A program made the position numbers and the translations under genes. A DNA stretch of 45,537 bases, taken from the NCBI RefSeq assembly GCF_016790065.1, contig NZ_JAEUPY010000103.1, positions 1 to 45,537 on the forward strand. Reading direction: 5' to 3'. How positions within the stretch are numbered: the first letter of the stretch is position 1; every line of letters starts with the position of its first letter. Shown here one piece after another: positions 1 to 45,537 of this stretch. The notes below the pieces were generated by a model. That model saw nothing but the letters and a program-made list of their open reading frames with translations. It ran no database searches and was not told where the DNA came from. Source of the stretch: Steroidobacter sp. (lineage in GTDB: Bacteria; Pseudomonadota; Gammaproteobacteria; Steroidobacterales; Steroidobacteraceae).

Positions 1-2
1 GT

Positions 3-1421
3 CTCAAAGTCATGCTGGTGGAACAGGCCGACCTTGCTTCGGCAACCTCCTCGGCCAGCACCAAATTGATTCACGGCGGGCTGCGTTATCTGGAGTTTTT
101 CGAGTTCCGGCTGGTCCGTGAAGCGCTGATCGAGCGCGAACGCCTGCTGCGCATCGCGCCCCACATCATCCAGCCCATGCAATTCATTCTGCCGCACGTG
201 CCTGAATTACGGCCGCGGTGGCTGATGCGCCTGGGATTGTTTTTTTACGATCATATCGGCGGTCGAAAGATCCTGCCCGCGTCCCGTAGCGTGCGGTTAG
301 CGCACGGTGACTATGGGGCGCTCCGGCCTGGCTTGGATCATGGCTTCGCCTATTCCGATTGCTGGGTGGATGACAGCCGGCTCGTGGTTCTGAACGCGCT
401 CGATGCAGCCGCGCGCGGCGCGTCGATTCGCACCCGGACCCGCTTTGTCTCGGCCGAGGTGGAAGGCTCGCAATGGCTGGCGAAGATACTGGATCTTAAA
501 ACCAACGAAACCAGTCAGGTGCGGGCGCGCGCCATCGTCAACGCCGCCGGGCCATGGGTCAAAAATGTACTCAGCGGCTTTCCCGAAATGGAGGTCGGCG
601 CGCAGGTGCGACTCGTCAAGGGCAGTCACATCGTGGTGCCGCGACTCTACACCGGCGAACACGCGTTCATGCTACAGAACCCTGACAGCCGCATCGTGTT
701 CACCATTCCCTATCAAGATCAGTTCACGCTGGTCGGCACCACCGATGTGCCCTTCACCGGCGATGCCTCCAAGGTCGGCATCTCGCCCGATGAAGTTTTG
801 TATCTATGCGCCACCGTCAATAATTACTTTCGTAAACACATCGCGCCGGCCGATGTGAAGTGGAGTTATGCCGGCGTGCGGCCGCTGTCAGATGACGAAG
901 CTTCTAACGCATCCAAAGTCACGCGCGACTATCGACTCGAACTGACCGAGACGACGCGCGACGCGCCGCCGCTGCTCTCGGTGTTCGGCGGTAAGATCAC
1001 CACCTATCGACGGCTCGCCGAAAGCGCTCTGGAAAAGTTGCAGCCACACTTGAACAGTAGCGAGCGCGACTGGACCGACAAAGCTGCACTGCCGGGCGGC
1101 GATTTGCCACGCGCCGACTTCGCCTCGTTCGCGGCGGGCGTACAGAAGCGTTGGTCATTCTTACCGCCTGCGCTGGCACAGCGACTCTCGCATGCGTATG
1201 GCACTCGAGTGGAAAAAATTCTCGGCAAGGCACGGGCCATGCTGGATCTCGGCGAACACTACGGCGGCGGACTGACACAAGCCGAGATCGACTATCTGGT
1301 CGCCTACGAATGGGCGCGTAGCGGCGACGACGTGCTTTGGCGCCGAACCAAGATCGGCTTGCACTTGAACGCCCAGGAACGGCGTCGCGTCGCGCGGTTG
1401 TTCGATTCGCAACAAACTTGA
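3..1421 (+). CDS. glpD: Aerobic glycerol-3-phosphate dehydrogenase, 5' end missing
   Basis: FAD-dependent, membrane-associated enzyme that oxidises sn-glycerol 3-phosphate to dihydroxyacetone phosphate and passes electrons to quinone. The reading frame is open from the window edge, so the ATG at 12 is internal. Compared with E. coli GlpD, roughly the first 30 residues, holding the Rossmann FAD motif, lie outside. What remains matches the family along its length: TSSASTKLIHGGLRYLE near the start, the segments YSDCWVDDSRLV, KGSHIVVPR and GTTDVPF, then SVFGGKITTYRRLAE, and the C-terminal domain with DLGEHYGGG and DDVLWRRTKIGLHLN. It stops 51 bases before a DUF885 gene. Identity is near certain; only the truncation is a limitation. 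Confidence 0.97.
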   Translation, partial: LKVMLVEQADLASATSSASTKLIHGGLRYLEFFEFRLVREALIERERLLRIAPHIIQPMQFILPHVPELRPRWLMRLGLFFYDHIGGRKILPASRSVRLAHGDYGALRPGLDHGFAYSDCWVDDSRLVVLNALDAAARGASIRTRTRFVSAEVEGSQWLAKILDLKTNETSQVRARAIVNAAGPWVKNVLSGFPEMEVGAQVRLVKGSHIVVPRLYTGEHAFMLQNPDSRIVFTIPYQDQFTLVGTTDVPFTGDASKVGISPDEVLYLCATVNNYFRKHIAPADVKWSYAGVRPLSDDEASNASKVTRDYRLELTETTRDAPPLLSVFGGKITTYRRLAESALEKLQPHLNSSERDWTDKAALPGGDLPRADFASFAAGVQKRWSFLPPALAQRLSHAYGTRVEKILGKARAMLDLGEHYGGGLTQAEIDYLVAYEWARSGDDVLWRRTKIGLHLNAQERRRVARLFDSQQT

Positions 1422-1438
1422 GCAGACCACGCATGGCC

Positions 1439-1463
1439 AGCGTTACCGTAACTCCGGTAAGCT
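1439..1463. repeat. Short imperfect hairpin between glpD and the DUF885 gene
   Basis: AGC-g-TTACCG (1439-1448) can pair with CGGTAA-GCT (1455-1463) around a 6-base loop, with one bulged G. No T run follows, so an intrinsic terminator is unlikely. The hairpin ends 9 bases before the downstream ATG and could occlude its ribosome binding site. Seen by eye; function unknown. Confidence 0.25.
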
Positions 1464-1472
1464 GGCGCGCGC

Positions 1473-3284
1473 ATGAACCGCCGCACGCTCATCCGCACCG
1501 CTGTCGGAGCCGGCCTAGCAGCCTTTAGCGGGCTGCCGGCATTCGCTGCCGATGCCCCTGCCACTGCACTCGCCGCGCTATTGCAACGACTAGCAGAAGA
1601 CTATCTGCGTCGTAGCCCGGAAGAAGCCACCGGCAATGAATTCGATGTCGGCAAGCATGCGAACTTACGTTCGCAACTCGACGATCGCTCGCTGAGTGCA
1701 TCGGCCAAAGACCGCGAGTCATCAGCGCGAGCATTGAGCGAGCTGAGCCGCATCGACCGAACCACACTCGATGCAGCCGCCAAGCTCGACTACGACACTG
1801 CGGTGTTCGTGTACTCGACGCTGAAGGAATTGACGGCGCGTTACGGCATGGTCGACATCAACCTGCGACCCAGCCCGTATCCGGTCAGCCAGATGAACGG
1901 CACCTATTATTGGTTGCCGGAGTTTCTAGGATCGCGTCATCCGCTCGAGTCGGCGCAGGATGTTGACGCGTACTACTCGCGGTTGACGGCGCTGGGTCGC
2001 GCGTTGGATCAGGAGACCGAACGCATTCGGCACGACGCCGGCATCGGCGTGATTCCGCCGAGTTTCGTCATCACTCGCACCATCGCGCAGATTCAAACGC
2101 TGCGACAGGCCAAACCAACACAGACGGCCATGATCGCGCCGGCCATGGAACGCGCCAAAGCCAAGAAGCTTGGCGACGTTGGTACGCGAGCCGAACAGAT
2201 ATTCCGAGCCAACATTGCGCCAGCCCTTGATCGTCAGATTCAAGCGCTGCAGTCGTTATCGCCAAAGGCTAAGACTGCCGCTGGCGTCTGGGCGCTGCCC
2301 GACGGTGACGCCTACTACGCAAGCTCCGTTCGCTCGAACACCACGACCAGCATCGCCCCTGGTGAACTGCATCAGCGCGGTCTGCAACTGGTCGCCGATA
2401 TCACAGCGCAACTAGACCGCGGCTTGCAGCAGCAAGGACTGAAAACCGGATCAGTCGCTGAGCGCGTCAAAGCACTAGATGCCGATGCTCGCTTCCTGGT
2501 GCCGGAGAACGATGCCGGTCGCGAGCAACTGTTGGCCGCGGCGAGCGACATGATCGCTGCGATTCGCGCGCTGCTGCCGAAAGGGTTCCAGACCATCCCC
2601 AAGGATGAGTTACTGGTGAAGCGCATTCCGGTGGCCATCGAGAATGGCGCGCCCGGCGCGTTCTACAGCGATGGCGTCGGCGGCCAGCCCGGCACGTTCT
2701 CATTGAATCTGAAGTCGCCGGCCGAGCTGCCGTTATGGCGCTTGCCGACGCTGGCACATCACGAAGGCATTCCCGGACATCACTTCCAATTCAGCGTGCT
2801 ACGCGCGGCTGGAGAGTTGTCGCTGTTCCGCCGGCTGGTGCGTTTCTCTGCGTACACCGAAGGCTGGGCGCTTTATGCCGAGCGTGTGGCTGACGAGCTC
2901 GGCATCTATGACAGCAATCCAGCTGGGCGCATCGGACTGCTGCAATCGGAGCTGTTCCGTGCCGCGCGCATCGTCGTCGACACTGGCATTCATCATCATC
3001 GCTGGACGCGCGAGCAAGCCGTCAAATGGATGGTTGAGAACGCGGGCGAGCGACAGATGGCCGCCGAACGCGAGATCGATCGTTACTGCGTGTATCCCGG
3101 CCAGGCTTGCAGCTTCATGGTAGGCGCAACTGAGATTCGTGCCGCTCGTGAGCGGGCTCGTCAACGGATGGGCTCGCGCTTCGATGTGCGCGCATTTCAC
3201 GACCTGGTGCTGCGATCCGGCCCCGTGCCCATCGATGTGCTGCACTCAGCGGTGGATCAGTGGAGCCAGACCGCGTCCGCTTGA
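1473..3284 (+). CDS. Secreted DUF885-family protein, putative metallopeptidase
   Basis: A 603-residue protein of the DUF885 family. The N-terminus (MNRRTLIRTAVGAGLAAF...FAA) has twin arginines followed by a hydrophobic stretch and an Ala-x-Ala end, which looks like a Tat or Sec signal peptide, so export is likely. The family's metal-site motif HHEGIPGHH lies at residues 429-437, and a downstream glutamate sits in AYTEGWALYAER (E463). Family members are described as metallopeptidase-like, but the substrate here cannot be told. The ATG at 1473 is chosen because it opens the signal peptide. It follows glpD by 51 bases and may share its transcript, but no functional link to glycerol metabolism is evident. 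Confidence 0.85.
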   Translation: MNRRTLIRTAVGAGLAAFSGLPAFAADAPATALAALLQRLAEDYLRRSPEEATGNEFDVGKHANLRSQLDDRSLSASAKDRESSARALSELSRIDRTTLDAAAKLDYDTAVFVYSTLKELTARYGMVDINLRPSPYPVSQMNGTYYWLPEFLGSRHPLESAQDVDAYYSRLTALGRALDQETERIRHDAGIGVIPPSFVITRTIAQIQTLRQAKPTQTAMIAPAMERAKAKKLGDVGTRAEQIFRANIAPALDRQIQALQSLSPKAKTAAGVWALPDGDAYYASSVRSNTTTSIAPGELHQRGLQLVADITAQLDRGLQQQGLKTGSVAERVKALDADARFLVPENDAGREQLLAAASDMIAAIRALLPKGFQTIPKDELLVKRIPVAIENGAPGAFYSDGVGGQPGTFSLNLKSPAELPLWRLPTLAHHEGIPGHHFQFSVLRAAGELSLFRRLVRFSAYTEGWALYAERVADELGIYDSNPAGRIGLLQSELFRAARIVVDTGIHHHRWTREQAVKWMVENAGERQMAAEREIDRYCVYPGQACSFMVGATEIRAARERARQRMGSRFDVRAFHDLVLRSGPVPIDVLHSAVDQWSQTASA

Positions 3285-3325
3285 GCACGGACGCAGCCTG
3301 TCTGCCTAGTTCATCTGAATGGGCG

Positions 3326-5962
3326 CTAGAACCGATACTGCAACTCCATTCCATAGGTTCGCGGATACGTCAGCGACACTGAGCGCCGCGACCCGATGGG
3401 CGTCGGCGAACTGCCCGTGGAACTGCCATAACCGATTTCGTCGAGCGCGTTCTTGACGAAACCGATGACGGTGTAGCGATTCTCCGCGTCATTCCATAAC
3501 AAACGAAAGTCTGCGATCTCGAACGATGGCGCCGTATAGATTGGATTGTTCCAAATGGTCGATTGCTGATCGCCCGTGTCGGTGTACATGCCGCTGACCG
3601 TGAACGAGCCCGGCGTGAATCTCCACGTGTAGTTCGCACCTACCGTCCACTTGTTCTTGGGCGACAACGGCAGGCGATTGCCGACCAAGGTCTGCGCCAC
3701 GTCACCGTTGGGCAACGTGCTAGTGCGACGAGCGCCCGCCGTCAGGCCGGTGGGATCGGCGTTGTCGACGAAACAGCAGCCGTCGGTGATCTTGGCGTCC
3801 AGATACGAGTAGCTGGCCATCAGCTGCAATCGATTTATAGGCGACCAACTCGCCTCCACTTCCACGCCTTGCACGCGAGCCTGCAAGTTGAGAAAGCGTG
3901 CGGCCGTAATCGTACCGAGCGACACCGTCAGCGGCGTTTGGAACCCGTCGTAGTCGCTATAGAACACCGCGGTATTCACTTGCAGCTGATCCGCGAGCAC
4001 GGTCTTGATGCCTAGTTCGTATGAGTCGACGTACTCAGGGTCGGCATACGGATTGGGCGTGAGACCGTTGGAGCCCAACCAGCCGCCCGACTTGTAGCCG
4101 CGGCTGTAACGCAGATACACATTCGTATCGTCGTTGGGCTCCCACTGCAGACCCGTGGTACCAGTCACCGCATCCCAATTGCCAGCGAGGCTACGCCGCA
4201 AGCCGCCACCGGGATTCGCCGTCAGATCCGGCGAACAGGCAGTGGCACCGCAGACCTGGCTCTGTGTTACATCCAACGCCAGCGCCTGCGTTTGCGCCAG
4301 CACTGCTGGAGCAATCAGCGGCGCGATGATTGGCACTTGCGTTTGTATGTACGCGAGCGGCGTACCGACAGGAAACAAGCCGATGATGATGCTCTCGAGC
4401 GTGCCTTGCGCGTCGGCCGCGGCAATCGCAGTCCCAGGCGTGCGAGCCACGTAACGAGCACTGTCGATGCCAGTCTTTTTATCTTCGGTGTAACGCAAGC
4501 CCATGGTTAATGTCCAGGCCTTGGCAAACGACCAATCGACCTGGCCGAAACCAGCGTACGAATCGGTTTCCAAATGGCCGTCGACTGCTAGAAACGCGCC
4601 GCTCGGATTCGCCGCCGCGCCCAGCGGATTCATGATGGCGTTGTCGCCGACCACCGCGATGCCCTGCGGCTGGTCCCATTTCTGGCTGTATTGATACAAC
4701 CCCACGATCCATTGCACAGCGCCGTCGCCGTTCGAGGCAAGATTCAACTCATTCGATTGCCACTGCTGATACTCGCGATAATAAGTCCGTGCATCGGGAG
4801 TGACGTTCAATGCGGTGAATGCAGGACGAGCAATGGTCTGGCTAGGCAACGGTCCCGCCGCACCGTCCAGATCGATGGACAACGTTCCGCTCGATGGCAC
4901 TGGAACGTTGAATGGCGCAGTTCGCGGCGTGTTGTCGCTGTCCGATGACGTGAAATAGGCGTACTGCTGATAACCGGACAACAACTTCAGCGTGGCACCC
5001 TCGAAGTCCGCCGTCACATCCAAGTGGACTCGATGCTGATCGTGTAGCGTGCCTTGGGACGGTGAGTTGGTGTTGATGGTGTAGGGATCGGCCACGCTTG
5101 GATTCACACCGCCATAGCCAAACACGCTGTTGTAGTACAACGCCGAGCTGCCGGTTCCGGACAACGAAATGTTGTTGAACGCGGAAATGGTGCTGCCGAG
5201 CGTGTTGCCCACTCCGTAACTATCCTGCCACTCGAACTTCGAATACCTCAGCCGCGCGACCACTCGCTCACCCAGGTCCGCTTCGAGCTGCGCTTCGACC
5301 ATCCAGCGATCGCTGTCGGCGGTGTCGCCGCCGGTGCCGATGTTGTTGATGAAGCCTTGCTCGCGTCGATCCTTGGAGCCGCCGATCAAAAAACGTAACG
5401 ACTCAGTCAACGGGCCGCGCAACAGTGCATCGGTGCGCCAACTGCCGTAGTTGCCGAAAGTACCGCGAACCTCGCCGTTGAATTCCTTGGTCGGTCGTTT
5501 GGCAATGACGTTGAGTGTGCCGCCGATGGAATTGCGACCGTACAAAGTGCCCTGCGGGCCGCGCAGGATTTCGGTGCGATCGATGAACAACGACGGCGTC
5601 GAAGTGTCCGCCATGGACGTGGAAAAAATGCCATCGGAATACAACGCCACCGAAGGGTCAGTGCCGATGTTATTGGTGAGACGGCCGAAGCCGCGAATCG
5701 ATAGTCGATCGTTGTTGGTATAGCTCAAGCTGGGCGTGATGCGCGCCACGTCTTCTATTGTGTTGACGCCGATCAGATCTCGGCGGGCGCTGGTGTAGGC
5801 GGAAACGGCAACGGGTACTTCCAGTAACGTTTGTTCGCGCTTCTCGGCAGTGACTACGACTTCTTCCAGTGTTCTATTGCTGACTTCCTGTGCGTTCGTC
5901 ATCCCACTCACGCACAACAGGCCGCCCATGACGGACAGCATCCCTCGCTGTTGCATCTTCAT
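3326..5962 (-). CDS. TonB-dependent outer membrane receptor
   Basis: An 878-residue outer membrane beta-barrel transporter powered by TonB-ExbBD. There is a signal peptide at about residues 1-25 ending near MTNAQ, then TLEEVVVTAEKREQ (the usual start of the plug domain in this class). The plug includes LRGPQGTLYGRNSIGGTLNV, and a long barrel ends in LQYRF with the terminal aromatic expected by the BAM machinery. Length is normal for the iron-complex/catecholate-like class. The neighbours (a DUF885 gene converging, kbl-tdh diverging) give no substrate, and no TonB, periplasmic-binding or degradation gene lies beside it. The ligand is therefore open: siderophore, vitamin, oligosaccharide or hydrophobic compound are all possible. 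Confidence 0.93.
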   Translation of the reverse strand: MKMQQRGMLSVMGGLLCVSGMTNAQEVSNRTLEEVVVTAEKREQTLLEVPVAVSAYTSARRDLIGVNTIEDVARITPSLSYTNNDRLSIRGFGRLTNNIGTDPSVALYSDGIFSTSMADTSTPSLFIDRTEILRGPQGTLYGRNSIGGTLNVIAKRPTKEFNGEVRGTFGNYGSWRTDALLRGPLTESLRFLIGGSKDRREQGFINNIGTGGDTADSDRWMVEAQLEADLGERVVARLRYSKFEWQDSYGVGNTLGSTISAFNNISLSGTGSSALYYNSVFGYGGVNPSVADPYTINTNSPSQGTLHDQHRVHLDVTADFEGATLKLLSGYQQYAYFTSSDSDNTPRTAPFNVPVPSSGTLSIDLDGAAGPLPSQTIARPAFTALNVTPDARTYYREYQQWQSNELNLASNGDGAVQWIVGLYQYSQKWDQPQGIAVVGDNAIMNPLGAAANPSGAFLAVDGHLETDSYAGFGQVDWSFAKAWTLTMGLRYTEDKKTGIDSARYVARTPGTAIAAADAQGTLESIIIGLFPVGTPLAYIQTQVPIIAPLIAPAVLAQTQALALDVTQSQVCGATACSPDLTANPGGGLRRSLAGNWDAVTGTTGLQWEPNDDTNVYLRYSRGYKSGGWLGSNGLTPNPYADPEYVDSYELGIKTVLADQLQVNTAVFYSDYDGFQTPLTVSLGTITAARFLNLQARVQGVEVEASWSPINRLQLMASYSYLDAKITDGCCFVDNADPTGLTAGARRTSTLPNGDVAQTLVGNRLPLSPKNKWTVGANYTWRFTPGSFTVSGMYTDTGDQQSTIWNNPIYTAPSFEIADFRLLWNDAENRYTVIGFVKNALDEIGYGSSTGSSPTPIGSRRSVSLTYPRTYGMELQYRF

Positions 5963-6065
5963 GAGAACCCCCGTCGGACTGCCGCGGCAGCCGATTACTA
6001 GTTATATGTGGAACCGATAAATCCCTTTGGGCTGGTCAGTAGCGTGGTCGTCTGTAGCCATACCG

Positions 6066-6094
6066 AGAATAAAAATTTACCCCTGGCAACGCAA
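6066..6094 (-). promoter_or_regulatory. Candidate sigma-70 promoter for the TonB receptor
   Basis: On the minus strand, TTGCGT (6094-6089) and TATTCT (6071-6066) are 17 bases apart, about 105 bases before the receptor's start codon. Both hexamers are only partial matches. The 284-base gap 5963-6246 between the receptor and kbl otherwise shows no gene or RNA that I can recognise. Confidence 0.3.
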
Positions 6095-6246
6095 TATGTC
6101 CGATTAATGCCGCTGCACGGAACTGTACTGGCCCTTCTATGAGCTGTACTCCAAGCTGCGGAACCTAGCTGACCTGCTAGCCGTCATCCGCACAGTGGCA
6201 CAATCCGCGCCTTCTTCGAGGGGCGCGGCGTAGCGAGGTCTTGATT

Positions 6247-7437
6247 GTGAAGCGTGATTTTCTGCAACGGCTGACGGCCGAGACTGAACAGCTGCGGACC
6301 CAAGGTCTGTTCAAACCAGAACGCATACTTAGCACTCCGCAAAGCGCTTCAGTGCGCGTGGTCGGCGGCAACGAAGTGCTGAATCTTTGCGCCAACAATT
6401 ATTTAGGCCTGGCGAACCACGCGTCGGTGCGCGAGGCAGCGCGACTGGCGCTGGATCGTTATGGCTATGGCATGGCCTCGGTGCGCTTCATCTGCGGCAC
6501 CCATCAAATCCATAAGGACCTGGAAGAGCGCCTGAGCCGCTTTCTGGGCACCGACGACACGATTCTGTATTCCTCCTGCTTCGACGCCAACGGCGGCTTG
6601 TTCGAAACCTTGCTGGACGAGCAGGACGCAGTGATCAGCGACTCGCTGAATCACGCCAGCATCATCGACGGTATCCGCCTGTGCAAAGCGCAGCGCTTCC
6701 GTTATGCCAACAACGATCTGGATGAACTGGAAACGCGACTCAAAGAAGCCGCCAACGCCCGTGTGCGCTTGATCGCCACGGACGGCGTGTTCTCCATGGA
6801 CGGCGTGATCGCACGCTTGCAGGAAATTTGCGACTTAGCGGATCGATACGACGCACTTGTCATGGTGGACGATTCGCACTCTGTGGGTTTCATCGGCGAC
6901 AAGGGTCGCGGCACACACGAGTTGCGTGGCGTAATGGATCGCGTGGACATCATCACCGGCACGCTCGGCAAAGCATTGGGCGGCGCTGCTGGCGGCTACA
7001 CGTCGGGTCGCAAAGAAATCATCGCCTGGCTGCGGCAACGCTCGCGACCTTATTTGTTCTCCAACAGCATTCCGCCATTCATCGCGGCGGCCAGCTTGCG
7101 AGTGATCGACCTGCTCGAGGCTGATGACCAGCTACGCGTGAAACTGCGTGAGAATGCAGCTCACTTCCGCAAAGGCATGACGGACGCCGGCTTCAACCTG
7201 GTGCCCGGCGAGCACCCCATCATTCCGGTCATGCTCGGCGATGCCAAGGTCGCGTCCGAGTTTGCCCAGCGCCTGCTCGATCATGGCGTTTATGTCATCG
7301 GTTTCTCTTTCCCGGTGGTCCCGCACGGCAAGGCGCGCATTCGCACGCAAATGTCCGCGGCGCATACCACCCAGCAGCTGGACAAGGCCGTCGCTGCATT
7401 CACCACAGTAGGCAAGGAACTCGGCGTCATTCGATAA
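6247..7437 (+). CDS. kbl: 2-amino-3-ketobutyrate CoA ligase (glycine C-acetyltransferase)
   Basis: PLP enzyme that cleaves 2-amino-3-oxobutyrate with CoA to glycine and acetyl-CoA, the second step of threonine degradation after Tdh. The protein (396 residues) follows E. coli Kbl nearly throughout: [50 protein letters not shown], and the PLP lysine K242 in [11 protein letters not shown] chose the GTG at 6247 because GAGG (6235-6238) sits 8 bases upstream and the resulting MKRDFLQRL fits the family's N-terminus. A TTG at 6241 would add two residues but has poor spacing. tdh follows after 30 bases, and the pair forms an operon. Confidence 0.97.
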
Positions 7438-7467
7438 TTCATTCAACTTCAGAGCAAACGAATAACC

Positions 7468-8499
7468 ATGCGCGCACTAGTCAAAGCCCATGCTGCTGTC
7501 GGTATCGAGTTACAGGAGATTCCCAAACCCACGGTGGGACCCAACGATGTGATGATCCGCATCAAGCGGACTGCCATCTGCGGCACCGACATGCACATCT
7601 ACAACTGGGATGCGTGGGCCCAGAAAACCATTCCCGTGCCGATGGCGGTCGGTCACGAATACAGCGGCGAGATCGTGGAGATCGGCAGCGAAGTATCCGG
7701 GTTTGCGATCGGCGATCGCGTCTCTGGCGAAGGTCACATCACTTGCGGCTACTGCCGTAACTGTCGCGCCGGCCGTCGGCATCTTTGCCGTAACACGCTC
7801 GGCGTGGGCGTGAATCGTCAGGGTTCGTTCGCCGATTACGTGGTGATTCCTGCGTTCAACGCGTTCAAGCTGCCCGCCGTCATCGACGACGAAATCGCGT
7901 CGATCCTGGATCCGCTGGGCAATGCCGTGCACACCGCACTCGCGTTCGACCTGGTCGGCGAAGACGTGCTGATCACCGGTGCCGGTCCGATTGGCATCAT
8001 GGCCGCAGCCATCGCGCGCTTCGTCGGTGCTCGCAACGTCGTGATTACCGACGTGAACGACTATCGCCTGGAACTGGCTCGCAAGATGGGCGCCACGCTG
8101 GCGTTGAACGTACAACGCGACTCGCTGGACGACGCGATGAAACAGCTGGGCATGCAGGAAGGCTTCGACGTCGGCCTGGAAATGTCGGGCAACCCTTCAG
8201 CCATCCGCAGCATGCTGCGCACCCTGCATCACGGCGGCAGCATTGCCATGCTGGGCATCCCGTCCAGCGAAGTCGCCATCGATTGGAACGAAGTGGTGTT
8301 CAAGGGCCTGACCATCAAAGGCATCTACGGCCGTGAGATGTTCGAGACCTGGTACAAGATGGCGGCCATGCTCCAGAGCGGCTTGAACATCCGCCCCATC
8401 ATCACCCATCGCCTGCCGATCAAGGACTATCAGCGCGGCTTCGAAATCATGGGCGCGGGTCAGTCGGGCAAGGTGGTACTGGATTGGGAAACTGCCTGA
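7468..8499 (+). CDS. tdh: L-threonine 3-dehydrogenase
   Basis: Zinc- and NAD-dependent medium-chain dehydrogenase that oxidises L-threonine to 2-amino-3-oxobutyrate, which Kbl then uses. The product has 343 residues. Catalytic zinc ligands C38 (TAICGTD) and H63-E64 (VGHEYSGE) are visible, as are the four structural-zinc cysteines C93, C96, C99 and C107 ([15 protein letters not shown]) and the NAD-binding turn [12 protein letters not shown]. The segments [16 protein letters not shown] and [20 protein letters not shown] are Tdh-specific and separate it from other alcohol dehydrogenases. It is the second gene of the kbl-tdh operon and is closed by a strong terminator. Confidence 0.97.
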
Positions 8500-8513
8500 T
8501 CCAGACAGTCACT

Positions 8514-8544
8514 AGAGCCCCGCCGTCACGGCGGGGCTCTTTTT
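8514..8544 (+). terminator. Intrinsic terminator of the kbl-tdh operon
   Basis: AGAGCCCCGCC (8514-8524) pairs perfectly with GGCGGGGCTCT (8530-8540) around a short GTCAC loop and runs directly into TTTTT. It begins 15 bases after the tdh stop codon. No T run exists on the opposite strand, so it mainly serves the rightward operon, although the stem could also slow sppA transcripts arriving from the right. Confidence 0.92.
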
Positions 8545-8559
8545 ATTTCAGAGGCCGAT

Positions 8560-10401
8560 TCAGGGCGCCGAACAGGCGCAGTAGTAATAAACCTGTTTCG
8601 GATCGTTGAACTGCGCCATGCGCTTCAGCTCGCTTTCCAGCGGTGCGAGGATGCGACGAGCGTTAGCAAACAACTCATGTTCCGGCACCAGGGCGCGAGT
8701 GATGCGAGCAGCCAGTGCTTGCGAGCGCATGGCCAGGGCTTGGCGCCAACCGAGCGGCGGCTCGATGTAATGAACTTTATAGTCCTTACCCAAACCGGCG
8801 CGCTCCGCGGCTGAGTCCAACGCATCCTTGTAAGAACCGAGCTTGTCGACCAAGCCATTCTGAGCCGCGTCCACGCCGGCCCAGACGCGACCTTGCGCGA
8901 CCGCGTCGACGTCTTCGAATGTTTTCTCACGCGCGCTGGCGACGTTGTTCACGAACACGCTGTACGCATGATCGATGGAGTTCTGCAGGATTTCTTTGGC
9001 GCCGTCGTTCAAGGTGCGATCCAAGCGCAACGAGCCGGCATACGGCGTCGTGCCCACGCCGTCGATAGTGACGCCGAATTTTTCCAGCGTGCGTTCGATG
9101 GTCGGGAACACAGCGAACACACCGATCGAACCGGTGAGCGTCGCAGGACTGGCCCAAATCTCATCGGCATCCATGGCGATGTAGTAACCGCCCGAGGCCG
9201 CCATGCTGCTCATCGAAGCGATCACCGGTTTACCTGCCTTGCGTAGCGCATCGATTTCGCGACGAATGACTTCCGAGGCCAGCATGCTGCCGCCGGGGCT
9301 GTCGATTCGCAGCACCACGGCTTTGACTTCGTCGTCGTACAGCGCATCGCGCAGCAACCGCGACGTCGAGTCCGAGCCGATGGTGCCCGGAGGTTGCGGG
9401 CCGTCCAGAATCTCACCGGCAGCGACCACCACGCCGATGTGATCTCCTTCGATCTCCAGCGCCTGGCCGGAGCGAATCGCGGCGTGATAATCCCAATGCA
9501 TCACGGCCTTGAAGCTGTGCTCGTCTTTGTCTTCGCCGACCAGCGCCTTGATCTGATCTTCGAACTCGCGACGCGACTTCAATTCAGTGACCAGGTTTTT
9601 TTCCAACGCCGCCGCGGCCAGATCGCCGCGATGAGCCTTGGCGATTTCCGCGAACTGGCTCGAGTAGGCCGCAATCACTCCGTCTTCGACGAAGCCACGA
9701 GCCTTGGACACGCCGGCCTGATATTGGCCCCACAGCGCATTCAACCAAGCCAGGCTCTCTTGTTCTTCCTGCTCGGACATGTCGCTGCGACTGAACTGAT
9801 CCGTGAACGACTTGAACTTGCCGGCACGGAACACGTTCACATCCACCTCGAGCTTGTCGATCACACCCTTGAGGAAGGTGCGGTAGTAGCCGAAGCCTTC
9901 GATGAGCACCAAGCCGTGCGGATCCAGATAAATCTCATCGGCCTGCGCCGCGAGGTAGTACTGCGCCTGGTCGTAGCTCTCGCCGAATGCGAATACCTTT
10001 TTGCCCGCGGCACGGAAGCGCTGAATGGCTTGCGCCAGCTCTTCCATCTTGGCGATGCCGCCGCCGGACATGCCGCCCAGATCCAGCACCATCAATTCGA
10101 TGCGCTTGTCCTTGGCCGCGGCATCGACGCTGTCGACCAAATCGCGCAGCAATGTTTCGGGACGACTCTGTCCATAAGCTTCCGCGACCGCGCGTTCGAA
10201 CGGATCGCCGGACAGCTGCTCGACCAGTGCCCCTTGCGGAGCGAGCACCAACGCCGCTTTGCTGGGCACGATGGGGATGCTGGGCGACAAGGCCGCGCCG
10301 ATCACCATGAACAGGATCAGCAACACGATGAGGTGCAGCACTTTGCGTAACCCATCGAGGCCGCGCCAGATGAAACCGAGAATGCCAGCGATCGCTTTCA
10401 T
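8560..10401 (-). CDS. sppA: Signal peptide peptidase SppA, 67K long type
   Basis: Inner membrane serine protease that digests cleaved signal peptides and other membrane-embedded peptides. At 613 residues it is the long, tandem-domain form typical of proteobacteria. A transmembrane segment at about residues 22-40 anchors it. The catalytic dyad is recognisable: the lysine in the FRAGKFKSFTDQFSR segment (K197) of the first half and the serine in SMAASGGYYIAMDADE (S403) of the second. IDSPGGSMLASEVIR and TLTGSIGVF are also family signatures. Its start lies 7 bases after the stop of the upstream sugar dehydrogenase and shows no clear Shine-Dalgarno, so translational coupling is likely. Confidence 0.95.
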   Translation of the reverse strand: MKAIAGILGFIWRGLDGLRKVLHLIVLLILFMVIGAALSPSIPIVPSKAALVLAPQGALVEQLSGDPFERAVAEAYGQSRPETLLRDLVDSVDAAAKDKRIELMVLDLGGMSGGGIAKMEELAQAIQRFRAAGKKVFAFGESYDQAQYYLAAQADEIYLDPHGLVLIEGFGYYRTFLKGVIDKLEVDVNVFRAGKFKSFTDQFSRSDMSEQEEQESLAWLNALWGQYQAGVSKARGFVEDGVIAAYSSQFAEIAKAHRGDLAAAALEKNLVTELKSRREFEDQIKALVGEDKDEHSFKAVMHWDYHAAIRSGQALEIEGDHIGVVVAAGEILDGPQPPGTIGSDSTSRLLRDALYDDEVKAVVLRIDSPGGSMLASEVIRREIDALRKAGKPVIASMSSMAASGGYYIAMDADEIWASPATLTGSIGVFAVFPTIERTLEKFGVTIDGVGTTPYAGSLRLDRTLNDGAKEILQNSIDHAYSVFVNNVASAREKTFEDVDAVAQGRVWAGVDAAQNGLVDKLGSYKDALDSAAERAGLGKDYKVHYIEPPLGWRQALAMRSQALAARITRALVPEHELFANARRILAPLESELKRMAQFNDPKQVYYYCACSAP

Positions 10402-10408
10402 GGAAGAA

Positions 10409-11533
10409 TCAAGTCGCAGTGTAGGTCAGACGGTAAATGGCGCCGGCGGTATCGTCGGAGATCAGCATCGAGCCGTCCTCCAGCACCAGCAAGTCGACGG
10501 GACGGCCGAACACTTCGTCGCCGCGGTTGAAGCCGGTGGCGAACTGTTCGTAGCTCAAAGCCTTGTGTCCGTTGTTCTGAGTATCCAGACGCACCAGGGT
10601 GATGCGATAACCGTTCTTCTGGCTGCGATTCCACGAGCCATGTTCGGCGATCAACACCTGGTTACGATATTTTTCCGGGAACACGCTGCCGGTGTAGAAC
10701 TTCACGCCCAGCGGCGCCACGTGCGCCCCCAATGTTTGTACCGGCGGCGTCATCTTCGAGCAGTCGCCCAACTTGCCGAACTCGGGATCCTTGGTGTCCT
10801 TGCCATGGCAGTAAGGAAAGCCGAAGTCGAGGCCGGCGCGCGGCGCCACGTTCAGTTCGCACGGCGGCGAATCGTCACCGAGATAATCGCGACCGTTATC
10901 GGTGAACCACAACTCTTTGCTGGTGGGATGCCAGGTGAAGCCCACCGTGTTACGAATTCCGCGAGCAAACACTTCGTAGCCCGAGCCATCCGCATTCATG
11001 CGCGTGATGCTGGCGTACTTCGGTTCGTTACAAACATTGCAGGGCGCGCCGATGGGCACATACAACTTGCCGTCGGGACCGAAGGCGATGTACTTCCACC
11101 CGTGATGCCGATCTTTCGGCAAATCGTCGCGCACTACTTTCGGTGCCGGCACATTGGCCAGCGACGACTCGATGCCGTCGTAGCGCAGGATCCGATTGAC
11201 CTCGGCGACATACAGCGCACCGTCGCGAAAGGCGACGCCGTTCGGCATGTTCAACTTATCGGCCAGCACGCGCACCGTAGGCTTGAGCCCGGTGCCGGGC
11301 GTGCCACTGATGGAATAAACGGTGGTGCCGCGCGTACCGACGAACAAGGTGCCTTGAGCGCCCAGCGCCATGGAGCGCGCAGCCGGCACGTTGTCGGCAT
11401 AGACAGAGAGCTCAAAGCCGCCGGGCAAGCGAACGTTCTGGAGGACCTTGTCGGTCGCGGGGCTCGCGAGCGCAGCCGTCGCGCAACAGGTCGCGAGCAA
11501 GCTGAACAGCAGGCGGCGGAGAGGGATGAGCAT
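10409..11533 (-). CDS. PQQ-dependent sugar (sorbosone-type) dehydrogenase, exported
   Basis: A 374-residue periplasmic six-bladed propeller protein of the soluble glucose/sorbosone dehydrogenase superfamily, expected to use PQQ to oxidise an aldose-like substrate. The start is the ATG at 11533, preceded by AGAGGAG at good spacing. It opens the signal peptide MLIPLRRLLFSLLATCCATAALA, and a longer upstream frame has no such support. Family-like stretches are HHGWKYIAFGPDGKLYVPIG, FARGIRNTVGFTWHP, LWFTDNGRDYLGDD, IAEHGSWNRS and the closing VFGRPVDLLVLEDGSMLISD. It is encoded between rplS and sppA. Whether the host makes PQQ is not visible here, and the substrate is unknown. Confidence 0.85.
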   Translation of the reverse strand: MLIPLRRLLFSLLATCCATAALASPATDKVLQNVRLPGGFELSVYADNVPAARSMALGAQGTLFVGTRGTTVYSISGTPGTGLKPTVRVLADKLNMPNGVAFRDGALYVAEVNRILRYDGIESSLANVPAPKVVRDDLPKDRHHGWKYIAFGPDGKLYVPIGAPCNVCNEPKYASITRMNADGSGYEVFARGIRNTVGFTWHPTSKELWFTDNGRDYLGDDSPPCELNVAPRAGLDFGFPYCHGKDTKDPEFGKLGDCSKMTPPVQTLGAHVAPLGVKFYTGSVFPEKYRNQVLIAEHGSWNRSQKNGYRITLVRLDTQNNGHKALSYEQFATGFNRGDEVFGRPVDLLVLEDGSMLISDDTAGAIYRLTYTAT

Positions 11534-11625
11534 GGCGTCTCCTCTAGGGAGACACAGTTTAACCAGGCGAGAGACTAAGCCGTTAGCCGCGCGTGATACG
11601 CGCAGCCAACTCGGACGGGATCGAA

Positions 11626-11656
11626 GGCCGGCGTGTAGTTTTGCACCACGCCGGCC
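11626..11656 (-). terminator. GC-rich hairpin after rplS, possible terminator
   Basis: GGCCGGCGTG (11626-11635) and CACGCCGGCC (11647-11656) form a perfect 10-base stem with an 11-base loop, 17 bases beyond the rplS stop codon. On the minus strand only a weak TTCG follows, not a real T run. It may end or attenuate the ribosomal operon ahead of the sugar dehydrogenase gene. Confidence 0.45.
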
Positions 11657-11672
11657 GTGCAATCCGGGTCTA

Positions 11673-12014
11673 TTAGACCTTCTCTTCGATGCGCGCTGCC
11701 TTACCGGTCAGGTCGCGCAGGTAGTACAGCTTGGCACGACGCACGTTACCGCGACGCTTCACGGTGATGGCGCCGATCGACGGGCTGTAGGTCTGGAACA
11801 CGCGCTCGACGCCTTCGCCGTGCGAAATCTTGCGCACGGTGAAAGACGAGTTGAAGCCGCGGTTGCGACGGGCAATCACGACGCCTTCATAGGCCTGCGT
11901 GCGCTCGCGGTCGCCTTCCTTGACCTTCACTTCCACGACGACAGTGTCGCCGGGGGAGAAGTCAGGAATCTCTTTGCCGATGGCTTCGCTCTCGAGCTTT
12001 TCGATGATGTTCAT
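11673..12014 (-). CDS. rplS: 50S ribosomal protein L19
   Basis: Large-subunit protein at the 30S-50S interface. The 113-residue product starts [11 protein letters not shown] and contains [27 protein letters not shown]-like [12 protein letters not shown] and the basic [16 protein letters not shown], matching L19 throughout. I use the ATG at 12014. An in-frame TTG at 12035 would add seven residues not seen in the family. It is the last gene of rpsP-rimM-trmD-rplS, 17 bases after trmD. Confidence 0.97.
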
Positions 12015-12031
12015 GTCGTACCCATCCGTAA

Positions 12032-12796
12032 TCAAAGCGGCGGCGAAGTCCCCTCGCTAACGAGTCGCTCCGCCAAAAATTCTTTCAATAAGCGCTGCTG
12101 CTCAGCCGTCAGCGCCAGTTTCTCGATCAAGTCAGGCCGTCGCAGCCAGGTGCGCCCGAGCGCCTGTTGCTCTCGCCAGCGCCGAATCGCGGCATGATTG
12201 CCACCGACCAGCACCGCAGGCACCGCCTGCCCTTCGAACACTTCCGGCCGCGTGTAGTGCGGCCAGTCGAGCAGCCCGGCGACGAACGAGTCTTCCACCG
12301 CCGAGGCTTCGTCACCCAGCACGCCCGGTAGCAACCGGACCACTGCGTCGATCAACACCAGCGCCGGCAACTCGCCGCCCGACAACACGTAGTCGCCGAT
12401 GGACACGCATTCGTCGATCTCCGACTGAATCAGTCGCTCATCGACGCCTTCGTAGCGTCCCGCCAGCAACAGCAGGCCCGGCAACTGCGCCAGCTCCTGC
12501 GCCTTCGCGTGACTCAGCGGCGCCCCATCGGCGGCGAGATACACGCTACGGCTGCCAGCCGGCAGTCGCGCCTTCGCGGCTCGAATCGAGGTACGCGTCG
12601 GCTCGATCTTCAACACCATCCCCGGCCCGCCCCCGTAAGGACGGTCGTCGACGGTCTTATGCACATCCATCGCAAACTCGCGCGGGGTCGTGGCGTTCAC
12701 TGCCACCGTGCCGCGCTCGATGGCGCGACCCAAGACACCCACTCGAACTGCCTCGGCCACGAACTCCGGAAACAGCGTCACCACTTCGATGCGCAT
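12032..12796 (-). CDS. trmD: tRNA (guanine-N1-)-methyltransferase
   Basis: SPOUT-family enzyme that methylates G37 at N1 in tRNAs reading CCN, CUN and CGG codons, preventing +1 frameshifts. At 254 residues it equals the family length. Signatures: [12 protein letters not shown] at the start, [28 protein letters not shown], and the SAM-knot region [16 protein letters not shown]-like [15 protein letters not shown]. It follows rimM by 11 bases. A tRNA-Leu(CAG) that is a likely substrate class is encoded in this window at 37512-37596. Confidence 0.97.
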
Positions 12797-12807
12797 GATC
12801 CGCGGCC

Positions 12808-13335
12808 TCAGTCGTCCAGCCAGTCCACACCCCAGTCGAACACGATGCGCTTGGCCTCGAGGTCAACTTTGACGATCCGATCCTTCACGAACGGGATCCA
12901 GTGCTCCTTGGTGCCCCGGACCACCGCGATATCGCCACCCGGCGTACTGCGGAAGTGATCCACGCGCCCCAGCAATTCACCGCTCGGGGTCAGCGCTTCC
13001 AGGCCTTCCAAATCGCTCCAGTAAAACTCTCCGGGCGCCGTCGGCGGCAGCTCACTGCGCAGTACGGCGATCTCCACGCCGACCTGCAACCGAGCCTCTT
13101 CCGGAGAGTCGATACCGGCGAGCTTCGCCTGCACGCCTTTGGCGGTCATCCGCCCGTCTTCGACTTCGACCGCTGCCCACTGCCCGGCTTGGCGCAGGTG
13201 CCAGCGTTCGTATTCCAAAATATTGTCGGGCGGGTCGGTGTACGAAGTGATTCGCACCCAACCCTGCACGCCGAAGGCGCCGCCGATTTTACCCAGCACC
13301 ACCCAACGGTCTTCCGTCGCTTGCGCGTCGCCCAT
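12808..13335 (-). CDS. rimM: 16S rRNA processing protein RimM
   Basis: 30S maturation factor that binds ribosomal protein S19 and helps assemble the 16S head. The 175-residue protein has the N-terminal RimM barrel ([18 protein letters not shown]) and a C-terminal PRC barrel ([40 protein letters not shown]). The ATG at 13335 is preferred. An in-frame TTG at 13341 is possible, and neither has a strong Shine-Dalgarno, which suggests coupling to rpsP translation. Confidence 0.95.
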
Positions 13336-13390
13336 AGTCAACTACTAACCCAGTCAACTAAATCGAGAGCGGCGCCCCGCCGAGCCTGAA

Positions 13391-13648
13391 TCAGGCCGCG
13401 ACAGCCTGCTTGCGATGGTTCTTGACCAGCTCGGCCACGCGCTCGGACGGCTTGGCGCCCTTGCTGACCCAGTAGTCGACGCGATCCAGCTTCAGCTCCA
13501 GCCGGCGCTGCTTGCCGGTCGGGATCGGGTTGAAAAACCCGAGCTGTTCCAGGGTAGTACCGCCCTGACGCATACGGCTGTCCGTGACGACGATGTGATA
13601 GAAGGGCGTCTTTTTCGCCCCGCGACGGGTGAGCCGGATCGTGACCAT
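13391..13648 (-). CDS. rpsP: 30S ribosomal protein S16
   Basis: Small-subunit assembly protein of 85 residues beginning MVTIRLTRRGAKKTPFYHIVV, followed by GFFNPIPTGKQ and YWVSKGAKPSERVAEL, all S16 hallmarks. The ATG at 13648 is chosen for the conserved MVTIRL start and has GAGG 10 bases upstream. It is the first gene of the rpsP-rimM-trmD-rplS operon, 106 bases downstream of ffh. On the minus strand a TATAGT box near 13712-13717 could be a -10 element for a separate promoter, but no convincing -35 accompanies it. Confidence 0.97.
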   Translation of the reverse strand: MVTIRLTRRGAKKTPFYHIVVTDSRMRQGGTTLEQLGFFNPIPTGKQRRLELKLDRVDYWVSKGAKPSERVAELVKNHRKQAVAA

Positions 13649-13754
13649 GCTGCTAAAGCCTCGAAAACAATACGTATAGCCGGGCATCCGGGCGCAGGGG
13701 CCCCGGAAAAGGGCGCGAACTATACTGAAAACAGGTGATTAGTGGAAGGGCTGC

Positions 13755-15116
13755 CTATTGGGGACGCGGGAAGCCGCCACCGCCGCCGAAGGCACTCATC
13801 AGACGCCGCAAGCCGCCCCCCTTGGAGAACGTCTTCATCATCTTCTGCATCTGCAGGTGGTTCTTCAGCAGCTTATTGATCTCCGACACATGCACCCCGG
13901 AGCCGCCGGCGATGCGCCGCTTGCGGGACGCGTCGATGGTCTTGGGGTAGCGCCGTTCACCCGGGGTCATGGAGCGGATCATGGCCAGCTGGCGCTTGAT
14001 CTCCTTCTCGTTGCCCTGGGGCATCTGCGCCGCTTTGCCGGCCAATTGCGCCGGCAGCTTGTCCATGAGCGCGCTCAGGCCGCCCATCTTCTCGACCTGC
14101 TGCAGCTGATCGTGCAAGTCCTCCAGGTCGAAGTCCTTGCCCTTCTTCAGCTTGCGGGCCAGCTTCTCGGCCTGCTCGCGATCGACGTTCTGGGTGACTT
14201 TCTCGACCAGCGACAACACGTCGCCCATGCCGAGAATGCGCGAGGCGACTCGTTCGGCGTGGAAAGGCTCCAGCGCATCGGTCTTCTCGCCGGTACCCAT
14301 GAACAGAATGGGGGCACCGGTGATCTGCCGTACCGACAGCGCGGCACCACCGCGCGCGTCGCCGTCAGTCTTGGTGAGCACGACGCCAGTCAGCGTCAGT
14401 GCCGCGCCGAACGCCTTGGCCGCGTTTACCGCGTCTTGGCCGGCCATGCTGTCGACGACGAACAGCGTTTCCGTGGGCGAAACGGCGCCGGCGATCTCGC
14501 GGATCTCGACCATCATTTCGTCGTCGACATGCAACCGACCGGCGGTGTCGACGATCAGCACGTCATACAGCGACTGCTTGGCCTCGGCGAAGGCTTCTTT
14601 CGCCAGAGTGACCGCCGGCTTCTTGGGATCCGACGGATAAAACGCGACCTCCAGCTGCGCGGCCAGCCGCTCCAGCTGCAGGATGGCAGCGGGGCGATAA
14701 ACGTCGGTACTGGCCAGCAGCACCTTCTTGCGCTCGTTTTCCTTCAACCACTTGGCCAGCTTGCCGGCTGAGGTGGTTTTACCCGCACCTTGCAGGCCCG
14801 CGAGCAGGATGACGACCGGCGGCTGCGCGCGCAGGTTCAGTGGCCGTACGCCCGCGCCCATCAGCGCGATCAGCTCATCGTGGATGAGCTTCACCAGCAT
14901 CTGACCCGGCGTCAGGCTTTTATCGAACTCCTGACCCACCACCTTGCCGCGGATGGCGTCCACGAAGGTTTTCACCACCGGCAAGGCGACGTCCGCCTCC
15001 AGCAGCGCCATGCGCACCTGGCGCAGGGTGTCGGCGATGTTCTCCTCGGTGAGGCGCCCGCGACCGCGCAGGCTTTCCATGACGCCTTGCAGGCGTTCAG
15101 TCAGTTTGTCGAACAT
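13755..15116 (-). CDS. ffh: Signal recognition particle GTPase Ffh
   Basis: Protein component of SRP: it binds 4.5S RNA and hydrophobic signal sequences and delivers ribosomes to FtsY. The 453-residue product has an N-terminal four-helix bundle, a GTPase domain with GLQGAGKTTSAGKLA (G1), DTAGRLHVD (G3) and TKTDGDARGG (G4), and a methionine-rich M domain from about residue 300 (RKRRIAGGSGV and HLQMQKMMKTFSKGGG). The C-terminus is glycine-rich (GGGGGFPRPQ). It is divergent from ypjD, an arrangement widely conserved in gammaproteobacteria. Confidence 0.98.
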   Translation of the reverse strand: MFDKLTERLQGVMESLRGRGRLTEENIADTLRQVRMALLEADVALPVVKTFVDAIRGKVVGQEFDKSLTPGQMLVKLIHDELIALMGAGVRPLNLRAQPPVVILLAGLQGAGKTTSAGKLAKWLKENERKKVLLASTDVYRPAAILQLERLAAQLEVAFYPSDPKKPAVTLAKEAFAEAKQSLYDVLIVDTAGRLHVDDEMMVEIREIAGAVSPTETLFVVDSMAGQDAVNAAKAFGAALTLTGVVLTKTDGDARGGAALSVRQITGAPILFMGTGEKTDALEPFHAERVASRILGMGDVLSLVEKVTQNVDREQAEKLARKLKKGKDFDLEDLHDQLQQVEKMGGLSALMDKLPAQLAGKAAQMPQGNEKEIKRQLAMIRSMTPGERRYPKTIDASRKRRIAGGSGVHVSEINKLLKNHLQMQKMMKTFSKGGGLRRLMSAFGGGGGFPRPQ

Positions 15117-15212
15117 GGTCTCGAGGTCTACCGGTAAATGGGAGTTGTTACGCTCTAGTTTAGGCGATCCGTTATCCTAGGGGCGTCATCCTTATCTGAG
15201 CCCCCCACCTCA

Positions 15213-16022
15213 GTGCTGTCCATCGTCGTTCTCGCTTGCTATTTGGCTTGCGCCGCATGGCTTGCCTCGAGCGTCTACCGTGCCGATGAAAATGCCGCGC
15301 GCGGTCGTCGTATCGCCGGGCTGGCACTCGGGGCCATCGCCGTGGCGCTGCATGCATCGCTGCTCTGGAGCAGCGTGTTCGCCAAGCCCGAGCTGGCATT
15401 CACGGTGGCCGAGACCGCCTCGCTGATCGGCTGGCCCACGGGCCTGATCGCACTGATCCTGACCTGGGTGCGGCCGCGCTTCGCCGGCATCAGCTCCGTG
15501 CTCATGGCCATTGCCGGCGTGGTCGCCGCTACCACGGTCGAAGGCAACTCCAGTTATGCGGTCGAACAGCAGACCTGGGAAATCGCCGCGCACATCGTGC
15601 TCTCGACCTTGGCTTATGCATTGCTGACCATCGCCGTGGCATTGGCCATCGCGCTGGCCTTGCTCGACCGCCGGCTGCGCAGTCGCCAGCCGCTCGGCAT
15701 GCTGACCATCCTGCCGTCGATGGAAGCGCTCGAAGCGGCGACCTTCCAAGCGCTCGGCGCCGGCTTCGCCATCCTGACGCTGGCCCTCTTCAGTGGCTTC
15801 ATTTTCGTGCGCGACCTGTTCGCGCAGCACTTGATCCACAAGACCGTGCTGTCCTGCCTGGCCTGGATCGTGTTCGCCGTGCTGCTGTTCGGCCGCTGGC
15901 GTTTCGGTTGGCGCGGTCGCGTCGCCAGGAACTGGACGCTGAGCGGCTTCGCGCTGCTCGGCTTGGCGTATTTCGGCTCGAAAATCGTGCTCGAGACCAT
16001 TCTGGGTCGGCACTGGGGTTAG
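15213..16022 (+). CDS. ypjD: Inner membrane protein YpjD, CcsA/cytochrome c assembly family
   Basis: A 269-residue polytopic membrane protein of the CcsA/ResC-like family, seen here as about eight hydrophobic segments. It contains WEIAAHIVLSTLAYALL, a histidine pair before HKTVLSCLAWIVFAVLL, the loop GRWRFGWRGRVARNWTL, and FGSKIVLETIL, which together mark the YpjD branch found next to ffh. CcsA relatives handle haem in cytochrome c maturation. YpjD's own role is not firmly known, and in enterics it sits beside the Mg/Co transporter gene corB, as here. The GTG at 15213 is the only sensible start before the first membrane segment. Confidence 0.88.
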   Translation: MLSIVVLACYLACAAWLASSVYRADENAARGRRIAGLALGAIAVALHASLLWSSVFAKPELAFTVAETASLIGWPTGLIALILTWVRPRFAGISSVLMAIAGVVAATTVEGNSSYAVEQQTWEIAAHIVLSTLAYALLTIAVALAIALALLDRRLRSRQPLGMLTILPSMEALEAATFQALGAGFAILTLALFSGFIFVRDLFAQHLIHKTVLSCLAWIVFAVLLFGRWRFGWRGRVARNWTLSGFALLGLAYFGSKIVLETILGRHWG

Positions 16023-16031
16023 GAACCGGAT

Positions 16032-16916
16032 TTGAATCCGCATGCCGTTGCATGGGTGACCGTCATGGTGCTCGCGGTGTTAGCCGCCGCACTGGTCGGA
16101 TTCTTCGTGGGTCGCACTTTGGTGCGTGCGCCCGCCAAACCGCGGCGCTCTGATTCCACGCAGTGGACACCCGATAACCCGCGCCGCCGCCTGACCGACA
16201 AGTTGCTCGACCTGGACACCATGAAGGTCGACGACATCATGATCCCGCGCAGTGAGATCGCGAGCATCGACATCGCCGATGACTGGGACACAATCAGCGA
16301 CACCCTGCGCTCCACGCCACACACACGACTGCCGGTGTGCGAGAACAATCTCGACAACATCATCGGCATTCTGCACATGAAAAAGGTCGCGCATGCCTTG
16401 GCACGCAGCGACCTGACGCGCGAACGATTGTTACAACTGGCGCGCGAGCGCGAAGGTTATTTCGTTCCGGAAGGCACCACGCTCAGCGTGCAGTTGCTGA
16501 ACTTTCAACGCGATCGCCGGCGCATCGCGCTGGTCGTCGATGAGTACGGCGACATCCGCGGCCTGGTGACGTTGGAGGATATTCTCGAAGAAGTGGTCGG
16601 CGACTTCACCAGCGCGCCGGGTGCACTCCATCAAGACATTCATCGCGAAGCCGACGGCAGTTTCGTCATCAACGGCGCCATCAGTATCCGAGTGTTGAAT
16701 CGCACCCTGGGCTGGGACTTGCCCACCGATGGCCCGCGCACTTTGAACGGCTTGATCCTGGAATATCTGGAAACCATTCCGCATCCGGGCACCGGCCTGA
16801 AGCTGGGCCCGCTGTCGGTCGAAATTCTGTCGACGGCCGAGAACAGCGTGAAGACCGCGCGCGTGCGGCCTATCGGCTTGCAGCTGGAGCAAGCCGCGTC
16901 AAAAGGCGCTGCGTAA
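16032..16916 (+). CDS. CorB/CorC-like CBS-domain protein lacking the DUF21 membrane domain
   Basis: A 294-residue protein whose region after residue ~55 aligns by eye with E. coli CorB: LLDLDTMKVDDIMIPRSEI, SIDIADDW, YFVPEGTTLSVQLLNFQRDR, LVVDEYGDIRGLVTLEDILE and a C-terminal CorC_HlyC domain (about 210-290, FVINGAISIRVLNR). This is a CBS pair plus nucleotide-sensing tail. The normal CorB starts with a roughly 200-residue, multi-pass DUF21/CNNM transport domain. Here it is replaced by one transmembrane helix (about 7-28) and a short basic linker. The TTG start at 16032 has AGGA (16021-16024) 7 bases upstream, overlapping the ypjD stop. No room exists for a longer N-terminus. It may regulate Mg/Co transport or the membrane rather than transport ions itself. 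Its tail overlaps radA by 18 bases. Confidence 0.88.
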   Translation: MNPHAVAWVTVMVLAVLAAALVGFFVGRTLVRAPAKPRRSDSTQWTPDNPRRRLTDKLLDLDTMKVDDIMIPRSEIASIDIADDWDTISDTLRSTPHTRLPVCENNLDNIIGILHMKKVAHALARSDLTRERLLQLAREREGYFVPEGTTLSVQLLNFQRDRRRIALVVDEYGDIRGLVTLEDILEEVVGDFTSAPGALHQDIHREADGSFVINGAISIRVLNRTLGWDLPTDGPRTLNGLILEYLETIPHPGTGLKLGPLSVEILSTAENSVKTARVRPIGLQLEQAASKGAA

Positions 16917-18260
16917 CGCCTCGTCCAGACGCTCGACGCCGATCACCCGCAGCCCCTCGATCTCACGACGGGGTTTGTTTGCTTCCGGCACGACGGCGAG
17001 TTCGAAGCCATGCTTCGCAGCTTCGCGTAGCCGCTCCTCGCCATAGGGCACCGGACGTACTTCGCCTGCCAACCCCAGTTCGCCGAAGCACACCAGCCGA
17101 GGTGCGAGCGGCTTGTCTCGCACGCTCGAAACAGAGGCCAGCACCGCCGGCAAATCCGCAGCCGTCTCGGTGATGCGTACACCGCCGACGACATTGAGAA
17201 ACACATCGCGCCCGGCGGTCGACACGCCACCGTGTCGATGTAACACCGCCAACAGCAACGCCAGTCGATTCGCTTCCAGCCCCACAGCGACGCGACGCGG
17301 ATTCATGCCCTGCGCTTCATCGGTGAGCGATTGCACTTCGATCAACATCGGGCGGCTGCCTTCGCGCGCCACCATCACCGCGCTACCCGCGACCGGCTGC
17401 GGATGTTGCGACAAGAAAATCGCCGACGGATTTTTCACTTCGCGCAGACCCTGCTCGGTCATGGCGAACACACCGACTTCGTTGGCCGCACCAAATCGAT
17501 TCTTCACCGCGCGCACCAAACGGAAGCGACTGCCGGCGTCGCTCTCGAAATACAGCACCGTGTCCACCATGTGCTCGAGGATGCGCGGACCGGCGATCAC
17601 GCCTTCTTTAGTGACGTGGCCGATGATCAGCACCGACACGCCCGATGACTTAGCAAAGCGCACCAGCGCCGCGGCGGACTCGCGCACCTGGGTCGCCGAA
17701 CCAGGCGACGAATCCACGTCGGTGGCGAACATGGTTTGAATCGAGTCGATGACCAGCACGCGCGCACCGCTTTGTTGCGCGTGATCGATGATGGTCTCGA
17801 CGTTGGTCTCGGCCAGCAGCTGCAAGGTGTCGCTCACCACTTCGAGCCGGCGCGCGCGCAAGCTCACTTGGCGCAGCGACTCTTCGCCGGTCACGTACAG
17901 CGTCGGCGTAGCACGGCTCAGCGCATCGCCCGCTTGCAACAGCACCGTCGACTTGCCGATACCGGGATCGCCGCCCAACAAGGTCACCGAGCCCAACACC
18001 AGTCCGCCGCCCAGCACTCGATCCAGTTCCGACAATCCAGTAGCGATGCGCGGCTCATTGGCCTCGGTGACATCGACCAGCCGCTTCGGTCGGTCAGTGC
18101 CTGCCGCCAAGGGCCGCCGCTCGGAGCCGTTGCGCGAGCTACGGCTAATACTCATACGCTTGAGCGTGTCGGCAGCACCGCACGACGGGCACATGCCCTG
18201 CCATTGCAGGCTCTCGTTGCCACACTGCTCGCAGACGAAGATTTCCTTGGTTTTGGCCAT
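16899..18260 (-). CDS. radA: DNA repair protein RadA (Sms)
   Basis: RecA-like branch-migration helicase in recombinational repair. The 453-residue protein begins MAKTKEIFVCEQCG. It has a four-cysteine zinc finger (C10, C13, C24, C27), a RecA core with Walker A GGDPGIGKSTVLL, the RadA-specific VKNRFGAANEVGVFAM motif, and a C-terminal Lon-protease-like domain (GGVRITETAADLPAVLA, CFGELGLAGEVRPV). The start at 18260 fits the zinc finger; a frame open further upstream is not needed. It converges on corB with an 18-base overlap. In several gammaproteobacteria radA lies close to alr, whereas here about 9 kb of other genes separate them. Confidence 0.97.
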   Translation of the reverse strand: MAKTKEIFVCEQCGNESLQWQGMCPSCGAADTLKRMSISRSSRNGSERRPLAAGTDRPKRLVDVTEANEPRIATGLSELDRVLGGGLVLGSVTLLGGDPGIGKSTVLLQAGDALSRATPTLYVTGEESLRQVSLRARRLEVVSDTLQLLAETNVETIIDHAQQSGARVLVIDSIQTMFATDVDSSPGSATQVRESAAALVRFAKSSGVSVLIIGHVTKEGVIAGPRILEHMVDTVLYFESDAGSRFRLVRAVKNRFGAANEVGVFAMTEQGLREVKNPSAIFLSQHPQPVAGSAVMVAREGSRPMLIEVQSLTDEAQGMNPRRVAVGLEANRLALLLAVLHRHGGVSTAGRDVFLNVVGGVRITETAADLPAVLASVSSVRDKPLAPRLVCFGELGLAGEVRPVPYGEERLREAAKHGFELAVVPEANKPRREIEGLRVIGVERLDEALRSAF

Positions 18261-18498
18261 GCTGTTGGAGGGACCGGAAAGGGGACGACTTGGTATGGAT
18301 GTGAACCGTTCGGCAGCGCCGAGCCCGAGACTTTGCTTCAGGCCATGCAATGGCCGCTACGGGCGCGCCGCGGGTGTGACGCCGCCGGCAATTTAACCTA
18401 TCGTCCTTCGCTATACTCGCGCCGCACTTTTCGTCCCGCACCAACAGGATAGTGGCTCGGCTTGGCTTGGGTTCTGAGGCTTTAGGCGGTAAACCTTC

Positions 18499-21135
18499 GT
18501 GGCGGCAAAACTGGCGCGATTCTCGTGGCTTCCCGGCGGGCTGGCAGCAGCTCTGGCGGTAGCCGTGGGTCAGTGGGTCTCCTCCCCCACCGAGTTGCCC
18601 CTGGAGCGCACCGTCTACGACCGCATGATGGCCTCGGTCGAGGTCGCACCATCCCGCGAAGTGGCCATCGTCGCCATCGACGACGCCAGCCTGGCGCAGC
18701 TGGGCGAGTGGCCCTGGCCGCGCGATGTGCATGCCAGCCTCATCGATAAGCTGAAAGCGGAAGGCGCGCGCGTCGTCGCTTTCACCGTCCCCTTCGACAC
18801 TGCACGACGCACCAGCGAACGCGAAAAGGTACGCGCTGCGCTGGCGCTGCTCGAGTCCAGCAATCTGGGTAACTCCGATCAGGCCCGACAGCTGCGCAAA
18901 CTGCTGGGCGAATCGGCCAGCGGCCGCGATCCGGATGCTCACCTGGCCCGGGCCATGGCCTCGCACGGCAATGTAGTGTTGCCGGTCCATATCCGTCTCA
19001 ATGACAAGGCCTCGACCGACGAGCAAATTCCAGCGCGCTTCGCCCCTGGTGCCGATCCTTCGGTGTTGCGCCGTGCCGCTGGCGCCGAAATTTCCATGTT
19101 GCCCGCGCCCGTGTTTCTCGCCGAGGCCAGCGGCATCGGCCACACGCAGATACAACCGGATAGCGATGGCGTGGTGCGTACCGACCTGGCCGCCGTGCGC
19201 GTCGGTACCGGTCTCGTACCGTCACTCGCTGCTGTCATTGCAGGTCGCGCCCTTGGCGTCGCGCCAAACGAAATGGCATTCCATTCCAGCAATGCGCTGA
19301 CCCTGGGAACTCGACGCACGCCGTTGGATTCCACTGAGCACAGTCGGCCACGATATTTCCCCGCGAGCGGCGTGCAGGCATTTCAGCAATATCCCTACTG
19401 GCAAGTGTTATCGGGTGGTGTGCCGAAGGGCCAGCTGCGCGACAAAGTGGTGCTGATCGGCTTGATGAACAGCGACACCGTGGACGATGCCCTCGCGACG
19501 CCGACGAGCAAAGCCACGCCGCCGGTCATCGCCATGGCCAGCGCCGTGTCCAGTTCGCTCGCCAGCCAGATGTATGCTCGCCCCTCGTATGCACCGGCGA
19601 TCGAATGGAGTGTGGTCGCGCTGGTGGTGCTGTACGCAGCCTTCATGCTGCCGGCGATGGGTGCCGCGATCGGCGGCATGACCACAGTATTGTTCATGGT
19701 GCTGTTGGCAGGCACCGAAGTCATGTTGTTGCGTTCGTCGCAAACCTGGCTGCATTTATTACTGCCGTGCCTGGCGCTGGCTGCCGGCTACGGTTTGTAT
19801 CTGGTCGGCGAGTTGATCCGCCGCGCCAACATCCGAGCGCAAGGCGTGCTCGATCCCGGCGCGAATTTGCGTTCGCTCGGCCAGACCTTTCATAAGCAGG
19901 GCCAATTGGATCTGGCCTTCGAGACCTATCAACGCTGCGCGCTGGATGCGCCGACGATGGAGCTGCTCTACAACCTCGGCATGGATTTCGAACGTCGCGC
20001 GCAGCTGTCGCGAGCATCAGCGGTGTACACCTACATCGCGACGCGCGATCCGAATTACCGCGAACTGAAGATGCGTCGCGCACGCGTGCGTGAAGAGCCT
20101 TCGACTCACGACATAGCCCGCGACCTGCCGCCGCCGGTTGCGCAACCTCAGGTGAAACGCGAACCGCCGCGACCGATCCGGCCGCAGCGGCCGGCACTCG
20201 ATTTGAAAGACCACGAACAAACTGTGCCCGATCTGCCCGACTATCCGCCGCCGGCACGCGCCTCCTCCAAGCGCACCCTCGGCCGCTATGAAATCGAACG
20301 CGAGCTCGGCAAAGGTGCCATGGGCATCGTGTATCTAGGCCGCGACCCGAAGATCAATCGCGTGGTGGCCATCAAGGCCATTCCGCTCGCCGAGGAGTTC
20401 GAAGAGGACGACCTGGTCGAAGCCAAGGCGCGTTTCTTCCGCGAGGCCGAGATGGCCGGCCGGCTGAATCATCCGGCCATCGTCACGGTCTACGATGCGG
20501 GCGAAGACAATGGCCTTGCGTACATCGCAATGGAGTATCTGCGCGGTCATCATCTGAGCACCCACACCGACTCGAAGCAGTTGCTGCCGCCGAAAAACGT
20601 GATGCTGCTCGTCGCCCGGGTGGCGGACGCTCTGCACTATGCGCACCGGCAGAACGTCGTTCATCGCGATATCAAACCAGCTAATATAATGTTCAATCCC
20701 GAGACGGATGAATTGAAGATCACCGACTTCGGAATTGCACGCCTGACCGATACAAGCCGAACCAAAACCGGAATCGTCCTGGGCACACCGTCATTCATGT
20801 CACCGGAACAGCTGGAAGGGCGCACGCTCGACGGTCGCTCCGATCAATTCGCCCTCGGCGTGAGCCTGTACCAACTGCTGTGCGGTCAACTGCCGTTCCG
20901 CGCCGACTCGATGCCGCGACTGATGCAAAAAATCGCCACCGAGCCGCATGCGCCGATCCGCATGATCCGTCCCGACTTGCCGCCGGAGATCGAAACCATC
21001 ATCGACCGCGCCTTGTCCAAATCGGCAGACGATCGTTACGTGACTTGCGCCGAACTGGCCCTGGCCTTGCGCGCCCTCGCCGGGCCGCCGGAAAAGAGCG
21101 CGGCCCAGGCCGAACACGAGTGGTTGCTACCTTGA
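18499..21135 (+). CDS. CHASE2-TPR-serine/threonine protein kinase, membrane-bound
   Basis: An 878-residue sensor kinase. In order: one N-terminal transmembrane helix (about 8-26); a CHASE2-type extracytoplasmic sensor (about 27-365, with VAIVAIDDASLAQLGEWPWPR and KVVLIGLMNSD); three closely packed helices (about 368-442); two TPR-like repeats (about 450-530, FHKQGQLDLAFETYQRCALD); a proline-rich linker (540-590); and a Hanks-type kinase domain (595-862). Catalytic elements are intact: glycine loop G604-G609, K626 in VVAIKAI, HRDIK at 722-726, D743-FG and GTPSFMSPEQL. The GTG start at 18499 has AGGCGG about 9 bases upstream. It is the first gene of an operon with a PP2C phosphatase and an FHA protein. 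A TATACT box at 18412-18417 may be its -10, but no good -35 is seen. Confidence 0.93.
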   Translation: MAAKLARFSWLPGGLAAALAVAVGQWVSSPTELPLERTVYDRMMASVEVAPSREVAIVAIDDASLAQLGEWPWPRDVHASLIDKLKAEGARVVAFTVPFDTARRTSEREKVRAALALLESSNLGNSDQARQLRKLLGESASGRDPDAHLARAMASHGNVVLPVHIRLNDKASTDEQIPARFAPGADPSVLRRAAGAEISMLPAPVFLAEASGIGHTQIQPDSDGVVRTDLAAVRVGTGLVPSLAAVIAGRALGVAPNEMAFHSSNALTLGTRRTPLDSTEHSRPRYFPASGVQAFQQYPYWQVLSGGVPKGQLRDKVVLIGLMNSDTVDDALATPTSKATPPVIAMASAVSSSLASQMYARPSYAPAIEWSVVALVVLYAAFMLPAMGAAIGGMTTVLFMVLLAGTEVMLLRSSQTWLHLLLPCLALAAGYGLYLVGELIRRANIRAQGVLDPGANLRSLGQTFHKQGQLDLAFETYQRCALDAPTMELLYNLGMDFERRAQLSRASAVYTYIATRDPNYRELKMRRARVREEPSTHDIARDLPPPVAQPQVKREPPRPIRPQRPALDLKDHEQTVPDLPDYPPPARASSKRTLGRYEIERELGKGAMGIVYLGRDPKINRVVAIKAIPLAEEFEEDDLVEAKARFFREAEMAGRLNHPAIVTVYDAGEDNGLAYIAMEYLRGHHLSTHTDSKQLLPPKNVMLLVARVADALHYAHRQNVVHRDIKPANIMFNPETDELKITDFGIARLTDTSRTKTGIVLGTPSFMSPEQLEGRTLDGRSDQFALGVSLYQLLCGQLPFRADSMPRLMQKIATEPHAPIRMIRPDLPPEIETIIDRALSKSADDRYVTCAELALALRALAGPPEKSAAQAEHEWLLP

Positions 21136-21170
21136 CCACCAACAGCGGCTTGTCAGGGAGGGACTGCTAG

Positions 21171-21989
21171 GTGCGTGGCAAGATCCGCTCCGTTGGTTTG
21201 AGCGACGTGGGTCGCGTGCGTGAGCACAACGAAGACACCATCGGTGTCGACGCCGACATCGGCTTGTTCGTGCTGGCCGACGGCATGGGCGGCTACAACG
21301 CCGGCGAAGTCGCCAGCGGCATCGCCGTGAAGACCGTGATGAGTCTGGTGAAGGAAGCGGTCGAGCGTCAGGACATGACCTCCTCCGATCCGGAAACCGG
21401 CATGGCCCGGCCCAGCATCGTGTTGCGCGACTCGATCGCGCGCGCCAACAAGATCATTTATCAGACCGCCAAGACCCAGCCGCAATGCGAAGGCATGGGC
21501 ACCACCATCGTCGCTTGCCTGTTCTTCGATAACCGCGTGGCCATCGCCCATGTCGGCGACTCGCGGCTGTACCGGTTGCGCGCCAACCGGCTCGAGCAGA
21601 TGACCATGGACCACTCGCTGCTCCAGGAGCTGGTGGACCGGGGCTTCTATTCGCAAGCCGAAGCCCAGCGGGCCACCAACAAGAACTATGTGACCCGCGC
21701 CCTGGGGGTAGAGCCCACGGTGGAGGTCGAGGTCCATGAACAACCTGTCGATAAGGGTGATTTCTTCTGCCTGTGCTCGGACGGCCTGTCCGACATGGTC
21801 GAAGACGACGACATTCACTTAACTATGAGCACCTTTAGTGCTAGCCTTGAAACGGTAGCTAAGCAATTGATTCAATTATCGAACGACAACGGCGGTCGCG
21901 ATAATGTGTCGATCATCCTTGCGCAAGTTGTGGACTCGTTCGCAGCGCGAACGGGGGTTGTTGACAGAATCTTGCGCTGGTTTGGCTAG
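21171..21989 (+). CDS. PP2C-family serine/threonine protein phosphatase
   Basis: A 272-residue metal-dependent phosphatase of the bacterial Stp/PppA type, expected to reverse the neighbouring kinase. Conserved PP2C motifs appear in order: SDVGRVREHNED (D22), LADGMGG (D37), MGTTIVACLF, AHVGDSRLYRLR, DHSLLQELVDRG, CSDGLSDMVEDDDI (D204) and GGRDNVSIIL (D244). All the metal-binding aspartates are present. The GTG start at 21171 has AGGGAGG (21155-21161) 9 bases upstream, a strong site. It lies 35 bases after the kinase and 38 before the FHA gene. The sequence ends in a short tail without a membrane segment, so it is cytoplasmic. Confidence 0.96.
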   Translation: MRGKIRSVGLSDVGRVREHNEDTIGVDADIGLFVLADGMGGYNAGEVASGIAVKTVMSLVKEAVERQDMTSSDPETGMARPSIVLRDSIARANKIIYQTAKTQPQCEGMGTTIVACLFFDNRVAIAHVGDSRLYRLRANRLEQMTMDHSLLQELVDRGFYSQAEAQRATNKNYVTRALGVEPTVEVEVHEQPVDKGDFFCLCSDGLSDMVEDDDIHLTMSTFSASLETVAKQLIQLSNDNGGRDNVSIILAQVVDSFAARTGVVDRILRWFG

Positions 21990-22027
21990 TCACAGGTCGT
22001 AGACTGGCACTACTCGGGGACGAGCAA

Positions 22028-22825
22028 ATGGCACGGTTGATCCTCAGCCTGGACGGTTCGGTCATGGCCGAATACAACATGAACAAGGAGCGGTACACCG
22101 TCGGCCGCCTCCCCGATAATGACATTCGGATCGATAATCCAGCCGTGAGCGGTCACCACTCGCTGGTGATCAATATTCTCAACGACTCGTTCCTCGAAGA
22201 CTTGAACAGCACCAATGGCACTTACGTCAACGGCAAGCTGATCAAGAAACATGCGCTTCAACATGGCGACGTGGTCACCGTCGGCCATCATCAGCTGCGC
22301 TTCGTGGACACCCAGAGCTCGGACAGCGAGCCCGACGAATTCGAAAAGACCATGGTGATTACGCCGGGTTCGGCCGTGGCCGCCGTCGCTGCCAAGAAGG
22401 CCTCCGCCATGTCGCCTCCGCCGCCGCCTGCTCCGACGCCGAAGGCTGCTCCGACTCCGAACCCTGCTGCGTCGTCCGCGGCGCCGCCGCTGACTCGCCC
22501 GATGCCGCCTCCTGGCAGCACCAGCGCCACCGGCGAGCACGCCGGCATCGCTCTGCCCAAGGCCAAGCTGCAGGTGTTGAGCGGCGCCTTCGCCGGCCGC
22601 GAACTCGAATTGAACAAGGCATTGACCACGCTCGGCCGTCCCGGCGTGCAAGTCGCTGCGATCACCCGCCGTGCCGATGGTTATTTCATCGTGCACGTCG
22701 ACAGCGGCAAGCCTGGCGATTATCCGTCCGTGAACGGCACCGCGATTGGCGAGCAGGCTCGCAAGCTGGCCGACAACGATGTGATTCTGCTGGCCGGCGT
22801 GAAGATGGGCTTCTTCGAGGGCTGA
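22028..22825 (+). CDS. FHA-domain protein with a second, degenerate FHA-like domain
   Basis: A 265-residue phosphothreonine-reader protein. The N-terminal FHA domain (about 4-92) keeps the binding residues: YTVGR (G26, R27), SGHH (41-44) and LNSTNGTYVNG (60-63). A linker rich in proline and alanine follows (about 125-165). The C-terminal part (about 178-265) again looks like an FHA fold (LTTLGRPG, DSGKPGDYPSVNGTAI, NDVILLAGVKMGF), but the Ser-His of the recognition loop is missing. With the kinase and phosphatase upstream it completes a write-erase-read phosphorylation set. The ATG at 22028 follows GGGACGAG. Its stop codon lies inside a hairpin at 22819-22835. Confidence 0.92.
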   Translation: MARLILSLDGSVMAEYNMNKERYTVGRLPDNDIRIDNPAVSGHHSLVINILNDSFLEDLNSTNGTYVNGKLIKKHALQHGDVVTVGHHQLRFVDTQSSDSEPDEFEKTMVITPGSAVAAVAAKKASAMSPPPPPAPTPKAAPTPNPAASSAAPPLTRPMPPPGSTSATGEHAGIALPKAKLQVLSGAFAGRELELNKALTTLGRPGVQVAAITRRADGYFIVHVDSGKPGDYPSVNGTAIGEQARKLADNDVILLAGVKMGFFEG

Positions 22826-22835
22826 GACTCAGCCC
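22819..22835. terminator. Hairpin between convergent FHA and PIN-TPR genes
   Basis: GGGCTGA (22819-22825, including the FHA stop) pairs with TCAGCCC (22829-22835) around GAC. Six bases further, TTCAGGCCTGAA (22841-22852) is a perfect 12-base palindrome spanning the stop codon of the opposing gene. Neither is followed by a T run. Together they may act as a shared two-way termination zone in a gap of only 16 bases. Confidence 0.4.
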
Positions 22836-22841
22836 GGCATT

Positions 22842-25295
22842 TCAGGCCTGAAGATAGCCCTCAACATAGAGGGGGGCGTTCAGAGCCGCCTCGGCCAGCT
22901 TGAGCCACTTTGCCGCGCGCAGTACGTCGTACGGCATGACGGGCGCTTCGACAAATTCCCGCGCCACTTCCTTGAGTTCTTGCCGACGCCGTTCCTGCTC
23001 GGCTGCCGTCGCCGCTGGCGGCAGAAACAACGCGCCAGCGCATAGAAACACCAGTCGCACCAGGGTCGGCATCGGGGTCGACATCGGCGTGCACCGGAGC
23101 AACTCGATCATCCGCACCGCCAGCTCGGGCATCAGACTCGCAGCATCGTTTCTTAACTTGGCCAGCAGCTGCACCTGTAAAAAACTCATCGCGAGCTGTT
23201 GTTTCATCGCGCTCCGGATATCTTCATCCGACTCTGCGTCCACAGTGGACAACACTTGCAAGTGTCGCTCGCAAAGCTCTTTGAGCGGCTGAGCGCGGTA
23301 GGCGCTCAAATGTTCACGTAAGTCGGCGGAGCCTGCGGGCTCGCGCGGCATGAACTCCTGAAAATGCAGTCTGGAGATTTTGACGATCAACTCCGCCGCC
23401 TCGAAGCGCGGATCTCGATAAGCCAATGGCTCAGCCAACTGCTGCAAACTCAAAGGCCGCGGCTGCGCCAACTGCCGCTCTCTAGCAATGCTCAGGAAGT
23501 GCTCGCTCTCATATAGATCTTCGACGCGCGTTGCGCTCAGCAAGCGACAGACAGCACAGAGATAAGCCGCCTCATCGCCTTTCACCGAACTCGTGGGCCA
23601 CTTCCGCCGATCCAGCGTCTCCGCTACCGAATACGCGGCGCTCGCGACCGTATACGCAGAACGCCATTCGCCGGCCATCGCGAACGCGACTGCGAACACC
23701 ATGTAGCGCGTGTAGCCGGTACCGTCCTCCAGATCTTCGAGCGCAGTAATCGCGCCGTGATCCAGTTGCGCTTGCGCGTTGTCCAACGACGCCGTTTGCT
23801 GTAGCTGGCGCACGAATTGTCGGGTCTTCGGCAGCGCTTCGAATTTGATGACCGGAATGACCCGGCTAGGCCAACGATGCGTAGCGCGATCGATGCTCAA
23901 AAAGCCGGCCAGCAATCCGGCCGCCGTGAAGCGGCTCATCGCGGCCTGACTCAAGCCCCGCATCTTCTGTCGCAACTGACTCAGCAGCGTCCGCGTCTGC
24001 TCGTTACCCAACCTGACGGCGCTCTTGGTTTGGTCGTCCTGCCGCTGCACGCGCCGATCGAACTCGACCAACCGTTCGATATTGGCGACGTTGCGCAGGT
24101 AGGTGGCCCACTCGAGGCGCGCCTGCCTGGCGGCGACGGCAACTTGCTCCTCCCGGGCCAGCGGCGGCTTGTCGGCTTTGGTAAAGGCCATCATCAGCCA
24201 ATGAGCGAACGAGCGGCCGGCGCCTTGTCCCAGCGTCTCCTCGGGGAATTTGGCCAGAAACTGCGGCGTCTCGACGCCGGCACACTCGAAGAACTCGGGG
24301 TCTGCGAGAAAACAGCCTGGGCTACGCAGATAGCGCTGCTCGAAGGTTTCTTCCCTATCGAACCAGCGTCTGCTGGCAACGTACTCGACGGTGTTGTCGC
24401 CGGTAACCAGACAAAGGCGCTGAGCCAGCGACTTGTCCTTCACCGCCGACTCGAACTGGGCATTGATCCACTCGACTCTGGCCAGCACGGCCGCATCGAT
24501 GTCGTTGTTGGTCGGCCAACGATCGCCGGGCGCGGCACCGACCCGGGGCTTGGCGGTGCGCTGTTGGTTCAGATGTTTCAGCCAATGTTTTTCGAAGTTC
24601 GCGATGGCGCTCTGGCCGGCTGCATCGGGCACGGGCAACAGCGCGCTGCCATTCATCACGATTCGGTCCGCGGGTAAAATATTCTGCGCTTCCTGGAGCA
24701 ACGCGATTCGATGCAACTCCACCAGCGGTCCCTCGCGGATGCACTTATCTAATTTTTGTACCAGCTCTTCGATCTGCTTCTGCTGCAGCTGGGTAATGCC
24801 GCGCTCCGAGCTGAGCAGTGCGTGAACTTGCTCGTACTCTTGCTCGAGCGAGCTTTGTTCTCGCTTGGCGCTTTGGTAGACCACGTTCCAGATCGAGCCG
24901 AGCTCGACCTCGTTGGGCTCGAGCAGTAGGAACGGAGCAAATCGGGACTTGATGCGGCGCCGGCTGAAATATTCGCCCAGAATGTAACCGAACGCTTGCT
25001 GAGCGCGCCAATCGTCCCACACCAGATTCTTTAGATAATGCCGAGTGGCCGCCGGGCGCTTACGCCACCCGTTTTCGGGAAGGTCGTTACGATGCACCCT
25101 CGAGGGTGCGGTGATGTCGGTGACCACGTCGGAATCGATGACATAGTAGACGGCGCTGTTGGCGCGCACGAGTTCGCGGTCGTGCTGTAGCCTTCCGAAC
25201 TGTTGTTTCAGTTCGCGCGCTTTGTGGAGTAGATCCGACAGCTCTCCCAGCGCCTTGTCGCTCTCCTCGGCCGACACTGTAGATTCAGGAGGCAT
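22842..25295 (-). CDS. Unknown protein with N-terminal PIN-like domain and TPR-like helical tail
   Basis: An 817-residue protein that I do not recognise as a named family. After a short coiled coil (about 15-45), residues 46-335 carry the acidic pattern of a PIN-type ribonuclease: YYVIDSDVV (D54, D56) at the first strand, an acidic cluster LLLEPNEVEL (E126-E131), NDIDAAVLARVEWINAQF (D265, D267) and RLCLVTGDNTVEYVA (D300). The domain is longer than usual, with a charged coiled-coil insert at about 140-210. From about 390 to the end it is helical; RYMVFAVAFAMAGEWRSAYTVASAAYSVAE resembles a TPR hairpin. The start overlaps the upstream gene's end by 11 bases, so translation is probably coupled. 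It is the third gene of a leftward operon facing the kinase-phosphatase-FHA operon. A nuclease role is inference from motif spacing only. Confidence 0.7.
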   Translation of the reverse strand: MPPESTVSAEESDKALGELSDLLHKARELKQQFGRLQHDRELVRANSAVYYVIDSDVVTDITAPSRVHRNDLPENGWRKRPAATRHYLKNLVWDDWRAQQAFGYILGEYFSRRRIKSRFAPFLLLEPNEVELGSIWNVVYQSAKREQSSLEQEYEQVHALLSSERGITQLQQKQIEELVQKLDKCIREGPLVELHRIALLQEAQNILPADRIVMNGSALLPVPDAAGQSAIANFEKHWLKHLNQQRTAKPRVGAAPGDRWPTNNDIDAAVLARVEWINAQFESAVKDKSLAQRLCLVTGDNTVEYVASRRWFDREETFEQRYLRSPGCFLADPEFFECAGVETPQFLAKFPEETLGQGAGRSFAHWLMMAFTKADKPPLAREEQVAVAARQARLEWATYLRNVANIERLVEFDRRVQRQDDQTKSAVRLGNEQTRTLLSQLRQKMRGLSQAAMSRFTAAGLLAGFLSIDRATHRWPSRVIPVIKFEALPKTRQFVRQLQQTASLDNAQAQLDHGAITALEDLEDGTGYTRYMVFAVAFAMAGEWRSAYTVASAAYSVAETLDRRKWPTSSVKGDEAAYLCAVCRLLSATRVEDLYESEHFLSIARERQLAQPRPLSLQQLAEPLAYRDPRFEAAELIVKISRLHFQEFMPREPAGSADLREHLSAYRAQPLKELCERHLQVLSTVDAESDEDIRSAMKQQLAMSFLQVQLLAKLRNDAASLMPELAVRMIELLRCTPMSTPMPTLVRLVFLCAGALFLPPAATAAEQERRRQELKEVAREFVEAPVMPYDVLRAAKWLKLAEAALNAPLYVEGYLQA

Positions 25296-26361
25296 ATTTA
25301 TGGCCCACCGCTTGCTCCCGCCAGTTGTGCAGGTCTATTGGGCGCTTCGGATCGGAATACTGCTTCCATAGATCCGGCCAGGCCGCAACCACAGCATCGA
25401 CCACTCTCCGAGTCTCGGGCGGCAACGCCGCGAAGCGTAAACCTTCACTGTGGAACGTCAGCTCCACCTCGGGATCGGCGTACTGCGCCACACCGATACT
25501 CGACTGCGAGTCGTCGCTCCACCAATAGAACAGCGGCCCCTCAGCACCGAACAGCGCATCCAGCAACCATGTATCGCGCGCATCGGCGGCGCCGATCTGC
25601 AGCTTATAAAAGTCGCGCGCCAGAGCGTGAAACGCCACGCTGACGATGCGCTCTCCCGTCAGATGAGCAAGCTGCTTCTGCTCCGGCTGGCGTCGATGCA
25701 TCTCGTTCATATGAGAACTGAGCAGCTCGAGATGTGCGATAACCTCGGTCGGCGCGGTGCCGAGCAAAGCAGCGAGCGTGCGAGGCGCGAAGCTGCTGTC
25801 GAAATAGTCGACTTTGCGGACCACTCTCCGTAACGCGCCGGCCAGCTCCAAGCGCAGCGCCTGCTCTTGTTTTCTCTCGATGCCTGCATAGGCGTCACGG
25901 GCGAAGGCCAAGCCCAGGGTTTGCAGACACACGCAACAATCCGGGAACACTTCCTCTCTGAACACATCCTCGGGCCAGTGCCTGCTATCGTCGCAAGCAA
26001 TCTTCGCAAGGGTAGTGGCGGCGCGAATACAAAGAAGGTTGGCGGTCAATCGCAGGAATTGGCTCAACAGCCATCGGCGTTGTTGAGCGTCGAGCTGCGC
26101 AAATTCATGCGACTCGTGGCAACAATACCCACCCAACATGACCACGCCAGCGCGCAACGATCGCTGCAACTCCGGCGGTGCCACGGCATACAGCTCTTCA
26201 ATTCCTTCCGCGGGATGCTGCGCGAGATGTATGAAAGAGTGCGGCGCGAATGGATCCTCGGACGAATCTCTTGCCGTGTCGAAAAAGCCGCGCGCCAACC
26301 ACGACGCCACTTCGTCGAGCGACTTCTCCGCCAACAACCTCACTGACTCGGGCCGTGGCAT
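25285..26361 (-). CDS. Unknown protein, middle gene of the PIN-TPR operon
   Basis: I do not recognise this 358-residue, mostly helical protein. It starts MPRPESVRLLAEKSLDEVASW. Visible features are cysteine/histidine-rich spots (GYCCHESHEF and FPDCCVCLQ), an arginine-rich helix (ALRRVVRKVDYFDSSF) and an aromatic-rich C-terminal part (PLFYWWSDDSQSS). It has no signal peptide or membrane segment. The ATG at 26361 shares its A with the TGA of the preceding gene (TGATG), which decides the start; an in-frame ATG at 26442 would overlap that gene by 82 bases. Its own end overlaps the PIN-TPR gene by 11 bases. The overlaps imply production in fixed proportion with both neighbours. Confidence 0.75.
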   Translation of the reverse strand: MPRPESVRLLAEKSLDEVASWLARGFFDTARDSSEDPFAPHSFIHLAQHPAEGIEELYAVAPPELQRSLRAGVVMLGGYCCHESHEFAQLDAQQRRWLLSQFLRLTANLLCIRAATTLAKIACDDSRHWPEDVFREEVFPDCCVCLQTLGLAFARDAYAGIERKQEQALRLELAGALRRVVRKVDYFDSSFAPRTLAALLGTAPTEVIAHLELLSSHMNEMHRRQPEQKQLAHLTGERIVSVAFHALARDFYKLQIGAADARDTWLLDALFGAEGPLFYWWSDDSQSSIGVAQYADPEVELTFHSEGLRFAALPPETRRVVDAVVAAWPDLWKQYSDPKRPIDLHNWREQAVGHKYAS

Positions 26362-27233
26362 CAAGGAACTCCAGGACGAGCGCCGAACCGGCACTGCGGG
26401 CAGGGTCGTTCTTTTGCCAGCACATGTTTCATGTGACGCCACAGTCGCAGGCTGGAGCCGAAGTTAGCACGATTTTCTCGCGTGACACCCAATGGCAACA
26501 GCTCAACTTCGGGGCACTCGCCTAGCGAGGCCTCTTCCATCAATAGTTCCGGCAAGCCCGCGATGCACTCCCCAGTCTTGGCCGAGTCCAACATCTTCAG
26601 GTCTACCGTATAACCGCAGTTCCCCGCCGCTAAGCCCGCATGAGTTTGTAAAAAGCGCGGATTGAGCATGGCCTCGATAGCCGTCGGCAGGAAGGCGCGA
26701 CGCGCCGGCGGTGGCTGAAATGAAACTGCCACCAACTCGACCGACTTGCCGTATTGAACGATTCCAAGCAAGTCACGCATGCGGTCGGCAATCGTCACTC
26801 GTAAATCACCGAGGCACTTGTAGATGGCCCGATCGCAAGACTCGCGGGGCGCCACCCAAAAATAGGGACGTTTGCGGGCCGACCATCGAACCCGCCTGGG
26901 CAACCGTTCGAAATCATGACCGGTGCGCGCGCTCGAATGGATGCACTGCTCGCTGTCGGCGGCTGTGACCACCGTCGTCATGCCGCCGGCAAAATCTTCA
27001 GGAACACTCGCCACCGGGTGGCGCAGCGTCAACTTGAGCGGCGACCGATGCAATTGTCGTCGCAGATTCCCCAGCAGCGAATCGGTGTCAGTTGGCGCAA
27101 TGCGCGAGTCCGGTGCGAAGGCCAGAATCGCTCGCAGCTCGTCGCAACTCAGCAGCTGGCGCATGTGCGCCAGCGTGAGATTGCAAACAAACACTTGCCA
27201 AAGCAATCGCGGCAGCATTGCTGCGAACGTCAT
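26361..27233 (-). CDS. Unknown protein, first gene of the PIN-TPR operon
   Basis: A 290-residue protein of unknown function. It begins MTFAAMLPRLLWQVFVCNLT, mildly hydrophobic but not a convincing signal peptide. The middle has basic patches (RLPRRVRWSARKRPYFWV) and a conserved-looking segment AIEAMLNPRFLQTHAGLAAG. The C-terminus ends with CPQC at 278-281, a possible half zinc-binding or redox motif. GGAG lies 9 bases before the ATG at 27233. It opens the three-gene leftward operon, 127 bases from the end of alr, and that gap shows no promoter I would trust. It could be a regulatory or adaptor subunit; nothing in the sequence proves this. Confidence 0.7.
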   Translation of the reverse strand: MTFAAMLPRLLWQVFVCNLTLAHMRQLLSCDELRAILAFAPDSRIAPTDTDSLLGNLRRQLHRSPLKLTLRHPVASVPEDFAGGMTTVVTAADSEQCIHSSARTGHDFERLPRRVRWSARKRPYFWVAPRESCDRAIYKCLGDLRVTIADRMRDLLGIVQYGKSVELVAVSFQPPPARRAFLPTAIEAMLNPRFLQTHAGLAAGNCGYTVDLKMLDSAKTGECIAGLPELLMEEASLGECPEVELLPLGVTRENRANFGSSLRLWRHMKHVLAKERPCPQCRFGARPGVP

Positions 27234-27347
27234 GTTCCTGGCTCCGAGCCGACTGCAGATCCGGGACCGAAGAGGTCGGGAATGGGTTGTTGTTATTTAC
27301 CCGAGCAAAGCTAGCATCGGGCGCGGCACAGCAGTAACCCGCTATAA

Positions 27348-27369
27348 CCACGTAGTTTGATCAACGTGG
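27348..27369 (-). repeat. Inverted repeat over the alr stop codon
   Basis: CCACGT (27348-27353) and ACGTGG (27364-27369) flank a loop that itself contains the palindrome TTGATCAA (27357-27364). The alr stop codon is inside. The minus strand continues TTATAG, too short for a clear terminator T run. It is a weak terminator or operator candidate between alr and the unknown operon. Confidence 0.3.
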
Positions 27370-28437
27370 AGCTGCGTCTCTCAATGTGACTCGTTGTGCG
27401 ACTCGGCACACGAGTTCATAACATGTCGTATCAGCATACGGCGCGAGACGTTCCGCAGGCGCGCCATTTCCCCAGACGACAACTTCGTCACCCGATTTAG
27501 CTGCAGGCAGATCGGTGATATCGATGGCGATCATGTCCATCGACACTCTGCCGGCGATCGGCGCTTCTTTGCCGCCAACCAGAACCGGTGCACCGCTGCG
27601 CGTCGCTCTCGGGAAGCCGTCGCCATAGCCGATTGCAGCGATGCCGATGCGCGATGGACGCTGTGCGCGCCAGATGCCGTTGTAGCCCACAGCTTCGCCG
27701 ACACCGATGTTTTGAACGGCGATCAGATGAGTCGATAAAGTCATCGCGGGCCGCAAGCCGAAGTCAGCGGCGGTTTTGTTGGGCATGGGTGACATGCCAT
27801 ACAGCATCAAGCCGGGCCGCACCCAGTCCTGATGGGACTCGGGCCAGGAGATCACCGCTGCAGAGTTGGCGACACTGCGCTCCAGACCGAGCGGCGCGAC
27901 CGACTCATCGAACAAACGCAGTTGCTTCGAGGTGACTTCGCCCCGCTCTTCCGACTCCGCCAGATGAGTCATCACTCGAACCAAGCTCACCGACGAACAG
28001 CGATGTAACCGTGCATAGGCCGCGGCGAACTCTTCGATATGGAAACCGAGACGATTCATGCCGCTGTTGAGCTTCAACCAAACGACGAAGCGGTGCGAGC
28101 CGGCGAACTGCTCCAACACGTCGATCTGTTCGGGCGAGTGCACGACGATCTCGCAGTGTTCTCTGGCGGCGAGCGCGAACTGCTCCGCCCCGAACACACC
28201 TTCGAGCAACAGAATGCGTTGAGTGATGCCGGCCTCGCGGAGCACGATGGCGTCGGACAGACGAGCAACACCTAAGCCATCCGCGTCCGCAAGAGCGCGC
28301 GAGACACGGATCATTCCGTGGCCGTAACCATTGGCTTTGACGACAGCGATGATGCGAGAACGAGGCGCCATCTTCCGCGCCACTGCCAGATTACTGCGCA
28401 ACGCCGCGGCATCGATGGTCGCAACCGGGAAGCTCAC
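27361..28437 (-). CDS. alr: Alanine racemase, biosynthetic
   Basis: PLP enzyme interconverting L- and D-alanine for peptidoglycan. The product has 358 residues, the usual length. The PLP lysine K34 lies in AVVKANGYGHG, the second catalytic base is the tyrosine of IGYGDGFPR, and LMLYGMSP and RVSMDMIAIDIT are family signatures. The start is GTG at 28437 (MSFPVATIDAAALRSNL), 27 bases after dnaB. It is the last gene of the rpsF-rpsR-DUF2232-rplI-dnaB-alr string. Confidence 0.97.
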   Translation of the reverse strand: MSFPVATIDAAALRSNLAVARKMAPRSRIIAVVKANGYGHGMIRVSRALADADGLGVARLSDAIVLREAGITQRILLLEGVFGAEQFALAAREHCEIVVHSPEQIDVLEQFAGSHRFVVWLKLNSGMNRLGFHIEEFAAAYARLHRCSSVSLVRVMTHLAESEERGEVTSKQLRLFDESVAPLGLERSVANSAAVISWPESHQDWVRPGLMLYGMSPMPNKTAADFGLRPAMTLSTHLIAVQNIGVGEAVGYNGIWRAQRPSRIGIAAIGYGDGFPRATRSGAPVLVGGKEAPIAGRVSMDMIAIDITDLPAAKSGDEVVVWGNGAPAERLAPYADTTCYELVCRVAQRVTLRDAAPR

Positions 28438-28464
28438 GGCAGGATGCCCGATCCCGAGTTCATA

Positions 28465-29895
28465 TCAGAACGGTCCGTCGCCGAAGGCTGCCTCGGGCGC
28501 GTAATTTTCGAACTTCGTGAACTTGCCCAGGAAGGTCAGTTCGATATCACCGGTCGGGCCGTTACGCTGCTTGGTGATGATGATGTCGGCGATGCCCTTG
28601 CGCGGCGTCTCGGGGTTATAAACTTCTTCGCGGTAAATCATCATGATGATGTCCGCGTCCTGTTCGATAGCGCCCGATTCGCGCAAGTCCGAGCTCACCG
28701 GTCGCTTGTCGGTACGCTGTTCGACGGCGCGATTCAGCTGCGACAGTGCAATCACCGGCACCGACAGTTCCTTGGCCAGCGCCTTGAGCGAACGCGAGAT
28801 CTCGGAAATCTCGGCGGTGCGGTTCTCTTTGTTGCCGGGCACCTGCATGAGCTGCAAGTAGTCGACCACGATCAGGTCGAGCCCATGCTCACGTTTCAAA
28901 CGCCGCGCACGCGCGCGTACTTCGGTCGGAGACAACGCCGGCGTATCGTCGATGAAAATGTTCGACGACTTCATCATCGAGATGGCCATCTGCACGCGCG
29001 ACCAATCGTCGTCGTCCAGTTGACCGGTGCGCAGCTTGGTTTGATCGACCCGCCCGAGCGAGGACACCATACGAAACGCCAGCTGCTCGCGACCCATTTC
29101 CATACTGAACACGCCGACCTTGGCCTGCTTCGGGCCGAAAGCGGCGTTCTCGGCCATGTTCAGACTGAAGGTGGTCTTACCCATCGACGGCCGGGCGGCG
29201 ACGATGATCAGGTCGCCCTTCTGCAAGCCGGCGGTCATTTCATCGAGTTTCTTGAAGCCGGTCGACAGGCCGGTGATGGCACCGGGGTTCTGCGACAGCA
29301 TGTCGATCATGTCGATGATCTTGCCGACTTCGTTACGCAGCGGTACGAAGCCCGAGCCGGTCTTGTTGCGGCTCTCGGCGATCTCGAACACGCGACGCTC
29401 GGCTTCATCGAGGATCTCGGCAGCCTCGCGACCTTGCGGGTCGTAGGCACCGTTGGCGATCTCGCCGCCGATCGAAATCAGCTGGCGTAGCGTGGAGCGT
29501 TCACGAACGGCATCGGCATAAGCGCGCACGTTGGCAGCGCTGGGCGTGTCACGAACCAGTTGCGCGAGATACGGCAGGCCGCCGACGTCAGCCAGCAGAC
29601 CTTTGCGTTCCAACCATTCGGACAGGGTAACGGCGTCGGAAGGCTCACCGTTGGCGCCGCGTTCGGCGATGGCCTCGAAAATGATCTGGTGGTCACGACG
29701 ATAGAAATCGTCGCCGACGATACGGTCCGCGATGTTGTCCCAAACGCGGTTGTCCAGCATCAGGCCGCCGAGCACGGCCTGCTCCGCCTCGATGTTATGA
29801 GGCGGGACGCGAATGTCGTCTACCGATTTATCTCGGTCGCGGTCGCGGGCGCGACGCGCACCCGCGAATGAGACCTTGCCGTCGGCGTCGGCCAT
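28465..29895 (-). CDS. dnaB: Replicative DNA helicase DnaB
   Basis: Hexameric 5'-3' helicase of the replication fork. The product has 476 residues. It has an N-terminal primase-interacting domain (PPHNIEAEQAVLGGLMLD, about 31-130), a linker, and a RecA-like core with Walker A ARPSMGKTT (K240), Walker B LIVVDYLQLM and VIALSQLNRAVEQR. No intein insertion is present. The N-terminus carries an extra charged stretch (RRARDRDRDKSVDD). It lies 16 bases after rplI. Confidence 0.98.
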   Translation of the reverse strand: MADADGKVSFAGARRARDRDRDKSVDDIRVPPHNIEAEQAVLGGLMLDNRVWDNIADRIVGDDFYRRDHQIIFEAIAERGANGEPSDAVTLSEWLERKGLLADVGGLPYLAQLVRDTPSAANVRAYADAVRERSTLRQLISIGGEIANGAYDPQGREAAEILDEAERRVFEIAESRNKTGSGFVPLRNEVGKIIDMIDMLSQNPGAITGLSTGFKKLDEMTAGLQKGDLIIVAARPSMGKTTFSLNMAENAAFGPKQAKVGVFSMEMGREQLAFRMVSSLGRVDQTKLRTGQLDDDDWSRVQMAISMMKSSNIFIDDTPALSPTEVRARARRLKREHGLDLIVVDYLQLMQVPGNKENRTAEISEISRSLKALAKELSVPVIALSQLNRAVEQRTDKRPVSSDLRESGAIEQDADIIMMIYREEVYNPETPRKGIADIIITKQRNGPTGDIELTFLGKFTKFENYAPEAAFGDGPF

Positions 29896-29911
29896 CGCAG
29901 GTCCGCGAAGC

Positions 29912-30361
29912 TTATTCTTCGCCGACGATCACGACCGGCAGATCGACGTTGACGTCGGTGTGCAGATGCAGTTGCACGACGTGCTCGCCAGCCTGACGGA
30001 TCGGGCCGTTCGGCAAACGCACTTCGGCACGCTCCAGCGTATGGCCGGCCTTCTTCAGCGCCTCGACGATGTCGCTGTTACCGACCGAGCCGAACAGCTT
30101 GCCTTCGCCGCCGGCCTTGGCCGTGAGCGTCAGCTTGAAGCCTTCGAGCTTGGCGGCGCGCGCCTGGGCGCTGGCCAACTCTTCCTTCGCAGCCTTTTCG
30201 AATTCGGCGCGGCGCGCTTCGAACTTGGCAACGTTCTCGGCAGTGGCGAGCGTGGCCTTACCCTGCGGCAGCAGGAAGTTACGACCGTAGCCGGCCTTGA
30301 CCTTGACCTTGTCACCGATGTTGCCGAGGTTGGCAACCTTCTGGATCAAAATGATTTCCAT
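29912..30361 (-). CDS. rplI: 50S ribosomal protein L9
   Basis: Ribosomal stalk-base protein of 149 residues starting [22 protein letters not shown], with [13 protein letters not shown], a long connecting helix (about 45-75) and the C-terminal domain with [16 protein letters not shown]. The ATG at 30361 is chosen because it gives the conserved start and has GAGGG 6-7 bases upstream; a longer open frame adds nothing family-like. It follows the DUF2232 gene closely. Confidence 0.98.
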
Positions 30362-30375
30362 CGAAACGCCCTCAA

Positions 30376-31275
30376 TTAAACAGTATGCGTCCGAGGACGC
30401 AGCCAATTATCCGCAAAGCCCCAGATCGCCAGCATGAACACCACGATCGAGGTCACCGGCAGCACGATCAGCAATACATAGATCGCCACCAGCCAACCGC
30501 GATCCAGGCGACCGACCGCCTTGCTGCGATGGGCGGCGGCCAGACCCTGAAACGCCAGCGCGGCGAATGCCACCCACGCCAGCGACGCGACCAGGGCCGA
30601 GTCGGTCAACAGCGCCACGATGAACAACACCGTGGTCGCAGTCCCCAGCGCGCGCCCGAGGCGCAACTGCCGGTATTCAATTCCGAACGAGCCCGGCGTA
30701 TCCAGTAACGACTGCCACCAGCGCCCCAACAATACTGAGCCGAACACCGTGCCCAGCGCCAGCGCCGCCAGCGCGCCCCACATGGTGCGGGACCAGGCGG
30801 CGATGATCACATCGCGATCGCCTTCGATACGCAGGCCGGCATTGGCCATCGAAGCCCACACCGTCTCGATCTGCCCGCGCCACATACCGACCGGATCGGC
30901 CAACGACACGAACACCAGTATCAACAACACCGCCATCGCCAGCATCGCGACCTGGAACACCAGGTTCAGCGAGCCCCTCTGGCGGAGCAACGAGCCCAGC
31001 AGCACCGGGCCGAAAAACAGTACGGCCACCGCGGTAGCCATCCACAAGCTGGGCGCCACCGCCGACAGCATGATGCCGACCACCACCGCCGCCGAGGCGA
31101 CTGCCATGGTAATGGCGTGCCGGGTACCGAAGCGTAGCGCCACCAGTACCGCAATGGCGCCGGCGACGATCAGAAACGGCAGCGGCATCTGTAACGAAAG
31201 CGCACCGCTGATGGCGCTCGCGAAGATGGCGCGCCACGGATGCCCTGTTAACCAGACAGCAATTGCACGGTGCAT
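30376..31275 (-). CDS. DUF2232 family multi-pass membrane protein
   Basis: A 299-residue inner membrane protein with about eight hydrophobic segments (for example [20 protein letters not shown] and [16 protein letters not shown]). The segment [16 protein letters not shown], just before the last membrane helices, is typical of the DUF2232 protein encoded between rpsR and rplI in many non-enteric gammaproteobacteria. Its function is unknown; the distant YybS relatives are sporulation-locus proteins in Firmicutes, which does not tell us its role here. It sits 49 bases after rpsR and 14 before rplI, in the ribosomal operon. Confidence 0.85.
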
Positions 31276-31324
31276 GAATCTGCCCCGCCCCGTTGTTCAG
31301 GGGCGGGGCTCAAGAACGCGAATC

Positions 31325-31549
31325 TCAGTGCTGATCGGTGTACGGCAGCAGCGCCAGGAAGCGAGCACGCTTCACCGCGACCGCCAGCTGACGCTGGTAG
31401 TGCGACTTGGTGCCGGTGATCCGGCTCGGCACGACCTTACCGGTCTCGGTGATGTAGCTCTTCAGGATACCGAGATCCTTGTAGTCGATCTGCTCGATAC
31501 CTTCGGCGGTGAAGCGGCAGAACTTACGACGGCGGAAAAAGCGGGACAT
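31325..31549 (-). CDS. rpsR: 30S ribosomal protein S18
   Basis: Platform protein of the small subunit that pairs with S6. The 74-residue product has [14 protein letters not shown] and the family core [18 protein letters not shown] followed by [31 protein letters not shown]. It is separated from rpsF by only 43 bases, so the priB gene that enterics carry between them is absent. Confidence 0.98.
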
Positions 31550-31592
31550 GGTTCAACCCTCAAAAGTGAACGGATGGATCAGCCGAGGACTA

Positions 31593-31973
31593 TCAAGTCG
31601 CCGCGGAGGCGCCTTCTTCCTCGTCGTCACGCGCGAAGCGCTCGTCGCGCTCCTCGTCGCCCTTCGCCATCGGCGAGGGTTCAGTGACGGCCTTGTCCAT
31701 CTTGATGACCAGGTGGCGGAGCACGGCATCGCTGAAGCGGAACGCACCGGTGAGCTCGGCCAACGTCTTACCGTCGACTTCGATGTTCAGCAGCACGTAA
31801 TGGGCTTTGTGGACCTTGGCGATCGGGAACGTCAGTTGCCGACGGCCCCAGTCTTCGAGGCGATGCACGGTGCCGTTACCGGCCGCGATCATGCTCTTGT
31901 AGCGTTCCAGCATGGCCGGAACCTGTTCACTCTGGTCAGGGTGCACCAGAAAAACGATCTCGTAGTGTCGCAT
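31593..31973 (-). CDS. rpsF: 30S ribosomal protein S6
   Basis: A 126-residue protein beginning [22 protein letters not shown], with [26 protein letters not shown], all S6 signatures. The C-terminus carries a highly charged tail ([19 protein letters not shown]), the region that RimK extends with glutamate in some bacteria. AAGGAG 5 bases before the ATG is a strong ribosome binding site. First gene of the rpsF-rpsR-DUF2232-rplI-dnaB-alr string. Confidence 0.98.
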
Positions 31974-32043
31974 TGCTGCTCCTTATGGATATGCCGCCCG
32001 GGTCGAGAATCCGCGGTGTGGCAAGGAGTTGAAGAAAACTGCC

Positions 32044-32077
32044 GGCCCTGGCTTAGAGCCACAGGCGCAACAGGGCC
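32044..32077 (-). promoter_or_regulatory. Hairpin in the rpsF leader, candidate S6:S18 autoregulatory element
   Basis: In the predicted rpsF leader, GGCCCTG (32077-32071) pairs perfectly with CAGGGCC (32050-32044), and the enclosed sequence contains a second small stem. The 3' side continues GGCAG, giving the CCG triplet that is the hallmark of the known S6:S18-binding leader. I have not modelled the structure, so this is a positional and motif-level suggestion. Confidence 0.35.
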
Positions 32078-32081
32078 GCGG

Positions 32082-32110
32082 ATACTAGCGGAGCGCCCCG
32101 GTCGAAGCAA
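32082..32110 (-). promoter_or_regulatory. Candidate promoter of the rpsF operon
   Basis: Minus-strand TTGCTT (32110-32105) and TAGTAT (32087-32082) are separated by exactly 17 bases, and the downstream base composition is GC-rich, as is common for ribosomal promoters. It lies about 110 bases before the rpsF ATG, upstream of the leader hairpin. The rest of the 291-base gap 31974-32264 shows no gene. Confidence 0.45.
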
Positions 32111-32264
32111 ATCCCGAAGCGGATCGCCGCAGCCGGTTAGGGTTTTCCCCGAACACCGGGCCCCTCCGGCGCTGATTTATTGTCCGTGCGCATCAAGACA
32201 ATTCGGCACCGGTCGTTACAGCCAGTGGCAGAGGCATCCCCGCCCCAGCTCAGGATTTTACATA

Positions 32265-34403
32265 GTGAACGGTTCATACAATCCGTGGTTGGTGGCGCTA
32301 TCGGTCTTGGTAGCGGTGTGCGTTTCCTACACGGCCCTCAACCTGGCCTCGCGCGTAGCTACGGCTCAGCGCCGCTACGTGCGCATGTGGCTGGCCGGCG
32401 GCGCCTTCGCGATGGGCGTGGGCATCTGGTCCATGCATTTCATCGGCATGCTGGCGTTGTCGCTGCCGATCGCGCTCTCTTACAGCATTCCCAAAACGCT
32501 GGTGTCCCTGCTGGTCGCCATTCTGGTGTCCGGCTTTGCGCTGGCCATCGCCAGCCAACGGCATAGCAGCCTGGTCCGCCTGGCTGGCGGCGCCGTCATC
32601 ATGGGTCTGGGCATCGCAGCCATGCACTACTCGGGCATGGGCGCGATCCGCATCCTGCCGGTCATCACTTACGAACCGGTGCTGCTGGTGACGTCGGTGA
32701 TCATCGCCATCGTGGCTTCGTTTGCCGCGCTGTGGCTGTTCTTCAGACTGCGCGGCGGCGCTTCCTGGCGCATCCTGCTACAGCGCATGCTGGCCTCGCT
32801 GGTAATGGGCGCGGCCATCTCGGGCATGCACTACACCGGCATGTTCGCGTCGCGCTTCGCTCCCGACTCTTATTGCATCGGTGCCACGGCCACCAGCAGC
32901 GGCTGGCTGGCGTTGCTGATCGGCGGCTTTGCGCTCGGCGTGTTGTTGATCACCATGATTTTACTGATGTACGACGCGCACCTCGACTCGCGCTCGCGTC
33001 AGCACGCGGTGGCTTTGGAAGACGCCAATGCCCGGCTGCGTCATCTGGCCACGCACGACTCGCTCACCGAATTGCCGAATCGCTTGTTGCTCGACGACCG
33101 GTTGTCGCAAGCCATCGCCTATGCCGAGCGCCGGCAAGGCAAGGTTGCGGTGCTGGTGATCGATCTGGACCGCTTCAAGATGATCAACGATTCGCTCGGC
33201 CATCACGGCGGCGACGAACTGCTGAAAGAAGTTGCCTCTCGCTTGCGCACCACGCTGCGCAAGAGCGACACGCTGGCGCGCACCGGCGGCGATGAGTTCG
33301 TGCTGATCGCCGACGAAGTGGCCGGCCAGGCCGATGTGGAATTGCTGGCACAGCGCGTGGTCGCCTGCTTCGTCAAGCCGTTCCATATTCTGTCGGTGGA
33401 CATCCACACCGCGCCCAGCATCGGCATCAGCATGTATCCCAACGACGGCAGCAAGGCCGAAGAGCTGGTGGTGCATGCCGACGCAGCCATGTATCACTCC
33501 AAGAAAGTCGGTGGCGGCACCTTCACGTTCTTCACGCCGTCGATGAATGCATTCGCGCAGCAGCGCCTGGAGCTAGAAAACGGCTTGCGTCGCGCGCTGG
33601 TGAACGGCGAACTGGAATTGCACTATCAACCGAAAGTGGATGTGACCACCGGCCGCATCAGCAGCACCGAAGCGCTGATTCGCTGGCGCCATCCGGAGCG
33701 CGGCCTGGTGCCGCCGGGCGATTTCATTCCGCTGGCGGAAGAAACTGGTCTCATTCTGCAAATCGGCGAGTGGGTGCTGCGCGAGGCTTGCCGGCAAGCG
33801 CGCCAGTGGCAGGTCAACGGCATGGCGCCGATGCGCGTCGCCATCAACATGTCGGCGCAGCAGTTCAAACAAAAGAACCTGGTCACCGTGGTGCGCTCGG
33901 CGTTGGATAACGCCGGCTTGGAACCGGGCTACCTGGAAATCGAGCTGACCGAAAGCGCAGTCATGCACAACGCCGCTGCGTCAGCCGCGATTCTGGAAGA
34001 GCTCAGCCGCATCGGCGTGCACATCTCCATCGACGACTTCGGTACCGGCTACTCCAGCCTCAACTATCTGCGTCGCTTCCCGCTCGACAAGCTCAAGATC
34101 GATCGCGCCTTCATCAAGGACGTGGTGGCCAATCCGGAAGACGCCGCCATCGTGCATGCCATCATCGCGATGGCGCACAGCCTGCGCTTGAAGGTGATCG
34201 CCGAAGGTGTCGAGACCGAGCAGCAGCTGGAGTTTCTGCGCTCGCTGGGTTGCGATCAGTATCAGGGCTTCTTCTGTAGCCCGGCCGTCACTCCGGAGAA
34301 CTTCGCCGAGATGATGCGTGAAAAGCAGGTCGGCAAGTTCGATCCGCTGGCGACCATGAGCCGGCTGTACGTGCCGCTCAAGGCGCCCAAAACGGCCACC
34401 TGA
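32265..34403 (+). CDS. MHYT-GGDEF-EAL cyclic-di-GMP protein
   Basis: A 712-residue membrane protein. The N-terminal MHYT sensor has about seven membrane helices and three repeated motifs: MHFIGM at 57, MHYSGM at 120 and MHYTGM at 188; such domains are thought to bind metal and sense a diatomic gas. A GGDEF domain follows with the intact motif at 341-345 (RTGGDEFVLI), then an EAL domain with EAL at 469-471, DDFGTGYSSLNYL and VIAEGVETEQQ. Both cyclic-di-GMP synthesis and hydrolysis residues look complete. The GTG at 32265 is preferred (CAGGA 9 bases upstream, MNGSYNPW-type start). The frame is open for 756 bases upstream, but that part crosses rpsF and has no domain. It ends 3 bases from rlmB, tail to tail. 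Confidence 0.94.
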   Translation: MNGSYNPWLVALSVLVAVCVSYTALNLASRVATAQRRYVRMWLAGGAFAMGVGIWSMHFIGMLALSLPIALSYSIPKTLVSLLVAILVSGFALAIASQRHSSLVRLAGGAVIMGLGIAAMHYSGMGAIRILPVITYEPVLLVTSVIIAIVASFAALWLFFRLRGGASWRILLQRMLASLVMGAAISGMHYTGMFASRFAPDSYCIGATATSSGWLALLIGGFALGVLLITMILLMYDAHLDSRSRQHAVALEDANARLRHLATHDSLTELPNRLLLDDRLSQAIAYAERRQGKVAVLVIDLDRFKMINDSLGHHGGDELLKEVASRLRTTLRKSDTLARTGGDEFVLIADEVAGQADVELLAQRVVACFVKPFHILSVDIHTAPSIGISMYPNDGSKAEELVVHADAAMYHSKKVGGGTFTFFTPSMNAFAQQRLELENGLRRALVNGELELHYQPKVDVTTGRISSTEALIRWRHPERGLVPPGDFIPLAEETGLILQIGEWVLREACRQARQWQVNGMAPMRVAINMSAQQFKQKNLVTVVRSALDNAGLEPGYLEIELTESAVMHNAAASAAILEELSRIGVHISIDDFGTGYSSLNYLRRFPLDKLKIDRAFIKDVVANPEDAAIVHAIIAMAHSLRLKVIAEGVETEQQLEFLRSLGCDQYQGFFCSPAVTPENFAEMMREKQVGKFDPLATMSRLYVPLKAPKTAT

Positions 34404-34406
34404 TTG

Positions 34407-35147
34407 CTACTGGCGCTGACGCAGGGCCTCGTACAGCAGCACTCCGGTCGCGACGGAGACATTCAAGCTCTCCACGACGCCACGCATGGGGATGCTCACC
34501 AGAGCATCGCAATTCTCGCGCGTGAGTCGTCGCAGGCCCGTGCCTTCCGCTCCCAACACCACGGCGAGCGGACCGGTGAGCTTGCTCGCATACAGCGAGT
34601 GCGGTGCTTGATCGTCGGTGCCGACGATCCAAATCTCTCGTTCCTTCAACCAGCGCAAGGTCCGCGCCAGATTGGTCACTTGAATCAACGGCACGGTTTC
34701 CGCCGCGCCTGACGCAACCTTACGCACCACCGCCGACAACCCTGCCGCGCGATCCTTCGGCACGATCACCGCTGTCACGCCAGCCGCATCGGCCGTGCGC
34801 AAGCAAGCGCCAAGGTTGTGGGGATCCTGCACGCCGTCGAGCACCAATAACAATGGCGCCGAACTGGCGGAGTCGAGCAGATCGTCGAGTGCGCCCTCGC
34901 CCAACACACCGACACTACGAATCTGTAAGCAAGCGCCTTGATGACGCTCACTGCCGGCGAGGCGATCCAGCTCTCGGCCATCGCGCAGCTCGGTTTTGAT
35001 GCCCTTGGCCTGGGCCAGCTTCGCTATCTCGGTGACGCGCGCGTCGTCCCTGCCCTTTTGCAGGATCAGCAACGCGGCGCGCTCAGGCCGCTGCTGTAGC
35101 AGGGTGCGTACTGCATGCAGCCCGAAAATTACGCTGTCTTCACTCAT
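34407..35147 (-). CDS. rlmB: 23S rRNA (guanosine-2'-O-)-methyltransferase RlmB
   Basis: SpoU/TrmH-family enzyme that methylates G2251 of 23S rRNA in the peptidyl-transferase loop. The 246-residue protein has an N-terminal substrate-binding domain (VIFGLHAVRTLLQQRPERA) and the SPOUT core with DGVQDPHNLGACLRTADAAG, LGAEGTGLRRL and VSIPMRGVVESLNVSVA. ATGATG at 35150-35145 overlaps the rnr TGA; the second ATG is preferred for its spacing to GAGG. It is translationally coupled to rnr. Confidence 0.96.
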   Translation of the reverse strand: MSEDSVIFGLHAVRTLLQQRPERAALLILQKGRDDARVTEIAKLAQAKGIKTELRDGRELDRLAGSERHQGACLQIRSVGVLGEGALDDLLDSASSAPLLLVLDGVQDPHNLGACLRTADAAGVTAVIVPKDRAAGLSAVVRKVASGAAETVPLIQVTNLARTLRWLKEREIWIVGTDDQAPHSLYASKLTGPLAVVLGAEGTGLRRLTRENCDALVSIPMRGVVESLNVSVATGVLLYEALRQRQ

Positions 35148-37399
35148 CATCGGCCTCGCTGCTGGTTGCGTCGACGCTGCCACGGTCCACGCACCATGCG
35201 TTGACCGCCGCCCGCCTCGGCCAGCTCGAAGTCGATTTTACGTTCATCGATGACCACATTGATCAGTCGCACGCGCAAATGATCGCCCAAGCGGAACACG
35301 CGGCCGCTGCGCTGACCGACCATGCGATAGCCGGACTTGTCGCGCGAGAAGTAATCGGCGCCCAGCGCACTGACGTGCACCAGTCCGTCGATCTGAATGC
35401 CCTTGACCTGGACGAACAGGCCAAAGTCGACCACGCCGGTCACCAGCGTGTCGAACTCTTCGCCGATCTTGTCACGCATGTATTCGCACTTGAGCCACGA
35501 CATCGCGTCTCTGGTCGCCTCGTCCGCACGCCGTTCGGTGTGCGAGCACGACTGCCCCAAGGTCGACACCATGTTGGCCGTCCAGGGGAACGTCTCGACG
35601 GTGCCGCCGCGCAGGATGTGACGAATGCCACGGTGGACCATCAAGTCCGGATAGCGACGAATCGGCGAGGTGAAGTGCGCGTACTCGGTCAACGCCAGAC
35701 CAAAGTGACCGATGTTCTCCGGCTGATACACCGCCTGCGGCATGGAGCGGATCACCACGGTTTGAATCAAGTGGGCTTCCTGGTGGCCCACGGCCCGTTG
35801 CAGCACCTCGCTCAAATCCTTCGGCTCCAGTTCACGATCCGTGGGCAGCTGAATGTTGAAGCCTTGCAGGAACTGGCGCAGCGAATCGAGCCGGTCGGCT
35901 TCGGGCTGACCATGCACGCGGAACAGCGTGGGAATACGATGTTTCTTCAGGAAACGCGCGGCCTGCACGTTGGCCGCGATCATGCACTCTTCGATCAAGC
36001 GATGCGCATCGTTGCGGGTGGACTCGACGAACGAGGCGATCTTGCCTTGCACGTCGAAATGCACCTTCAGCTCGGGCGCATCGAAATCCAACGCACCGCG
36101 CCCCAAGCGGGCCCGGTGCAACGCCTTGAACACGCCATACAAGCTATTGAGCTGCGGTCCCAGCGCGGTGACTTCGGGATCGTGCACGGCCGCTGGGTTG
36201 GCCAGATAGGCGGCAACTTTCGTGTAAGTGAAGCGCGCCGCCGAGCGCATCAGGCCTTCGAAGAAGGTGGCACGCGTGATTTTGCCTTCCGGATTCACGC
36301 GCATCTCACACACCATGCACAGCCGATCCACGTGCGGATTCAGCGAGCACAGTCCGTTGGACAACGCCTCGGGCAACATCGGCAGCACCCGATTCGGAAA
36401 GTAAACGGACGTGCCGCGCAACTGCGCTTCACGATCCAGCGGTGAGTTCGGCTCGACGTAGCTGGCGACGTCCGCAATGGCGACCAACAGTCGCCAGCTG
36501 CCGCCTCGCAACGGTTCGCAATACACCGCGTCGTCGAAGTCGCGAGCGTCTTCGCCGTCGATGGTGACCAACGGCAGTTCGCGCAGATCTTCCCGGCCGC
36601 GCTTCGCGTTAGCAGGCACAGCACTGCCAAAGGCTTCGGCTTGCGCAACCACTTCGGTCGGGAACTCGAACGGCAAACCATGCGAGTGAATCGCGATGTC
36701 CGTTTCCATGCCGGGCGCGGCATGCTCGCCGAGTACGCGAGTGATGTGGCCGAGCGGCTGCGCCGTCTTGGACGGCTGCTCCACCAACTTCACCAGCACC
36801 ACCTGGCCGGCGCGGGCGCCGTTCAAATGCTGGCGGGGTACCAGTACGCGATGACCGATGCGCGGATTGTCCGGCACCACAAAGCAGATGCTGGATTCGT
36901 CATAGAGCCGGCCGACGATTTCCTTGGTATTGCGCTCGATCACTTCGACGATGACGCCTTCGGGCCGGCCGCGATGATCGGTGCCGCTGACGCGCACAGC
37001 GACGCGATCGCCGTGCATGGCCTCCTGCATCTGGCGTGGCGCCAGGAAGATGGGCGCCGAACGGTCCTCGGGCAGCAGCAAGCCGTGCCCGTCCTTGTGC
37101 GCACTGACGGTACCGACGGTCAGCGACAAACGCTCGCGTAGACAGTACTCGTCGCGCCGGTTGCGGATGATCACGCCAGCTTGCAGCAGCTCTTCGAGCT
37201 CCTTGGTCAGGCGCTTACGGGCCGAGGCGCCACTGCGCTGGGCGCGGGCTGCCAGTTCGTCGAATTCCAGCGGTCGTCCCGCGGTCTCCAGGACCTGGGG
37301 AATTGCGGGTTGGTCGCGCTGTGCGCGGGGTCGAGCGGGGGCTTGCGCCCGGTTAGCGGTCGGCTTTTTGGGTTTACCGGTTTTTTTTCTTGGTTTCAT
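35147..37399 (-). CDS. rnr: Ribonuclease R
   Basis: Processive 3'-5' exoribonuclease that degrades structured RNA. The 750-residue protein has a lysine/arginine-rich N-terminus, a winged-helix segment (IPQVLETAGRPLEFDELA), two cold-shock domains, an RNB catalytic domain with DGEDARDFDDAVY near residue 285, and an S1 domain (LVTGVVDFGLFVQVKG) close to the C-terminus, which ends in an arginine-rich tail. The ATG at 37399 is preferred over a TTG three codons earlier; neither has a good Shine-Dalgarno. An unbroken run of eight adenines lies in codons 4-6. It is divergent from tRNA-Leu. Confidence 0.97.
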   Translation of the reverse strand: MKPRKKTGKPKKPTANRAQAPARPRAQRDQPAIPQVLETAGRPLEFDELAARAQRSGASARKRLTKELEELLQAGVIIRNRRDEYCLRERLSLTVGTVSAHKDGHGLLLPEDRSAPIFLAPRQMQEAMHGDRVAVRVSGTDHRGRPEGVIVEVIERNTKEIVGRLYDESSICFVVPDNPRIGHRVLVPRQHLNGARAGQVVLVKLVEQPSKTAQPLGHITRVLGEHAAPGMETDIAIHSHGLPFEFPTEVVAQAEAFGSAVPANAKRGREDLRELPLVTIDGEDARDFDDAVYCEPLRGGSWRLLVAIADVASYVEPNSPLDREAQLRGTSVYFPNRVLPMLPEALSNGLCSLNPHVDRLCMVCEMRVNPEGKITRATFFEGLMRSAARFTYTKVAAYLANPAAVHDPEVTALGPQLNSLYGVFKALHRARLGRGALDFDAPELKVHFDVQGKIASFVESTRNDAHRLIEECMIAANVQAARFLKKHRIPTLFRVHGQPEADRLDSLRQFLQGFNIQLPTDRELEPKDLSEVLQRAVGHQEAHLIQTVVIRSMPQAVYQPENIGHFGLALTEYAHFTSPIRRYPDLMVHRGIRHILRGGTVETFPWTANMVSTLGQSCSHTERRADEATRDAMSWLKCEYMRDKIGEEFDTLVTGVVDFGLFVQVKGIQIDGLVHVSALGADYFSRDKSGYRMVGQRSGRVFRLGDHLRVRLINVVIDERKIDFELAEAGGGQRMVRGPWQRRRNQQRGR

Positions 37400-37443
37400 G
37401 AGATTCAAAGGGGATTCAAAAGGGGTTTATCGTGGGCTCGTCA

Positions 37444-37472
37444 TTGACAGCCCGAAACGTCATCGGTAGATT
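37444..37472 (+). promoter_or_regulatory. Promoter of tRNA-Leu(CAG)
   Basis: A perfect consensus -35 TTGACA (37444-37449) is 17 bases from TAGATT (37467-37472). The bases right after the -10 are GCGCGCC, the GC-rich discriminator that makes stable-RNA promoters sensitive to ppGpp. It starts transcription about 30 bases before the tRNA. Confidence 0.75.
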
Positions 37473-37483
37473 GCGCGCCTCTT

Positions 37484-37499
37484 GCGGGGCAAGCCCCGC
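37484..37499 (+). repeat. Perfect hairpin in the tRNA-Leu 5' leader
   Basis: GCGGGGC (37484-37490) and GCCCCGC (37493-37499) are perfect inverted repeats separated by AA, ending 12 bases before the mature tRNA. With so tight a centre the loop must open to about 4 bases. It may present a structured leader to RNase P or RNase E; no T run follows, so it is not a terminator. Confidence 0.5.
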
Positions 37500-37511
37500 G
37501 TTCCCTTCCTT

Positions 37512-37596
37512 GCCCAGGTGGCGGAACTGGTAGACGCGCTGGTTTCAGGTATCAGTGGAGCAATCCGTGGAGGTTCGAGTCCTCTCCTGGGCACCA
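37512..37596 (+). tRNA. tRNA-Leu (anticodon CAG)
   Basis: An 85-base class II tRNA. Acceptor GCCCAGG (37512-37518) pairs with CCTGGGC (37586-37592), followed by discriminator A and an encoded CCA (37594-37596). The anticodon stem CTGGT/ATCAG holds the loop TTCAGGT with anticodon CAG, reading CUG codons, the dominant leucine codon in GC-rich genomes. A long variable arm and the T loop TTCGAGT are present. Confidence 0.97.
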
Positions 37597-37651
37597 TCTC
37601 CCCGCCATTACTCTAATAATTACAAGTAATCGTGGGAGCTATCGCGATAAG

Positions 37652-37682
37652 GCCGCCATCATAGCGCATCGGCGCTGGCGGC
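37652..37682. repeat. Bulged hairpin between tRNA-Leu and the ABC transporter
   Basis: GCCGCC (37652-37657) pairs with GGCGGC (37677-37682), and inside AGCGC (37663-37667) pairs with GCGCT (37672-37676), with a five-base bulge on one side. It could end transcription from both convergent sides, but no T run is seen on either strand. Confidence 0.3.
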
Positions 37683-37692
37683 TGCGATTCAA

Positions 37693-39558
37693 TCAAGCCG
37701 CCACTATCGCTGCTGGCGTGTCCTGACCGCGATCCTGCTGACGATACATGGCCAGTAACTGGCGGAAGTCAGGCGACGTCGCGGCCAACAACGCTGCGGG
37801 CCCCTGCGCCACCACCCGTCCCTCATGCATCACGATCACTTCATCGAAGCGCTCCAGCAGGTGCAGCCGATGCAGCGACGAGACGATGCACGCGTTCGGC
37901 AGGGCGGCGAAAATGTTGTCATAGACGCGCGCCTCGGTCCTGGAGTCCAGGCTCGCGGTCGGCTCGTCGAACAACACTAGCTTGCTGTCCGCGGCGGCCA
38001 GCATGCCTCGGGCCAATGCGATCCTGGCGCGTTGGCCGCCGGACCAATTGGCACCGCGCTCGACCACTGCCGTGCTCAAGCCAGCCGCATCGGCCGAGAC
38101 GAATTCACTCACGCAGGCAACATCCATCGCTGCGGAATATTGAGTTTCCGTCGGCGCACCGGCATGCGTAGCACACAGCGCCAGATTCTCCGCCAACGTG
38201 CCTTCGAGCACCTCAGCGTCCTGGGGCACCAATGTGACATTGGCCTTCAGGATCTGAGCAGCCGCCGACGGCCTCACGATGGCCGCGCCGTTGCTACGAT
38301 CGATGGCGATACGATCCGCTTCATACAAACCGGCGAGGACTCGCAACAGCGTGCTCTTACCCGAACCGCTGCCGCCGATCAGTGCATAACGACGGCCCTG
38401 CTGTAACGACAGCGACACGCCATTCAACGTCGGTCGTTCCGAGCGTCCGCCCGGATGACTGAACACCAGATCGCGCACCGTGTAGCTCTCCGCACTCGGC
38501 GACGTAATCTGCAGCTCTTCGTCTTGCAGCGCTTCCGGCTCCTTGACCTGCGCATCGCGAATCGGATCGGCGCTAGCGAAGTCGGCGTGCTGGCGGGCGA
38601 ACGTTTGGAAGTTGGACGCGAAAGCGGCAATCACACCGCTTGCTTGCGATGCGTACTCCCACACCATATACAGGCTGCCGAGCATGAGGGTCTTCTGACC
38701 GACACCGCCGCCGGACTGACGCACGGCGAGCCATGCAAACAACGCGACCAGCGTGCAGCTCAATACCTTGCTACAAACATCGACCGTGCACCACTTCGCC
38801 TCGTTCAACACGATGGAACGACGCAAGGGCGCGAAGATCGCTTCCATCCGGCGTTGTAACAAGTCAGTGATGGGCCGTGCCTGGCGAAGTGCGAATACGC
38901 TAGTGATGTTGCCGAGCGCATCGAGCAGCGCCGCGGAGTAACGACGCTCAGCATCGTTCTCACGGTGTGCCAAACGAATCATCGCTCGGTCGAAACTCAG
39001 CACCGACACACAGATCACCACGAAGCCGACGATGGCGCTCATGCCCACCACCGGCTGCAACAACCACAAGGCGACAATGGGACCGACCAGGCGTACCGCG
39101 CTGCTGAGATAAATGAACTGACTCTGGGTAAATGCCGACAGCGCCGAGCTGCTCTGCTGCACCCGATGCGCCGTCATGCCGGAATGATTGGCTTCATGCC
39201 ACGACAGCGGCAGCGACAACAGTCGTTGAAACAAACCGCCGGACAGCCGACGGCGAATTTCCAACGCGACGTTGCGTTCGAGCAGGCGTCCAGGACCGTG
39301 AAACACCCAACTGATCGCGGTCGCGCCGACCACCAGCGCCAACCAAACGCCCGCCTCAGAAAGGCCGGCAGCCCCTTCAGCTTGTAAAACATTGATGGCG
39401 CGGCCAGCGAAATACGGCACGCTCAGCAGCACACATTGCGCTGTCAGTAATAGTGCGACAGCGCCGAGAAATTGGCCGCGATGGCCCTGCGACTGGGCCC
39501 AAAGATGTTTGTATAGATAGAAAACGCCGCTGGACGAAGCGTTCATGCTTGCTGACAT
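37693..39558 (-). CDS. ABC exporter, fused permease and ATPase
   Basis: A 621-residue half-transporter: six transmembrane helices (about 20-310) followed by an ATPase domain. Walker A GGSGSGKSTLL is near residue 393, the signature is WSGGQ (near 503) in place of the usual LSGGQ, Walker B KLVLFDEP keeps the catalytic glutamate, and the H-loop histidine is in IVSSLHRLHL. The gene stands alone between purA and tRNA-Leu, with no partner, outer membrane or biosynthesis gene nearby, so the substrate (drug, lipid, peptide) cannot be told. ATG at 39558 is chosen; ATG at 39546 and TTG at 39597 are alternatives. Confidence 0.88.
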   Translation of the reverse strand: MSASMNASSSGVFYLYKHLWAQSQGHRGQFLGAVALLLTAQCVLLSVPYFAGRAINVLQAEGAAGLSEAGVWLALVVGATAISWVFHGPGRLLERNVALEIRRRLSGGLFQRLLSLPLSWHEANHSGMTAHRVQQSSSALSAFTQSQFIYLSSAVRLVGPIVALWLLQPVVGMSAIVGFVVICVSVLSFDRAMIRLAHRENDAERRYSAALLDALGNITSVFALRQARPITDLLQRRMEAIFAPLRRSIVLNEAKWCTVDVCSKVLSCTLVALFAWLAVRQSGGGVGQKTLMLGSLYMVWEYASQASGVIAAFASNFQTFARQHADFASADPIRDAQVKEPEALQDEELQITSPSAESYTVRDLVFSHPGGRSERPTLNGVSLSLQQGRRYALIGGSGSGKSTLLRVLAGLYEADRIAIDRSNGAAIVRPSAAAQILKANVTLVPQDAEVLEGTLAENLALCATHAGAPTETQYSAAMDVACVSEFVSADAAGLSTAVVERGANWSGGQRARIALARGMLAAADSKLVLFDEPTASLDSRTEARVYDNIFAALPNACIVSSLHRLHLLERFDEVIVMHEGRVVAQGPAALLAATSPDFRQLLAMYRQQDRGQDTPAAIVAA

Positions 39559-39650
39559 AACCTCGTGTGCCTCGGGCGGCACTGTAGGCTGCGGCAAGTG
39601 ACCAATACGTGAACGAATCGACGCTTCGTGGCTAAGGTATTTGCTGAGTT

Positions 39651-39680
39651 TTCGGCGCCGACCGAGCGGTCGGCGCCGAA
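39651..39680 (-). terminator. Long perfect inverted repeat after purA
   Basis: TTCGGCGCCGACC (39651-39663) and GGTCGGCGCCGAA (39668-39680) form a 13-base perfect stem with a GAGC loop, 9 bases beyond the purA stop. On the purA strand it is followed by AACTCAGC, not by T residues, so it may be a Rho-dependent 3' end stabiliser or a partial terminator of the hfq-purA operon. Confidence 0.5.
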
Positions 39681-39688
39681 CCGGAGCA

Positions 39689-40993
<1,305 letters not shown>

Positions 40994-41015
40994 TTAAGAC
41001 TCGAAAGAAAGAATT

Positions 41016-41207
41016 CTAGGATCGCACCAGGTACAGCAGGACCAGGCCGGCGCTCATGCTGGCGAGACCGAACGCGCGCAGCGCTCGGTCCTGCATGCCA
41101 GCCAGTGCCAACAGCATGCGCTTCACCCCTTGCGGGTTGAGGAACGGCATGATGCCCTCCAGCACCAAATACAGCGCCAGCGCTGCGAACAGGTCCGACC
41201 AGTTCAC
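41016..41207 (-). CDS. yjeT: DUF2065 small membrane protein (YjeT)
   Basis: A 63-residue protein with two transmembrane helices (LFAALALYLVLEGIMPFL and AFGLASMSAGLVLLYLV) and the family spacing of a short basic loop (NPQGVKRML). DUF2065 genes lie between hflC and purA across proteobacteria, as here. The GTG start at 41207 is 7 bases beyond hflC. Its role is not known; the location hints at the HflKC membrane complex. Confidence 0.9.
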   Translation of the reverse strand: MNWSDLFAALALYLVLEGIMPFLNPQGVKRMLLALAGMQDRALRAFGLASMSAGLVLLYLVRS

Positions 41208-41214
41208 GGCCGGA

Positions 41215-42087
41215 TCAGCGACGGGTGGCGCGATTCAAATACTTGAAGAACTCGCTGTCGGGCGAAATCACCAGCACGTCGTTGTCGGTGCCGATGGCTT
41301 CGCGATAGGCCTGCAGGCTGCGAAAGAACGAGTAGAACTCGGCGTTGCGACTGTAGGCGCGCGCGTAAGTGTCCGCTGACTTGGCATCGCCTTCGCCGCG
41401 GATGATTTCCGACTCGCGGTACGCTTCGGCGATGATTTCGGTGCGCTGACGATCGGCTTCCGAGCGCAGCTTTTCCGCATTCTCTTCACCCTCGGCGCGC
41501 AACCGCTTGGCCTGGCGATCGAAGTCCTGACGCATGCGGCTGAACACCGACTCGCTGACTTCCTCGGGCAGGTCGATCTTTTTCACGCGCACGTCCACCA
41601 ACTGCAGGCCCAGCCCCTTGGTGCTGTCTTCGGCCAGCTTCAAGATCTCGCCGGTGAACTCAGCACGTTCGGCTGCAACCACTTGTTGAATGGTGCGACG
41701 AGCGATCACGCCCTTGATGCCGTCCTTGACGATACTGCCCAAGCGGCCCGCAGCGATTTCTTTGTCGCCGCCGGACGTGGCCTGGTAGTAGGTCGAGACA
41801 TCGGAGATGCGCCACTTGATGTAGAAGTCGATGCGCAGGATCTTGCCTTCGCTGGTCAGGAACTGTTCCGACGGATAGTTGCGAGTGTCGATACGACGCT
41901 CGAACTTGCGGATGTTGTTGACCATGGGAAGCATGAAGTGCAGACCGGGCGCGTAATCGGCGCGCACGATCTCACCGAAGCGGAACTTGATCGCCAGATC
42001 GGTCTCACGCACGGTGAAAGTGGACATGGCGAGCGTGAAGGCCACCACCGCCGCCAGGATCAGAACCAAAAATCCACGGCTGGCCAT
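41215..42087 (-). CDS. hflC: HflC, SPFH subunit of the HflKC complex
   Basis: Inner membrane SPFH (band 7) protein that with HflK forms a large cage around the FtsH protease and modulates its activity. The 290-residue product has an N-terminal anchor (FLVLILAAVVAFTLAMSTF), the SPFH domain (KFRFGEIVRADYAPGLHFMLP), a coiled-coil arm (QAKRLRAEGEENAEKLRSEA) and the C-terminal NAEFYSFFRSLQAYREA. Its ATG overlaps the hflK stop (TAATG), so the two are co-translated. Confidence 0.97.
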   Translation of the reverse strand: MASRGFLVLILAAVVAFTLAMSTFTVRETDLAIKFRFGEIVRADYAPGLHFMLPMVNNIRKFERRIDTRNYPSEQFLTSEGKILRIDFYIKWRISDVSTYYQATSGGDKEIAAGRLGSIVKDGIKGVIARRTIQQVVAAERAEFTGEILKLAEDSTKGLGLQLVDVRVKKIDLPEEVSESVFSRMRQDFDRQAKRLRAEGEENAEKLRSEADRQRTEIIAEAYRESEIIRGEGDAKSADTYARAYSRNAEFYSFFRSLQAYREAIGTDNDVLVISPDSEFFKYLNRATRR

Positions 42088-43247
42088 TAGCGGCTCCCTC
42101 GAGTGCGGCGATCGCCGGTGACGGTAGTCACATCCGCTGCATCGGCGCTCTCAACCGTCAGCGCTGGCTCGCTGGTCGATACGCGCGGCGTACGCCGGCT
42201 TTGTTCGATCAGCTTATCGATGGGCAGGTACAGCACGTTGCCAGCGCCACCATTGGTATCGAGCACGACTTTCTTGCTGGACGCGAGCACGCGCTCGATC
42301 GTCTCCAAATACAAACGTTCGCGCGTCACGGCCGGAGCACGCTCATATTCGCCGAGCAACGCCGTGAAGCGCTGCGCTTCACCCTCGGCGTTCGCGATCT
42401 TACGAGCGCGATAGGCTTGCGCTTCCTGCACCTGACGAACCGCAGCACCGCGCGCACGCGGAATCAAATCGTTCGAGTAGGCCTGTGCGGCCAGCGACAG
42501 ACGATCACGGTCTTCACGCGCTTTGATCGCGTCCTGCTGAGCGGGCGCCACTTCGTTCGGCACCTTCACGTCCTGCAGATTGACCGCGGTCACTTCCAGG
42601 CCGACCTTGTAAGCATCCAGCGTGCGCTGGATCAGCTCCTTGGTCTTGGCCACGATTTCCTGACGACCGCTTTCGAGCACGCCGTCCAGCTTGCTGCGAC
42701 CGATGATTTCGCGAATCGCGCTTTCGCTGACTTCCTTCAGTGTCTCCTCGGGGCGCGACACGTTGAAGGCGTAGTCCAGCGGGCTGGCGCGGCGGAACTG
42801 CACTTCCATGTTGATATCGACCATGTTCTCGTCCGAGGTCAGCATGCGCGTCTGCTCGCTGAAGCTCTCGATGGTCTGGATGTTGACGATCTGCTTGGTC
42901 TCGATGGGCCAAGGCAGGTGCCAGCGCAGACCCGGCATGGTGGTGGCGACATGCTTGCCGAAGCGGAGGATGACCCCGCGCTCGGCGGCGTCCACCGTGT
43001 ACAGGCCGCTGAACGCCCAGATCGCAGCCAGGACCAGCACGATGGTACTGATGCCGAAGCCACGGGCCGCCCCGCCGCCGCCGACGCTGCGGTTACCGCC
43101 GCTGCCGCCGCCAAATAAGCCGGCCAGCCGCCGCTGCAGGTTGCGCAGCACTTCGTCCAGATCGGGCGGTCCCTGCTCGGGCTTGTTACCGCCCCCCCAG
43201 GGGTTGCGTTTGCCGCCGGAATTACCGCCGGGTTCGTTCCACGCCAT
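42087..43247 (-). CDS. hflK: HflK, SPFH subunit of the HflKC complex
   Basis: Partner of HflC, 386 residues. A glycine/asparagine-rich cytoplasmic N-terminus (MAWNEPGGNSGGKRNPWGGG) is followed by a transmembrane helix (about 68-88), the SPFH domain (VDAAERGVILRFGKHV, MPGLRWHLPWPIE) and a coiled-coil arm (AVRQVQEAQAYRARKIANAE). These match HflK specifically. 125 bases separate it from hflX. Confidence 0.97.
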   Translation of the reverse strand: MAWNEPGGNSGGKRNPWGGGNKPEQGPPDLDEVLRNLQRRLAGLFGGGSGGNRSVGGGGAARGFGISTIVLVLAAIWAFSGLYTVDAAERGVILRFGKHVATTMPGLRWHLPWPIETKQIVNIQTIESFSEQTRMLTSDENMVDINMEVQFRRASPLDYAFNVSRPEETLKEVSESAIREIIGRSKLDGVLESGRQEIVAKTKELIQRTLDAYKVGLEVTAVNLQDVKVPNEVAPAQQDAIKAREDRDRLSLAAQAYSNDLIPRARGAAVRQVQEAQAYRARKIANAEGEAQRFTALLGEYERAPAVTRERLYLETIERVLASSKKVVLDTNGGAGNVLYLPIDKLIEQSRRTPRVSTSEPALTVESADAADVTTVTGDRRTRGSR

Positions 43248-43372
43248 GTTGGATGACTTTTGTGTCTTGAAGCTAAGAGGTTGAGGAAGCCGCCGGTCCG
43301 GGCCACTGTCGATCGCGGCCTGCCGAACTCCAAACGGTCGATTTTAGGAATGGCGTCCGGTGCGCACAAGCT

Positions 43373-44686
43373 TTAACCATTGCAGCGCTCTTCGGCGAGC
43401 GCTTCGGCCAGCCCTTCGGACCGGCATAAGTGCTCGAAAGCGCGCCGGGGCATGGACACTTCCAGGTCCACAGCACCGCTGGGCAGGGGTTGCTCGGCCA
43501 GCACCGCGCCGGCGGCGAAGAACCGGGCCCGCGCCCGACCCGCCTCGGGTTGTAACACCACATGGCGATGGACCAGTTCCGGCCCCAGGAATTCCCCGAT
43601 GGCATCGCTGAGCAGCTGGGTACCGTCACCGGTTTGCGCGGACAGCCACACCCGCCGGGTCGAGCCATCTTCACCCCGTTCGAGGTGCGGAGTCTCGCCA
43701 ATCAGGTCGGCCTTGTTGAAAACTTCGATTTGCGGCAGGTCGCCTGCACCAACTTCGCTCAGTACCGCATTGACCTGGGCGATGCGCTCGTTGCGATTCG
43801 GGTCGGCCGCATCGATAACATGGAGCAAGAGCGCCGACTCGCGCGCCTCCTGCAAGGTCGAACGGAACGCCGCCACCAGCTCGTGCGGCAAATCGCGCAC
43901 GAAACCCACCGTGTCGGCCAGCAGGGCGAAGCGCGCGTCGGGTAGCTCCAAACGGCGCACCGTCGGATCGAGCGTCGCGAATAGCTGATCGGCAGCGTAC
44001 GCGCCGGCACCGGTCAGCCTATTAAATAGTGTGGACTTGCCCGCGTTGGTGTAGCCCACCAAAGCCACGGTGGGAATCTCAGCGCGCTTGCGCTCGCGGC
44101 GAGTGGTCGCACGTTGAGTGAGCACCTTGTCCAGCCGCGCGTTGAGCGTTTTGATACGCGTCGCGAGTAAGCGACGATCGGTTTCCAGCTGAGTTTCGCC
44201 GGGACCGCGCAGACCGATACCGCCCTTTTGGCGCTCGAGGTGAGTCCAGCCTCGCACCAGTCGCGTGGCCAGATGTTTGAGCTGTGCCAGCTCCACCTGC
44301 AATTGACCTTCGAAGCTGCGAGCCCGCTGCGCGAAGATATCTAGAATCAGTCCAGTGCGATCCAGCACTCGACATTGCAGCAGCGCTTCGAGATTACGTT
44401 CCTGACTGGGCGACAGCGGGTGGTCGAACACCACCAGATCCGCGCCAAGCTCTTTGACCTTGGCGTGAATTTCTTCGGCTTTGCCGCTGCCGATATACAG
44501 GCGGGGATCCGGCACTTTACGAGTGCCGGTAATGATCGCGAGTACTTCCGCGCCGGCCGATCGCGCCAGCGCCTCGAACTCACTCAGCTCATCTTCACCG
44601 GGAGCGCTGCCCAGACCGATGCGGACCAGGAGCGCGCGTTCGCCGCTGCGGGGTCTTTCAAACAACAACGAACTCCCCAGCGACAC
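43373..44686 (-). CDS. hflX: GTPase HflX
   Basis: Ribosome-binding GTPase that splits stalled or heat-damaged 70S ribosomes. The 437-residue product has the HflX N-terminal domain (YIGSGKAEEI, VVFDHPLSPSQERNLE, RTGLILDIFAQRA), the glycine-rich IGLRGPGETQLETDRR linker and a G domain with VGYTNAGKSTLFNRL, DTVGFVRDLPHELV and NKADL. It starts with GTG at 44686, 12 bases after hfq. Confidence 0.97.
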   Translation of the reverse strand: MSLGSSLLFERPRSGERALLVRIGLGSAPGEDELSEFEALARSAGAEVLAIITGTRKVPDPRLYIGSGKAEEIHAKVKELGADLVVFDHPLSPSQERNLEALLQCRVLDRTGLILDIFAQRARSFEGQLQVELAQLKHLATRLVRGWTHLERQKGGIGLRGPGETQLETDRRLLATRIKTLNARLDKVLTQRATTRRERKRAEIPTVALVGYTNAGKSTLFNRLTGAGAYAADQLFATLDPTVRRLELPDARFALLADTVGFVRDLPHELVAAFRSTLQEARESALLLHVIDAADPNRNERIAQVNAVLSEVGAGDLPQIEVFNKADLIGETPHLERGEDGSTRRVWLSAQTGDGTQLLSDAIGEFLGPELVHRHVVLQPEAGRARARFFAAGAVLAEQPLPSGAVDLEVSMPRRAFEHLCRSEGLAEALAEERCNG

Positions 44687-44698
44687 ACAAGAACGCTA

Positions 44699-44959
44699 TC
44701 ACTCGCTGGGAGCAGCCACAGACTCCGCGCCTTCTTCTTCGCTCGTCGGCAGGCGAATGGCCCGCGCTGGAACGACTGTGGAAATCGCGTGTTTGTAAAC
44801 CATCTGGCTGACGCTGTTCTTCAGCAAGACGACGAACTGATCGAACGAGTCGATCTGCCCTTGTAGTTTGATGCCGTTCACCAGGTAAATGGAGACCGGA
44901 ACGCGCTCCTTGCGCAATGTGTTCAGGAACGGATCCTGTAATGATTGCCCTCTGGCCAT
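44699..44959 (-). CDS. hfq: RNA chaperone Hfq
   Basis: Sm-like hexameric RNA chaperone that pairs small RNAs with mRNAs. The 86-residue protein has [20 protein letters not shown], the Sm1 region [20 protein letters not shown] and the Sm2 motif [11 protein letters not shown], with a short acidic C-terminal tail. Two ATGs lie in tandem (44962 and 44959); the second gives the family's MARGQSL start and better spacing (7 bases) from the strong GGAG. It is 215 bases from miaA, long enough to hold its own promoter. Confidence 0.97.
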
Positions 44960-45074
44960 CATTTATCTCCTTGTTATGCCTTCGAATTCTTTAGTTGAGC
45001 TTTGCCGACTATGCCGCTTCCCTGCAGCTGCAAAACAGCCGACGGGCACCATCCGGTAACCGCTGCGATGCCGC

Positions 45075-45102
45075 AGTTTAGCACAGCGATGTTCCCGTCG
45101 AA
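45075..45102 (-). promoter_or_regulatory. Candidate extended -10 promoter for hfq
   Basis: Minus-strand TTCGAC (45102-45097) is 16 bases from TAAACT (45080-45075), and TGC directly precedes the -10 (extended -10). It lies about 115 bases before the hfq start. E. coli also has hfq promoters upstream within and after miaA, which makes the position plausible. Confidence 0.4.
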
Positions 45103-45177
45103 GCTGCCTTTGATTCAATACGCAGCTGCATCAGTGTCACGAGTGAGCCACTGCGCCCGCCTGCAATGAAACGCTCG

Positions 45178-45537
45178 TTAGACACGATGTCCCGAACAAA
45201 ATGTCGCGACGGTTTGCTCAATTTGGTCCGCTGCGGAGGAATCAAGGGCGTCACACCATTGCACGTCATGTTCGGCCCGCAGCCAAATCAATTGTCGTCG
45301 CGCCAACTGTCGGGTCGCGAAAATCGCTCTGCTTACCGAAGAGCTTAAAGACGCTCCACCGCATAAATGTTCCCATAGTTGTCGATAACCGACGGAACGG
45401 ATCGCCGGCAACTCGGCATGCAGATCGCCGCGCTGCTGCAATCGTCGCACTTCATCCAGCAATCCTGCCTGCATCATCAGCTCGAAACGTCGCTCGATGG
45501 CTGCGTACAGGCGTTCGCGATCCGAGGGTGCCCAGGC
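45178..45537 (-). CDS. miaA: tRNA dimethylallyltransferase MiaA, 3' part only
   Basis: Adds an isopentenyl group to A37 of tRNAs reading UNN codons. Only the last 119 codons are in the window; the frame is open to its edge (AWAPSDRERLYAAIERRFEL precedes the MMQAGLLDEVR segment). The family's C-terminal signatures LPAIRSVGYRQLWEHL and FATRQLARRQLIWLR are clear. The missing part holds the P-loop. First gene of the string that continues with hfq. Confidence 0.95.
   Translation of the reverse strand, partial: AWAPSDRERLYAAIERRFELMMQAGLLDEVRRLQQRGDLHAELPAIRSVGYRQLWEHLCGGASLSSSVSRAIFATRQLARRQLIWLRAEHDVQWCDALDSSAADQIEQTVATFCSGHRV

Follow-up and report, generated by a model that had tools for sequence, protein, structure and literature searches.

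The question raised by this locus is what three tightly packed genes of no recognised family are doing between core genes of a Steroidobacter genome, and whether they act as one unit. The window, meaning the whole stretch of DNA analysed (45,537 nucleotides), is an entire contig of an 8.5-Mb genome of 937 contigs with a listed contamination of 5.6%. Three genes are read leftward from its minus strand: gene A (26361..27233, 290 aa) and gene B (25285..26361, 358 aa), both ORFs of unnamed families, and gene C (22842..25295, 817 aa), encoding a predicted PIN-type nuclease with a long C-terminal part. A and B share one base at a TGATG junction, with the start of B inside the stop codon of A, and B and C overlap by 11 bases (25285-25295) at ATGCCTCCTGA. 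Gene sizes, direction and both overlaps had been given in an earlier note on this DNA and were confirmed by the ORF coordinates. The convergent FHA gene stops at 22825, 16 nt from the end of C. At the other end a gap of 127 nt (27234..27360, minus strand) lies between A and alr, which ends at 27361; it is a possible site of the trio promoter, and none was recognised there. Counts of promoter-like sites (0 versus 1.2 in shuffles) and terminator-like sites (9 versus 4.9 +/- 2.2) in the region were uninformative. The surroundings were found as the note had described them, with kinase, PP2C and FHA genes on one side and alr, dnaB and rplI on the other (names from sequence), and the same genes occur together in same-genus relatives. 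The CHASE2-type kinase, PP2C phosphatase and FHA genes (18499-22825, named from sequence) adjoin alr in these relatives and are core neighbours outside the trio. No defence gene was recognised beside the window trio.

The trio was found to be inserted between these core genes. Of the 13 other genomes in the genus, 11 supplied orthologous FHA loci. Wherever a same-genus locus holds both flanks (9/9), alr adjoins FHA with 20 to 326 nt between match ends, and tblastn with A, B and C gave no match at these nine loci. Similarity of the window to its relatives ends about 3 nt past the FHA stop codon and restarts inside the 3' end of alr. The stretch without similarity to the same-genus empty sites (22826..27400) comprises the inserted segment and the last bases of alr. 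In GC and third-position GC the trio (0.67-0.74) differs little from the flanking genes (0.68-0.79), so either the gain is old or the donor genome was similar. Repeats in the region are short, and no target-site duplication was recognised by eye.

A total of 14 loci with C are known, the window counted. At ten of them (the window, L042-L048, L052 and L065) A, B and C lie in the same order on one strand, and the nine outside the window belong to eight genomes, all of one class. The earlier note had proposed a functional unit and had named a lack of co-occurrence in other genomes as an observation that would refute it; the trio does recur, at nine further loci. Leave-one-out profiles recovered each window protein, A with 45.0 bits (best non-member 3.1), B with 22.9 bits (3.3) and C with 250.9 bits (5.0). 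Together with the homologues in the same order at the nine other loci, this identifies the three as real genes beyond chance. Over all 14 tests the best non-member reached 8.1 bits, where the non-member maxima disregard higher-scoring "decoys" that were true members from L065 and L049 left in. The L065 trio, which stood outside the training set, matched all profiles (A 4.5e-38, B 5.2e-35, C 1.4e-99). One genome, G557, holds two complete, strongly diverged trios of different subfamilies (L044, L065). In G868 (L050) C stands with different partners, without A and B. In G539 (L051) a marginal B was detected (E 0.0045), with no A within the 466 nt remaining on the contig, and in G412 (L066) the contig end falls inside C. 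A 339-residue fragment in G513 (L049:6324-7343) matches the C-terminal part of C only, has no A or B among the ORFs around it and looks like a decayed copy of C.

The trees of the three families agree closely. Across the ten loci r was 0.95 for A-B, 0.93 for A-C and 0.97 for B-C (0 of 5000 permutations per pair), and across seven core loci it was 0.98-0.99 (6, 1 and 7 of 5000 permutations). The gene in the B position of G868 was tried as a true B and leave-one-out failed to recover it. For this reason it was dropped from the tree test and from the B control of the VapC-block test described below; the B alignment as built, and its Pfam and PDB searches, retain it. The marginal B of L051 is absent from the tree test. 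Overlapping or closely spaced genes at the ten loci combined with congruent trees make it likely that A:B:C is a fixed partnership, in support of the functional unit. Relationships among the copies depart from those of their hosts: the C protein of G659 shares 81% identity with that of G601, a genome of another family, but 46% with that of G525, which belongs to the same genus as G659. This identity, the congruent trees and the two diverged trios of G557 point to transfer of the whole trio, apparently between families. Judged from these comparisons, A-B-C is an inherited, mobile unit.

The distribution of C is patchy. Between genus and order level it was present in one genome among 148, its own; at class level it was present in two of 274 (12-row profile; own and G412) and at phylum level in 12 of 398 (2-row profile; own counted). 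In one other class C was found in 9 of 48 genomes and was absent from 39; all nine were known from the phylum search, and the added find was the second copy in G557. We are aware of the fact that the genome sets searched for C overlap and that the counts are not additive. Searches centred on G868 and G539 returned only these genomes themselves (1/210 and 1/78), and a search of the relatives of G412 returned G412 alone (1/113). Searching 369 genomes with C gave 23 with E <= 0.1, of which the own genome and G412 were accepted; a C match in G311 (5.5e-4) was dropped, the surrounding ORFs being judged unrelated. Searching 148 genomes with B gave 7 with E <= 0.1, of which only the own genome was accepted (best of the others 5.6e-4 over 52 residues). 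Genome contigs searched with C and with B gave no confirmed homologue. Nothing was confirmed in viral contigs searched with C, the 12-row and 5-row C alignments and the 6-row A alignment, or in plasmids, for which the tblastn queries were A, B, C and a pair of C relatives.

The three proteins were then compared with family libraries. For window A, B and C nothing was found above the curated cut-offs in Pfam or NCBIfam, and there was no significant match in PADLOC (PADLOC-DB 2.0.0) or PHROGs. For the relatives, the lowest Pfam E-value was 0.12 among nine A members, 0.015 among 12 C members and 0.14 among 11 proteins from the B position, a set that includes the one non-true B of G868. Scans of relatives in PADLOC and NCBIfam covered A (both libraries) and C (PADLOC): nine A members gave a best NCBIfam E of 0.077 and nothing in PADLOC, and 12 C members gave a single weak AbiEi match (E 0.028). 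PDB searches gave nothing significant for C alone or for the profiles of A, B, C and the C N-terminus. Residues 141-214 of C matched topoisomerase IV subunit A, which was ascribed to helical similarity because the matched region lies inside a helical insert; the frames of about 690-790 aa matched in that region in the 369-genome search are presumably ParC. A literature search found no description of the trio, and such a description may still exist. The absence of a named family, as read by the earlier note, stood for window A, B and C with these libraries, and no member of A, B or C matched a known housekeeping family, the other outcome that the note had set against its proposal. The reading of C as unrecognised has to be modified for its N-terminal third, which looks PIN-like.

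The first 375 residues of 13 C sequences contain three invariant acids, D54 (codon 25134..25136; 12/12 rows reaching that column), E131 (24903..24905; 13/13) and D267 (24495..24497; 13/13), all encoded on the minus strand and candidate catalytic residues. They lie in a PIN-like region, residues 40-345 (24261..25178, minus strand), in which a helical insert separates the second motif from the third. For comparison, 29 VapC-like sequences were gathered from genomes of the genus and order; PF18476 (PIN_8) was found in 0 of 79 genomes and yielded no comparison set. When four ungapped VapC blocks were set colinearly on the C profile, the best placement put the VapC acids D, E and D on D54, E131 and D267, and the T-x-D block on TG-D300. 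The score was 24.0 versus 16.2 +/- 1.9 (maximum 23.0) for permuted columns (0/500). Controls scored 16.3 (reversed), 19.1 (C-terminal part), 18.2 (A) and 21.1 (B), and were equalled by 52, 11, 18 and 6 per 100 of their own permutations, respectively. Alignment of C with the VapC-like sequences by hhalign was weak (probability 7-8%), with motif I first (E about 0.005) and motif IV second (E 0.33, weak), both correctly placed; reversed controls gave E 0.07-0.085. These sequence patterns make a PIN-type nuclease domain at the N-terminus of C probable, and we hold this with good confidence.

A clue to what such a nuclease might do comes from G868 (L050:1387-6610, L067). There a 613-residue FAD/NAD-binding protein is encoded first, an unnamed protein of 296 residues second and C third. 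The 613-residue protein matches LmuA (profile positions 6-254 of 827, E 2.3e-47). The middle protein, for which neither Pfam families nor PDB chains gave a match, contains a short stretch, GDAGALV, reminiscent of a trypsin motif. Downstream of C follow a phage integrase, PDC-S31 (2.6e-32) and an SMC-like LmuB match (3.5e-26), and farther downstream an RTasSbcB match (2.4e-130). The LmuA-like gene, the 296-aa gene and C may make up a Lamassu-like variant. At one trio locus, G528, a SoFic match (1.5e-51) lies upstream. The PADLOC scan of neighbours covered just ten hand-picked proteins, which makes the defence context a clue and not an enrichment. The hint in the earlier note at an accessory defence or stress module gains support from the empty sites, the patchy distribution, the apparent family-to-family transfer and the one C in a defence island.

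We give about an even chance to the reading that A-B-C is a mobile three-gene conflict module, serving defence or dormancy, in which C is a nuclease effector restrained by A and B. As C is found with other partners, C would be the effector and A and B sensor and/or inhibitor. The N-terminal metal-dependent PIN-type nuclease (D54, E131, D267) would sit on the long C-terminal scaffold and probably cut RNA. A and B would bind C and keep it inactive, and the trigger that they sense would most likely be phage or other foreign nucleic acid. Once freed, C would halt growth of the affected cell. Computation establishes that the genes form a unit, are inherited jointly, were inserted and apparently transferred, and that the three acids of C are invariant; the PIN fold with its activity, the RNA target, the restraint of C and the phage trigger are inferred.

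Among the closest known systems are the VapC-type PIN ribonucleases (PF01850), which have the same succession of strand-D-T-x-V, a helix with E-L, a D-A helix and a strand followed by T-G/x-D. The resemblance to VapC motifs, the mobility and the overlapping genes could also fit a toxin-antitoxin-like selfish module, with C as a toxic PIN nuclease and A and/or B as antitoxins, kept by addiction and not by a benefit in defence. VapBC systems, however, consist of two small genes, one for an antitoxin that binds DNA and one for a PIN toxin of roughly 130 aa. Unlike VapC, C has 817 aa, the helical insert, a long C-terminal part and no match to the Pfam model, and two large partners stand in place of one small antitoxin. 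The gene sizes of 290, 358 and 817 aa do not resemble such pairs, no antitoxin family appeared in the Pfam and NCBIfam searches, and in G868 a defence island holds C with partners other than A and B. We consider such a selfish module unlikely.

A second alternative is that C is no nuclease, its N-terminal acids being part of another fold and the activity residing in A or elsewhere. Among 12 C members no PIN family was found in Pfam at E <= 1, and PDB profile searches gave no PIN chain for C at E <= 10. A single-sequence model of residues 1-380 had a mean pLDDT of 40.6, and models were too poor for a fold search. The fourth acidic motif (T-x-D) is degenerate in C, with G299 in 12/13 and D300 in 5/13 sequences, and A has a conserved block of its own. 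PIN members often vary at the fourth motif. Against this alternative stand the three invariant acids and the colinear placement of all VapC blocks, in register and equalled by none of 500 permutations, and we rate it as distinctly improbable. A host stress- or RNA-processing complex, in which C would be a regulated RNA-maturation enzyme with A and B as adaptors and no conflict role, would suit the flank-like GC and third-position GC and the mostly unremarkable trio neighbours (by eye), but is made similarly improbable by its patchy occurrence, with 147 of the 148 genomes at genus to order level and 39 of the 48 in the richest class lacking it, and by trio copies that depart from host relationships.

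PIN enzymes usually cut RNA. This habit, taken with the antiphage PIN domains reported for DS-3 and DS-5 (PMC13092281), led us to prefer trigger-dependent, growth-stopping RNA cleavage. According to the same paper, a PIN ribonuclease domain is required for phage defence in DS-3 and DS-5, and DS-5 also requires a second protein with DUF5830 and an AcrIF4-like domain (PMC13092281). The proposed likeness to the trio is a PIN domain with a role in phage defence, set beside C by description only; the difference is one and two proteins in DS-3 and DS-5 (PMC13092281) versus three in the trio. The comparison with Lamassu is similarly divided: in G868 C directly follows the LmuA-like gene and an LmuB-like protein is encoded downstream, whereas in PADLOC the window trio matched neither LmuA nor the SMC-like LmuB. 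Nuclease-protease pairs are common to Hachiman, AVAST, Lamassu and DRT systems (PMC12799240). There an effector nuclease is swapped from one defence context to another, as may have happened to C in G868; these pairs, unlike C, combine MBL-fold nucleases with trypsin-like proteases (PMC12799240).

At its most specific, and with a little less than even confidence, the trio may be an undescribed three-component bacterial immune system in which A and B, from two families with no recognised relatives, sense infection and release C; C would be the founder of a divergent PIN clade marked by the helical insert and the large C-terminal scaffold, and would be swapped between this system and Lamassu-like loci. 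If this is right, it would represent a compact mobile system made of three families absent from the libraries searched here, and its effector would belong to a PIN clade that profile searches of Pfam and the PDB fail to detect. With invariant acids and several diverged natural copies available, the hypothesis lends itself to direct testing.
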